Assembly (NCBI GenBank): GCA_028697885.1
Contig: JAQVER010000019.1
Location: forward strand, 1-46,501
From: Desulfocapsaceae bacterium
Lineage (GTDB): Bacteria > Desulfobacterota > Desulfobulbia > Desulfobulbales > Desulfocapsaceae
Direction of reading: 5' to 3'
DNA: 46,501 bases
Of the stretch, positions 1 through 46,501 are shown in pieces. A program made the position numbers and the translations under genes. The notes beneath the pieces are model-generated. The model was not told the DNA's origin and ran no database searches. It saw only the letters and a list, made by a program, of their open reading frames with translations. The first letter of the stretch is position 1; every line of letters starts with the position of its first letter.

Positions 1-428
1 ATGGAAAGCTCTGGAGCTTACTCCATATGCACACTGCTGCCAGTTGTAATCCTGAACTGTTGCAGCCAGAAAGTCCCGGCGTTCATATCGTTATGGAGGG
101 CCGTGAAGTCTTCAAGTATGCGGTTAAGGCAATGGAAGAGGCTGTGTTGGCCCTTTTGGAGCAAGAGCAGATCCCTCTTGATGCCATCAGGTTGGTCATT
201 CCACATCAGGCTAATATCCGTATTTTGAATAAGTTGGTTGAACGTTTAGGAATCGGTGCAGAAAAAGTTATCATAAATGTCCAAAAATATGGTAATACGT
301 CAGCAGCTTCCATTCCCATCGCCCTTGATGAAGCAAATCGGGCTTCCATGATTCAAGATGGTGATATCGTTTTATTTTGTTCCTTTGGTGGCGGTTTTAC
401 CTGGGGCGCAACTCTGGTCAGATGGTAA
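1..428 (+). CDS. fabH: 3-oxoacyl-ACP synthase III (FabH), C-terminal part
   Basis: This is the 3' end of a ketoacyl-ACP synthase III gene cut by the left window edge; the reading frame is open from base 3. FabH condenses acetyl-CoA (or another acyl-CoA primer) with malonyl-ACP to start fatty-acid synthesis in the cytoplasm. Two of the three catalytic residues are visible: the His in an HQAN motif (about base 210) and the Asn in a GNTSAAS motif (about base 290). The end, with a GGGFTWGA stretch, matches the family C terminus. The active-site Cys lies outside the window. The gene leads the fab operon; fabD is not between it and fabG, where it often sits in related bacteria. The family assignment is firm. 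Confidence 0.93.
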   Translation, partial: GKLWSLLHMHTAASCNPELLQPESPGVHIVMEGREVFKYAVKAMEEAVLALLEQEQIPLDAIRLVIPHQANIRILNKLVERLGIGAEKVIINVQKYGNTSAASIPIALDEANRASMIQDGDIVLFCSFGGGFTWGATLVRW

Positions 429-538
429 GTGATTGTTCGAAAATTGTATTGATCTTGAACTAACGGGAATGAATTAGGTTTTCGTAAGAGATTGATCTGA
501 GCAACCTTTTATGAACGGCTTCTCAGGAGGAGACAAGA

Positions 539-1693
539 TTGGATTATTTTTTATCTGAAGAACAAGAGATGATTGTGGAAATAGCTCGTCAAATAACGGA
601 TGAGCGTATTATCCCGCAGCGGGCTGAGCTTGATGAAAAGGATGAATTCCCGCGGGCAATCCTTGGTGAGATGGCTCGGGCAGACCTCTTCGGGGTCCCT
701 ATTCCGGAAGAATTTGGTGGCTTTGGCGGAGGTTGTCTTGATATCGTTCTGGCCCTGGAACAGTTGGGTCGAGGGTGTATTGGTGTGGGTACCGCCTTTG
801 CTGCAAGTTCGCTTGGCATCTATCCCATTCTTATTGCCGGATCTCAAGAGATGCGTGAAAAGTATCTTCCGGATGTGGCTAGTGGAAAGAAATTTGCTGC
901 CTTTGGTTTGACCGAGGCAAATGCCGGTTCTGATGCCTCAGGCATCCAGACGACGGCGGTGCTGGATGGTGATGAGTGGGTCTTAAACGGCACCAAACAA
1001 TGGATCACCAATGGCGGTGAGGCCCAAATCTATACAGTGGTGGCCATCACCGACCGGAGCAAGGGAGCGCGTGGCGCATCCATGCTGGTGGTTGAGGAGG
1101 GTGATCCAGGTTTTAGTTGTGGCCCGAAAGAGAAAAAGATGGGGATCAGGGCCTCATCCACTACCGAGCTTATTTTTAAAGATTGCCGAATTCCCAAAGA
1201 TCGCTTGATTGGTCGCAAGGGAACCGGTTTTATAACCGTCATGAAGACCCTTGACTCTTCCAGGCCAGGGATTGCCGCGTTGGGTTTGGGCTTGGCGCAG
1301 GGGGCACTTGATGAGGCTGCCAGTTACGCCAAACAGCGTGTCCAGTTCGGGAAGCCCATCATGGCCTTCCAAGCAGTTCAGCATATGCTCGCCGATATGG
1401 CCATTCAGCTTGAGGCGGCGCGGTCGCTTGTCTATGGTGCGGCCAGGCATATCGATGCCCATCCTAATAATATGTCCAAGGTTTCTTCAATGTGCAAGGT
1501 CTTTGCCACGGATATGGCCATGAAGGTAGCCACTGACGCCGTACAGGTAATGGGTGGATATGGCTATATGCGTGAATATCCCGTGGAGAAAATGATGAGG
1601 GATGCCAAAATCCTGCAGATATATGAGGGCACCAATCAGATTCAGCGCAATGTTGTTGGACAGGAACTGAACAAGGAGTATACCCGCGCCTGA
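539..1693 (+). CDS. Acyl-CoA dehydrogenase in the fatty-acid operon
   Basis: A 384-residue FAD enzyme of the short/medium-chain acyl-CoA dehydrogenase family, full length. These enzymes interconvert acyl-CoA and trans-2-enoyl-CoA and exchange electrons with Etf. The FAD-binding stretch with GLTEANAGSDASG lies near residues 123-135 and a WITNGG motif near 155-160. The C-terminal IYEGTNQIQR motif places the catalytic Glu at residue 363. The start is TTG at 539, chosen because a perfect AGGAGG (525-530) lies 8 bases upstream and no closer ATG fits. etfB and etfA follow directly, so the electron partner is encoded in the same operon. Its position inside a biosynthetic fab operon is odd: it may act as an enoyl reductase on ACP or CoA thioesters instead of in beta-oxidation. 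That role is inference; the family is clear. Confidence 0.93.
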   Translation: MDYFLSEEQEMIVEIARQITDERIIPQRAELDEKDEFPRAILGEMARADLFGVPIPEEFGGFGGGCLDIVLALEQLGRGCIGVGTAFAASSLGIYPILIAGSQEMREKYLPDVASGKKFAAFGLTEANAGSDASGIQTTAVLDGDEWVLNGTKQWITNGGEAQIYTVVAITDRSKGARGASMLVVEEGDPGFSCGPKEKKMGIRASSTTELIFKDCRIPKDRLIGRKGTGFITVMKTLDSSRPGIAALGLGLAQGALDEAASYAKQRVQFGKPIMAFQAVQHMLADMAIQLEAARSLVYGAARHIDAHPNNMSKVSSMCKVFATDMAMKVATDAVQVMGGYGYMREYPVEKMMRDAKILQIYEGTNQIQRNVVGQELNKEYTRA

Positions 1694-1714
1694 ACGGTCG
1701 GATAAGGAAATGAT

Positions 1715-2494
1715 ATGAAAATCATTGTTTGTATTAAACAAGTGCCTGATGCCAAGGACGTTCGTCTTGATCCCAAAACGAATACCTTGGCCCGCGAAGG
1801 TGTGCAGTCGATCATGAATCCTTATGATCAGCATGCAGTGGAAGAGGCTGTACGCTTAAAAGAACTTCTGGGTGGTGAGGTTACGGTCCTGAGTATGGGG
1901 CCGCCTCAGGCCGAAGAAGTCCTCAGGCAGGCTATATCTTGTGGCGCGGATCACGCCGTGGTGGTCTCGGACCGGGCTTTTGCCGGTGCCGATACCTGGG
2001 CTACTTCGTATACGCTGGCCAAGGCTGTCAATGTTATTGGCGCCTTTGATCTTGTCTTGTGTGGAAAACAGGCAATCGATGGTGATACGGCCCAGGTCGG
2101 CCCAGGGCTTGCCATGCGTCTACAGATTCCCTATGTGACGTGTGTACAGAAGGTACGTGAAGCCACTAATTCAGGGCTGGTTCTGGAACGGATGATGGAT
2201 GATGGCTATGATGTCCTTGCCCTCGATTTTCCCGCCTTGCTGACTGTGGTGAAAAATATTAATGAGCCCCGGGTTCCGTCTCTCAAAGGAAAAATGCGGG
2301 CCAAGAAGGTGGAAATCAGAAAGTTGACGGCGGCTGATATTGGTGCTGATCCTGCCTTTATTGGTCTTCCTGGTTCTCCAACTCAGGTTGTAAAGGTTTT
2401 TCCTCCGGAAGCTCGGTGTATACGTACCGTTTTTACGGGAAGTCTTGATGAGCAGATCGGGCAGCTTGTTGACAGTTTACAATCGTATCTATAA
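1715..2494 (+). CDS. etfB: Electron transfer flavoprotein, beta subunit
   Basis: A 259-residue EtfB, full length. With EtfA it forms a soluble flavoprotein that passes electrons between acyl-CoA dehydrogenases and other carriers. The N terminus (KIIVCIKQVPDAKDVR) and the nucleotide-binding stretch GKQAIDGDTAQVGP (about residues 116-129) are typical. The SDRAFAGADT segment resembles Etfs of the clostridial butyryl-CoA dehydrogenase type, several of which perform electron bifurcation; that resemblance is by eye only. AAGGAA (1704-1709) precedes the ATG. The gene begins 21 bases after the dehydrogenase stop and etfA follows 20 bases later, so the three genes form one transcription unit. Confidence 0.94.
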   Translation: MKIIVCIKQVPDAKDVRLDPKTNTLAREGVQSIMNPYDQHAVEEAVRLKELLGGEVTVLSMGPPQAEEVLRQAISCGADHAVVVSDRAFAGADTWATSYTLAKAVNVIGAFDLVLCGKQAIDGDTAQVGPGLAMRLQIPYVTCVQKVREATNSGLVLERMMDDGYDVLALDFPALLTVVKNINEPRVPSLKGKMRAKKVEIRKLTAADIGADPAFIGLPGSPTQVVKVFPPEARCIRTVFTGSLDEQIGQLVDSLQSYL

Positions 2495-2514
2495 TTCAGT
2501 CTGGAGAAAACAAA

Positions 2515-3708
2515 ATGTTGATTATAGATAAAGAACTATGTATCGGTTGCGGCATCTGTGAGAGCGCCTGTCCCTTTGGTGCCATTAGCGTTGTTGATGG
2601 TTGTGCCGTGGTGGCTGACGGCTGTACTCTGTGTGGTTCCTGTGTGGAGATGTGTGATGCTGGTGCCTTGCAGATTGAAGGGGCTGAAAAAAACGCTTCC
2701 CTGGATCTTGCCAGCTGGTCCGGGGTCTGGGTCTATTGCGAATTCAGGCGTGGAGCCCTGGCACCTGTTTCTCTGGAGTTGTTGGGTGCAGGCCGCAGAC
2801 TGGCGGATATCCGTAACGTGCTTTTATCCGCCGTCTTGATTGGTTCTGAAACCGGTGATACGGCACAGCAACTCATAGGTCATGGAGCCGATACGGTGTA
2901 CCGGATTGATGATCCGGCGCTGGCCCATTTTACCGATGAGGCCTATGGCACGATCATGACCGCTCTTATTCAACAACATAAACCGGAAATTGTCCTTGCT
3001 GGAGCGACTGCTATTGGCCGTTCTTTTATTCCGGGTGTTGCCACAAACTTAGGGGCTGGCCTTACTGCTGATTGTACCCAGCTGGCCATCCGCGAGGAAG
3101 ACGGTGCTTTGCTGCAGACACGACCTGCTTTTGGTGGCAATATCATGGCGACTATTGTCTGTCCGAATTCAAGGCCGCAGATGTCCACAGTACGTCCCAA
3201 GGTCATGCAGGCCCTGGCCTTTGATGCTGAGCGGCAAGGGAACATTGTTGAGGTAAAACCAACGGCTGAGCAACTTGCAACTCGGGTACGGGTCATGGAG
3301 TCTGTGGTTTCGGAAGAGGATAATGTGAATATTCAGGAAGCTGATATTCTGGTTGCTGGAGGTCGTGGACTTGATAGCGCCAAAGGATTTACCCTGATGC
3401 GAGAGCTTGCTGACTCACTTGGTGGCGCGATTGCTGCTACCCGGGCAGTTGTAGATGCCGGCTGGATCGCTTATCCCCATCAGGTCGGGCAGACCGGTAA
3501 GACGGTGGCCCCCAAGCTATACATTGCCTGCGGTATCTCCGGGGCAGTACAGCACGTGGCTGGCATGCAGTCGGCAGAGACCATTGTTGCCATTAATCGG
3601 GATAAGGATGCCCCTATCTTTGATGTGGCTGATTTTGGACTGGTGGGCGATCTCTTTGAGATCGTACCTAAACTTCTTACGAAAATTGAGGAGCGTCGCA
3701 AGTCATGA
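2515..3708 (+). CDS. etfA: EtfA with N-terminal 2[4Fe-4S] ferredoxin domain
   Basis: A 397-residue Etf alpha subunit with an added N-terminal ferredoxin domain. Cys 9, 12, 15, 19 ([12 protein letters not shown]) and Cys 37, 40, 43, 47 ([11 protein letters not shown]) can hold two [4Fe-4S] clusters. The Etf part starts near residue 70 and ends with the FAD-binding region (GLDSAKGF, then [25 protein letters not shown] near residues 320-350). Such ferredoxin-Etf fusions are known, for example CarE of the caffeyl-CoA reductase complex in Acetobacterium woodii. The fusion suggests direct exchange with ferredoxin or another low-potential carrier. The stop overlaps the fabG start by 4 bases, coupling this redox protein to the fatty-acid genes. 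Confidence 0.94.
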
Positions 3709-4448
3709 GTCTTACCGGAAAAACAGCACTAGTGACGGGTGGAAGCCGTGGTATAGGGCGTGCCATATGCCATCGCGTCAGTGCTCTGGGCGCCCATGTG
3801 TACATTAATTATGTGTCGAACCCCGCAGCGGCCGAAGAAACCAAAAAGATGATTCAGGACGCAGGTGGACGGGCGGATATAATCTGTTTTAATGTAGCAG
3901 ACGGCGAACAGGTACAGGAAGCCCTCAAACAGATAGTTACAGAGGCTGGATCTCTTGATGTCCTTGTTAATAACGCGGGGATCACCCGGGATGGCCTGCT
4001 GGCCAGAATGAAAGAGTCTGATTGGGACCTAGTCATCGATACTAACTTGAAAGGTGCCTTCCTTTGTGCCAAGGCTGCATCTCGGTCAATGATGAAAAAT
4101 AAATGGGGGCGGATTGTCAATATCACCTCAGTTATTGGTTTTTCTGGAAATGCCGGCCAGATTAATTATGCTGCAGCCAAGGCCGGACTTGTCGGGTTGA
4201 CCAAGTCAATGGCCAGAGAGTTTGCCTCAAGGAATATTACGGTGAACGGAGTTGCTCCCGGTTATATTGTGACTGATATGACAAGTTCTTTGTCTGAGGA
4301 AATTCAGGAAAAGATCAAAAGAGAAATTCCCTTGGCTGCGTTGGGAACACCTGAAGACGTTGCCGGAGCAGTTGCCTATTTGCTAGGCCATGATGCTCGT
4401 TATGTGACAGGACAGGTCTTGCATGTTAATGGTGGTATGTATATGTAA
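3705..4448 (+). CDS. fabG: 3-oxoacyl-ACP reductase
   Basis: A 247-residue short-chain dehydrogenase that reduces 3-oxoacyl-ACP to 3-hydroxyacyl-ACP with NADPH in the fatty-acid elongation cycle. The cofactor motif GGSRGIG is at residues 12-18, NNAG at 89-92, and the catalytic set Ser142, Tyr155 and Lys159 is intact. The C terminus ends with [12 protein letters not shown], as in FabG. The ATG overlaps the etfA stop by 4 bases, so translation is probably coupled. acpP follows after 94 bases. The length equals the usual FabG length. Confidence 0.95.
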
Positions 4449-4455
4449 ATAGAGT

Positions 4456-4476
4456 AGGGGGATGGTTCCCCTGACG
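4456..4476 (+). other. Small hairpin between fabG and acpP
   Basis: AGGGG (4456-4460) and CCCCT (4468-4472) form a 5-pair stem with a 7-base loop, followed by GACGTTTT. It is too weak and its T run too short to call an intrinsic terminator. It could protect or partly terminate the fabG transcript before acpP, which usually needs a higher transcript level. Confidence 0.3.
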
Positions 4477-4542
4477 TTTTAAATTGATTTTCTGGATTGT
4501 ATTTTTTGTTTTTATTAACGTATAAAAAAATGGGAGAAAAAA

Positions 4543-4773
4543 ATGGCGATAGATCAACAGATGGTCGATATTATTGTTGAGCAGTTGAGTGTAGAAAAAG
4601 ATAAAGTAGTTCCCAACGCCTCATTTGTGGATGATCTTGGCGCTGATTCACTGGATCTTGTGGAGTTGATTATGGCCATGGAAGAAGCCTTTGATGTTGA
4701 AATTCCTGATGAAGATGCCGAGAAAATCAATACAGTGCAAAATGCCATTGATTATATTAATAAGCTTAAGTAG
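4543..4773 (+). CDS. acpP: Acyl carrier protein
   Basis: A 76-residue acidic acyl carrier protein, the soluble carrier of growing acyl chains. The phosphopantetheine attachment site is Ser36 in the DSLD motif, followed by the recognition helix with [10 protein letters not shown]. Length and charge pattern match bacterial AcpP. A GGGAG ribosome-binding site (4532-4536) lies 6 bases before the ATG. Position between fabG and fabF is the classic arrangement. Confidence 0.97.
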
Positions 4774-4864
4774 TCTGAATTAAGCATGAAAATTGGACTT
4801 TCGTGGAACGCGAGAGCCTCTTGTATTGGTGAGAAACAAATATGTTGGCCTGAGGGGAGTTTAC

Positions 4865-6109
4865 ATGGCAAGGCGTAGAGTTGTGGTTACAGGAGTTGGT
4901 CTGGTAACACCGCTCGGTACTGGGACACAAAAAACTTGGGGAAATATCTGTGCCGGAAGCAGTGGTGTCGGCCTTATCACCCGATTTGATACCAGTGATT
5001 ATGCGGTAAAGATTGCAGCAGAGGTAAAGGATTTTCAGGTAGAAGATTTTATTGAGAAAAAACTTGCCAAGCACCTTGACCTTTTTGTGCAGTATGCCAT
5101 TGCTGCTGCCAGGATGGCGTTTGACGACAGTGGGGCCATCATCGATGAGAGCAATTGTCAGCGGGTAGGAGTTATTACCGGTTGTGGTATGGGGGGGCTC
5201 CCGACCATTGAGCAGAATCATCTGAACTGCCTTGAGCGAGGGGCAAAAAGGATTTCACCCTTCTTTATTCCCATGGCCATTCCTAATATGCCTTCTGGTC
5301 ATATCTCCATGCAACTGGGAGCGAAAGGACCCAATCTTGCCCTTTCAACTGCCTGTGCAGCAGGGACCCATGCCGTGGGTGAGGCCTATCGCTCAATTGT
5401 GTATGGTACCTGTGATATGGTGATTACTGGTGGTACGGAGTCTGTAATCTGTCCCCTTGGTGTTGGTGGGTTCAGTGCCATGAAAGCGCTTTCCACGCGT
5501 AATGATGCACCAGAACAGGCTTCCCGGCCTTTTGATAAAGATCGGGATGGCTTTGTTATGTCTGAGGGGTCAGGGATGCTCATTATTGAAGAGTTGGAGC
5601 ACGCCCTGAAACGAGGTGCGCCGATTTATGCGGAAATAACCGGGTATGGTGCCAGCAGTGATGCTTATCATATCGCCGCTCCACCTGAAAACGGTGAAGG
5701 AGCGGCGCGCTGTATACGTATGGCCCTTCTGGATGCGGGTCTGTCTCCTGAAGATATCGATTATATTAATGCCCATGGGACTTCTACCCCGTTAAATGAT
5801 CGATGTGAAACCCAGGCCATTAAAACGGTTTTTGGTGATCATGCCAGAAAGCTTGCCATAAGTTCCACAAAATCTATGACCGGTCATATGCTGGGTGCTG
5901 CCGGCGGGATTGAAGCGGCATTTACGGCTCTCAGTGTTCGAGAACAGATCGCACCGCCGACGATGAATTTGGAGGAAGCAAGTCCTGAATGTGATCTTGA
6001 TTATGTGCCGAATCAGGCCAGAAAGATGGAGATTCGGGCTGCTATCTCCAATTCCTTTGGATTCGGAGGCACCAACGGTGTTATCGTCATGCAGCGCTTT
6101 AAAGATTAA
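4865..6109 (+). CDS. fabF: 3-oxoacyl-ACP synthase II
   Basis: A 414-residue beta-ketoacyl-ACP synthase II that elongates acyl-ACP with malonyl-ACP. The catalytic triad is Cys164 (STACAAG), His304 (NAHGTSTP) and His341 (TKSMTGHMLGAAGG), at almost the same positions as in E. coli FabF. The open frame extends upstream to 4793, but the ATG at 4865 is chosen because GAGGGGAG lies just before it and MARRRVVVTG is the usual N terminus. The upstream extension has no family counterpart. It closes the fab part of the operon and is followed by rpiB. Confidence 0.96.
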   Translation: MARRRVVVTGVGLVTPLGTGTQKTWGNICAGSSGVGLITRFDTSDYAVKIAAEVKDFQVEDFIEKKLAKHLDLFVQYAIAAARMAFDDSGAIIDESNCQRVGVITGCGMGGLPTIEQNHLNCLERGAKRISPFFIPMAIPNMPSGHISMQLGAKGPNLALSTACAAGTHAVGEAYRSIVYGTCDMVITGGTESVICPLGVGGFSAMKALSTRNDAPEQASRPFDKDRDGFVMSEGSGMLIIEELEHALKRGAPIYAEITGYGASSDAYHIAAPPENGEGAARCIRMALLDAGLSPEDIDYINAHGTSTPLNDRCETQAIKTVFGDHARKLAISSTKSMTGHMLGAAGGIEAAFTALSVREQIAPPTMNLEEASPECDLDYVPNQARKMEIRAAISNSFGFGGTNGVIVMQRFKD

Positions 6110-6151
6110 GAAAAATAGGCAAGAAAAAGGCCTGTTATACTGGAGTTTGAT

Positions 6152-6583
6152 GTGAAAATAGCAATTGGCGCAGATCATGGTGGCTTTCACCTGAAAGAGA
6201 TGGTTCGTTCACTGGTGGATGAATTAGGACATGAAGTTGAGGATCTGGGCTGTTATTCTACTTCCTCCGTTGATTACCCTGATCTTGCCGCCTTGGTCTG
6301 TGAAAAGGTTGATGCCGGTGCTGTTGATCGTGGAATTTTGATCTGTGGAACGGGGCTTGGCATGTCCATGGCTGCCAATCGCTATGCGCATGTGCGAGCT
6401 GCCCTCTGTCATGATCACTATACTGCCCAAATGAGTCGTGAACATAATAATGCCAACGTGCTTTGTATGGGAGAAAGGGTTATTGGTCAGGGCGTTGCTG
6501 AGGATATTGTCCGGACTTGGTTGGCGGTGGATTTCAGTGGCGGGCGCCATCTGGGTCGTATTGAACTGTACAGTAAATGTTGA
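6152..6583 (+). CDS. rpiB: Ribose-5-phosphate isomerase B
   Basis: A 143-residue RpiB/LacAB-family isomerase that interconverts ribose 5-phosphate and ribulose 5-phosphate. GADHGG (6-11) and CGTGLGMSMAANR (65-77), with Cys65 as the expected catalytic base, identify the family. The start is GTG at 6152; the overlapping ATG at 6150 runs straight into a stop, and TGGAG (6141-6145) is the ribosome-binding site. It begins 42 bases after fabF and is followed by an intrinsic terminator, so it is probably the last gene of the fab operon. Confidence 0.95.
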   Translation: MKIAIGADHGGFHLKEMVRSLVDELGHEVEDLGCYSTSSVDYPDLAALVCEKVDAGAVDRGILICGTGLGMSMAANRYAHVRAALCHDHYTAQMSREHNNANVLCMGERVIGQGVAEDIVRTWLAVDFSGGRHLGRIELYSKC

Positions 6584-6614
6584 CTCCGGGCGGTTTTAAA
6601 TAAAAGGAGTACTG

Positions 6615-6652
6615 GCCGGCATTGTGAATTTGAAATGCCGGCTTTTTCGTTT
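6615..6652 (+). terminator. Intrinsic terminator after rpiB
   Basis: A perfect 9-pair stem, GCCGGCATT (6615-6623) with AATGCCGGC (6634-6642), a 10-base loop, and a T-rich tail directly after. It lies 31 bases behind the rpiB stop and ends the fabH-to-rpiB transcription unit. Confidence 0.9.
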
Positions 6653-6691
6653 TAGGATCTGTTTAGAAATAGATATTGTACTCCTGACTAT

Positions 6692-6748
6692 TTGTTATGG
6701 TTTTTTATGGCGATTTTACCATCCATAACAATATTATTTTGTTATAAT
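6692..6748 (+). promoter_or_regulatory. Nested dyad and -10 element upstream of glyA
   Basis: TTGTTATGG (6692-6700) and CCATAACAA (6723-6731) form a perfect 9-base inverted repeat. Inside it ATGG (6707-6710) pairs with CCAT (6719-6722), directly next to the outer right arm. A perfect TATAAT lies at 6743-6748, but no good -35 sits 16-18 bases upstream. The dyad occupies the place of the -35 region, so it could be an operator, or the promoter could need an activator. Serves glyA, whose ATG is about 98 bases downstream. Confidence 0.45.
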
Positions 6749-6845
6749 GATTTTATGTAAGGTCAGTTTTGAACGACGGTTTCATCTGCCCATGAATAAG
6801 AAATCTGGTTGCTTGTCAACTGGAAAAGCAAAAGGTAATTCTGCT

Positions 6846-8093
6846 ATGAACGCATTGCAAAAAACAGATCCTGAAGTTTATAACAGTATCAAGCTCGAAT
6901 ATGAACGACAGAATAATCAGTTGGAGTTGATTGCCTCTGAAAATATAGCATCACAGGCAGTTCTTGAGGCCCAGGGCTCGATTTTTACCAATAAATACGC
7001 CGAGGGCTATCCGCAGAAACGATATTATGGTGGTTGTGATTACGCCGACCAGGTGGAAGCATTGGCTATTTCCCGGGCCAAGGAAATCTTCGGTGCCGAG
7101 TATGCTAATGTCCAACCCCATTCCGGATCTCAGGCCAATATGGCTGTTTATTTTGCCACCCTGAAACCAGGGGACAAGGTGCTGGGAATGGACCTTGCCC
7201 ATGGGGGGCATCTGACCCATGGCAGTGGGGTGAATTTTTCCGGGCAGCTGTTTAATTTTATTTCCTATGGTGTTGATCGTGATACCGAACAGATTAACAT
7301 GGAAAAAGTTGAACAATTTGCCTTTGAAAACAAGCCCAAGATGATTGTGGCCGGTGCCAGCGCTTATTCCCGTTTTATCGATTTTGCCGGATTCAGGAGA
7401 ATAGCCGATGAGATCGGTGCCTTGTTTATGGTGGATATGGCCCATATAGCCGGACTTGTAGCAGCTGGGGTTCACCCTTCTCCTGTTCCCTATGCGGATT
7501 TTGTGACGACAACGACCCATAAGACCTTGCGTGGTCCCAGAGGTGGGTTGATCTTGGCCCAAGAAAAATGGGGTAAGGTGCTTAACAGTCATATTTTCCC
7601 TGGAATACAGGGCGGTCCATTGATGCATGTTATTGCTGCCAAGGCCGTCGGCTTTAAAGAGGCTATGGGTGAGGCATTTAAGGAGGATCAGGTTCAGGTG
7701 GTGGAAAATGCCAAAGCCCTGGCCGCAGGCCTGATTGCCAAAAATTTCAGACTGGTTTCTGGCGGTACCGATAACCATCTTTTCCTTCTCGACCTGACGA
7801 ATAAGGATATTACCGGTAAAGAAGCGGAGGAACTTCTCGAGCAGGGGGGGCTTACCGTGAATAAGAACGCAATTCCCTTTGATACCAAGCCCAGGTTTGT
7901 GACCAGCGGTGTACGTATCGGAACGCCTACTGTAACCACTCGAGGATTAAAGATCCCTGAGATGTTGCTCATTGCCGATTGGATTGAGCGCGTTATTACT
8001 AAACGTGATCAGCAGACGATCGCTCAGGTGCGTCAGGAAGTACGTGAGCTGTGCGCAAAGTTCCCTCTTTCTGCCATTGTTGACCCTGTATAA
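6846..8093 (+). CDS. glyA: Serine hydroxymethyltransferase
   Basis: A 415-residue PLP enzyme that converts serine plus tetrahydrofolate to glycine plus 5,10-methylene-tetrahydrofolate. The PLP lysine is Lys226 in [14 protein letters not shown]; the N-terminal SENIAS (31-36) and the [13 protein letters not shown] stretch are diagnostic. The open frame continues upstream to 6747, overlapping the -10 element, so the ATG at 6846 is chosen: it gives the family's usual length and N terminus. Its ribosome-binding site is weak. It starts a new transcription unit with nrdR 12 bases downstream. Confidence 0.95.
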
Positions 8094-8105
8094 ATCGGTG
8101 AAACT

Positions 8106-8576
8106 ATGAAGTGTCCTTATTGTGGTCACCTTGATAACAAGGTTATTGATTCTCGTTTGAATAAAGAGAGTACCATTACCAGGCGTCGTCGGTCTTGTCT
8201 GGCCTGTAACCAGCGTTTTACCACTTATGAGCGGCTGGAAGTGATGATGCCGGTATTGGTGAAGAAAGATGGGCGGCGTGAAGCCTGGGATCGGCAGAAA
8301 ATGGTTGTCGGACTTGAAAAAGCCTGTGAAAAAAGACCAGTAAGTTGTGATGATATCGATGCCTTTGTTGATGAGATCGAAAAGAAACTCCAGGATCTGG
8401 GGTCAAAGGAGGTTTCGTCTGAGGTGATTGGTGAGTGGGTGATGGAGGATCTTGCTGATCTTGATGAGGTTGCCTATGTCCGTTTTGCCTCAGTGTATCG
8501 ACAGTTTAAGGATGTCAGTGAGTTCGTCGATGAGTTGAAGACACTGGTTGATGCCAGAGATACCAAAGAGGCGTAA
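8106..8576 (+). CDS. nrdR: Transcriptional repressor NrdR
   Basis: A 156-residue regulator of ribonucleotide reductase genes. The N-terminal zinc ribbon has Cys3, Cys6, Cys31 and Cys34 with the KVIDSR and RRRRSC blocks; residues about 49-139 form the ATP-cone that senses ATP/dATP. NrdR binds NrdR boxes upstream of nrd genes; none of those genes is in this window. It lies 12 bases after glyA, and ribD starts on the base after its stop, the order known from many proteobacteria. Confidence 0.96.
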   Translation: MKCPYCGHLDNKVIDSRLNKESTITRRRRSCLACNQRFTTYERLEVMMPVLVKKDGRREAWDRQKMVVGLEKACEKRPVSCDDIDAFVDEIEKKLQDLGSKEVSSEVIGEWVMEDLADLDEVAYVRFASVYRQFKDVSEFVDELKTLVDARDTKEA

Positions 8577-9698
8577 GTGCTGGCATCTGAGCAAGATTAC
8601 TATTATATGGGGCTGGCCCTCAAAGAGGCGCGTAAAGGGATGGGCCGCACCTCTCCCAACCCCTGTGTGGGAGCGGTTGTTGTCTGTGATCAGAAGGTAA
8701 TTGCCAAAGGCTATCATAAAAAGGCAGGGACTCCTCATGCGGAAATACATGCCTTGCGCAAGGCTGGGGCATTGGCCTCAGGTGCCACCCTTTATGTAAC
8801 TCTGGAGCCCTGTAATCATACTGGACGGACACCACCCTGCACCCGGGCGATCGTTGCCAGTGGTATCAGGAGGGTGGTGGTGGGGATGGAAGATCCCAAT
8901 CCTCTGGTTGATGGGGGTGGTATTAGATTTCTGCAAAGTCAGGGGCTTGAGGTGCTCAGTGGCATCCTGGCAGCTGAATGTCGTCTGCTTAATCGTCCTT
9001 TTATTAAATATATCACCCAAGGTTTGCCTTGGGTAGTGATGAAGGCAGGGATGAGTCTTGATGGACACATCAGTTATCAGCCGAATCAGAGTGGCTGGAT
9101 AACAGGGCCAGAATCATTGCGCAAGACTCATTGCCTGCGTGATCGGCTGGATGCGATCTTGGTGGGCAGGCAAACGGTTATGGTAGATGACCCCTCTCTC
9201 ACCACTCGTTTGCCACGTGGCAAGGGGAGAGATCCCATCCGGGTCATCCTGGATACCCATTTGACTATCTCAGAGGCTGCTCGACTGCTTCATCTCGATT
9301 CATTGGCCCCCACCTGGATATTTTGTGGATCGGAGGTCAGTCCTGATAAAATTAAAAGGTTCAGTAAGACAGGGAAGGTTGTTATCCACCAAATTAAATG
9401 TGGCACTGATGGCAGGGTTGATCTTCGTGAGATGTTATCGCTTCTTGCCCGAGCAGGGATTACATCGCTTCTTGTTGAAGGAGGAGCCACTGTTCATGGT
9501 TCTTTTTTGAGTCAGCAACTGATAGATCATGTGAATTTCTTTATTGCCCCTATTTTTGCCGGTAGTTCTGGTTCCCCGGTTGTTGAGGGTGTAGATATAT
9601 CCGGTTGTGATGATGCCCTCCGCCTGCAAAATGTCCGATACAGGCGACTCGGTGAGGATATAATGATTGAAGGGGATATTCACTATCATTCTTCCTGA
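8577..9698 (+). CDS. ribD: Riboflavin biosynthesis deaminase/reductase RibD
   Basis: A 373-residue bifunctional enzyme: the N-terminal zinc deaminase (about 1-150) and the C-terminal reductase (about 150-373) act in steps two and three of riboflavin synthesis. Zinc and catalytic residues are His54 and Glu56 (HAE), Cys79 and Cys88. The reductase part shows KAGMSLDGHIS and a LLVEGGATVHGSFL block. The start is GTG at 8577, directly after the nrdR stop; an ATG ten codons later would still leave the deaminase intact. No other rib gene follows on this strand. Confidence 0.94.
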   Translation: MLASEQDYYYMGLALKEARKGMGRTSPNPCVGAVVVCDQKVIAKGYHKKAGTPHAEIHALRKAGALASGATLYVTLEPCNHTGRTPPCTRAIVASGIRRVVVGMEDPNPLVDGGGIRFLQSQGLEVLSGILAAECRLLNRPFIKYITQGLPWVVMKAGMSLDGHISYQPNQSGWITGPESLRKTHCLRDRLDAILVGRQTVMVDDPSLTTRLPRGKGRDPIRVILDTHLTISEAARLLHLDSLAPTWIFCGSEVSPDKIKRFSKTGKVVIHQIKCGTDGRVDLREMLSLLARAGITSLLVEGGATVHGSFLSQQLIDHVNFFIAPIFAGSSGSPVVEGVDISGCDDALRLQNVRYRRLGEDIMIEGDIHYHSS

Positions 9699-9746
9699 GT
9701 CCGTCATCAATTTCATTTCAATGTTTTCTTCCCTCCTTTCTGTATG

Positions 9747-10691
9747 TTATTCCACGAATAGTTTTTTTTCCTGCCAAACCTTTTCAAAACGTCCCAAGTC
9801 AGGGAAGCTTACAGTGAGATATACAGCATCTTTTTCAAAATTAAGGCTGTGCGTGAGTTCATAACCTTGAGGAAGGTTGAGTCGTCTTGCCCTATCTCTA
9901 AAGGTCTGTTCCGCATCACTGCTCTGAGGATAAAATTTCTTTTGCAGGAGTTCAAGGATACTATGGACTTTTTGAGGTGCATTCATCTCTGTATGTGCGA
10001 GGATGTATTGGAATTCTTGTTCTTCGAAAAGAGTTGTAATCGTATGTTGTGAACGTTGAGCAATTTCACGACTTAGCGTTAATATTCTTTTTTGCTTTCC
10101 TGTACCTGGTTGTAATAGTTCAAACAGTACTGAGAGAGATGATCTGTCCTCAGGTGGGAGATCCAACAGTTCAATAGCAATTTTGTCACTGATGAAGCCA
10201 TGATGAATCTGATTTTGTATATTTTCATCAAGACTTGAGAGACTAATGAGTTGGTGGAGAATAGTAGACTGTGGTTTAAATCCTAGGCGAGGAAGGAAAT
10301 AATTTATGGCTTCTTTCTCGTCTATCTTTTCCAAACAATATTTGAGGAAAAAGGCTGCTTCCATGGGAGAGAGTGCCCCTTGAAGCTGTTGGTCGGTCAG
10401 GATATAGAGAAAAAAGGTATATGGATCAGAATCAGGTGGAATAATCAGACAGGGAACGTTTGTGTGATTGAATTGGTGTTTGAGTGCATGGAGACGTTTC
10501 CGACCACATATCAGATCAAAAGTTCCATTCGATACTTGTTGAATAATGGGAGGGTGGAGAATACCTAACTCCTGAAATGATTGTTTGAGTGCAGGCGGTG
10601 CTGAGTCATCGAGAAAAGGATGAATATTGTAGTGTGGTGTGACGCGAATGGAATTCAGCGAAATATTTTTAATTGAGGGATAGGTGGACAT
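9747..10691 (-). CDS. Orphan ParB-like DNA-binding protein
   Basis: A 314-residue protein with ParB/Spo0J-type architecture. The N-terminal ParB domain (about 8-100) contains GRKRLHAL at 63-70, matching the GERRxRA nucleotide-binding box of CTP-dependent ParB proteins, though diverged. A helix-turn-helix region follows (about 110-180): LGFKPQSTILHQLISL with SDKIAIELLDLP parallels the ParB DNA-binding part. The C-terminal part (about 200-314) is not recognised. No parA is adjacent, so it is not a standard chromosome-partition pair; it could be a nucleoid or regulatory ParB paralogue. The gene is AT-rich relative to ribD and convergent with it. A repeat cluster lies just upstream of its start. 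Confidence 0.75.
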   Translation of the reverse strand: MSTYPSIKNISLNSIRVTPHYNIHPFLDDSAPPALKQSFQELGILHPPIIQQVSNGTFDLICGRKRLHALKHQFNHTNVPCLIIPPDSDPYTFFLYILTDQQLQGALSPMEAAFFLKYCLEKIDEKEAINYFLPRLGFKPQSTILHQLISLSSLDENIQNQIHHGFISDKIAIELLDLPPEDRSSLSVLFELLQPGTGKQKRILTLSREIAQRSQHTITTLFEEQEFQYILAHTEMNAPQKVHSILELLQKKFYPQSSDAEQTFRDRARRLNLPQGYELTHSLNFEKDAVYLTVSFPDLGRFEKVWQEKKLFVE

Positions 10692-10794
10692 TGATAAGTG
10701 TCAATCGGCTGATGGTACGAAAGATTTTGAAATCAAAAAAATAAATGAGTGTGTATTTGGTATTCAGGGTAAAGACAACAAAGAAACGTTTTTC

Positions 10795-10862
10795 GTGAAT
10801 TCTGAGAGCGTGAACTCAGCGACTCAACAAACCTAATGAGGTTAAGGTGAGTTCAGTCGCTG
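10795..10862. repeat. Repeat cluster upstream of the ParB-like gene
   Basis: Three copies of GTGARYTC occur at 10795-10802 (GTGAATTC), 10810-10817 (GTGAACTC) and 10847-10854 (GTGAGTTC). The second and third are flanked by CAGCGACT (10817-10824) and AGTCGCTG (10855-10862), a perfect 8-base inverted repeat, with an inner ACCT/AGGT pair in the loop. No T run follows on either strand, so it is not an intrinsic terminator. It sits 104-171 bases before the ParB-like start and after the IHF-like gene, and could be a protein-binding site. Confidence 0.55.
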
Positions 10863-10903
10863 GTTAGAGAGGGAAAAAGTGCCAATGAGTAAGAAATATG
10901 ATC

Positions 10904-11191
10904 TTAACTATTATTTATCTTCTCGCGGAGGATTCCAGAGGGCTTAAAGGTGATAACTCTTCGAGCATCTAGAGTAAGCTCATCACCGGTTTGAGGGTTA
11001 CGGCCTCTTCTTGAGTTTTTGTCTTTAACATTAAACTTTCCAAAACCACTCAGGAGTAAATCGGATCCATTAATTAAGGTATTTTTGGAGATACGAAGAA
11101 AGGCCTCTACTGAGTCTGTCGCTTGCGTTTTACTGAGAGTGGTGTGGGTTTTATAAACTTGTTGCACTAATTCTGCTTTAGTAAGGGTCAT
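10904..11191 (-). CDS. IHF alpha/HU-family DNA-bending protein
   Basis: A 95-residue histone-like protein that bends DNA as a dimer. The signature GFGKFNVKDKNSRRGRNPQTG (residues 49-69, given here as its parts GFGKF, KDKNSRRGRNP and QTG) contains the intercalating Pro66 at the tip of the beta arm. MTLTKAELV and the ARRVITFKPS stretch resemble IHF alpha more than HU. The open frame begins at 11203, but ATG at 11191 is chosen because GGAGAG lies five bases before it. It precedes the ParB-like gene on the same strand, so both may shape nucleoid structure. Which IHF/HU subgroup it belongs to needs a tree. Confidence 0.88.
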   Translation of the reverse strand: MTLTKAELVQQVYKTHTTLSKTQATDSVEAFLRISKNTLINGSDLLLSGFGKFNVKDKNSRRGRNPQTGDELTLDARRVITFKPSGILREKINNS

Positions 11192-11301
11192 GTTGCTCTC
11201 CATTAAATAATAATAAAACTTGTTGTCCTTTTTCAGGGTACGTATTTTTCGTGAAATATAAAAATAAAAAATGCTGTAGTCTAATACTCTAATACTGAAC
11301 G

Positions 11302-12510
11302 TTAACCAACAGCTCCAGCCAGTTTGAAAATAGGTAAGTACATGGCGACGACAAGAGTACCGATAGTTCCCCCTAGGAAGACCATCATGAAGGGTTCAAT
11401 CATGGAAGTGAGATTTTCGACGGCCTGATCGACTTCTTCGTCATAAAAATCAGCAATCTTGGCAAGCATGGTATCTAAGGCACCTACTGATTCTCCAACA
11501 TTAATCATCTGGACCACCATATTTGGAAAGACACCACTTTCTTCCAAGGGTTCGGCAATAGGTCGACCTTCGCTGATACTTTCTGCAACTCTGAAAACGG
11601 CTCCCTCGATAACCTTGTTTCCCGAGGTCCTGGCAACTACTTGGAGTGCGTCAAGAATAGGTACACCACTCTGGAGCATGGTGCTCAGGGTTCGTGTGAA
11701 TTTGGCCACGGCTACTTTTCTAATCAACGGACCTACGACGGGTGCTCGTAAGAGTAAGCCGTCGATTTTAAGGTTGCCTTTTTCTGTTTTGTAAATTCTT
11801 TTTACACCATAAATAATGGCAAAGATGGCCATCAAAATGAATATAAAATTAGATTTGGCAAAATTGCTCATTTGCACCACTATCTGGGTAGGAAGTGGCA
11901 AGGTCGCTCCCATGCTTGAAAACATTTCTTCAAAAACAGGAATGACAAAAATGAGAATAATTCCAAGGATAAGAAACGAGATGGCGAGACAGATGGCGGG
12001 ATAAGTCATGGCCCCTTTAATCTTTTTTTGCAGAGCCATCGATTTTTCCTTGAATCCGGCAAGTCGGCCTAGAATTGTGTCAAGGATACCGCCTGTCTCA
12101 CCAGCTTCCACCATGTTGGCATAAAGATTATCAAAGACTGCAGGATGTTTTCTCATTGCATCGGCGATGGTGGTTCCTGTTTCTACATCTCTTTTGATAG
12201 CAGTAAGAACGTTTTTTAATGTTGAGTTTTCCTGTTGTTTTGCCAAGATTTCAAGACTCTGAATCAGAGGTAATCCGGCATCAATCATGGTGGATAGCTG
12301 TCGTGTAAAGATTACAATATCCTTGCCGGTTACTTTAGGTTGAAAAATAGCTATATTTTCAAATAAATCTTTAGGCTTTTCTTTTATAATAATATCTTGG
12401 ATACGAAGACGTTTGACATGGGCTAATGCAGCGGCTTGGTCTGGAGATTCTACTTCACCTTTGCGCTTAACACCTTGTGAATTAACTCCTTTCCATACAT
12501 AAACTGGCAT
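11302..12510 (-). CDS. pilC: Type IV pilus inner-membrane protein PilC / GspF family
   Basis: A 402-residue polytopic platform protein for type IV pilus or type II secretion assembly. It has the N-terminal MPVYVWKGVNSQGVKRKGEVE block, two T2SF repeats (about 70-195 and 275-395) each with FTRQLSTMI/FTRTLSTML, VEAGE/INVGE motifs, and membrane segments near 170-195, 220-240 and 375-395. Length matches PilC (about 400). No pilB, pilT or pilD is adjacent, so it is separated from its machinery here. A TATAAT on the minus strand at 12572-12577 could serve as its -10. Confidence 0.93.
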   Translation of the reverse strand: MPVYVWKGVNSQGVKRKGEVESPDQAAALAHVKRLRIQDIIIKEKPKDLFENIAIFQPKVTGKDIVIFTRQLSTMIDAGLPLIQSLEILAKQQENSTLKNVLTAIKRDVETGTTIADAMRKHPAVFDNLYANMVEAGETGGILDTILGRLAGFKEKSMALQKKIKGAMTYPAICLAISFLILGIILIFVIPVFEEMFSSMGATLPLPTQIVVQMSNFAKSNFIFILMAIFAIIYGVKRIYKTEKGNLKIDGLLLRAPVVGPLIRKVAVAKFTRTLSTMLQSGVPILDALQVVARTSGNKVIEGAVFRVAESISEGRPIAEPLEESGVFPNMVVQMINVGESVGALDTMLAKIADFYDEEVDQAVENLTSMIEPFMMVFLGGTIGTLVVAMYLPIFKLAGAVG

Positions 12511-12845
12511 AGTCTGAGCCCTCTTGTGACGAATAGTATGAATTATTTTTTGTGTAAATTAAGATAATTGAATTATACCTTAGCAAATATATGATGCATT
12601 CTATCTCAAGAAGTTACTGAATACAAGGATGTAGCGATAACAGGTCAATTTTTTTTTTGTGTTTTGTATGAAGAGTTGTTGAAATGATACATGGATTTTT
12701 TTTGCTTGAGAAAAGTAAGGTGTTTTGTTAATATGTTAATTTTTGATATTAATCATGTCTTGGCTTAATTTTTTATGTTTCATAATGAGTTGTCATAATA
12801 AGTTTGATATGATTGTAAAGTTGTTTGAGAATTCAGGAGGGTAGG
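12511..12845. other. AT-rich divergent intergenic region pilC / PxxKW gene
   Basis: 335 bases without a gene. On the minus strand TATAAT (12572-12577) is a candidate -10 for pilC; its -35 is weak. On the plus strand TTGGCT followed after 15 bases by CATAAT (near 12761-12787) is a weak candidate for the small gene at 12846. No sigma-54 GG-N10-GC site was recognised. Long T runs near 12650 and 12690 lack a stem. Otherwise nothing identified. Confidence 0.4.
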
Positions 12846-13097
12846 ATGCAAAATCAAGCTGTAACAAGTTATAGTGAAAGAAATTTTAAGTCTGTAATTG
12901 ATAAATGTATTGGCTGTGGTAGGATTGTAGAAGAAGATGGGACGCAGTTTTGTAAGACATATATGCAGCCAGAAGCGAAGTGGCGTATAGGAATCTGTAA
13001 CTTTGCAACACATGCTAAACCAGAAATTAATGTCGTTACTATTCGTGTTAATCCTTTGAAGGCTGCTAAGAGGGCATCTGCAAAAGGGAAGAAATAA
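12846..13097 (+). CDS. PxxKW family cysteine-rich small protein
   Basis: An 83-residue protein of unknown function. It carries the PEAKW pentapeptide (residues 42-46) that names the PxxKW cysteine-rich family, and four cysteines, 21 and 24 (CIGCG), 36 and 51, spaced as a possible metal or iron-sulfur site; the tail is basic (KAAKRASAKGKK). The start is ATG at 12846 because AGGAGGGT (12835-12842) precedes it; the longer open frame to 12825 has no such site. The family is known to me mainly from sulfate-reducing Desulfobacterota. It stands alone, followed by a strong terminator. No function can be assigned. Confidence 0.82.
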   Translation: MQNQAVTSYSERNFKSVIDKCIGCGRIVEEDGTQFCKTYMQPEAKWRIGICNFATHAKPEINVVTIRVNPLKAAKRASAKGKK

Positions 13098-13116
13098 TAT
13101 TTTTTTTTATACGAAC

Positions 13117-13158
13117 AAAAAAAAGCTCTTATTCATAACTGAATAAGAGCTTTTTTTG
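13117..13158. terminator. Bidirectional intrinsic terminator
   Basis: A perfect 14-pair stem, AAAAGCTCTTATTC (13121-13134) with GAATAAGAGCTTTT (13141-13154), loop of six. An A run on the left and a T run on the right make it work for both strands: it ends the PxxKW gene on plus and the nuo operon on minus. Confidence 0.92.
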
Positions 13159-13288
13159 TTTTTAATTTTAGTTGTGACTCCATACATAAACGAAAGAGAA
13201 GGTAATCTGCTAGTTTCTTTCTGCGACGAGGCGTGTTTCTTTATCTCTAGGGTTTTATTTTTTAGTGCTCTTACAGTCGGAACGATTA

Positions 13289-14701
13289 TTACATAATCGA
13301 TTGAACTGCAGATGTGGCAAAATTAATAAAACCTTGTGGTGCTACACCCATGATCACAATAATGAGAAGTAAAATAATAGATGTCGCATTGGTAAAAATG
13401 CCACTGATCACAGGACTATTATTGTCAGGATCGCTACAGAAGGTGACACGAACCACAGATAGGTAATAAAATATTGCAATTGCCGTATTGATGGCAGCCA
13501 AGATTACCAAAATGAGATAGCCTTGTTTCAGGGCGCCTGTGAGGAGCATGAATTTACCCATGAAGCCGACAAAAGGAGGAATGCCTGCGAGGGCAAAAAG
13601 GGCCACAGCCAAGGAAAGGGCCAATAACGGCGAACGTTTATGCAGCCCACTTAAATCCTTAATCTGAACATTCTCCCCATTGTTGGAAACTGAACATATA
13701 ACTAGGAAACAGGCTAGGTTCATGACTACATAGCCCATAATATAATAAAGTGCATTGGCATAGCCACTGAGCTGGAAGGTTAAGATACCTAAGAGAACAA
13801 AACCTGCATGGGCGATGCCTGAAAATCCAAGCATGCGTTTGACATCGGTCTGCACTAGGGCTGAGAGATTCCCATAAAACATGGAAAGAACAGCGCATAC
13901 CATCAGGATATTGACAATGACCTGCCCTTCACCGTTAACCATACTTACAATTCTAATCAGCAGAGCAACTGCTGCCAGTTTAGGGACAGAGGCTATAAAG
14001 GCAGTCGTCTCGTTGGATGCGCCTTCATAGACATCTGGCACCCAAAAATGAAAAGGAAAGAGGGCAAGTTTGTAGAAAAATCCTGCCAGTACCATCATTA
14101 TTGCAATAATAGCTGCTGGCTGATTATACATAGAAGAAAGTTTTTCCATTACTACCGCAAGTTGAGTTGATCCAGTTAGACCAAACATATAACTCATACC
14201 AAAGAGCATGAAACCGGTTGCTGTGACACCAAAAAGCAGATATTTGATGCCCGCTTCCATCTGAAACCGGTAGTTTCCGGAGTCATCACGCATAGGAACC
14301 ATGATATAGACGGCAAAGGATGAGAGCTCTAGGGCCACAAAAATAGCCAGCAACTCCACGCTCGAGACCAGCATCATGAGGCCGAGGACACTTACAAAAA
14401 GAAAAAGATAGTACTCTGGATGGACAGAGTTTTTTATATCTTTCAGTTTCCGTCCCAAAATAAGGACAACGAACATTGCACCGGCAATCAAGCACTTAAA
14501 AACCTGCGAGTAAAGGTCTATCTTGTATGAGTCATAAAAGAGGCTCCCATGTGCTTTAAAACTTACAAGCGTAGCTGCAAAGACTGCTGCCCCCAGGCAA
14601 ATGGCAACACTTTTTATTTTGTCGGCGTCAGTCTTTCCAAGACTGACCAGGAAAATGACAAGACCCGCTCCCAACAGTGTTAATTCAGGTAGAAATTGCA
14701 T
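13289..14701 (-). CDS. nuoN: Complex I subunit NuoN
   Basis: A 470-residue multi-helix membrane protein of the complex I / Mrp antiporter family. It shows the conserved Glu in IFVALELSSFAVYI (helix 5 region), the FHFWVPDVYEGA block and the Lys in ASVPKLAAVALL, residues of the proton path. The N terminus MQFLPELTLLGAGL and the length are usual for NuoN. Last gene of the operon, 32 bases after nuoM, with the bidirectional terminator downstream. Confidence 0.93.
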   Translation of the reverse strand: MQFLPELTLLGAGLVIFLVSLGKTDADKIKSVAICLGAAVFAATLVSFKAHGSLFYDSYKIDLYSQVFKCLIAGAMFVVLILGRKLKDIKNSVHPEYYLFLFVSVLGLMMLVSSVELLAIFVALELSSFAVYIMVPMRDDSGNYRFQMEAGIKYLLFGVTATGFMLFGMSYMFGLTGSTQLAVVMEKLSSMYNQPAAIIAIMMVLAGFFYKLALFPFHFWVPDVYEGASNETTAFIASVPKLAAVALLIRIVSMVNGEGQVIVNILMVCAVLSMFYGNLSALVQTDVKRMLGFSGIAHAGFVLLGILTFQLSGYANALYYIMGYVVMNLACFLVICSVSNNGENVQIKDLSGLHKRSPLLALSLAVALFALAGIPPFVGFMGKFMLLTGALKQGYLILVILAAINTAIAIFYYLSVVRVTFCSDPDNNSPVISGIFTNATSIILLLIIVIMGVAPQGFINFATSAVQSIM

Positions 14702-14733
14702 GTGTATACCCTAGGTCGTTATTTTAAATTCAA

Positions 14734-16260
14734 TTAATGAAGAATTAATTCTGCGGCAGCAACTGCCTGACCCTGATGCGCATGAAACTGATCAAGGAGA
14801 TTTACAACACTGATGTGCATAAGATCAATGAAAGGTTGAGGTCCAAGACCGATCCAGAAGACTAAAAAGAGAAACGGACATAACGTTATAATCTCACGTA
14901 AATTTAGGTCATTCAGCCATGATTGATCAGGATTATCTGTCCCCCCCCATACTATCTTCTGAAGCATTCGCAGCATGTAGGCTGCGGCAAGAACTGCACC
15001 TGGAATTGCCGCCAGTGCCAAGGGAATACTGTGTTTGAAGGTCCCAGCTAAAATCATAAACTCACCAACAAAACTGTTGGTTCCAGGGAAACCAAAAGAT
15101 GAGAGGGAAAAAAAGGTAAGAAAAGTGACATAGATCGGCATGTACTTGCCAACTCCAGTGGCGGAACGCAGTTCACGACTGTGAGTTCGCTCATAAATCA
15201 TACCGACACATAGGAACAAAGCGCCAGTGGTAATACCGTGGTTAATCATCTGCAGGATGGAACCTTCCATTCCTGCGATGTTCAGTACAAAAATGCCCAA
15301 GGTGACAAAGCCCATATGGCCAACAGAGGAATAGGCAATCAGTTTTTTCATGTCCTGTTGGGCCAGTGCGGTAAATCCTCCATAGATGATACCGGCAATG
15401 GAAAGCCAGAGGACATACGGCATGAGCAATGTTGTTGCCTCGGGTGTTATGGGTAAGGCAAATCGAAGGAAACCATATGTCCCCATTTTCAGGAGAACTG
15501 ATGCCAATATAACAGAACCGGCCGTCGGTGCTTCAACATGTGCTGCTGGCAACCATGTATGGAATGGGAACATGGGAACCTTGATGGCAAAAGCCAGGAA
15601 GAAGGCAAGAAAAAGATAGATCTGGGCAGTGAGTGAATAATTCTGCCACATCATATCCGGGATAAAAAATGAATAGTTATTGGTTTTATAGAGCCAGATG
15701 ATTGCCACCAGCAGCATGATTGAGCCGGCCAAGGTGTAGAGGAAAAATTTTATGGATGCATAAATCTTCCTTGGTCCACCCCAGATGCCGATCAGCATGT
15801 ACATGGGAATCAGCATGGCCTCCCAGAGGATATAAAACAGGACAAAATCCAAGGCCATAAAGACCCCGAGCATAGCCGTTTCCATGATTAGCAGGCAAAT
15901 CATGAAAGGTTGCACGCGGGTTTTGATGTAACTCCAGGATGCCAGAACACAAAGGGGCATGATCATGGTAGTCAGCATCACCAGCAAGATAGATATACCA
16001 TCCACACCAATTACATACTGGATATTAAGTGAAGATACCCAGTTGTACTGCTCTACGAATTGAAATTTTGCTGAACTGGTGTCAAAGGCGCTGACAAGCG
16101 GAATAGAGAGTATGGCTGTTAGTGCAGTTATACCAAGCGCCCAGTAGCGGGCAAAAAACTCGTTTTTCACAAAGAGCAGCAATAAGGCCCCTACAAGAGG
16201 CAAAAAAATAAGGGTGCTCAGAATATGTGGATAATTTGGATTAATAAGTAGTTGATCCAT
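14734..16260 (-). CDS. nuoM: Complex I subunit NuoM
   Basis: A 508-residue proton-translocating subunit with about 14 membrane helices. Conserved features include the Glu in FYILWEAMLIPMYMLIGIWGG and the PFHTWLPAAHVEAPTAGSV block followed by LLKMGTYG, in which the Lys belongs to the proton channel. Length matches NuoM. It lies 26 bases after the NuoL-like gene and 32 before nuoN. Confidence 0.95.
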   Translation of the reverse strand: MDQLLINPNYPHILSTLIFLPLVGALLLLFVKNEFFARYWALGITALTAILSIPLVSAFDTSSAKFQFVEQYNWVSSLNIQYVIGVDGISILLVMLTTMIMPLCVLASWSYIKTRVQPFMICLLIMETAMLGVFMALDFVLFYILWEAMLIPMYMLIGIWGGPRKIYASIKFFLYTLAGSIMLLVAIIWLYKTNNYSFFIPDMMWQNYSLTAQIYLFLAFFLAFAIKVPMFPFHTWLPAAHVEAPTAGSVILASVLLKMGTYGFLRFALPITPEATTLLMPYVLWLSIAGIIYGGFTALAQQDMKKLIAYSSVGHMGFVTLGIFVLNIAGMEGSILQMINHGITTGALFLCVGMIYERTHSRELRSATGVGKYMPIYVTFLTFFSLSSFGFPGTNSFVGEFMILAGTFKHSIPLALAAIPGAVLAAAYMLRMLQKIVWGGTDNPDQSWLNDLNLREIITLCPFLFLVFWIGLGPQPFIDLMHISVVNLLDQFHAHQGQAVAAAELILH

Positions 16261-16286
16261 TCCCGGTGGTCCTCAAAATCTGTGGT

Positions 16287-18074
16287 TTATAGCCAGACGT
16301 AAGCTACAAGAATAACGGCGGCAAATGTAACCGTATAATATATTGTCTGCTGAATCTGACCGCGTTGGAGAACCAGACTGACTCGCCGACCAATGGCACG
16401 TACACAACGGGCCGTTCCATCAACCACGCCGTCAATTCCATTCCAGTCAAACCATGACCAGAATTGTGAAGTAGTCATCAGGCTGTTTAAACCGACAACT
16501 CTATATGCCTTACTGAATGCAGTATCAAACCACTGTAGGGGATTGGTTACTGTCCATAGAAAACATTGTCCACCTTTCCGGTAGAACCAATCCAAGTCCA
16601 GACTGATGGTTTCTCTGGCTGTAATGTATTTGCGCAGTAAAAAGAAGCCCAAGGCAGTAAGTGCAAGAATTTGCAAAGTTTCGCTCAGATGATAGGCTCC
16701 ATATGGATGATAGGCAACTTCAGTGTTGGGAAGCATTCCATAGAGAAAGGGAAGATAAGAACCGATGAAGATGCATAAAAATCCAGCGACTGCCATGGCA
16801 AGTTGCATATTCCATGGTGGATCCTCAGCTTTTTCCCAGGTCTCAGCGCTGCATCTATTCTCACTGAAAAAGAGAAGATAAGGAAGTCTTAGCCCTGCAA
16901 CCAGAAAGGTTCCGGCTGAAACTACGGTAAGAAGAAAACCGGCCCAGAGGATGTGTGATTCGAAGCTGGCACTGATGATCATTGACTTGGAGACAAATCC
17001 GGACAGAAAGGGGAAGGCGGAAACAGATATTCCCCCAATGACTAGAAATATAAAGGTGGCAGGCATTTTTTTATAGAGCCCGCCCAGTTCGGTAAATTTC
17101 GATTTACCTGTGGAATGAATGACTGCACCTGCTGCCATAAAGAGCAGCCCTTTATACAGAATATGAGCGAAGGCATGGGCACAGGTACCATTAATGGCAA
17201 GTGCCGTACCGATACCCACGCCTGTTACCATATATCCAACCTGAGAGATAATCTCCCAGCCCAGAAGCTTTCGGACATCATTTTCCATGATAGCGTAAAT
17301 AATGCCGTATATGGCCATGACAACCCCAAGCACAATAAGCACATCAAATCCGGCACAGCTTCTTGCCAAGGTGTAGATGGCCGTCTTTGTTGTGAAGGCA
17401 CACATGAAAACGGAACCGGTAACGGTAGCCTTACTATAGGCATCTGGTAACCAGGAGTGGAGCGGAGGAACAGCAGCGTTCAGCATCAGGCCAATCATGA
17501 TAAGCCATGTATATATTTCGGGATTCTGAACATTCAACTGAACAAAGGAAAGATCACCGGTAGCCTGATATCTGAGGACAAAGCCCAGCAGTAGGATAAC
17601 CCCACCAAATGTATGGACGAGAATATATCGATACCCTGCCGCTAGTGATTCAGGATCCTTTTTGAACCAGATAAGGAAGGTGGAGGCAAAGGCCATCATC
17701 TCCCAGAAAAGGAACAACACTAAAAAATCGCCACAGTAGATGACACCCAGTGACCCTGCAACATAAAACCAGGCCGCTATATGCTGCCATTCATCTTCAA
17801 CATGCATGCCATAAATGGTGCCGATAATGGCCATCAGTGACATGATAAAACCAAAAATCATGGAAAGGCGGTCAACCCGGCCAAAGGTGACCTCCCAGTC
17901 AAGAAATTGGAGCACACCATAGGTGCCGGGATGCTGGCTCAAATAGAGCACATCCAGAAAGGTCAATAATGGAATCAGAAAGAGATAGGGCTTTCTGAAG
18001 GGTCCTCTGACCAAGGGCAGAAGAAGTGCTCCTATGATCATGATGAGGGCAGGATGGAAAAAATTAGTTGTCAT
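16287..18074 (-). CDS. NuoL-like proton-pumping subunit
   Basis: A 595-residue membrane protein of the NuoL/MrpA/MrpD family. The Glu in LFLFWEMMAFAS and the Lys in PPLHSWLPDAYSKATVTGS...TTKTAIY mark a pump module. After about residue 430 a long C-terminal extension ends in RGQIQQTIYYTVTFAAVILVAY, matching the lateral-helix and final-helix region of NuoL, so this is the best candidate for the NuoL role. It is diverged in its N-terminal region. The start overlaps the end of the 83-residue gene by 11 bases, suggesting coupled translation. Exact subunit orthology needs a tree. Confidence 0.85.
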   Translation of the reverse strand: MTTNFFHPALIMIIGALLLPLVRGPFRKPYLFLIPLLTFLDVLYLSQHPGTYGVLQFLDWEVTFGRVDRLSMIFGFIMSLMAIIGTIYGMHVEDEWQHIAAWFYVAGSLGVIYCGDFLVLFLFWEMMAFASTFLIWFKKDPESLAAGYRYILVHTFGGVILLLGFVLRYQATGDLSFVQLNVQNPEIYTWLIMIGLMLNAAVPPLHSWLPDAYSKATVTGSVFMCAFTTKTAIYTLARSCAGFDVLIVLGVVMAIYGIIYAIMENDVRKLLGWEIISQVGYMVTGVGIGTALAINGTCAHAFAHILYKGLLFMAAGAVIHSTGKSKFTELGGLYKKMPATFIFLVIGGISVSAFPFLSGFVSKSMIISASFESHILWAGFLLTVVSAGTFLVAGLRLPYLLFFSENRCSAETWEKAEDPPWNMQLAMAVAGFLCIFIGSYLPFLYGMLPNTEVAYHPYGAYHLSETLQILALTALGFFLLRKYITARETISLDLDWFYRKGGQCFLWTVTNPLQWFDTAFSKAYRVVGLNSLMTTSQFWSWFDWNGIDGVVDGTARCVRAIGRRVSLVLQRGQIQQTIYYTVTFAAVILVAYVWL

Positions 18075-18315
18075 AATAATCCTCCCGGGTCATGATTCCG
18101 CTTCTACCGAGTACCCTTGCCACCATAATGACGACTGCACATGATCCCAGGCCAAAGAGTGACCAGAAACCTGGTATCATCTTTTCGGCCCATGTGTGCG
18201 CATGACTGGTATCAACTGTCAGGCTCCAGATTACTATGAGGGCGATACCACCATAGCAGCAATATTTAACCGTTTCTAAACGGTCTCGTAGATAATCGAT
18301 AAAATTGACAATCAT
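18064..18315 (-). CDS. Small two-helix membrane protein within the nuo operon
   Basis: An 83-residue protein not recognised as any standard complex I subunit. Two hydrophobic segments are visible (about residues 18-33 and 50-66); the first follows a charged N-terminal helix (YLRDRLETVKYC). Its start overlaps the stop of the MrpD-like gene by 4 bases and its end overlaps the NuoL-like start by 11 bases, so it is translated in lockstep with two pump subunits. This strongly suggests a real gene, perhaps an accessory subunit joining the pump modules; similar short integral proteins occur in Mrp operons (MrpF, MrpG). Function is not known. Confidence 0.75.
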   Translation of the reverse strand: MIVNFIDYLRDRLETVKYCCYGGIALIVIWSLTVDTSHAHTWAEKMIPGFWSLFGLGSCAVVIMVARVLGRSGIMTREDYYDN

Positions 18316-19793
18316 CCTGTCACCACCTTAACAAATTGCATCATAAAGTTTGGAAAGATACCAAGAAGGACAGAGACTGTACATGCTATAAGAATGGGAA
18401 TCAGCATGGACAATGGCGCCTCTTTAATACCTTGAAACGTTTCACCTTCAGGGCGTTTGCCAAAAAAGGCCTTAATGGTAATGGGTGCGAAATATCCGAC
18501 ATTGAGCATGGTACTGGCGATAAGAATGAGCAGTATCCCCATTTGGTGAGCTTGAATTGATCCCACCAGTAGATTCCACTTGGTGACAAAGCCGCCAACA
18601 GGTGGGGCTCCAATCATGGAGAGTGAAGCGATGGCAAAGGCTCCAAAGGTAAAGGGCATTGTTTTACCCAGACCTCCCATATCCGAAATATCTTTTTTAT
18701 GGGCGGCAATATAAATAGCGCCTGCGCAAAAGAAGAGGGTGATCTTGGCAAAGGCATGGTTGACGATATGGATCAGACCACCATCTATGCCTGCCGGCGT
18801 GAGGAGTGCTACACCCATGATGATATAAGAGAGCTGGCTGATAGTTGAATAGGCCAGACGCTCTTTAAGATTGTTTTTGGATAGCGCAAGAACGGATGCC
18901 ATGATCACGGTAAATCCGACAAAGTAGGCAGTAGGAATTCCAAGATTCAAGGCATGCATGGTATCTACGCCGAAGACGTAAAGCATGACCCGAGTGGTGC
19001 AAAAGACACCAACCTTAACAACGGCCACTGCGTGAAGCAGTGCGGAAACGGGAGTAGGTGCGACCATGGCCCCTGGTAGCCAGTGATGAAAAGGCATGAT
19101 GCCGTTTTTGGCAAAACCAAAGAGACAGAAAATATAGAGCATGATAACCAGGCCGTGGTTAACATCTGGCGGGAAGATACCCGTTGATATATTTGGAGCA
19201 AAATCAAGGGTTCCTGTCAGAACATAGATCAGAATCAGGGCGGGTAACAGAAATGCTTTGGCAGTGGTTGTCAGATAAACAATGTATTTACGGGCGCCAT
19301 TGTATCCTTCGGTGTCTTGGTGATGGGCAACCAGTGGATATGTGCAAATCGATACGATCTCATAAAAGAGATAAAGAGTAAAAAGGTTGTCAGAGAAAGC
19401 AACCCCGATTGCTCCAAATATTGCCAAGGCAAAACAGGCATTGAATCTGGTCTGTGCAGGTTCGTTGTGAGCCCTCATATATCCCAGAGAGTAGAAGACA
19501 GCGATAGTCCACAGTGATGATGCTACCAGAGCGAAAATCATAGACATGGCATCCGCCCGAAGAGTGACAGTAACTCCTGGAAGAATACTGAACATGTGGA
19601 AAATCAGAGTCTTCCCTGAAAGTACTGTCGGAATCATTGAAGCGACAAGTAAAAACAGGATGATTGAGGCAACAGATGAAACACCTTCTCTGATGTTTTC
19701 ATTTTTGCCCATAAACATGACACCCAGAGTACCAACGAGCGGCACGAGGAGCGTTATGAGAAGTTTAGCGGAACTGACCGTTGTTATATCCAT
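18312..19793 (-). CDS. MrpD-like antiporter subunit of the complex I-like operon
   Basis: A 493-residue membrane protein of the Mrp antiporter D / NuoL/M/N family. The Glu in LYLFYEIVSICTYPLVAHH and the block MPFHHWLPGAMVAPTPVSALLHAVAVVKVG with its Lys are the proton-path residues. It lacks the long C-terminal lateral helix of NuoL and resembles MrpD proteins. The operon thus holds four pump-type proteins instead of the three of E. coli. It follows nuoK by 17 bases and overlaps the next gene by 4. It may add a further ion-translocating unit. Confidence 0.88.
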   Translation of the reverse strand: MDITTVSSAKLLITLLVPLVGTLGVMFMGKNENIREGVSSVASIILFLLVASMIPTVLSGKTLIFHMFSILPGVTVTLRADAMSMIFALVASSLWTIAVFYSLGYMRAHNEPAQTRFNACFALAIFGAIGVAFSDNLFTLYLFYEIVSICTYPLVAHHQDTEGYNGARKYIVYLTTTAKAFLLPALILIYVLTGTLDFAPNISTGIFPPDVNHGLVIMLYIFCLFGFAKNGIMPFHHWLPGAMVAPTPVSALLHAVAVVKVGVFCTTRVMLYVFGVDTMHALNLGIPTAYFVGFTVIMASVLALSKNNLKERLAYSTISQLSYIIMGVALLTPAGIDGGLIHIVNHAFAKITLFFCAGAIYIAAHKKDISDMGGLGKTMPFTFGAFAIASLSMIGAPPVGGFVTKWNLLVGSIQAHQMGILLILIASTMLNVGYFAPITIKAFFGKRPEGETFQGIKEAPLSMLIPILIACTVSVLLGIFPNFMMQFVKVVTG

Positions 19794-19810
19794 GACAGAT
19801 GTTCCTTTTC

Positions 19811-20137
19811 CTAACCGTTAAGTTCGACCAGATCTTCAGTGTCGACTGATTTATAGTTACGATATACTGCAATAATTATACTGAGACCGATAGCCGCTTC
19901 AGCTGCGGCTATGGCCATAATAAACAGGGTGAAAACTTGTCCCACTGTGGGGTCGGGTGCTGTAAACCTGTTAAAAGCCATAAAATTAATGGAGGCTGAT
20001 GCCAGTATCAGTTCAGAGGAGATCAGCATCCCGATGAGGGTTCGACGGGTCACAATTCCATAGACCCCCAAACCAAACAACATGGCTGCAAGATACAGAA
20101 AGGTGTTGAGATTGTTGTAGAGAGTAAGTAGGGACAT
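19811..20137 (-). CDS. nuoK: Complex I subunit NuoK
   Basis: A 108-residue three-helix membrane subunit. Two conserved glutamates in membrane helices are visible: the one in SSELILASASINFMAFNR and the one in AIAAAEAAIGLSIII, both needed for proton coupling in the family. Its ATG shares one base with the nuoJ stop. Length is usual for NuoK (about 100). Confidence 0.95.
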   Translation of the reverse strand: MSLLTLYNNLNTFLYLAAMLFGLGVYGIVTRRTLIGMLISSELILASASINFMAFNRFTAPDPTVGQVFTLFIMAIAAAEAAIGLSIIIAVYRNYKSVDTEDLVELNG

Positions 20138-20685
20138 TATTTGTTCCTCCCGGCGCGGGCTATAACCAGTGCTCCAATGATCGCAATAAGCAGGACAATG
20201 GATATGAGTTCAAAGACCATGGAATAACTGGTTAGAAATTGAATCCCCAGTTCTTTTACTGTTCCGCCATTAACCTTAGGAAGGGAGGTGAACTTTGTTC
20301 GCATTGCCATCACGATTAAACCGTAGGTGACAAGACCGGCGGTAATAAATCCCAGGGGACCAGAGAGTGGACCAGCTGGTCCGTTCTTTTTACTTTCCTC
20401 TGGGGCGGCGAGCATGATAGCGAACGCAATGGTGATACAGACAGCACCCACATAGATGAGCATCTGCATTAATGCGACAAAGGGTGAATTGAGGAAGTAA
20501 TACAGGGCAGCCACGCCGATAAAACAGACAATGAGACCTGCTACCGCGCGTACCAGTCTTTCTGCAGAACAGGCTATGATCCCCCCAATAATGGTTACTG
20601 CCATCATTATGAGAAAAATCACACCAGTCAGCCCATCAGCGGTGAATAGGCCAGGCGCTTCTGTTATGGCCATGGAAGGGTTCAT
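20137..20685 (-). CDS. nuoJ: Complex I subunit NuoJ
   Basis: A 182-residue membrane subunit with five hydrophobic helices. The Tyr/Gly-rich block with LMQMLIYVGAVCITIAFAIML in the third helix is the conserved pi-bulge segment of NuoJ. The start overlaps nuoI by 4 bases and the stop shares a base with nuoK, so I, J and K are translationally coupled. Confidence 0.94.
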   Translation of the reverse strand: MNPSMAITEAPGLFTADGLTGVIFLIMMAVTIIGGIIACSAERLVRAVAGLIVCFIGVAALYYFLNSPFVALMQMLIYVGAVCITIAFAIMLAAPEESKKNGPAGPLSGPLGFITAGLVTYGLIVMAMRTKFTSLPKVNGGTVKELGIQFLTSYSMVFELISIVLLIAIIGALVIARAGRNK

Positions 20686-21140
20686 GCGTTTCTCTCCTCC
20701 AACCGTTTAAGAAGATTAAAGTGGAAATCTTCCTTGCGAGTAGACGCAAGATTATATTCTTTTGAAAATTCTAATGCCCCAAAATTGCAATTTTCAACAC
20801 ATTGTCCACACAGTGAACATTTGGTGAAATCAAGCTCGTACTTACTTAAGATTTTTTTCTTCTTAACCTTGCCGTCAACCTCAACCTCAACTGAGGTTGA
20901 ACCAAGGGTTATACAACCTGAGGGACAGGCTCGCTCGCACATCCCGCAGACGACACACTTTGGTTTACCTTCTGCATCGGCAATGAGTTCGATGTGTCCA
21001 CGAAACCGAGCAGACATTTTGATAGTCTGATAGGGATATTGAACAGTTACCGTAGGTTTGAAAAATTCCCGGAAGGTAATACCCATTCCAACGAGCAGAC
21101 TTTTACTACCATATAATATTTCGCTAAAATATCCGCCCAT
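20682..21140 (-). CDS. nuoI: Complex I iron-sulfur subunit NuoI
   Basis: A 152-residue ferredoxin-like subunit carrying clusters N6a and N6b. Cys 62, 65, 68, 72 (CVVCGMCERACPSGC) and Cys 108, 111, 114, 118 (CSLCGQCVENC) bind two [4Fe-4S] clusters. RFRGHIEL before the first motif is typical of NuoI. Without NuoG and NuoF this is the outermost iron-sulfur subunit encoded here and so the likely docking site for the unknown electron donor. One base separates it from nuoH. Confidence 0.95.
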   Translation of the reverse strand: MGGYFSEILYGSKSLLVGMGITFREFFKPTVTVQYPYQTIKMSARFRGHIELIADAEGKPKCVVCGMCERACPSGCITLGSTSVEVEVDGKVKKKKILSKYELDFTKCSLCGQCVENCNFGALEFSKEYNLASTRKEDFHFNLLKRLEERNA

Positions 21141-21141
21141 A

Positions 21142-22128
21142 TTAGAACACCTTCAGTAATCCTGCCGTGAGAAGCAGGTTGAACAGAGATATAGGAATAA
21201 GTATTTTCCAGGACAGATTAAGTAGTCCATAGATTGTTGTTCGTGGAAAGGTCCAGCGAATCCAAATAAAAGTGGCAATCAGCAGATAAATTTTAAGCAG
21301 GAACCACCATACGCCTGGAAACATACCAAAAGGACAATCCCATCCCCCAAGGAAAAGAATTGTTGTCAGGCTGGCGCCAATAACAATATTTGCATATTCC
21401 CCCATGAAGAAGAGCCCAAAACCCATACTGCCGTACTCTGTGTGGAATCCGGCTACAAGCTCACTCTCGGCTTCTCCAAGATCAAAGGGGGCGCGATTTG
21501 TTTCTGCCAGTGAACAGATAAAAAATATGATAAAGGAAATGGGCATTAATGGACTGTGCAGGGAGGGAAAAATGTTCCAGTGCCAAAAGCCACCGGACTG
21601 TGCCATGCTGATCGCTTTAAGATCCATTGACCCAGTTGTCATGACCACGGTGATAGCCGTGATCAGCATGGGAATCTCATAGGAGACATTCTGTGATACT
21701 GCCCTGACCGATGCCATGACTGAATATTTGTTGCGTGAACCCCAGCCGGCAAAAAGAATAGCCATGGCTCCCATGGAGGCAAAAGCGAAAATTACAAGGA
21801 CTCCAAGCTCCATGTTATGGGCGGCAATTCCTGCACTGAAGGGGATGGTGACAAAACTCATTATGGCTGGTGCCATGGCCAGCACTGGGGCAACCATAAA
21901 CAGGATTTTATCAGCACCGCCTGGGATCATTAACTGTTTTGTCATCAGCTTTATGCCGTCAAGAGGTGGCTGCAGAAGGCCGAAAGGTCCATTGATGTTT
22001 GGACCTGGACGGCGCTGAATGCGGGCTGCTCCTCTGCGCTCAGCCCAGACCAGATAGGCGGCATTGACAGCGGCAAAGGCGATAGCTATCACCACAGCAA
22101 CTATGACATTTAATAATGTTAAACTCAT
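21142..22128 (-). CDS. nuoH: Complex I quinone-site membrane subunit NuoH
   Basis: A 328-residue membrane subunit that forms the quinone chamber with NuoB and NuoD. QRRPGPNINGPFGLLQPPLDG and AEAESELVAGFHTEYG (acidic loop motifs) are diagnostic, as is FIWIRWTFPR. The length is usual. It lies 74 bases after nuoD. The quinone is expected to be menaquinone, in line with the menG/ubiE gene elsewhere in the window; that link is inference. Confidence 0.96.
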   Translation of the reverse strand: MSLTLLNVIVAVVIAIAFAAVNAAYLVWAERRGAARIQRRPGPNINGPFGLLQPPLDGIKLMTKQLMIPGGADKILFMVAPVLAMAPAIMSFVTIPFSAGIAAHNMELGVLVIFAFASMGAMAILFAGWGSRNKYSVMASVRAVSQNVSYEIPMLITAITVVMTTGSMDLKAISMAQSGGFWHWNIFPSLHSPLMPISFIIFFICSLAETNRAPFDLGEAESELVAGFHTEYGSMGFGLFFMGEYANIVIGASLTTILFLGGWDCPFGMFPGVWWFLLKIYLLIATFIWIRWTFPRTTIYGLLNLSWKILIPISLFNLLLTAGLLKVF

Positions 22129-22202
22129 TGAGCATCTCCCTTATTCCACTTCTCAATCAAATGGTAAGTTTTTACGATCATTGTCTTGATTTAGAAATGA
22201 AA

Positions 22203-23321
22203 TTACCTGTCAATTTCTGGTATTACGAGGTCCAGACTTCCCATAAATGCTAGCGCATCCATTATTAACATCCCTTCACATGCTTCATCAAAGAGGTGCA
22301 TATTTGAATATGTTGGTGACCGTAGTTTTAGACGGTAGGCATTTTTATCACCATCACTGACTATTCTGATGCCAAAACTACCACGTGCGGTCTCTACTGC
22401 CTGATAGTAATCTCCGACTGGAAGTTTGATGGTTTTCGGTTTTTTCTCAGCCATGAAGGGACCGTCGGGTAATTTTTCCAATCCCTGTTCAATGATTCGC
22501 AGTGATTGTTCCATTTCGTCCATGCGTACCCTATAACGAGCCAGAGAATCACATTCATGATAGACCGGGATATCAAAGTCGAATTCCGGATAGACAGAAT
22601 ATGGCTCATTTTTACGGACATCAAAGTTGATTCCTGATCCTCTGGCCACTGGCCCAGTTGCCCCGTACTTCCGGCACATCTCAGCAGAAACAGGAGCTAT
22701 TCCTTCCAGTCGTTTACGGAAGATGATGTTCCCCGTCACCAATGCGTCGTATTTTTTAAGTGATTTGCGCATCCGCGGGATAAAACGTTTTGCTGCCTCA
22801 ATGAAATTATCGTCCACATCATTGTAGAGACCACCAAAACGGTAATAACAATAGGTTAAACGGGCTCCGGTTACTGCTTCCAGCATATCAAGGATATGCT
22901 CACGATCCTGGATAGCGTACATAAGTGGACTGAATCCACCTAGGTCCATGACAAAGGCTCCGAACCAGAAGAGATGTGATGCCACACGATTAAGTTCAAC
23001 GGTGATGGCTCTGATATATTCGGCACGTTCAGGTACCTCAATTCCAGCCGCACGCTCTATAGCCAGGACGTGTCCATGGGTATAACCCAAAGCTCCAAGG
23101 TAGTCCAACCGACTTAAATTTGGTAGAAATTGGGCGTACGTCCTGTTTTCTCCCATTTTTTCGTGCATGCGATGGACATAGCCAAGGACGGTTTCAGACT
23201 TGACAATATATTCACCATCCATTTGCATTTTGACCCTGAGAACGCCGTGGGTTGCTGGATGCTGTGGTCCTACATTCAGGATGAATGTTTCGTCCGGTCG
23301 GAGTTGAATTGGAGCGCTCAT
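22203..23321 (-). CDS. nuoD: Complex I 49-kDa-type subunit NuoD
   Basis: A 372-residue hydrogenase-like subunit of the peripheral arm that helps form the quinone site. NVGPQHPATHGVLR (about residues 16-29) is the family signature; the metal-site cysteines of hydrogenases are absent, as in true NuoD. It ends with GSLDLVIPEIDR, the usual C terminus. It is a separate gene from nuoC, unlike the fused nuoCD of E. coli, and overlaps nuoC by 4 bases. Confidence 0.96.
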   Translation of the reverse strand: MSAPIQLRPDETFILNVGPQHPATHGVLRVKMQMDGEYIVKSETVLGYVHRMHEKMGENRTYAQFLPNLSRLDYLGALGYTHGHVLAIERAAGIEVPERAEYIRAITVELNRVASHLFWFGAFVMDLGGFSPLMYAIQDREHILDMLEAVTGARLTYCYYRFGGLYNDVDDNFIEAAKRFIPRMRKSLKKYDALVTGNIIFRKRLEGIAPVSAEMCRKYGATGPVARGSGINFDVRKNEPYSVYPEFDFDIPVYHECDSLARYRVRMDEMEQSLRIIEQGLEKLPDGPFMAEKKPKTIKLPVGDYYQAVETARGSFGIRIVSDGDKNAYRLKLRSPTYSNMHLFDEACEGMLIMDALAFMGSLDLVIPEIDR

Positions 23322-23806
23322 GCCTTGAAATCCTTTAAGAGTGGATGAAAATCTGCATCTTCAGGAAGGAGCAGGGGAACGAGGTGAGGGTGGCCCGCAA
23401 ATTTGATGCCAAAAAAATCATGGGTCTCACGCTCATGCCAGTTTGCTCCGGCGTATATTTTCGTGATAGAAGGCACTTCAGGTTTTTCACGAGGTATTCT
23501 GGTGCGGATAACGACTCGACAGGCGTCAAAGTCGTAGCGGGAAAAGTCATAAATAACTTCCATCTGCTTTTCTTTGATCCAGTCTACACCGGTGATACTT
23601 TCAATAAAAAATTCAGCCTGGTCAAGAACGGTAACCGCTGCAAGAAGTTGATCTGCGTCAACCTGAGCGTCAAGATGATATCCATGGGTTTTGTAATCAC
23701 GAGTGAGAACACCATTGGCTCTGGGGGTATCAGGCTCAGCTCCATCTGCAGGAACAGATCCGGCAAAGAGTGCTTGCAGTGCTTGTTGTGTTGTTTCTAA
23801 TATCAT
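23318..23806 (-). CDS. nuoC: Complex I 30-kDa-type subunit NuoC
   Basis: A 162-residue peripheral-arm subunit. The block ANWHERETHDFFGIKFAGHP followed by LLLPEDADFHPLLKDF is the NuoC signature. It is 80 bases downstream of nuoB and overlaps nuoD by 4 bases. Size matches the C domain of unfused NuoC proteins. Confidence 0.94.
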   Translation of the reverse strand: MILETTQQALQALFAGSVPADGAEPDTPRANGVLTRDYKTHGYHLDAQVDADQLLAAVTVLDQAEFFIESITGVDWIKEKQMEVIYDFSRYDFDACRVVIRTRIPREKPEVPSITKIYAGANWHERETHDFFGIKFAGHPHLVPLLLPEDADFHPLLKDFKA

Positions 23807-23886
23807 GATCCTGTGGCTCCAAAGGAGTGTGAATCGTTTAAGGGGTTGACGTTATGGAGTTTTGTCTGGCTTGAAGATGCAGGTAA

Positions 23887-24426
23887 TTATACAGCCTCAG
23901 GGTCTTTCCATCTCTTCCAACCGGAAATTTTATGCTCGAGCTCAATAATACCTTGCAGGAGAGCCTCGGGTCGTGGAGGACATCCGGGGACATACACATC
24001 AACAGGTAAAAACTGGTCGGCACCAAGGACAATGCCATACTGTCCTTCAAAGGCAAAAGGACCACCTGATATCGCGCAGTTGCCAAGAGCCATAACCCAC
24101 TTGGGCTCAGGCATCTGGTCGTAGAGCGTTTTGATGCCTGGTTGCATTTTTTTGGAAATGGTACCGGCCACGATCATCACATCACTTTGTCGCGGAGAAG
24201 GGCGAAAAACTTCCGCTCCAAAGCGTGACATGTCAAATCTGGCGCATCCTGTTGCCATCATTTCAATGGCGCAGCATGCCAGACCGAATGTGAGCGGCCA
24301 TAAGGAGTTTGCCCGGCCAAGATTGATCAGCTTGTCGGCGATGGCAAACTGAACGAGTGACGAAGGTACTGCTTCTACTGGTGAAGGTACGTTTTGCGTT
24401 CCCACTTGAATACTCCCTTGGTCCAT
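23887..24426 (-). CDS. nuoB: Complex I iron-sulfur subunit NuoB
   Basis: A 179-residue subunit that binds cluster N2, the last iron-sulfur centre before quinone. Ligands Cys51, Cys52 (LACCAIEM), Cys117 (LGNCAISGG) and Cys149 (PGCPPRPEA) are all present. The start used overlaps nuoA by 52 bases; a later start would shorten a poorly conserved N terminus, so the exact start is uncertain. Confidence 0.95.
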
Positions 24427-24794
24427 GCGTATACGATTGCGAGTGATAAAATTCCGACAAAGATTACAACTTCTACAAAATCCCTATAGGCAAACATCTC
24501 GTTGTTGTAAGCAAGGGCGACCGGAAAAAGAAAAAGAACATCCACATCAAAGGCAATAAAGATGAGGGCGTAAAGGAAAAAAACAACGCCATATCGGACC
24601 CAACTGTCACCAATGGGGACCATGCCGCATTCAATGGCTTGTTTGTTTTTGTTTTCGAATTGACGAGTGCCGCGTGGCATAAGGAGGTAAACAATCGCGA
24701 TGGGACCTAGGGCAAAGGCGAGACCACCCAAGGTGAAAGCCGCGATCCAGAGAACATTGTCGCGATAAAGAAATTCTGAAAATTGAAGCTCCAT
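24375..24794 (-). CDS. nuoA: Complex I subunit NuoA
   Basis: A 139-residue membrane subunit with three hydrophobic helices. [26 protein letters not shown] and [10 protein letters not shown] carry the conserved motifs (CG, RY.., FDVD/EVVFL). A GGGGGGAG ribosome-binding site sits just upstream of the ATG, and a sigma-70-like promoter lies 53-82 bases upstream. First gene of the 13-gene operon. Confidence 0.95.
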
Positions 24795-24846
24795 AAAAAC
24801 TCCCCCCGAAGTTATTTGAACTGATAGCTCTTCATTTGTAAGTGTC

Positions 24847-24876
24847 TTTATAATAGAAGGACTATGGGCTTGTCAA
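24847..24876 (-). promoter_or_regulatory. Sigma-70-type promoter of the nuo operon
   Basis: On the minus strand a perfect TTGACA (24871-24876) is followed after 18 bases by TATAAA (24847-24852). An overlapping TATTAT at 24850-24855 is a less well-spaced alternative. The predicted start near 24840 gives a leader of about 45 bases before nuoA. Confidence 0.75.
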
Positions 24877-24883
24877 CTGAATA

Positions 24884-24899
24884 ATGAATGACCATTCAT
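24884..24899. promoter_or_regulatory. Perfect dyad beside the nuo promoter
   Basis: ATGAATG (24884-24890) and CATTCAT (24893-24899), separated by two bases, make a 16-base dyad just upstream of the nuo -35. It looks like an operator of the TGAATG-type dyads bound by some TetR-family repressors, for example B. subtilis FadR. The regulator is not identified; the adjacent LysR protein is another candidate. Confidence 0.5.
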
Positions 24900-24932
24900 G
24901 TTTCTGTGAGCGATTATTTATTCAATTTTATA

Positions 24933-24961
24933 GGAATATTTATTATTTTATAAATAATTCC
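24933..24961. repeat. AT-rich imperfect inverted repeat in the lysR/nuo intergenic region
   Basis: GGAATATTTAT (24933-24943) pairs with ATAAATAATTCC (24950-24961) with one bulged base. It lies about midway in the 270-base divergent region, where LysR-type regulators usually bind. Confidence 0.4.
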
Positions 24962-25064
24962 CCCTGAAAAGTATTGAGAAAAAGTATATACGTGATAAAG
25001 TGGCAAATCGCTAATCTAAAAAAAAGATAATTTTTATCAGGAATATTGAATAAGGAATAAATAG

Positions 25065-26057
25065 ATGTCTATCACCTTGAGACAATTGGAAATATTTATA
25101 GCAGTAGCTGAGACTGCCCAGGTTACCAAGGCGAGCAAAAAATTGTTTGTGACTCAGTCTGCTGTGAGCATGGCACTGGCTGAGCTGGAAAATCAACTTG
25201 CCGGACCGCTATTTGATCGTCATGGTCGCAGTTTGTTGTTGAATGAGCGGGGACGTTATCTGTTACCCCTTGCCAAGGAGATTGTTTGTCAGGTCAGTAA
25301 TGTTGAGAGTATCATGTCCGAGAAGAATGATGAGCTTACCGGACATCTTAATATAGTGGCCAGTACTACCATTGGTGACTATCTCCTTCCTTATTTGATT
25401 GGTGCCTTTAAACGGATGCATGCTCATGTGGGTATTAACATGCTTGTTCATCATACTCGTTATGCTGAAACTCTTATTCAGGAGGGTAAGGCTGATATCG
25501 GGTTTGTTGAAGGACCTGTAAAATTCCCCGAGACTATTATTCGTCCGTGGTTTAAAGATGAACTTGTGATTTTGGTAGGTCCAAATGATCCTCTGGCAGG
25601 CAATGAAGTTTTTGATGTGAAAACAGATTTTAAAAACACCCGCTGGATTATGCGGGAAGAGGGGTCTGGAACGGTTGCCATCTTCCGTGAAAAGATGAAG
25701 GCTTATCTTGGTCAGATTCCTGTGATCATGGAGATGGGGCATCCAGAGGCAATTAAGCGGGCTGTTGAATCAGGGGTAGGTATTGCCTGTCTTTCGTCGT
25801 TGACAGTATGTCGAGAAGTTGAACATGGTTGGTTGAAGAGTTTGAAGGTGGAGGGAGTTGATATGCATCGTCAGCTTCAGATAATTTCACGTAAAGGTCA
25901 GGTGATGAGTGATGCTTTGGCGGAATTTCTCGCCTTTTGTGATGTGATGTCCACCTGTAGCGCCAGCAGGGCCTGTCTCTCTTCGCCGTGGAAACTTCAG
26001 TCTTTGCTGGCAAAACAATCTTTGTTAAGTAAACAACTCTTGAGTTTGAAGAAATAA
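25065..26057 (+). CDS. LysR-family transcriptional regulator
   Basis: A 330-residue regulator. The N-terminal winged helix-turn-helix (about 1-62) has the LRQLEIFIAVAETAQVTKASKKL and TQSAVSMALAELE stretches; the periplasmic-binding-protein-like effector domain covers about 90-295 with SSTTIGDYLLPYLI and VESGVGIACLSS. The last 30 residues are a low-complexity Ser/Leu/Lys tail (SLLAKQSLLSKQLLSLKK). It is divergent from nuoA and shares its 270-base control region, so it may regulate the nuo operon and itself. The effector is unknown; sequences around this fold resemble CysB/CbbR-like members only loosely. Confidence 0.92.
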   Translation: MSITLRQLEIFIAVAETAQVTKASKKLFVTQSAVSMALAELENQLAGPLFDRHGRSLLLNERGRYLLPLAKEIVCQVSNVESIMSEKNDELTGHLNIVASTTIGDYLLPYLIGAFKRMHAHVGINMLVHHTRYAETLIQEGKADIGFVEGPVKFPETIIRPWFKDELVILVGPNDPLAGNEVFDVKTDFKNTRWIMREEGSGTVAIFREKMKAYLGQIPVIMEMGHPEAIKRAVESGVGIACLSSLTVCREVEHGWLKSLKVEGVDMHRQLQIISRKGQVMSDALAEFLAFCDVMSTCSASRACLSSPWKLQSLLAKQSLLSKQLLSLKK

Positions 26058-26126
26058 TCGTCTTTTGTGGGGAGAGTCTACAGGCAGAAGGGATGCGAGC
26101 TAAAGAAGATTTGTTTTTGAACGGGG

Positions 26127-26168
26127 AAAAACCGGTTGCGGGATAGTTATTCTGCAACCGGTTTTTTT
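26127..26168. terminator. Bidirectional intrinsic terminator between lysR and the aminotransferase
   Basis: AAAAACCGGTTGC (26127-26139) and GCAACCGGTTTTT (26154-26166) form a perfect 13-pair stem with a 14-base loop. T runs flank it on both strands, so it ends lysR on plus and the convergent aminotransferase gene on minus. Confidence 0.92.
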
Positions 26169-26173
26169 GTGTA

Positions 26174-27385
26174 TTATCCTTCCAGATTGGCGAGTGCTTT
26201 TTTGATTCTTCCCATTCCGTCTTTGATGATCTCCATGGAGGTGGCAAAGGAAAAGCGGACAAAATCGTCGGCACCGAAGGCTGCACCTGGCACAGAAGCC
26301 ACTTGTGCTTCATCAAGGAAGTAATCGGCCAGATCCACTGAGTTGTTAATTGTTTTGCCGTTGAATCGTTTTCCAAAGTAAGTGGAAAAATTGGGGAAGA
26401 CGTAGAAGGCCCCTTTAGGATTGACGCAACTTACCCCGTCAATTGAGCGCAGGTCTTCAACAAAAAAGTCCCGTCTGGGAAGAAATGACTTCAGCATGGT
26501 TTTCGGAAAGTCCTGAGGGCCGGTTACTGCGGCAAGGGCGGCTTGCTGGGAAATAGATGAGGGGTTGGATGTGGATTGCCCCTGTATTTTGTTCATGGCC
26601 GCTATGATATGTTTCGGGCCGGCAGTCCAGCCGATCCGCCATCCTGTCATGGCAAAGGATTTTGAGACGCCATTGAGGATCAGGGTCTGATCTTTTAACC
26701 TGTCGTCTACCTCCAGGATGTGAGGAAGCTCGGTGTCCAAATAGGTGATGGTGTCATAAATGTCATCGGTTATGACCAGCCAGCCGTTTTCCAGGGCCAT
26801 TTTGGCAATGGCCTGCAGGGCCTCGACTGAAAAAACTGAGCCTGTGGGGTTGGAAGGCGAGTTGATGATGATGGCCCGGGTTTTGCTGGTGGCATATTTG
26901 TGGAGGATATCCGGGTTGAGATCAAAATCATCTTTCTCCAGAAGAGGGACCAGGACGGGGATGCCGCCTGCCAACTGTACCATGGGTGGATAGGAGACCC
27001 AGTAAGGAGTGGGAATGAGAACCTCATCTCCGGGATTTATTACTGCCTGAAACATGTTGTAGAGGCCATGCTTGCCACCGCAGGCGACCTGGATTTCTTC
27101 CATCGCATAGGAGAAGCCTTTGTCTGCCTGCAGGCGTTGGCAGATGGCTTCGCGTAATTCGGGCATACCTGGAACGGCGGTATACCGGGTGAATCCTTCG
27201 TCGATAGCTTTCTTCCCGGCATCACAGACATGGGGCGGGGTGTCAAAGTCGGGTTCGCCGACGCTGAAATTCAGGATATCAGCGCCTGCAGCCTTCAGCG
27301 CCTTTGCCTTTGCATTCACGGCAAGGGTTGGAGAAGGTTTGATGTTGATAACTCTGTCTGCCAAGGTGATGATCGGAGAGCTCAT
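26174..27385 (-). CDS. aspC: Class I aspartate aminotransferase
   Basis: A 403-residue PLP aminotransferase of the I-gamma type, expected to interconvert aspartate/2-oxoglutarate and oxaloacetate/glutamate. The PLP lysine is Lys242 in GVSKSFAMTGWRIGW, with Arg250 nearby, and SPSNPTGSVF (about 176-185) is the family motif. The N terminus (LADRVINIKPSPTLAV) is typical of this subgroup. Substrate could extend to prephenate or aromatic acids. Its stop lies against the shared terminator; it is probably monocistronic. Confidence 0.9.
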   Translation of the reverse strand: MSSPIITLADRVINIKPSPTLAVNAKAKALKAAGADILNFSVGEPDFDTPPHVCDAGKKAIDEGFTRYTAVPGMPELREAICQRLQADKGFSYAMEEIQVACGGKHGLYNMFQAVINPGDEVLIPTPYWVSYPPMVQLAGGIPVLVPLLEKDDFDLNPDILHKYATSKTRAIIINSPSNPTGSVFSVEALQAIAKMALENGWLVITDDIYDTITYLDTELPHILEVDDRLKDQTLILNGVSKSFAMTGWRIGWTAGPKHIIAAMNKIQGQSTSNPSSISQQAALAAVTGPQDFPKTMLKSFLPRRDFFVEDLRSIDGVSCVNPKGAFYVFPNFSTYFGKRFNGKTINNSVDLADYFLDEAQVASVPGAAFGADDFVRFSFATSMEIIKDGMGRIKKALANLEG

Positions 27386-27524
27386 TTTAGGATCCTGTTA
27401 AAAAAAAGTGGTGAAGGGTAAGTTTTGACAAGCAGTAATTAATATTTTCAAAATTCATTTTTATTCCTGTACCTGTTTCATTTCCTTTTGGCAACAGGAA
27501 AAATTGGAAAAGTTAACTGGATGG

Positions 27525-28280
27525 TCAGTAGAAAATTTTATCCAGAACAAGGCCGTGAGCAGGAGCGGTGGGGCCGGCCGCACTCCTCTTTCTGGCCTGA
27601 AGTGTCTCCTTGAATTCGAGAACAGTGCACCTGCCTCGTCCTGCCTCGAGTAATGTTCCCACCAGATTACGGACCATGTGCCTTAAAAAACCATCGGCGG
27701 TGAATTGAAAATGATATGTTTCTTGAGAGACCTTGGTGAAAGTTGCCTGTGACATGGTGCGAACTGATCCGCGGCGACTTGGAGCCTTAAGGTCGCGGGA
27801 GCCTGATGCCTCAAAACTTGCAAAGTCATGGGTCCCTCTGATCTTTTCAAGACAGAGCTCGATACTTTCCTGGTGTGAGATGGCTGGTGTGTGAACAGAG
27901 TAGAGGCGTTGCATGGGGAGTTGAATTTGCCCGGTGAACAGGGAGTAGGTATAAGTCTTGGCTTTGGCAGAGAAGCGGGCATGAAAGTCATGGGCTACTT
28001 CGCAACTGTCCAGAATGCGGATGGAACGTGGGAGCAGGCCATTGAGCCCTCTGATGAAGGTAGGGCAGGAAATGGTCGTTTCGGTGTGAAAATTGGCGAC
28101 CATTGCCTTGGCATGAACTCCCGCGTCTGTTCTACCGGCGCCGTGCAGAGAGACTGGATGAGTACTTATGATCTGGAGGCACCGTTCAATTTCCCCTTGG
28201 ATGGTGATGGCATTTTTTTGTCTCTGCCAACCACTATAATCGGTGCCATCGTAGGCGATGGTGAGTTTTATGTTGCGCAT
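27525..28280 (-). CDS. truA: tRNA pseudouridine synthase A
   Basis: A 251-residue enzyme that makes pseudouridine at positions 38-40 of the tRNA anticodon stem. GAGRTDAGVHA contains the catalytic Asp52; YDGTDYSGWQRQ at the N terminus and DGFLRHMVRNLVGTLLEAG in the C-terminal part are family motifs. It is 64 bases downstream of argC on the same strand, so likely co-transcribed. Confidence 0.95.
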   Translation of the reverse strand: MRNIKLTIAYDGTDYSGWQRQKNAITIQGEIERCLQIISTHPVSLHGAGRTDAGVHAKAMVANFHTETTISCPTFIRGLNGLLPRSIRILDSCEVAHDFHARFSAKAKTYTYSLFTGQIQLPMQRLYSVHTPAISHQESIELCLEKIRGTHDFASFEASGSRDLKAPSRRGSVRTMSQATFTKVSQETYHFQFTADGFLRHMVRNLVGTLLEAGRGRCTVLEFKETLQARKRSAAGPTAPAHGLVLDKIFY

Positions 28281-28344
28281 GGCAGGTATAATGCCTTCCT
28301 TCTTGTAGAAGGGGTGAAAGATATTCCCGCCCGTTGCCTGAGTT

Positions 28345-29385
28345 TTATGGAAAAAAAGGCGCTGACTCTAGTCCGGCGGTTTCGGTAAAGCCGCACATCA
28401 GGTTCATATTCTGTACGGCCTGCCCGGCGGCGCCTTTGACAATATTGTCAATGGTGGACAGAATGATAATTCGACCGGTTCGAGTGTCGATCTTGAAGCC
28501 AACGTCACAGAAGTTGGACCCACGCACATACTGAGTGGCTGGAAAAGTGTTTTCTGGAAGGATTCGGACAAAAGGCTCTTGTGAATACATCTTCTCATAT
28601 AATTGGGTAATATCGTTTTGTTGAACTTCCGGTTTCAGTTGGGCGTAGATGGTACTTAAGATTCCCCGGGAGATCGGCAATAGATGCGGAGTAAAGGAAA
28701 TTCGTACCGGCTCATGCAGGAAGGTGTTGATTTCCTGTTCGATCTCAGGGGTATGGCGATGGGTGCCGCCAACCTTATAGGCCCGGAAGCCATCTGTCAC
28801 TTCACAGAAGAGTGAACCTACTTGGGCTGCGCGGCCTGCTCCTGAGGTTCCTGATTTTGAATCAGCGATAATGGATCGTGGATCAATAACCCCTGCCTTT
28901 AACAGAGGGGCAAGCGCCAGAATGATTGAGGTGGGATAGCAACCTGGGTTGGCGGTGAGCCTGCTGGAGCGTATTTGCTCCCGGTACAGCTCAGGTAGGC
29001 CATATACCGCTTCGTTGAGCAAGTCGGCGGCGCTATGTTTCTGGTACCATTCCTCGTAAACGGCAACATTGCGCAGTCTGAAATCGGCTGAAAGGTCTAC
29101 TACTTTTTTCCCGGCTGCCAGGAGATGTGGGACAATGTCCATAGCCGTCTTGTGAGGTACGGCGGTGAAAAAGAAATCTGCCCGAGCGCACAGTTCTGCA
29201 GTGGTGAGGTTCTCGCAGATAAGGTTGGTTTTTTTACGAAGGTTGGGGAAAACCTGGGCCAGGGCTTGGCCTGCATATTGTCGTGAAGTGGCTGCGGTAA
29301 GGGTGATATCTGGGTGGTTGCAGAGAATTCTGGCCAGTTCAACACCTGTGTAACCCGAAGCACCGATGATTGCGACTTTTAGCAT
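28345..29385 (-). CDS. argC: N-acetyl-gamma-glutamyl-phosphate reductase
   Basis: A 346-residue NADPH enzyme of arginine synthesis, type 1. The nucleotide motif GASGYTG (8-14) and active-site Cys149 (NPGCYPTS) are present; GTSGAGR and the C-terminal [15 protein letters not shown] are typical. The open frame continues upstream to 29490, passing through a terminator hairpin, so ATG at 29385 is chosen: it begins the Rossmann fold directly ([10 protein letters not shown]). Only 20 bases separate the terminator T run from this start, which is odd and could mean attenuation. No other arg gene is adjacent. Confidence 0.95.
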
Positions 29386-29404
29386 GATGGACACCTGATA
29401 GAAT

Positions 29405-29442
29405 AAAAAAAAGGGAATAACAGAATTTCTGTTATTCCCTTT
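29405..29442 (-). terminator. Intrinsic terminator after rpsI, just upstream of argC
   Basis: AAAGGGAATAACAG (29410-29423) and CTGTTATTCCCTTT (29429-29442) make a perfect 14-pair stem with a 5-base loop; read on the minus strand it is followed by eight T from 29412 to 29405. It lies 79 bases past the rpsI stop and 20 bases ahead of the argC ATG. Confidence 0.9.
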
Positions 29443-29520
29443 GATAAACCCATTTTCTTTCTCGTTGTACTTCCTTCTGGCTTTAGGCAAGAAAGAATAA
29501 GCAAGGAAGAAAGAAAGGAA

Positions 29521-29913
29521 TTAACGTTTAGAAAACTGGAACTTGGCGCGTGCGCCTTTCTGACCATATTTTTTCCGCTCTTTCATACGAGGATCGCGGG
29601 TCAAGAGACCTGATTTTTTCAGGGGTAATCTGTTGTCAGGATTAACATGAAGGAGTGCCCTGGAAATTCCATGGGTCAAGGCCTCAACCTGGGCAGACTT
29701 GCCGCCGCCTTTCAGGGTGGCTATAACGTCATATCCTTCAGCGTTATCGGTGACCTGGAAGGGTTTTGCTATCTTGTAGGTCTGGAATGTACCACCAAAA
29801 TAATCATCCGCGTTCATGGTGTTTACAATAACCTTGCCACTGCCTGGGGTGATCCATACTCTGGCCACTGCTGTTTTTCTTTTCCCTGTGGCATAAAAGC
29901 GATTTTGAGCCAT
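29521..29913 (-). CDS. rpsI: 30S ribosomal protein S9
   Basis: A 130-residue ribosomal protein S9. It starts with YATGKRKTAVARVW and ends in the basic tail RKKYGQKGARAKFQFSKR, which contacts tRNA in the P site. Length is exact for the family. It follows rplM after 21 bases, the universal rplM-rpsI pair, and is followed by a strong terminator. Confidence 0.97.
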   Translation of the reverse strand: MAQNRFYATGKRKTAVARVWITPGSGKVIVNTMNADDYFGGTFQTYKIAKPFQVTDNAEGYDVIATLKGGGKSAQVEALTHGISRALLHVNPDNRLPLKKSGLLTRDPRMKERKKYGQKGARAKFQFSKR

Positions 29914-29934
29914 GCTTACTTTCTCCGCGAAATA

Positions 29935-30363
29935 TTAAATATTTAATTCAGCAGGCAGCTGAGCTGCATGTGGATGCTCGTTGCCAACATAAACTTTAAG
30001 TTTCTTCAGTTGTTGAGCCCCTAGTTTGTTTCTTGGAAGCATTCCCTTCACCGCCTTTATAATGAGATCGGTCGGGTGTACCTCCATCAACTTTTTGGCA
30101 CTTCGTTCTTTAATTCCACCGATGTATCCGGTGTGACGGTAATACTTCTTGTCGTCCCATTTTTTACCGGTCAGTTGAATCTTGTCGGCATTGGTGACGA
30201 CAATGAAGTCACCGTTGTCGATAAAGGTGGAAAAGGTTGGTTTGTGTTTTCCACGCAACCGGGATGCGATTTCTGATGCCAGGCGGCCGAGAACCTTGCC
30301 TTCGGCATTGACGACATACCATTTCTTTTCGATCTCATTGACCGGAGCCAGATAGGTTTTCAT
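29935..30363 (-). CDS. rplM: 50S ribosomal protein L13
   Basis: A 142-residue ribosomal protein L13, with KKWYVVNAEGKVLGRLASEIA and GMLPRNKLGAQQLKKLKVYVGNEHPH in two conserved blocks. The open frame extends upstream across the tRNA gene, which is an artefact; ATG at 30363 is chosen with GAGGAA a few bases before it. A tRNA terminator hairpin lies only 34 bases upstream. L13 represses its own operon in E. coli; whether this leader does the same is unknown. Confidence 0.97.
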   Translation of the reverse strand: MKTYLAPVNEIEKKWYVVNAEGKVLGRLASEIASRLRGKHKPTFSTFIDNGDFIVVTNADKIQLTGKKWDDKKYYRHTGYIGGIKERSAKKLMEVHPTDLIIKAVKGMLPRNKLGAQQLKKLKVYVGNEHPHAAQLPAELNI

Positions 30364-30397
30364 GGTGTTCCTCAAGATGCTGATTAATGCAATGAAT

Positions 30398-30428
30398 AAA
30401 AAAAGGTTCGAACTGTGTCGAACCTTTT
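30398..30428 (-). terminator. Intrinsic terminator after tRNA-Gly, upstream of rplM
   Basis: AAAAGGTTCGA (30401-30411) and TCGAACCTTTT (30418-30428) form an 11-pair stem with a 6-base loop; on the minus strand the run of T follows to 30398. It starts 12 bases after the tRNA 3' end and lies 34 bases before the rplM ATG. Confidence 0.85.
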
Positions 30429-30440
30429 CGAATCTCTTAA

Positions 30441-30515
<75 letters not shown>

Positions 30516-30543
30516 TCATTATCTGTAAAGTTAAACGAAGCTA

Positions 30544-30572
30544 CTTTAACAAACCTGTGGCTCCTTTGTCAA
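30544..30572 (-). promoter_or_regulatory. Promoter of tRNA-Gly
   Basis: Minus-strand TTGACA (30567-30572), 17-base spacer, TTAAAG (30544-30549). The predicted start is near 30537, about 22 bases before the mature tRNA 5' end. It may also feed rplM-rpsI by read-through. Confidence 0.7.
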
Positions 30573-30782
30573 TAAAAAATAGTTATATTTTGCGTTGGCA
30601 TTGTTAAAAAAAATGGGAGAGATAAAAAAGAGATGGCCCTCTGTAAAGGATATATGATATAAATAAATTAATTGTTCAGCCATGAGTTTGCAAGTAGCTC
30701 TTACTAAGGAGCTGAAGGTTCCTGGAAGAGGTACAGTTCTTTTTTTTATTCTGAAGTTGGAGTTACTTTTTAAGGAAAATGT

Positions 30783-31382
30783 ATGAAAGCACTTGAACAG
30801 CGCAGTGGTGAAGTGAAACGTGTTACCCGTGAAACTGATATTCAGCTCGCATTGTTGCTTGACGGCACGGGCATTGCCAGAATTGATACTTCGGTTCCGT
30901 TTCTCAATCACATGTTGACCCTTTTCGCCGTTCATGGTTTTTTCGATCTTGAAATCACGGCGACAGGGGATGTCGAGATTGATGATCATCATACAGTAGA
31001 AGATATTGGGATCTCTCTAGGACAAGCCTTTGCCAAGGCCTTGGGAGATAAAAGCGGCATAAATCGGTATGGCCTGAGCTATCTTCCCATGGATGAGACC
31101 TTGGTGCGTGTTGTGGTTGATGTCTCCAATCGACCTTTTCTGCACTATGTCGCAGCAGTCCCCGAGCAGAAGGTTGGGAATTTTGATACTGCACTGGTCC
31201 TCGAGTTTATGCGGGCGTTTTCGCAACATGCCGGGCTGACCTTGCATATTGATCTCCTGCATGGTGAAAATAGTCACCATATTTTAGAGGCGATTTTCAA
31301 GGGTTTGGCTCGGGCAATGGATCAGGCAACCGGCGTAAATCGTTTAGTGACTGGAGCCTTGTCTTCAAAAGGTGTGCTGTAA
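30783..31382 (+). CDS. hisB: Imidazoleglycerol-phosphate dehydratase
   Basis: A 199-residue manganese enzyme of histidine synthesis (sixth step). Metal-binding histidines are seen in FLNHML (His43), DDHHTVED (67-74) and in the second half SQHAG and NSHHILEAIFKG. It is the monofunctional form, lacking the phosphatase domain of the E. coli fusion. AAGGAA precedes the ATG. hisD lies 5 kb further on, so the his genes are scattered here. Confidence 0.96.
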   Translation: MKALEQRSGEVKRVTRETDIQLALLLDGTGIARIDTSVPFLNHMLTLFAVHGFFDLEITATGDVEIDDHHTVEDIGISLGQAFAKALGDKSGINRYGLSYLPMDETLVRVVVDVSNRPFLHYVAAVPEQKVGNFDTALVLEFMRAFSQHAGLTLHIDLLHGENSHHILEAIFKGLARAMDQATGVNRLVTGALSSKGVL

Positions 31383-31444
31383 GAAATGTCATTGGGGTTG
31401 TCCGGGATTTGATATGTCCCTATAAATTTAAAGTGAGGTCATCT

Positions 31445-32083
31445 GTGAGAAATATAACCAGTATTTTAATTGTGGTGCTTTTTTGTTCGCTCTTTTTTTC
31501 AGCTTGCTCTGGAAAAATGGGTGATCAAACAGAAGAGAAGGCGGTAACCCTGCAGCCCCTTACAGGTATAATAGTGATGCCGACAGTGATAACAAAAGAG
31601 GCCTTGGGGACAATGGGCAAAGGGAGTTCTTCTGCCCTTAATAGGGGGGCGGGATTTGTAGACGGAGTAATTGCCTCTGAACTGGGAAAAAATGATAAGG
31701 TTCACATTGTTACAGAAAGGCAATTGGACGCCTTGCTCACCGATGCAGCTGGAGGTCGTCTGGCCCAGATGAAGGCCCTTGGTGCCAAATTGGACTCCAA
31801 CGCAGTTCTTGATATCACGGTAACCCGTTTTCATGAGCGGGATGGAAGTGATCTGTCGGTGAACTCTCCTGCCTCTGCCGCTTTTCAAATGGTTCTAACT
31901 CAAGTGGACAGTGGCATGGTTCTCTGGGCCGCCTCTTTTGATGAGACCCAGGAGGCCTTGTCTAGTAATTTGCTCTCCCTGGGCAAGGCTAGAAACCGGG
32001 GTTTTAAATGGATTACGGTAGAAGAATTAGTTAGTCAAGGAGTGAAGGAACGTCTGGCAGATTGTCCTTATCTGCAGCAATAA
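31445..32083 (+). CDS. Predicted lipoprotein, function unknown
   Basis: A 212-residue exported lipoprotein. MRNITSILIVVLFCSLFFSAC gives a short basic start, a hydrophobic stretch and a lipobox with Cys21 (FSAC), written here as its parts. GTG at 31445 is chosen because it gives this compact signal and GTGAGG lies before it; the frame is also open to 31409. The mature part has a possible alpha/beta domain (GIIVMPTVITKEAL, VHIVTERQLDALL, ALGAKLDSNAVLDITVTRF, MVLWAASFDET) reminiscent of CsgG/TolB-N-like outer-membrane lipoproteins; this is a by-eye impression only. No related neighbours. It is followed by a hairpin terminator. Confidence 0.75.
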   Translation: MRNITSILIVVLFCSLFFSACSGKMGDQTEEKAVTLQPLTGIIVMPTVITKEALGTMGKGSSSALNRGAGFVDGVIASELGKNDKVHIVTERQLDALLTDAAGGRLAQMKALGAKLDSNAVLDITVTRFHERDGSDLSVNSPASAAFQMVLTQVDSGMVLWAASFDETQEALSSNLLSLGKARNRGFKWITVEELVSQGVKERLADCPYLQQ

Positions 32084-32116
32084 GAAAACTGGTTGTGGTG
32101 TTCCTGTGTTATGGCT

Positions 32117-32160
32117 GCCTGCTGGTTTGCTTTAAGCAAATTCAGCAGGCATTTTTTATT
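32117..32160 (+). terminator. Intrinsic terminator after the lipoprotein gene
   Basis: GCCTGCTG (32117-32124) and CAGCAGGC (32143-32150) form the outer stem, and TTTGC/GCAAA an inner one; ATTTTTTATT follows directly. It lies 33 bases after the lipoprotein stop. Confidence 0.82.
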
Positions 32161-32415
32161 GCAAGCCGTTATTCCCAAAAAAAGTCGGAATATTGTTGCA
32201 TTGCGACTGGCAGTTGCTCATCGGCCATATCCTCTCCCTTCATGGCGGTTGCCCCTGCGCCGTCCTTGGCGCCCTCGATACGGGGCTATTCATGCCTGCG
32301 TTCACTCGGCGAGCGACACTGAAGCATTCATGCTCTGCGTACGTAAGGAGCTCTGACGAGATGGTTGGGAATGTAGCAGGGGGCAATGGCGATGATTCTT
32401 TTATAACAGCTTTTT
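32161..32415 (+). pseudogene. Non-coding stretch with a possible gene remnant
   Basis: No intact gene fills 32084-32415 apart from the terminator. Translations in two frames each show a protein-like piece: about 32214-32300 reads LLIGHILSLHGG, then AVLGALDTGLFMPA, and after a frame change about 32301-32354 reads SASDTEAFMLCVRKEL. In order they recall the N-terminal helix region of VTT/DedA-type membrane proteins, which would make this a frameshifted remnant. Homology is only an impression and chance is possible. The end may hold a promoter for the TtcA-like gene, but none is clear. Confidence 0.2.
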
Positions 32416-33144
32416 ATGAGATCAGAGACGATTCTATCCAGACAGGTCAACAGGCGCATTGGTCAGGTCATGCAGACCTATTCCATGCTCAGCCATGGTG
32501 ATTCTGTGCTGGTGGCCGTGTCCGGTGGGGTGGATAGTCTGGTGTTGGCCTGGTTGCTGCAGATGTGGTTGCAGAAGGCTCCCATCAGCTACACCCTGCG
32601 GGTCGTCCATATTGATATGGGGTTTCGGGGACCGGAAGATTCAGGTGCCAATCCGGTTGCAGCAATCCGTGAGCAACTTGATCGGTTCGGGATCCCCTTG
32701 CTGGTTGAACAGGCCAGGGAGTTGGATGAGGCGGATCGAAGCTGCTTTATTTGTGCCCGGCAGCGTCGGCATCAGCTTTTTGATTTAGCGAAAGAATACA
32801 GGTGCAACAAGATTGCCTTTGGTCATCACAAGGACGATCTCATTGAAACGTTTTTTCTGAATATGTTCTATAGTGGTAACCTCTCAACCATGGTGCCGAA
32901 ACAGGACCTTTTTGATGGCAGACTGGCTCTTATCAGGCCTCTGGCCTATCTTGAAAAACATGAGGTGCGGGAGATTTCCGTGCTCCTTGGTCTTGCTCCA
33001 GTTGACAACCTCTGTCCTCTGGCCGGGAACACGCGGCGTGATCATGTGCGCAAGGTGTTGCAGACCCTTTATGACCAAGATCCCGGTGTTAAGGCATCGA
33101 TCTTTGCCTCCATGGCCAATGTCCGGGAAGGCTACTTGTTATGA
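32416..33144 (+). CDS. TtcA-like tRNA thiolation / adenylating PP-loop protein
   Basis: A 242-residue PP-loop ATPase of the TtcA/TilS superfamily. The ATP motif SGGVDS is at 36-41, GHHKDD at 137-142, and cysteines C110/C113 (CFICARQRR) and C200 match the three [4Fe-4S] ligands of TtcA, which makes 2-thiocytidine at position 32 of tRNA. It is shorter than E. coli TtcA (about 310) but keeps the core. Its stop overlaps the DUF89 gene by 4 bases, an unusual pairing. The substrate may be 2-thiocytidine or another thiolation. Confidence 0.82.
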   Translation: MRSETILSRQVNRRIGQVMQTYSMLSHGDSVLVAVSGGVDSLVLAWLLQMWLQKAPISYTLRVVHIDMGFRGPEDSGANPVAAIREQLDRFGIPLLVEQARELDEADRSCFICARQRRHQLFDLAKEYRCNKIAFGHHKDDLIETFFLNMFYSGNLSTMVPKQDLFDGRLALIRPLAYLEKHEVREISVLLGLAPVDNLCPLAGNTRRDHVRKVLQTLYDQDPGVKASIFASMANVREGYLL

Positions 33145-34055
33145 AGACCTCTGTTGATTGTCTTGCCTGTTTTATGGATCAGGCCCTGCGGGTGGCGCGG
33201 ATCAGTTCAACGGACGAGGATGTGCATCTGGAAGTGGCCCGTGCTGTCGCGTCCCTGCTGCCGCAGATGGAGATGTCGTTGACCCCGCCTGAGAATTCTG
33301 TGGCCGTGTATGCGACCATTGCCAGGCTTACCGGCTGTGTCGATCCTTATCTGGCCATAAAAAAAACGTCCAATGAGCGGGCCCTTGCCATTCTGCCTGA
33401 ACTCATCCGGGAAGTTGAAGAGAGCGAGGTGCCCTTGATTACTGCCCTCCATCTGGCAATTGCCGGTAATATTATTGACTACGGAGCCATGCGCAGTTTT
33501 GATGTGGGGGCAACTCTTATGCGAGCCAGAACGATTCCCCTGGCCATTGATGCCAGCCAACAGTTGCTTGAGCTGGCCTGCCGCTTGCCAGGGAAGTCAA
33601 GGGTTCTCTTCCTGGCCGATAACTGCGGTGAGATCGTCTATGACCTTCTGGTCATTCGTTGTCTTGTCGATCTGGGGCTGGATGTGACGGTGGCGGTGAA
33701 GGAAGGGCCTATTATTAATGACGCCCTGCTGGCTGATGCCCAAGCCTGTGGTCTTGATCGCTATGCCCGCATTATCAGTAATGGGACTACTTGTCCGGGG
33801 AGCCCCCTGGCCAGTTGCTCGGCTGAGTTTCTACAGGTCTTTCGTGAGGCCGATCTTGTTCTTTCTAAAGGTCAGGGGAATTTTGAAACCTTGTCTGAGG
33901 TGGTTTCCGAGAGTAATGCGGATATCTTTTTTCTTCTGACGATCAAGTGTCCGGTGGTCGGCGCTCATCTTGCCCGGCTGACCGGGAAATCTGTGGATGC
34001 ACTTCCCGGTCACGGGGAAATGGTGCTCTATTACCCGGAGCGTTCAGGAGTATGA
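33141..34055 (+). CDS. DUF89/ARMT1-family metal-dependent phosphatase
   Basis: A 304-residue protein of the DUF89 family, metal-dependent phosphatases proposed to remove damaged or over-reactive sugar phosphates. Family blocks: CLACF with Cys7 and Cys10 at the N terminus, AGNIIDYG (108-115), ADNCGEIVYD (159-168) with the metal-binding Asp160/Asn161, KEGPIINDA (187-195) and SKGQGNFE (242-249). It is translationally coupled to the TtcA-like gene by a 4-base overlap, hinting at a linked role, which is not known. asnS follows. Confidence 0.88.
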   Translation: MKTSVDCLACFMDQALRVARISSTDEDVHLEVARAVASLLPQMEMSLTPPENSVAVYATIARLTGCVDPYLAIKKTSNERALAILPELIREVEESEVPLITALHLAIAGNIIDYGAMRSFDVGATLMRARTIPLAIDASQQLLELACRLPGKSRVLFLADNCGEIVYDLLVIRCLVDLGLDVTVAVKEGPIINDALLADAQACGLDRYARIISNGTTCPGSPLASCSAEFLQVFREADLVLSKGQGNFETLSEVVSESNADIFFLLTIKCPVVGAHLARLTGKSVDALPGHGEMVLYYPERSGV

Positions 34056-34118
34056 GGACAATAAAAAAAATTCTGAGTGCTGAGTGTTTCCCTCTTTCAT
34101 TTCACAAGAGTTGATTTT

Positions 34119-35477
34119 ATGAAAAAACGTATAGCGAATATCCTTGCTCTCCCGCAGGTAGGTGAACAGCTGCAGATTGCGGGTTGGGTAAGAACCAGGC
34201 GGGATGCCAGCGGATTTTCTTTTATTGAGGTGGGTGATGGCTCATGTCTTGCCAATATCCAGGTGATTGCCGATCAGACCCTGGCCAATTACGGGGATGA
34301 GGTCAAAAAACTCAGCGCCGGCTGCAGTGTGCTTATAACCGGTATCCTCCAGGAATCACCGGCCAAAGGCCAGGCCGTGGAACTGCGGGCCCTCGAGGTG
34401 CAGGTGTTGGGTTGGGCCGATCCTGAGTCCTATCCCTTGCAGAAAAAGCATCATTCTTTTGAGTTTCTGCGCAATATCAGCCAGATGCGGCCCCGCACCA
34501 ATGCTCTGGGGGCGGTGGCCAGGGTTCGATCCCGGCTCTCCTATGGGGTGCATACTTTTTTTCAGGAGCGGGGCTTTATCCAGGTGCATACTCCTATCAT
34601 CACCACCAGTGACTGTGAGGGTGCAGGCGAGATGTTTCAAGTCACCACTCCCTCTGCCGCCGAAGGCGGCGGTGAGTTCTTCGGCCGTCCTGCCGGTCTG
34701 ACCGTGAGCGGTCAGTTGCAGGCCGAGGTTTATGCCCAGGCCTTGGGCGATGTCTATACCTTCGGACCTACCTTCAGGGCGGAAAATTCCAATACCAGCC
34801 GGCATCTCGCTGAGTTCTGGATGGTGGAGCCGGAGATGGCCTTCTGCGACCTGCCGGGAAACATGGAGGTGGCGGAAGAGATGCTCAAATATCTTCTGCG
34901 TCTAGTCCTGGCCGAGTGCAGAGAGGATCTGGCCCTTTTTGACCGCTTTATTGCCAAGGGGCTGCTGGCCAAGCTCCAGCAGGTGGTCGAGCAGGACTTT
35001 GCCCATATCACCTATACGGAAGCGGTGGAGCAGCTCCTGCAGTCGAATCAGCCTTTTACTTATCCAGTGCAGTGGGGGATTGATCTGCAATCAGAGCATG
35101 AACGCTATCTGACGGAGACGATTTACCAGCGGCCGCTGATTGTCACCGATTATCCTGCAGCCATCAAACCCTTTTATATGCGGGTCAGCGATGACGGACG
35201 GACAGTGGCTGCCATGGATATCCTGGTGCCGGGGATAGGTGAGATCATTGGCGGCAGTCAGCGCGAGGAAAGATATGATGTCCTGCTGGCCCGGATGCTG
35301 GAGGCAGGGATTGAACCGAGTGGCTATGAATGGTATCTTGATCTCCGCCGTTACGGCTCAGTCCCCCATTCAGGTTTCGGCCTGGGATTTGAGCGCTTGG
35401 TGCAGTTTGTTACCGGTATGGCCAATATCCGGGAGGTGATTCCCTTTCCGCGCACCCCTGGTTTTGCTCCCTGCTGA
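34119..35477 (+). CDS. asnS: Asparaginyl-tRNA synthetase
   Basis: A 452-residue class IIb synthetase that charges tRNA-Asn. The N-terminal OB fold (about 15-105; [22 protein letters not shown]) binds the anticodon; the catalytic core has [21 protein letters not shown] (motif 2) and [30 protein letters not shown] (motif 3). The AEFWMVEPE form marks AsnRS as opposed to AspRS. The frame is open to 34077, but ATG at 34119 gives the family N terminus. Its presence suggests direct Asn-tRNA formation in this organism. Confidence 0.95.
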
Positions 35478-35541
35478 GCCTGCCGGACAGATGAGTTGTC
35501 TATCTATATAAATGCTGATATGAGAGAGTCTGAGGGTCACA

Positions 35542-36273
35542 GTGGAGAACGAGAGTGTGAGTAAAGGGCCTGGTGTGCAGCGAATGTTTGATGCCATTGC
35601 CGGGTCGTATGACCTGATGAACCGGGTGATGACCATGGGGCAGGACCAGCGCTGGCGGCGTTTTGTGGTCAGGAAGGCGCAGAATCCCGGGTCGGGCTGG
35701 GCACTTGATCTGGCCACCGGCACTGGCGATATTGCCGCTCTGACCCGGAGGACCTATCCTGGGTGCCGGGTGCTCGGGGCAGATTTTTCCCAGAATATGC
35801 TGAAGGAGGCCGGGAAGAGGTTTGCAGCCCTCGACATTGACTGGCAGGCCTGTGATGCTAATTTCCTGCCCTATGCGGATAATAGTTTTGAGTCGGTGAC
35901 CTTTGGCTATCTCCTGAGAAATGTTGATGATGCCCTGGCAGTGCTCAAAGAGGTGCATCGGGTTTTGAAGCCGGGCGGCCGGGTGGTCTGTTTGGATACC
36001 ACACCCCCGCGGAAAAATATTTTCTATCCCTTTGTCCGTTTCTATTTTCGTTTCGGCATCCCTTTTCTGGGTCGATTGATTGCCAAAGATGAAGCCGCTT
36101 ATGCCTATCTGACGGGTTCGACCATGGGGTTTTACAGCGCTGATGCCCTGGCTGCTCTCTTTGCTCAAGCCGGGTTCGAGGCTGTTGGCTATCAACGCTT
36201 TATGCTGGGAACCATCGGGATTCACTGGGGACGGAAGAAGGATGCGGCAGGTGAACAGTCTTCAAGGCTTTAG
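35542..36273 (+). CDS. ubiE: Demethylmenaquinone methyltransferase (UbiE/MenG)
   Basis: A 243-residue SAM-dependent C-methyltransferase. The SAM motif LDLATGTGDIA is near 55-65; MFDAIAGSYDLMNRVMTMGQDQRWRR at the start and the YAYLTGSTMGFYSADALAALFAQAGF near the C terminus are UbiE-type blocks. In an anaerobe the product should be menaquinone. The start is GTG at 35542 with GAGGGT upstream; GTG at 35557 is an alternative. It lies 64 bases after asnS. Confidence 0.92.
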   Translation: MENESVSKGPGVQRMFDAIAGSYDLMNRVMTMGQDQRWRRFVVRKAQNPGSGWALDLATGTGDIAALTRRTYPGCRVLGADFSQNMLKEAGKRFAALDIDWQACDANFLPYADNSFESVTFGYLLRNVDDALAVLKEVHRVLKPGGRVVCLDTTPPRKNIFYPFVRFYFRFGIPFLGRLIAKDEAAYAYLTGSTMGFYSADALAALFAQAGFEAVGYQRFMLGTIGIHWGRKKDAAGEQSSRL

Positions 36274-36276
36274 TTG

Positions 36277-36300
36277 ATAGTCTCAACGACTACAGACTAT
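36277..36300. repeat. Short inverted repeat between ubiE and hisD
   Basis: ATAGTCT (36277-36283) and AGACTAT (36294-36300), 10 bases apart. No T run follows. Could be a weak hairpin in the ubiE-hisD message; nothing more can be said. Confidence 0.3.
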
Positions 36301-36401
36301 TCACCTGTGAAGGTCGCTGCAGAGTAATCGTAATGCGGGTTGTTGCTCCCTTGAGGGGAGGCAATCTGATTTTGAAAATAATTTGAAGGGAAGTGGAGAT
36401 C

Positions 36402-37715
36402 ATGCCTATTATACCTGTGAAAATCAATACCGATGAAGGAGGGCGGGTTATCGCCTCCCTTCTTCATCGTTTTCAGCCCGCAGATGATTCCTGTCGGGGA
36501 ATTGTCACCGAAATCATCGCCGCGGTGCGGCAGCAAGGCGATGCGGCACTTCTCGAATATACCAGAAAATTTGATGCTCCAGATCTTGAGCTTAAGGATA
36601 TGGAGGTCTCCCTGGCGGAGATGCTTGAGGCCTATGACCTGGTGGATGAACCCTTTCTGGAGACCCTGGCCCTGGCCATTGAACGGGTGCAGAGCTTTCA
36701 TGAACGGGAGATGGAAGATTCATGGATGCAGACCAGGGAGAACGGGACCATTGTCGGCCGACTGGTCCGCCCTGTGGATGCGGCAGGACTGTACGTGCCT
36801 GGCGGTCAGGGTGGCTCCACGCCCCTGGTCTCCTCGGTGCTGATGAACGGCATCCCGGCAGGGATTGCCGGGGTCGGCCGGAGGATAATGCTTACTCCGC
36901 CCAATCGTGAGGGTAAAATCAGTCCGCACCTTCTGGTGGCGGCCCAGGAGATCGGGATTACCGAGATCTTCAAGGCGGGGTCGGCCTGGGGGATTGCGGC
37001 CCTGGCCTATGGTACCGAGACCATTCCGGCGGTTGATGTCATTGTCGGGCCGGGAAACCAGTTTGTCACCGAGGCCAAGTCCCAGGTGTCTGGCCGGGTG
37101 CGTATTGACATGATTGCCGGACCTTCTGAGGTGCTGATTGTGGCCGATGGCAGCGCCAGGGCCAGCCATGTGGCGGCGGATATGCTGGCCCAGGCGGAAC
37201 ATGATCCCATGGCCCTGGCCATGGTGGTGACCACGGAAGAGGCGCTGGCCGGGGAGATCCTGGTTGAATTGGAAAGGCAGCTGGCAAATCTGTCGCGGCA
37301 GGAGATTGCCCGCAAATCTCTGGATGATCGTGGGGTGATCCTCATTGCCGATAGTCTGGATGCGGCCATTGAGCTGGCCAACGATATAGCCGTTGAACAT
37401 CTGGAACTGATGATCAGCGATCCTTGGGCTATGCTGCCGCATATCAGGCACGCCGGGGCTATCTTTCTGGGTCATCATACCCCAGAGGCCGCGGGTGATT
37501 ATCTGGCCGGTCCCAACCATGTCCTGCCCACCATGGGCACCGCCCGTTTCTCTTCAGCCCTGGGCGTGGAGACCTTTTTGAAGAAGAGCTCCATCATCAG
37601 TTATTCGGAGCAGGCCCTGGCAGAAGATGCGGATCATATCCGGCTGCTGGCCACCCTCGAAGGTTTGACCGCCCATGCTGCCTCTGTCACTGAGCGTTTG
37701 CAGGGAAAAGGGTAG
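36402..37715 (+). CDS. hisD: Histidinol dehydrogenase
   Basis: A 437-residue zinc enzyme that oxidises histidinol to histidine in two NAD-dependent steps. PVDAAGLYVPGG, VGPGNQFVTEAKSQV, DMIAGPSEVLI and AQAEHDPMA (with the Gln and His of the zinc site) are diagnostic, as is AGPNHVLPTMGTARF near the C terminus. ATG at 36402 is favoured with GGAG just before it; GTG at 36393 would add three residues. rsmG follows 8 bases after the stop. Confidence 0.96.
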   Translation: MPIIPVKINTDEGGRVIASLLHRFQPADDSCRGIVTEIIAAVRQQGDAALLEYTRKFDAPDLELKDMEVSLAEMLEAYDLVDEPFLETLALAIERVQSFHEREMEDSWMQTRENGTIVGRLVRPVDAAGLYVPGGQGGSTPLVSSVLMNGIPAGIAGVGRRIMLTPPNREGKISPHLLVAAQEIGITEIFKAGSAWGIAALAYGTETIPAVDVIVGPGNQFVTEAKSQVSGRVRIDMIAGPSEVLIVADGSARASHVAADMLAQAEHDPMALAMVVTTEEALAGEILVELERQLANLSRQEIARKSLDDRGVILIADSLDAAIELANDIAVEHLELMISDPWAMLPHIRHAGAIFLGHHTPEAAGDYLAGPNHVLPTMGTARFSSALGVETFLKKSSIISYSEQALAEDADHIRLLATLEGLTAHAASVTERLQGKG

Positions 37716-37723
37716 AGAAAAAG

Positions 37724-38392
37724 GTGACAGTGAAACCTTTTGATTTTCGGGAGCAGCTCCTGCAGGGCTGCACTGCTCTAGATATTGTGCTGGATGTTGA
37801 GGCGGTGGAACGGCTCTTTCTCTATTTTACCGAACTTCTGCGCTGGAGCAGGAAGATTAATCTGATTGCTAAAGGAACTGGGGAGGCGGAGATTCTGGAG
37901 AACCATTTCCTTGATTCTCTGACCCTGCTTCCGCTCCTCGATGCTCCTGGGCTTCATCTGCTGGATGTGGGAAGCGGTGCGGGTTTTCCCGGACTTGTCT
38001 GCAAGGCAGCGCGGCCTGAGATAACCGTGACCCTGCTGGAACCACGGCTGAAACGGGTTTCCTTTCTACGTCATATCATCAGGACCTTGAAACTCAGCGG
38101 GGTCGAGGCAATGGCCGGCCGGGTGGAGGACGAGATCCTGCTGCCGGCCAGTTCTGTCTTTACCCATATCACCAGTCGAGCGGTCACTGATATTGGTGCA
38201 TTCTTAAGGATGGTCAGTCGCCTGTGCGGTGAGGGGACAACTGTTATCTGCATGAAAGGACCAAAATGGCAGGAAGAGTTACAGGTCATGCAGAAACTCT
38301 CTCCAGCCATTTCTCTCCAGCATACCTCGACCCTTGAGCGGGAACTCCCCAACTCTCACGCCAGACGCGCCTTGCTGACTTTTTCCAGGTAA
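37724..38392 (+). CDS. rsmG: 16S rRNA (guanine-527-N7) methyltransferase RsmG
   Basis: A 222-residue SAM-dependent methyltransferase of 16S rRNA G527. LLDVGSGAGFPGL (79-91) is the SAM motif; WSRKINLIAKGTGEAEILENHFLDSL is the preceding family block and RAVTDIGAFL a later one. The start is GTG at 37724, but GTG at 37730 behind AAGG is equally possible. The gene often lies near mnmG-parAB; here it follows hisD instead. Confidence 0.93.
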   Translation: MTVKPFDFREQLLQGCTALDIVLDVEAVERLFLYFTELLRWSRKINLIAKGTGEAEILENHFLDSLTLLPLLDAPGLHLLDVGSGAGFPGLVCKAARPEITVTLLEPRLKRVSFLRHIIRTLKLSGVEAMAGRVEDEILLPASSVFTHITSRAVTDIGAFLRMVSRLCGEGTTVICMKGPKWQEELQVMQKLSPAISLQHTSTLERELPNSHARRALLTFSR

Positions 38393-38431
38393 TGGCAGAA
38401 AATCTGTGCTGATTGTTCCTGCTTCTGCTGA

Positions 38432-38983
38432 TCAGCGGTGGTGTCTCTCGTATTCGCGAGGCCTTCTCTCTTCCCGATAATCCCTGTAATCTCTTTCCCT
38501 GTGTTCTCTGTAGTAGTGGGGAGGATAGTGTTTGTCTGGAGAATATCGTCGAGGGTGTCGATAGACATCATATTCTTTGTCACGATATCTTCTGATTTGT
38601 TCAATTCTGTGGCGGTGAAATGCCGGCGGTAGAGAACGGTAGTCCACAATGCGCCATGGACCATCGAGGTGGGGGGATCTGTGCCAGTTACCCTGGTGGA
38701 AAATGTAGTAATTGTTGTTGTCGTAGAAGAGATCGTAGGGTGAGCCAATTGCCACAGAAAAGCTCAGGAACGGCGAGTAGACAAACTCTGGACTTTCGTC
38801 GAAGTAGAAGATTGGCACTGGCCGTCGATAAACAGGTCGCGGGACAATGACAGGTCGAGGGGGAACCCCAAGATGAATGCTGACCCCGATATCTCCGGCA
38901 TGACTGTTGGAAGGTATGCACAGAGCCATGGGTATTGCCAGAGCCGTGATTATGAAGGGCTGTGTGAAATATTTTCTTATCAT
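38432..38983 (-). CDS. Secreted Tyr/Arg/His-rich protein of unknown function
   Basis: A 183-residue protein with an N-terminal signal peptide (hydrophobic stretch about 8-22, cleavage likely after NSHA). A Pro-rich section with repeated PRP and RPV (about 40-58) is followed by NNNYYIFHQGNWHRSPHLDGPW, seen as YYxFxxGxWxRxxxxDGPW, a pattern known from small exported proteins in deltaproteobacteria and Geobacter. Residues 120-183 are extremely rich in Arg, His, Tyr and Glu (REHRERDYRDYREERR). It could bind metal, nucleic acid or envelope polymers; no function is established. It is convergent with rsmG. Confidence 0.7.
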   Translation of the reverse strand: MIRKYFTQPFIITALAIPMALCIPSNSHAGDIGVSIHLGVPPRPVIVPRPVYRRPVPIFYFDESPEFVYSPFLSFSVAIGSPYDLFYDNNNYYIFHQGNWHRSPHLDGPWRIVDYRSLPPAFHRHRIEQIRRYRDKEYDVYRHPRRYSPDKHYPPHYYREHRERDYRDYREERRPREYERHHR

Positions 38984-39314
38984 CTTATGACCTCATGGGG
39001 GAGATGGTTCGTCTAAAAGAAAAGAAAATGTTGCTGGATACAGACTCATTGTCAACGACAATTATATTTAACAATATCTTCATTGTTTATTGTTCTGTCA
39101 AACCAATTCTTGAAAATCAGCATTCCATGCTCTCGAAAATTTTAAACTATTGTTTGCCGTTAATTGATCAATAAAGTGTCAATAGGGAGCTTATTTTTTT
39201 TATTTCCATTAATCTTTAGAAGACTTTGCTATTGGAGTTTCTTTGAAGGAATAATTTTTTCTATCTCATTTTTTATTAAGGCGTAAAGGGCAATAGCTTT
39301 GTGGAAATGGGTGA

Positions 39315-39339
39315 TTCCTGCAACCTGATGGTGCAGGAA
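39315..39339. repeat. Dyad upstream of leuB
   Basis: TTCCTGCA (39315-39322) and TGCAGGAA (39332-39339), perfect 8-base arms with a 9-base loop, about 130 bases before leuB and upstream of the candidate promoter. Possible operator. Confidence 0.4.
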
Positions 39340-39405
39340 GAGAAAGGATTTCAGTTGATAATCCCCATAAGGTTGGTTTAAAGTGTTTCACCTTGCTCAA
39401 TGTGA

Positions 39406-40545
<1,140 letters not shown>

Positions 40546-40549
40546 AGCC

Positions 40550-41485
40550 TTGAAGTGTACGCAGGAATGTATGGTGGTGGCCAATGCGGCCTCAACGGAA
40601 CTGGGGCGGAAGGTGGCGGAGGAGTTGGGATTTCCCTTCTCCGGGATGATCCGCAAGCGTTTTGCCGATGAGGAGACCTATCATGCCTTTCCGGAAGATG
40701 TGGCCGGGCGTGATCTGATCATCATTGGCTCCACCCATACCGATAGCTCTCATCAGGAATTGCTGGATCTGATTCAGGGAGGCAGATACTGGAATGCGGC
40801 CACTATCAATGTGGCCATTCCCTATCTGGGCTACTCCACCATGGAGCGGGCCAAACCTAATTCCTATGAAATCCCCAAAGGGGTAACCAGAACCCGGCAG
40901 ATCTTCAGAGCCAGGCCCAACTTTGTCGCTTTTGTCGATCTGCATTCCGAGGCGGTACTCCACGCCCATGCCGGTGAGATCCGGACCGAACATGTATGGA
41001 CCGATGAATTGGTGATCAAGAAGATCAGGTCCAGCGGTCTGAGCGATTATGTTCTCGTTTCTCCTGACTATGGATTTTCCAAGCGGATCGCCCGGCTGGC
41101 CAGTCTGCTCAACTGCCCGCATACTGCGGCCGACAAGGATCGTTATGATACCGATAAGACCATTGTCGGCCAGATCTCCAGTGTGGTCAAGGGGAAGACG
41201 GCCATTGTCTGTGATGACATGATCCGTACCGGTGGTTCCATCATCCAGACGGCTAAACGTTGCCTGGAGGCAGGCGCCTTGCAGGTGGCGGTTATGGCTA
41301 CTCATCTGGTCATGGCAGGAGATGCCCGGGAACGTTTCCAGAAAAGCCCGATCTCAAGAGTAATTGGTTCTGATACTGTGCCCGGGGTTCAGAGTGATGA
41401 ACTGCTCGATGTCTATTCGGTGGCCCCACTGCTGGCTGATATCTTCAGACGCCATCTGAAGATCAAATCAGGACTTTCAGGCTGA
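40550..41485 (+). CDS. Divergent ribose-phosphate pyrophosphokinase-like protein
   Basis: A 311-residue protein of the PRPP-synthetase/phosphoribosyltransferase fold. CDDMIRTGGSII (221-232) is a PRPP-binding loop; VDLHSE (129-134) and SPDYGFSKR (171-179) fit PRPP synthetase blocks, with Lys in ADKDRYDTDK where the catalytic Lys lies. The usual RQDR motif of the ATP loop is replaced by TMER (YLGYSTMER, 92-100), so it is a diverged form; it may make PRPP or another activated sugar. TTG at 40550 with GAGGTGA is used; ATG at 40571 with AGGA is an alternative. It directly follows leuB. Confidence 0.75.
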   Translation: MKCTQECMVVANAASTELGRKVAEELGFPFSGMIRKRFADEETYHAFPEDVAGRDLIIIGSTHTDSSHQELLDLIQGGRYWNAATINVAIPYLGYSTMERAKPNSYEIPKGVTRTRQIFRARPNFVAFVDLHSEAVLHAHAGEIRTEHVWTDELVIKKIRSSGLSDYVLVSPDYGFSKRIARLASLLNCPHTAADKDRYDTDKTIVGQISSVVKGKTAIVCDDMIRTGGSIIQTAKRCLEAGALQVAVMATHLVMAGDARERFQKSPISRVIGSDTVPGVQSDELLDVYSVAPLLADIFRRHLKIKSGLSG

Positions 41486-41665
41486 AGACTGCCGGAAGGT
41501 CTTTCGTCGCCGATGTTACTATTCACCTTGTTTACAGAGTCTCAACAGATTTTGCGCCGTGGCGCAGAGAAAAATTATCACAAAACAACTTCTTCTTCCT
41601 GCTGAATAGATACCTGCCGATTATGGAAATGAGCGAGGTGGCTGCGGATGCAGCAGAAGCGGTTT

Positions 41666-42457
41666 TTACTGCTCGCCCTGCAAACGTCTTTCGATATAGT
41701 CATTGATAAAGTCAAGTGCCTCTCGAAGAAGCAGCGTATCGGGGAGGGTGGCGGCGAGTTTACCAATGTCGTTTCTCTCCTTCAGGATCTCAAAGGTTGG
41801 CCGGAAGTTTATGTCGAACACCCAACTCATCTGCAATACTTTAAGTTCATTGATGGTTTTCAGCTTGGCGTAGCTCATGGTCCGTCCCTCGAACAGCAGG
41901 CGGTAAACCTCTTCCCGCACCAGCGTCTCCTTCCCCAGTCCAAGGGTGATCACCGGATTTTGCCGGGATTCTTCTATCTGGAAGTGTTCATTCATAACCC
42001 GCAGGATGTCAACTTTATCGGCATCGCGGATGAGCCGGCAATGAAGAATGGTCTGCTCGTCCTGATTCTCAGGGATACGAAGTCGGTTGTGAAAAAAAAT
42101 GGCGCGACTGATGATCTGGCGCTCGGAAAAATCCAGGGTGTGGAGGACGTGGTGACGATTCAACTCCCAGAGAGAAAGCTTGGCGTGGTTGTCTGAATCT
42201 GGATCGCGAAAGGTCCTGTACTTCTGATACTGAGGAAAGCGGCCGAGATCGTGGAACAAGGCGGTAACGACCGCGATCCGGTGGTCGTTTTCCGAAAGAC
42301 GAAGACCAGAGGCAATCCTGGCAATGACCGCGCAGACGCGGAAGGTGTGTTCCTCCTTCAAGTCAAGACTGTGCTGATGCACAGGGTCGGATTCCTGGAA
42401 GGTCAAAAGATGATGTTTAAACCAGTCCTGAAAAAAATGGAGTTGCTCGTCGTTCAT
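41666..42457 (-). CDS. HD-domain phosphohydrolase
   Basis: A 263-residue protein with an HD hydrolase domain: His37, His69-Asp70 (FHDLGRFPQY) and a later Asp (RDADKVDIL) are the metal ligands. It resembles stand-alone HD proteins of unknown substrate; nucleotides or cyclic nucleotides are possible. About 10 residues at the start are poorly conserved. It lies between the PRPP-synthetase-like gene (convergent) and ACR3, with 284 bases separating it from ACR3. The substrate cannot be told from sequence. Confidence 0.85.
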   Translation of the reverse strand: MNDEQLHFFQDWFKHHLLTFQESDPVHQHSLDLKEEHTFRVCAVIARIASGLRLSENDHRIAVVTALFHDLGRFPQYQKYRTFRDPDSDNHAKLSLWELNRHHVLHTLDFSERQIISRAIFFHNRLRIPENQDEQTILHCRLIRDADKVDILRVMNEHFQIEESRQNPVITLGLGKETLVREEVYRLLFEGRTMSYAKLKTINELKVLQMSWVFDINFRPTFEILKERNDIGKLAATLPDTLLLREALDFINDYIERRLQGEQ

Positions 42458-42615
42458 GTGGAAGCGTTATGCCTTGTTTGGAAATGGACTCTGGCTCGTG
42501 AGATTAATTTTTTCTGGAATGGGTGTGGCTTGCTAACAAAGGTTGATCATGTTGAAGGCTCGGTGTATCGGGAGGTATCTTCACTCTCAAAATCAGCAAT
42601 GACGGCAGCCATATT

Positions 42616-42741
42616 TTAACAGTTTACCTCGGCGACTTTACCTGTTGCCGCATTCACCCAGGGTATCTTCCCTTGTCCTGAATATTCAGACTGAACTTCT
42701 TTCAGTTCATCTTCTAGATTGATTGTGCTTCTCCTGCCTTG
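42616..42741 (-). other. In-frame open tail beyond the ACR3 stop
   Basis: After the ACR3 TGA (42744-42742) the same frame stays open for 41 codons to TAA at 42618-42616. The tail reads protein-like: NLEDELKEVQSEYSG, then QGKIPWVNAATGKVAEVNC. It holds no ATG or TTG, and its only GTG is near the end, so it is not an ordinary separate gene. It may be chance, a remnant, or stop-codon read-through. The palindromic CTGAATATTCAG (42678-42689) and ACTGAA/TTCAGT (42690-42706) lie within it. Confidence 0.3.
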
Positions 42742-43830
42742 TCATAGCTTACAGGAAACATGGCAGACCCCGGTAGGGGTTTCTTTGGCAAATGGAAAAT
42801 ACTTTTTCTTGAAGCGCAGGGCCACATGCACCAGGGCCAGAAGTACCGGTACCTCGACCAGCGGCCCGATCACGGCGGCGAAGGCTTGGCCGGAGTCGAT
42901 GCCGAAGACGGCGATGGCCACGGCAATGGCCAGCCCGAAGTTGTTGGAGGCGGCGGTATATGAGAGGGTGGCTGACTGCTCATAAGTGGCTCCGGCCTTT
43001 ATCGACAGGAAGAATGAGACCAGAAACATGATCAGAAAGTAGATGGTGAGCGGCAAGGCGATGCGGAGGACGTCCAGCGGCAGTTGAACGATATATTCGC
43101 CCTTGAGGGAGAACATGACCATGATGGTGAAGAGCAGAAAGATCAGAGTGAAGGGGCTGATCCTTGGGATCAATTTTTCCTGGTACCATGCCTCGCCTTT
43201 GATCTTGACGCCCGCCAGCCGGGTCAGCATCCCGGCGATAAAGGGGATGCCAAGATAGATAAAGACCGATTTGGCGATCTGGGCCATGGAGATATTAACC
43301 ACCGCGCCTTCAATATGCAGCCAGCCGGGAATGATGGTGATGAAGAGCCAGGCATAGAAGGAGAAGAAGAGTACCTGAAAGATGGAGTTGAAGGCGACAA
43401 GACCTGCGCAGTATTCGCGGTCGCCATCGGCCAGGTCGTTCCAGACGATGACCATGGCGATGCAGCGGGCCAGGCCGATGAGAATCAACCCCACCATATA
43501 CTCATGGTAGCCGGAGAGAAAGGTCACAGCCAGACCGAACATGAGGATGGGGCCGATGATCCAGTTCTGGACGAGCGAGAGCGCCAGCACCTTGCCATTG
43601 CGGAACACCTCGTGCAGCTTTTCGTAGCGCACCTTGGCCAGCGGCGGATACATCATGAGGATCAGGCCGATGGCAATGGGGATGTTGGTGGTCCCCACCT
43701 GGAAGGAGTTGATGACATCGCGGATACCTGGATAGAAATAGCCCCCGGCCACGCCGATAAACATGGCCAGGAAGATCCACAGGGTGAGAAAGCGATCGAG
43801 AAAACTCAACTTTTTTCCGGTATTCGCCAT
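42742..43830 (-). CDS. ACR3-family arsenite efflux transporter
   Basis: A 362-residue, ten-helix membrane protein of the ACR3 branch of the BART superfamily. It exports arsenite (sometimes antimonite). The conserved Cys123 in [16 protein letters not shown] and the Glu in [14 protein letters not shown] are the transport residues of the family. After the usual end (RFKKKYFP) it carries a short extra tail with two cysteines (GVCHVSCKL). No arsR or arsC lies in the window, so the regulator is elsewhere. Its promoter contains a strong dyad. Confidence 0.93.
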
Positions 43831-43922
43831 GGTGGTTCTCCTAGTGAACTTTACGGATAGTTTAGTGATGGCTTAGCGGTGGCAGGTGCTACTCAGGGTG
43901 TTGAGGTGGAAGAGACTATTTG

Positions 43923-43957
43923 ATAAAAGAATAGCACAATTCTTTTATGCAGTGCAA
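43923..43957 (-). promoter_or_regulatory. Promoter with 26-base dyad upstream of ACR3
   Basis: ATAAAAGAAT (43923-43932) and ATTCTTTTAT (43939-43948) form a perfect 10-base inverted repeat with a 6-base spacer. On the minus strand TTGCAC (43952-43957) and CTATTC (43929-43934), 17 bases apart, could be -35 and -10, so the dyad covers the spacer and the -10. This is the expected layout for an ArsR/SmtB-type metalloid-responsive repressor site. Confidence 0.65.
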
Positions 43958-44026
43958 ATATCTTGAGTTGAGTAGTTATGTGTCTTTTTGTTACTGACAA
44001 TTTTCTGTCTGATCCCTTACTTACAT

Positions 44027-44734
44027 TTACATGAATGGACGTGAGATAAAATAAATCCCCAGCCCGCCGATCAACACCCCGGCTCCTTGTCTAAACCAGT
44101 TCTTGGCCCGTTGCATGGCTCTGTTTTCAATCAACTTTCTGATCAGGGCGGTGGAACTGCCGGCCACGGCAATGGGTAGGCAATGACCAGCTGCGAACAG
44201 GGTGATCAGCAGCAGGCCGGTGACGATCTTTTCCTGGACGGTGATGATAGCAAGCAGCGGCGCGATGAAGCCGAAGGTGCAGGAGCCGGATAGAACGCCG
44301 TAGGCCAGCCCGAGGATCAGGGCCCCACCCGCCCCTTTGATCCGCATTTTGGCCAGAAGTCCGCCGCCGGGCAGGGAGCATTTATTCGTTGCTCCCACCA
44401 TATCAAAGGCTACCCAGATGAGCAGCAGACCCACGGGAATCGTCCAGTAGGGCCCCACATCTCCCAGCATCCGGCCGAGCAGGGTACAGAGCAACCCGAT
44501 CATTGCTATTGTCAGGAAGAGTCCCAGGCTGAAGAGGAGGGCGAATAGGGCTGCCTTGCTGCCTTCAACTAGCTTCTGCTGGCCGCCAACATAAGCGATA
44601 ATGAGGGGGATGGAGGCGAGATGACAAGGGCTGAAGAGGACACTTACCATCCCCCAGAGAAAGCTGCCCACAAGCGCCAGACCGATGGAACCTGTCATCC
44701 AGCCGTTGACTGTGAGAAAGAGCTGGTCAAGCAT
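44027..44734 (-). CDS. CcdA/DsbD-like thiol-redox membrane protein
   Basis: A 235-residue membrane protein with six to seven hydrophobic helices, in the CcdA/DsbD-beta family that carries electrons from cytoplasmic thioredoxin to the outside. The two redox cysteines are Cys37 (FSPCHLAS) and Cys152 (SGSCTFGF) in helices 1 and 4. Cys119 in a loop (TNKCSLPGG) is extra. It begins one base after the thioredoxin stop, so it probably reduces that protein. The family also serves cytochrome c maturation. Confidence 0.9.
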   Translation of the reverse strand: MLDQLFLTVNGWMTGSIGLALVGSFLWGMVSVLFSPCHLASIPLIIAYVGGQQKLVEGSKAALFALLFSLGLFLTIAMIGLLCTLLGRMLGDVGPYWTIPVGLLLIWVAFDMVGATNKCSLPGGGLLAKMRIKGAGGALILGLAYGVLSGSCTFGFIAPLLAIITVQEKIVTGLLLITLFAAGHCLPIAVAGSSTALIRKLIENRAMQRAKNWFRQGAGVLIGGLGIYFISRPFM

Positions 44735-44735
44735 C

Positions 44736-45110
44736 TTATTTCTTCTCCAGCATTCCTTCGAGACGGTCTATGATTGCCTGTTTCTCCAAGAAACCGGTAT
44801 GACGGTACACTTCCTTGCCATTCCGGTCAAAAAAGATCTGAGTCGGGATCAGGCTCACCTTAAACCGTTTACCTTCATCCTTATTCTGCCAGACATCAAT
44901 AAAGATGATAGCGGCTTTCCCTTTGTATTGCTGTTCCAGTTCCTCGAGGATTGGGGCCATCATCTTGCAGGGAATACAGGAGTGAGCCCCCAGATCCACC
45001 ATGGTGACCATGTCGGGAACCGGCGCTGTGGTGTCGGCTGTCCTGCCCTCAGTTACAGGGAGAAGTATCATGGAGATGAATAACAAGAGGCAGTGAATTG
45101 ATGCTTTCAT
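44736..45110 (-). CDS. Exported thioredoxin-like protein
   Basis: A 124-residue thioredoxin-fold protein with an N-terminal signal peptide (about 1-24) and a C45-I-P-C48 active site (HSCIPCKMMAP). The cis-Pro region reads VSLIPTQIFF. It should work in the periplasm, reduced by the CcdA-like protein encoded one base downstream. The gene follows the rhodanese gene by 42 bases. The target is unknown. Confidence 0.92.
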   Translation of the reverse strand: MKASIHCLLLFISMILLPVTEGRTADTTAPVPDMVTMVDLGAHSCIPCKMMAPILEELEQQYKGKAAIIFIDVWQNKDEGKRFKVSLIPTQIFFDRNGKEVYRHTGFLEKQAIIDRLEGMLEKK

Positions 45111-45152
45111 ATATACTCCTGAATTGTTGATTTTTTTATGAACTGATCTGAT

Positions 45153-45614
45153 TTATTGATCTTTTTTAGCTGTTGTCGCCTCAATAAAATCCAGGGCTTC
45201 GTCTCCCCGCAGCAATTTGGCCAGCCCGAGCAGGCCGTCATTGAGGTATCTGGCCTTGTATCCCTTGGTGATGAGATAGAGCCGGGCCATGCTGGAGCGG
45301 TCATAGTGGGGGCAGGCGGTGACGATGAGTTTGTTCTTGTCCAGCTCGCTTAGCCGGGACGGCAGCTCGTTGAGTGGGATATTCTTGGCAAAGCTCATAT
45401 GCCAGACCGCAAATTCCTCGGGGAAGCGGATGTCAATGAGTTGGGCCTCGCCTGTTTTGAGCAGTTCCACCAGTTCCATGCTGTCGATTTTCATATCTTT
45501 GCGCTCCTGATAGGTGAAGCCGGTGAGATAGCCATCCAGGGTCTGGGCATGGAGCTGAACGGGAAGGGTCAGAGGCAGGGTTAGAAGTGTTGTCAGCAGG
45601 AAGAGTCTGGTCAT
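45153..45614 (-). CDS. Exported rhodanese-like protein
   Basis: A 153-residue protein with a signal peptide (about 1-23, ...LHAQ) and one rhodanese domain. LIDIRFPEEFAVWHM fits the family; the active-site loop is CPHYDRSSM with Cys101 as catalytic persulfide residue. Rhodaneses transfer sulfane sulfur. Exported forms are found in sulfur-metabolising bacteria. Its start overlaps the cation-diffusion gene by 4 bases. Confidence 0.88.
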   Translation of the reverse strand: MTRLFLLTTLLTLPLTLPVQLHAQTLDGYLTGFTYQERKDMKIDSMELVELLKTGEAQLIDIRFPEEFAVWHMSFAKNIPLNELPSRLSELDKNKLIVTACPHYDRSSMARLYLITKGYKARYLNDGLLGLAKLLRGDEALDFIEATTAKKDQ

Positions 45615-46501
45615 GGATGTTTTCCTTTAATGGTTGGGGTCGTGGGATGTTGGGGGTCAAGTTGTTTGATGCTTTGTTTTGGCCAACAGTGGCCCTGTTT
45701 TTTATTGTTGACATGGCAGATGTCGCCCATGTCCTCCCGTTCGACCTGAAGGGTGGTGTGGTGGATGGCAAAATCATGATGCAGATGTTCGGCGGTCTCG
45801 TGCAGAAAGGCATCATCGCTGCCCTGTGGCATGACCAGATGGGCGGTGAGGACGGTTTCCGTGGTGCTGGCCGCCCAGATGTGCAGATCATGGACGCACT
45901 GTACCCCCGGTAGCCCGGTGAGATAGTCAAGTACCTCCTCGGCCTTGATATGGGCAGGTACCCCGGCCATGGTGAGGTGGAGCGAATCCTTGAGCAGGCC
46001 CCAGCCAGCCCAAAGAACTACGAGGGCGATGGCAATCGAGATCAGTGGATCGAGCCAGTTCCAGCCGGTGGTCATAATGGCGAATCCGGCGATCACCACC
46101 CCGGCTGAGACTGCGGCATCGGCTGCCATGTGCAGGAAGGCCCCCCTGATATTGAGATCGTCCTTTCGGCCCGCCATGAAAAGGAGGGCTGTGGCGGTGT
46201 TGATCACCACGCCGATGGCGGCGACCACGGTAATGGCCATGCCGTTGACCTCGGCCGGGGTGCGCAGTCGGCCCACCGCCTCCCAGAGGATAACTCCGAT
46301 GGCGGCATAGAGAAACAGGGCGCTGCCGAGTGAGACCAGGATGGTACCTTTTTTGAAGCCATAGGTGTGTCGGGCCGTGGCCGCACGTTTGGCCAGAACC
46401 ATGCCTCCCCAGGCCAGGAGCAGGGTCATGACGTCGCTCAGGTTATGACCGGCGTCGGCCATCAGTGCCAGGGAGTTGGCCATAAATCCGTAGCCCCCCT
46501 C
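45611..46501 (-). CDS. Cation diffusion facilitator (CzcD family), 5' part cut
   Basis: The gene is open to the window edge; 296 codons are visible and the N terminus is missing. The domain starts with SLALMADAGHNLSDVMTLLL, whose Asp/His residues form the metal site of the family, and continues with five further helices; HMAADAAVSAGVVIAG carries the second site. The C-terminal cytoplasmic domain (VHDLHIWAASTTETVLTAHLVM) is typical. Exports Zn2+, Cd2+, Co2+ or similar. A tail (NNKKQGHCWPKQSIKQLDPQ) with a Cys and a His lies beyond the usual end. Overlaps the rhodanese gene by 4 bases. Confidence 0.92.
   Translation of the reverse strand, partial: EGGYGFMANSLALMADAGHNLSDVMTLLLAWGGMVLAKRAATARHTYGFKKGTILVSLGSALFLYAAIGVILWEAVGRLRTPAEVNGMAITVVAAIGVVINTATALLFMAGRKDDLNIRGAFLHMAADAAVSAGVVIAGFAIMTTGWNWLDPLISIAIALVVLWAGWGLLKDSLHLTMAGVPAHIKAEEVLDYLTGLPGVQCVHDLHIWAASTTETVLTAHLVMPQGSDDAFLHETAEHLHHDFAIHHTTLQVEREDMGDICHVNNKKQGHCWPKQSIKQLDPQHPTTPTIKGKHP

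Follow-up and report, generated by a model that had tools for sequence, protein, structure and literature searches.

The contig analysed here, 46,501 nt long and from a Desulfocapsaceae bacterium (hereafter the window), carries a complex I gene cluster in which an 83-codon frame lies between two pump-like genes. This raises the question of whether the frame is a gene, to which machine it belongs and what its product might do there.

A small gene between two antiporter-like subunits

The cluster reads along the minus strand in the order NuoA, B, C, D, H, I, J, K, D1, small protein, D2, NuoM, NuoN, with the following assignments.

24375..24794, minus strand: NuoA (Pfam Oxidored_q4, 91 bits)
23887..24426, minus strand: NuoB (Pfam Oxidored_q6, 103 bits)
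23318..23806, minus strand: NuoC (Pfam Complex1_30kDa, 117 bits)
22203..23321, minus strand: NuoD (Pfam Complex1_49kDa, 298 bits)
21142..22128, minus strand: NuoH (Pfam NADHdh, 369 bits)
20682..21140, minus strand: NuoI (Pfam/NCBIfam profile search)
20137..20685, minus strand: NuoJ (Pfam Oxidored_q3)
19811..20137, minus strand: NuoK (Pfam Oxidored_q2)
18312..19793, minus strand: D1, MrpD-like antiporter subunit, 493 aa (NF006236, PRK08375.1-1, 820 bits)
18064..18315, minus strand: small two-helix membrane protein, 83 aa, ATG start (ORF, conservation, model, dN/dS)
16287..18074, minus strand: D2, NuoL/MrpD-like distal subunit, 595 aa, with lateral helix (NF009310, PRK12668.1, 738 bits)
14734..16260, minus strand: NuoM (TIGR01972, 604 bits)
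13289..14701, minus strand: NuoN (TIGR01770, 367 bits)

A sequence-only reading of the window had described the 83-residue frame as overlapping a pump gene on either side, by 4 and 11 bases. The overlaps are present exactly so, 4 bp with the upstream D1 (18312-19793) and 11 bp with the downstream D2 (16287-18074), and both neighbours are antiporter-like (Pfam Proton_antipo_M). Direct reading of the window sequence also revealed Shine-Dalgarno-like purine stretches immediately 5' of both the small gene and D2. The same reading took this coupling to suggest fixed stoichiometry, of which gene overlap by itself is no proof.

Two of the checks proposed along with that description, a search for the same frame at the same place in relatives and a test for purifying selection, both came out in favour of the gene. 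Matches to the small gene at E≤0.01 were found in 53 of 58 related genomes, those of G023 and G026 being weak and diverged (E 2.4e-6 and 1.3e-4) and that of G031 containing a stop codon; G003, G005, G010, G011 and G047 yielded no match at this threshold, the last of these having no over-cut-off D2 either. Across 32 named loci, D1 precedes and D2 follows the small gene wherever the contig reaches, one contig beginning at the small gene (L057) and another ending just after it (L044); Desulfocapsa and Desulfobulbaceae assemblies are among the closest relatives that bear a name. Over codons 5-79 in 26 relatives, median dN/dS was 0.127 and the maximum 0.28 (215 of 325 pairs; 35 pairs were saturated and the other 75 fell outside the dS range 0.1-1.5). 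Six neighbouring subunits gave values of 0.035-0.080, so that the small protein is constrained, yet less than the core. The small ORF is a genuine gene under purifying selection.

The two hydrophobic segments noticed earlier correspond to two hydrophobic helices in the AlphaFold2 model, which, like all structures used here, was predicted as a single chain (helices 2-11, 13-31, 42-46, 50-74 and 78-81; mean pLDDT 87.9). Lys and Arg are concentrated at both ends (means of 3.2 and 3.4, versus 1.3 in the loop), which would place both ends in the cytoplasm, and the protein is therefore probably a two-helix hairpin with both termini on that side, as judged from the charges. Among 76 sequences, Y81 is kept in 76, D79 in 69, F50 in 68, G55 in 66, E78 in 66 and Y80 in 64. 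The loop is rich in His, at positions 37 (42/76), 38 (46/61) and 40 (51/76), and carries Glu or Asp at position 44 in 69/76.

The earlier remark that this protein matches no standard subunit agrees with what we see, a conserved and tightly coupled membrane protein that apparently has no family name, although a missing match is no proof. The window's copy has no NCBIfam match and only a sub-threshold match to DUF2975 in Pfam, and no listed Pfam or NCBIfam family matches more than 6 of the 76 members. A Foldseek search of its model against the PDB returned no match at E≤0.001, a two-helix hairpin carrying little fold information. When the sequences of the PDB were searched with a profile, only light-harvesting proteins came up (E≥0.028), and these were taken as chance. 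The protein thus appears to belong to no consistent Pfam or NCBIfam family and to match no solved structure. The available parts of PMC9040806, PMC7415380, PMC5419562, PMC12361115, PMC5703873 and PMC7784846 hold no mention of it that we could find, and none of the papers listed in the literature searches deals with it, to judge from title or opening of the abstract; an earlier mention elsewhere is possible.

Distribution of the D1-small-D2 module

We then considered how regularly the small gene accompanies D2 across a draw of 197 genomes of the same phylum (Desulfobacterota). Matches to the small family occur in 93 of these genomes and an over-cut-off D2 in 95. At 104 of the 108 over-cut-off D2 places a small match lies directly upstream; profile scanning of the DNA recovered the small gene at three of the other four (in G124, G097 and G239; loci L172, L173 and L195), which brings the count to 107/108, and the last place (G200:C117) starts at a contig edge. 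Only two small matches stand without D2. One, in G186, is at a contig edge where the start of D2 is visible, and the other, G227:C3, is false: it lies inside a 303-residue frame whose product looks like HtpX, as far as we can judge.

For gene context we annotated 50 loci, comprising 40 from the phylum draw, 8 of 11 further stretches and 2 rhizobial plasmids; the window is counted apart from these, and the three stretches left out (L066, L068 and L070) each contain D1, the small gene and D2. All 50 loci carry D1-small-D2, 26 of them in a complex I setting (beside NuoK/NuoM) and 24 in an Mrp-type setting. In the latter, within the fetched stretches, the E, F, G, B, C and D genes come first and are followed by D1, the small gene and D2, so that the usual Mrp subunits are present beside the small protein. 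The tail residues D79 and Y81 are kept in both settings. The small protein is consequently not specific to complex I. The earlier idea of a new accessory subunit of this complex I type hence stands only in part: an accessory subunit is the best reading, but the module also belongs to Mrp-type antiporter operons, and the complex I type itself has already been published (see below).

The junctions in these loci, with start codons chosen by script, are tight: that between D1 and the small gene is exactly -4 in 22/50, and the small gene overlaps D2 in 42/50. Such overlaps on both sides could be those of a translational-coupling ORF without function of its own, a notion that we find hardly credible given the constraint at the protein level and a tail conserved across 76 sequences. 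Adjacency of D1, the small gene and D2 can nonetheless stem from translational control instead of binding.

Beyond the phylum, the family is known from plasmids, one scan of genome contigs having given only close relatives. A plasmid protein search with the Mrp-type copy retrieved 99 records, all from Sinorhizobium, Rhizobium, Ensifer, Phyllobacterium or Pararhizobium. The two operons examined, on Sinorhizobium meliloti pB and on a Phyllobacterium plasmid, run J-K-D1-small-D2-M-N-A-B-C-D-E-F-G with overlaps of 4 and 8 bp, and the small protein is annotated as 'hypothetical protein' in both. Some variation in arrangement was also observed. The order is K-M-N-D1-small-D2, instead of K-D1-small-D2-M-N, in L152, L164 and L169, and an Mrp-type cluster (L166:3995-9771) contains a tandem D1-small-D2-small'-D2', in which the small gene and D2 are duplicated together. 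Long open frames around some matches had hinted that the small protein might be fused to D1; no such fusion is present in the DNA of the 50 loci.

The complex I type and its distal subunit

The best NCBIfam models of D1 and D2 are both named antiporter subunit D and score over their cut-offs, whereas the NuoL model TIGR01974 stays below its own for both (210.6 and 178.6 versus 407.5 bits), and the canonical NuoL profile is the best match for none of the window's ORFs. The cluster has one NuoM. This genome has one other over-cut-off NuoM, which is accompanied on contig C73 by a NuoL and a NuoN of its own; this second complex I, with canonical NuoL, M and N, is locus L202 (G000:C73:22000-35853), and four further antiporter-like genes are found on contig C18.

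The complex I of the window is of the already known "green complex I" type, with the two MrpD-like subunits D1 and D2 replacing NuoL. Green complex I was described in rhizobia (Degli Esposti & Martinez Romero 2016) as having two MrpD-like subunits instead of NuoL (PMC9040806, PMC7415380; these and the papers below are cited from their available parts), which is what the window contains. The rhizobial operons share the order K-D1-small-D2-M-N with the window and differ in the remaining gene order. They also carry NuoE, F and G, while no window ORF is best matched by the profiles of these subunits, an absence only as reliable as the profiles, each built from a single rhizobial protein. In the Nitrospira 2M complex I (Chadwick 2018), a second NuoM serves as the extra pump alongside a retained NuoL (PMC9040806); according to what is available of that description, it resembles the window in its fourth pump and in a lateral-helix insertion of similar length, but the window combines a single NuoM with two MrpD-like proteins plus the small protein, and has no second NuoM beside a NuoL. 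Complex_I_3 of Ca. Manganitrophaceae, which has five pumps and an MrpD2 whose helix carries another insertion of 26 residues (PMC9040806), possesses, by the same partial account, an MrpD pair related to that of green complex I, as does the window. D2 of the window is devoid of that extra insert, its helix measuring 75 residues against 74 in the rhizobial L074 and L075, with Manganitrophaceae taken by description. Finally, Group 3-like Mrp antiporters with extra mrpD genes (PMC5703873, PMC7784846) offer an Mrp-type home to D1-small-D2, and differ from the window in having no redox module and a D2 whose C-terminus is not NuoL-like.

Two segments of D2 deserve attention.

16365..16589, minus strand: lateral helix HL of D2 (model residues 496-570), exceeding that of canonical NuoL by about 25 residues
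17478..17480, minus strand: Asn codon 199 of D2, where NuoL/M/N have the TM7 lysine (alignment)

The matches listed for the D2 model in the PDB are mostly NuoL/ND5 and Mrp chains (Z 41-45). The model shows a single helix at 496-570, with block pLDDT of 57-76 (low to moderate), followed by the last membrane helix. The distance from VDExY to QTG is 49-50 residues in 18/20 canonical NuoL, in which both anchors were found, and the matching distance in complex I type D2 is 73-75 in 32 and 105 in one (L164) of the 33/37 that could be measured; the other four lack an anchor, and the equivalence of the start anchor between NuoL and D2 was judged by eye. In agreement with this equivalence, 75-80 residues separate the anchor from the protein end in NuoL versus 100-106 in 35/37 D2. 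D2 gains its 25 residues ahead of the conserved IDG (medians 27 versus 52), on its own side, with 22 and 22 residues after it. Since the extension is on the side of D2, it fits an inserted pump adjoining D2; going by the gene order, this pump would be D1. Two D2 proteins are longer still, with 126 and 134 residues after the anchor (L142:8304-10130 and L164:6092-7966). The fetched stretches around them show just four pump-like genes, and a five-pump reading of these loci was dropped, no second NuoM being present nearby in those stretches.

The module might alternatively be a separate antiporter merely co-transcribed with complex I, as its occurrence in Mrp-type operons and its position after NuoN, not between K and M, in 3 loci would allow. 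We regard this as very unlikely. The canonical NuoL profile is the best match of no ORF in the 50 annotated loci (0/50), so that a complex I with no NuoL beside the module would have no distal subunit if the module were separate. Moreover, complex I type D2 has, by eye, a NuoL-like C-terminus (L174 excepted) together with the extended lateral helix, which Mrp-type D2 does not have.

Unexpectedly, the TM7 position of D2 is Asn in 27/27 complex I loci, window included, and in 21/24 Mrp-type loci, with three Mrp-type D2 keeping the lysine (L064, L065 and L071). This lysine is present in D1 (51/51), in canonical NuoL (20/20) and in NuoM and NuoN of the window. D2 retains the TM5 Glu, TM8 Lys and TM12 Lys in 51/51, and D1 of the window keeps these three as well as the TM7 Lys. 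The TM7 lysines of MrpA and MrpD are presumably K223 and K219. Both MrpA-K223 and MrpD-K219 were reported to be extremely important for antiport (PMC5703873); on lysine mutants of E. coli NuoL, looked for by residue name, nothing turned up in PMC3046159. On these grounds D2 may act as a scaffold instead of a pump, the "fourth pump" then not adding a proton, although its TM8 Lys could compensate for the absent TM7 Lys. A figure of 5 protons moved, which has been suggested for such complexes (PMC9040806), may thus be an overcount, as D2 is devoid of the TM7 lysine.

A putative subunit at the D1-D2 junction

Across 21 complex I loci, with background corrected by NuoD, NuoB and NuoH, the small protein diverges more in step with D1 (partial r 0.60) and D2 (0.64) than with NuoM, N, K and J (0.33-0.41). 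The most likely partners of the small protein would be D1 and D2, because it accompanies both in two machines whose other subunits differ. With moderate confidence, we propose as its likeliest role that of a stoichiometric two-helix subunit at the junction of these two proteins. In complex I, the D1-D2 pair replaces NuoL; D1 would be inserted between NuoM and D2, which bears the long lateral helix, and the small hairpin would sit where D1 and D2 meet, joining them or stabilising the joint; contact, place and function are all deduced. This pair, accompanied by the same small protein, also belongs to Mrp-type antiporters.

Faster evolution of the small protein, of the kind met in an assembly factor or a peripheral subunit, might count against a junction subunit. 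An assembly factor, departing once it has helped with the insertion or pairing of D1 and D2, ranks next, as an unlikely alternative in our estimate: it would account for a small gene beside D1-D2 in two different machines and for a rate above that of the core subunits, but the conserved tail and the overlapping genes suit a lasting partner at least equally. We consider it quite unlikely that the small protein modulates the ion path of D1 or D2 (gating or ion choice), for instance through its His/Glu-rich loop. The loop His at 37, 38 and 40, the Glu/Asp at 44 and a D2 without TM7 lysine would be in line with such activity; however, the loop residues differ among lineages, and the small protein is still present with the lysine-keeping Mrp-type D2 of L064, L065 and L071.

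Pursuing the junction subunit further, we tentatively put forward a broader reading that is possible yet rather doubtful. The small protein would be a dedicated joint that couples an extra pump to the end of the pump row, and D1-small-D2 a plug-in module of two machine classes, in which only D1 would pump and the lysine-less D2, with its long helix, would serve as cap and lever. As only D1 would pump within the module, green complex I would move no more protons than a normal complex despite its four pump-like subunits. 

A subunit at the D1-D2 junction, on the main reading, would be one overlooked in a respiratory enzyme of rhizobia and sulfur-cycling bacteria, and in Mrp antiporters, at the very point where the extra pump joins. 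The green complex I type was known already, and it is the small protein between D1 and D2 that is apparently unnamed; taken with the TM7 lysine that D2 lacks, it opens the proton count of the enlarged complexes to direct test.

One point against such a subunit comes from the trees of 51 loci: the complex I D1 fall to the same side of one branch (support 87/94), whereas D2 requires at least 3 changes between complex I and Mrp-type settings, so that the histories of D1 and D2 are not parallel.
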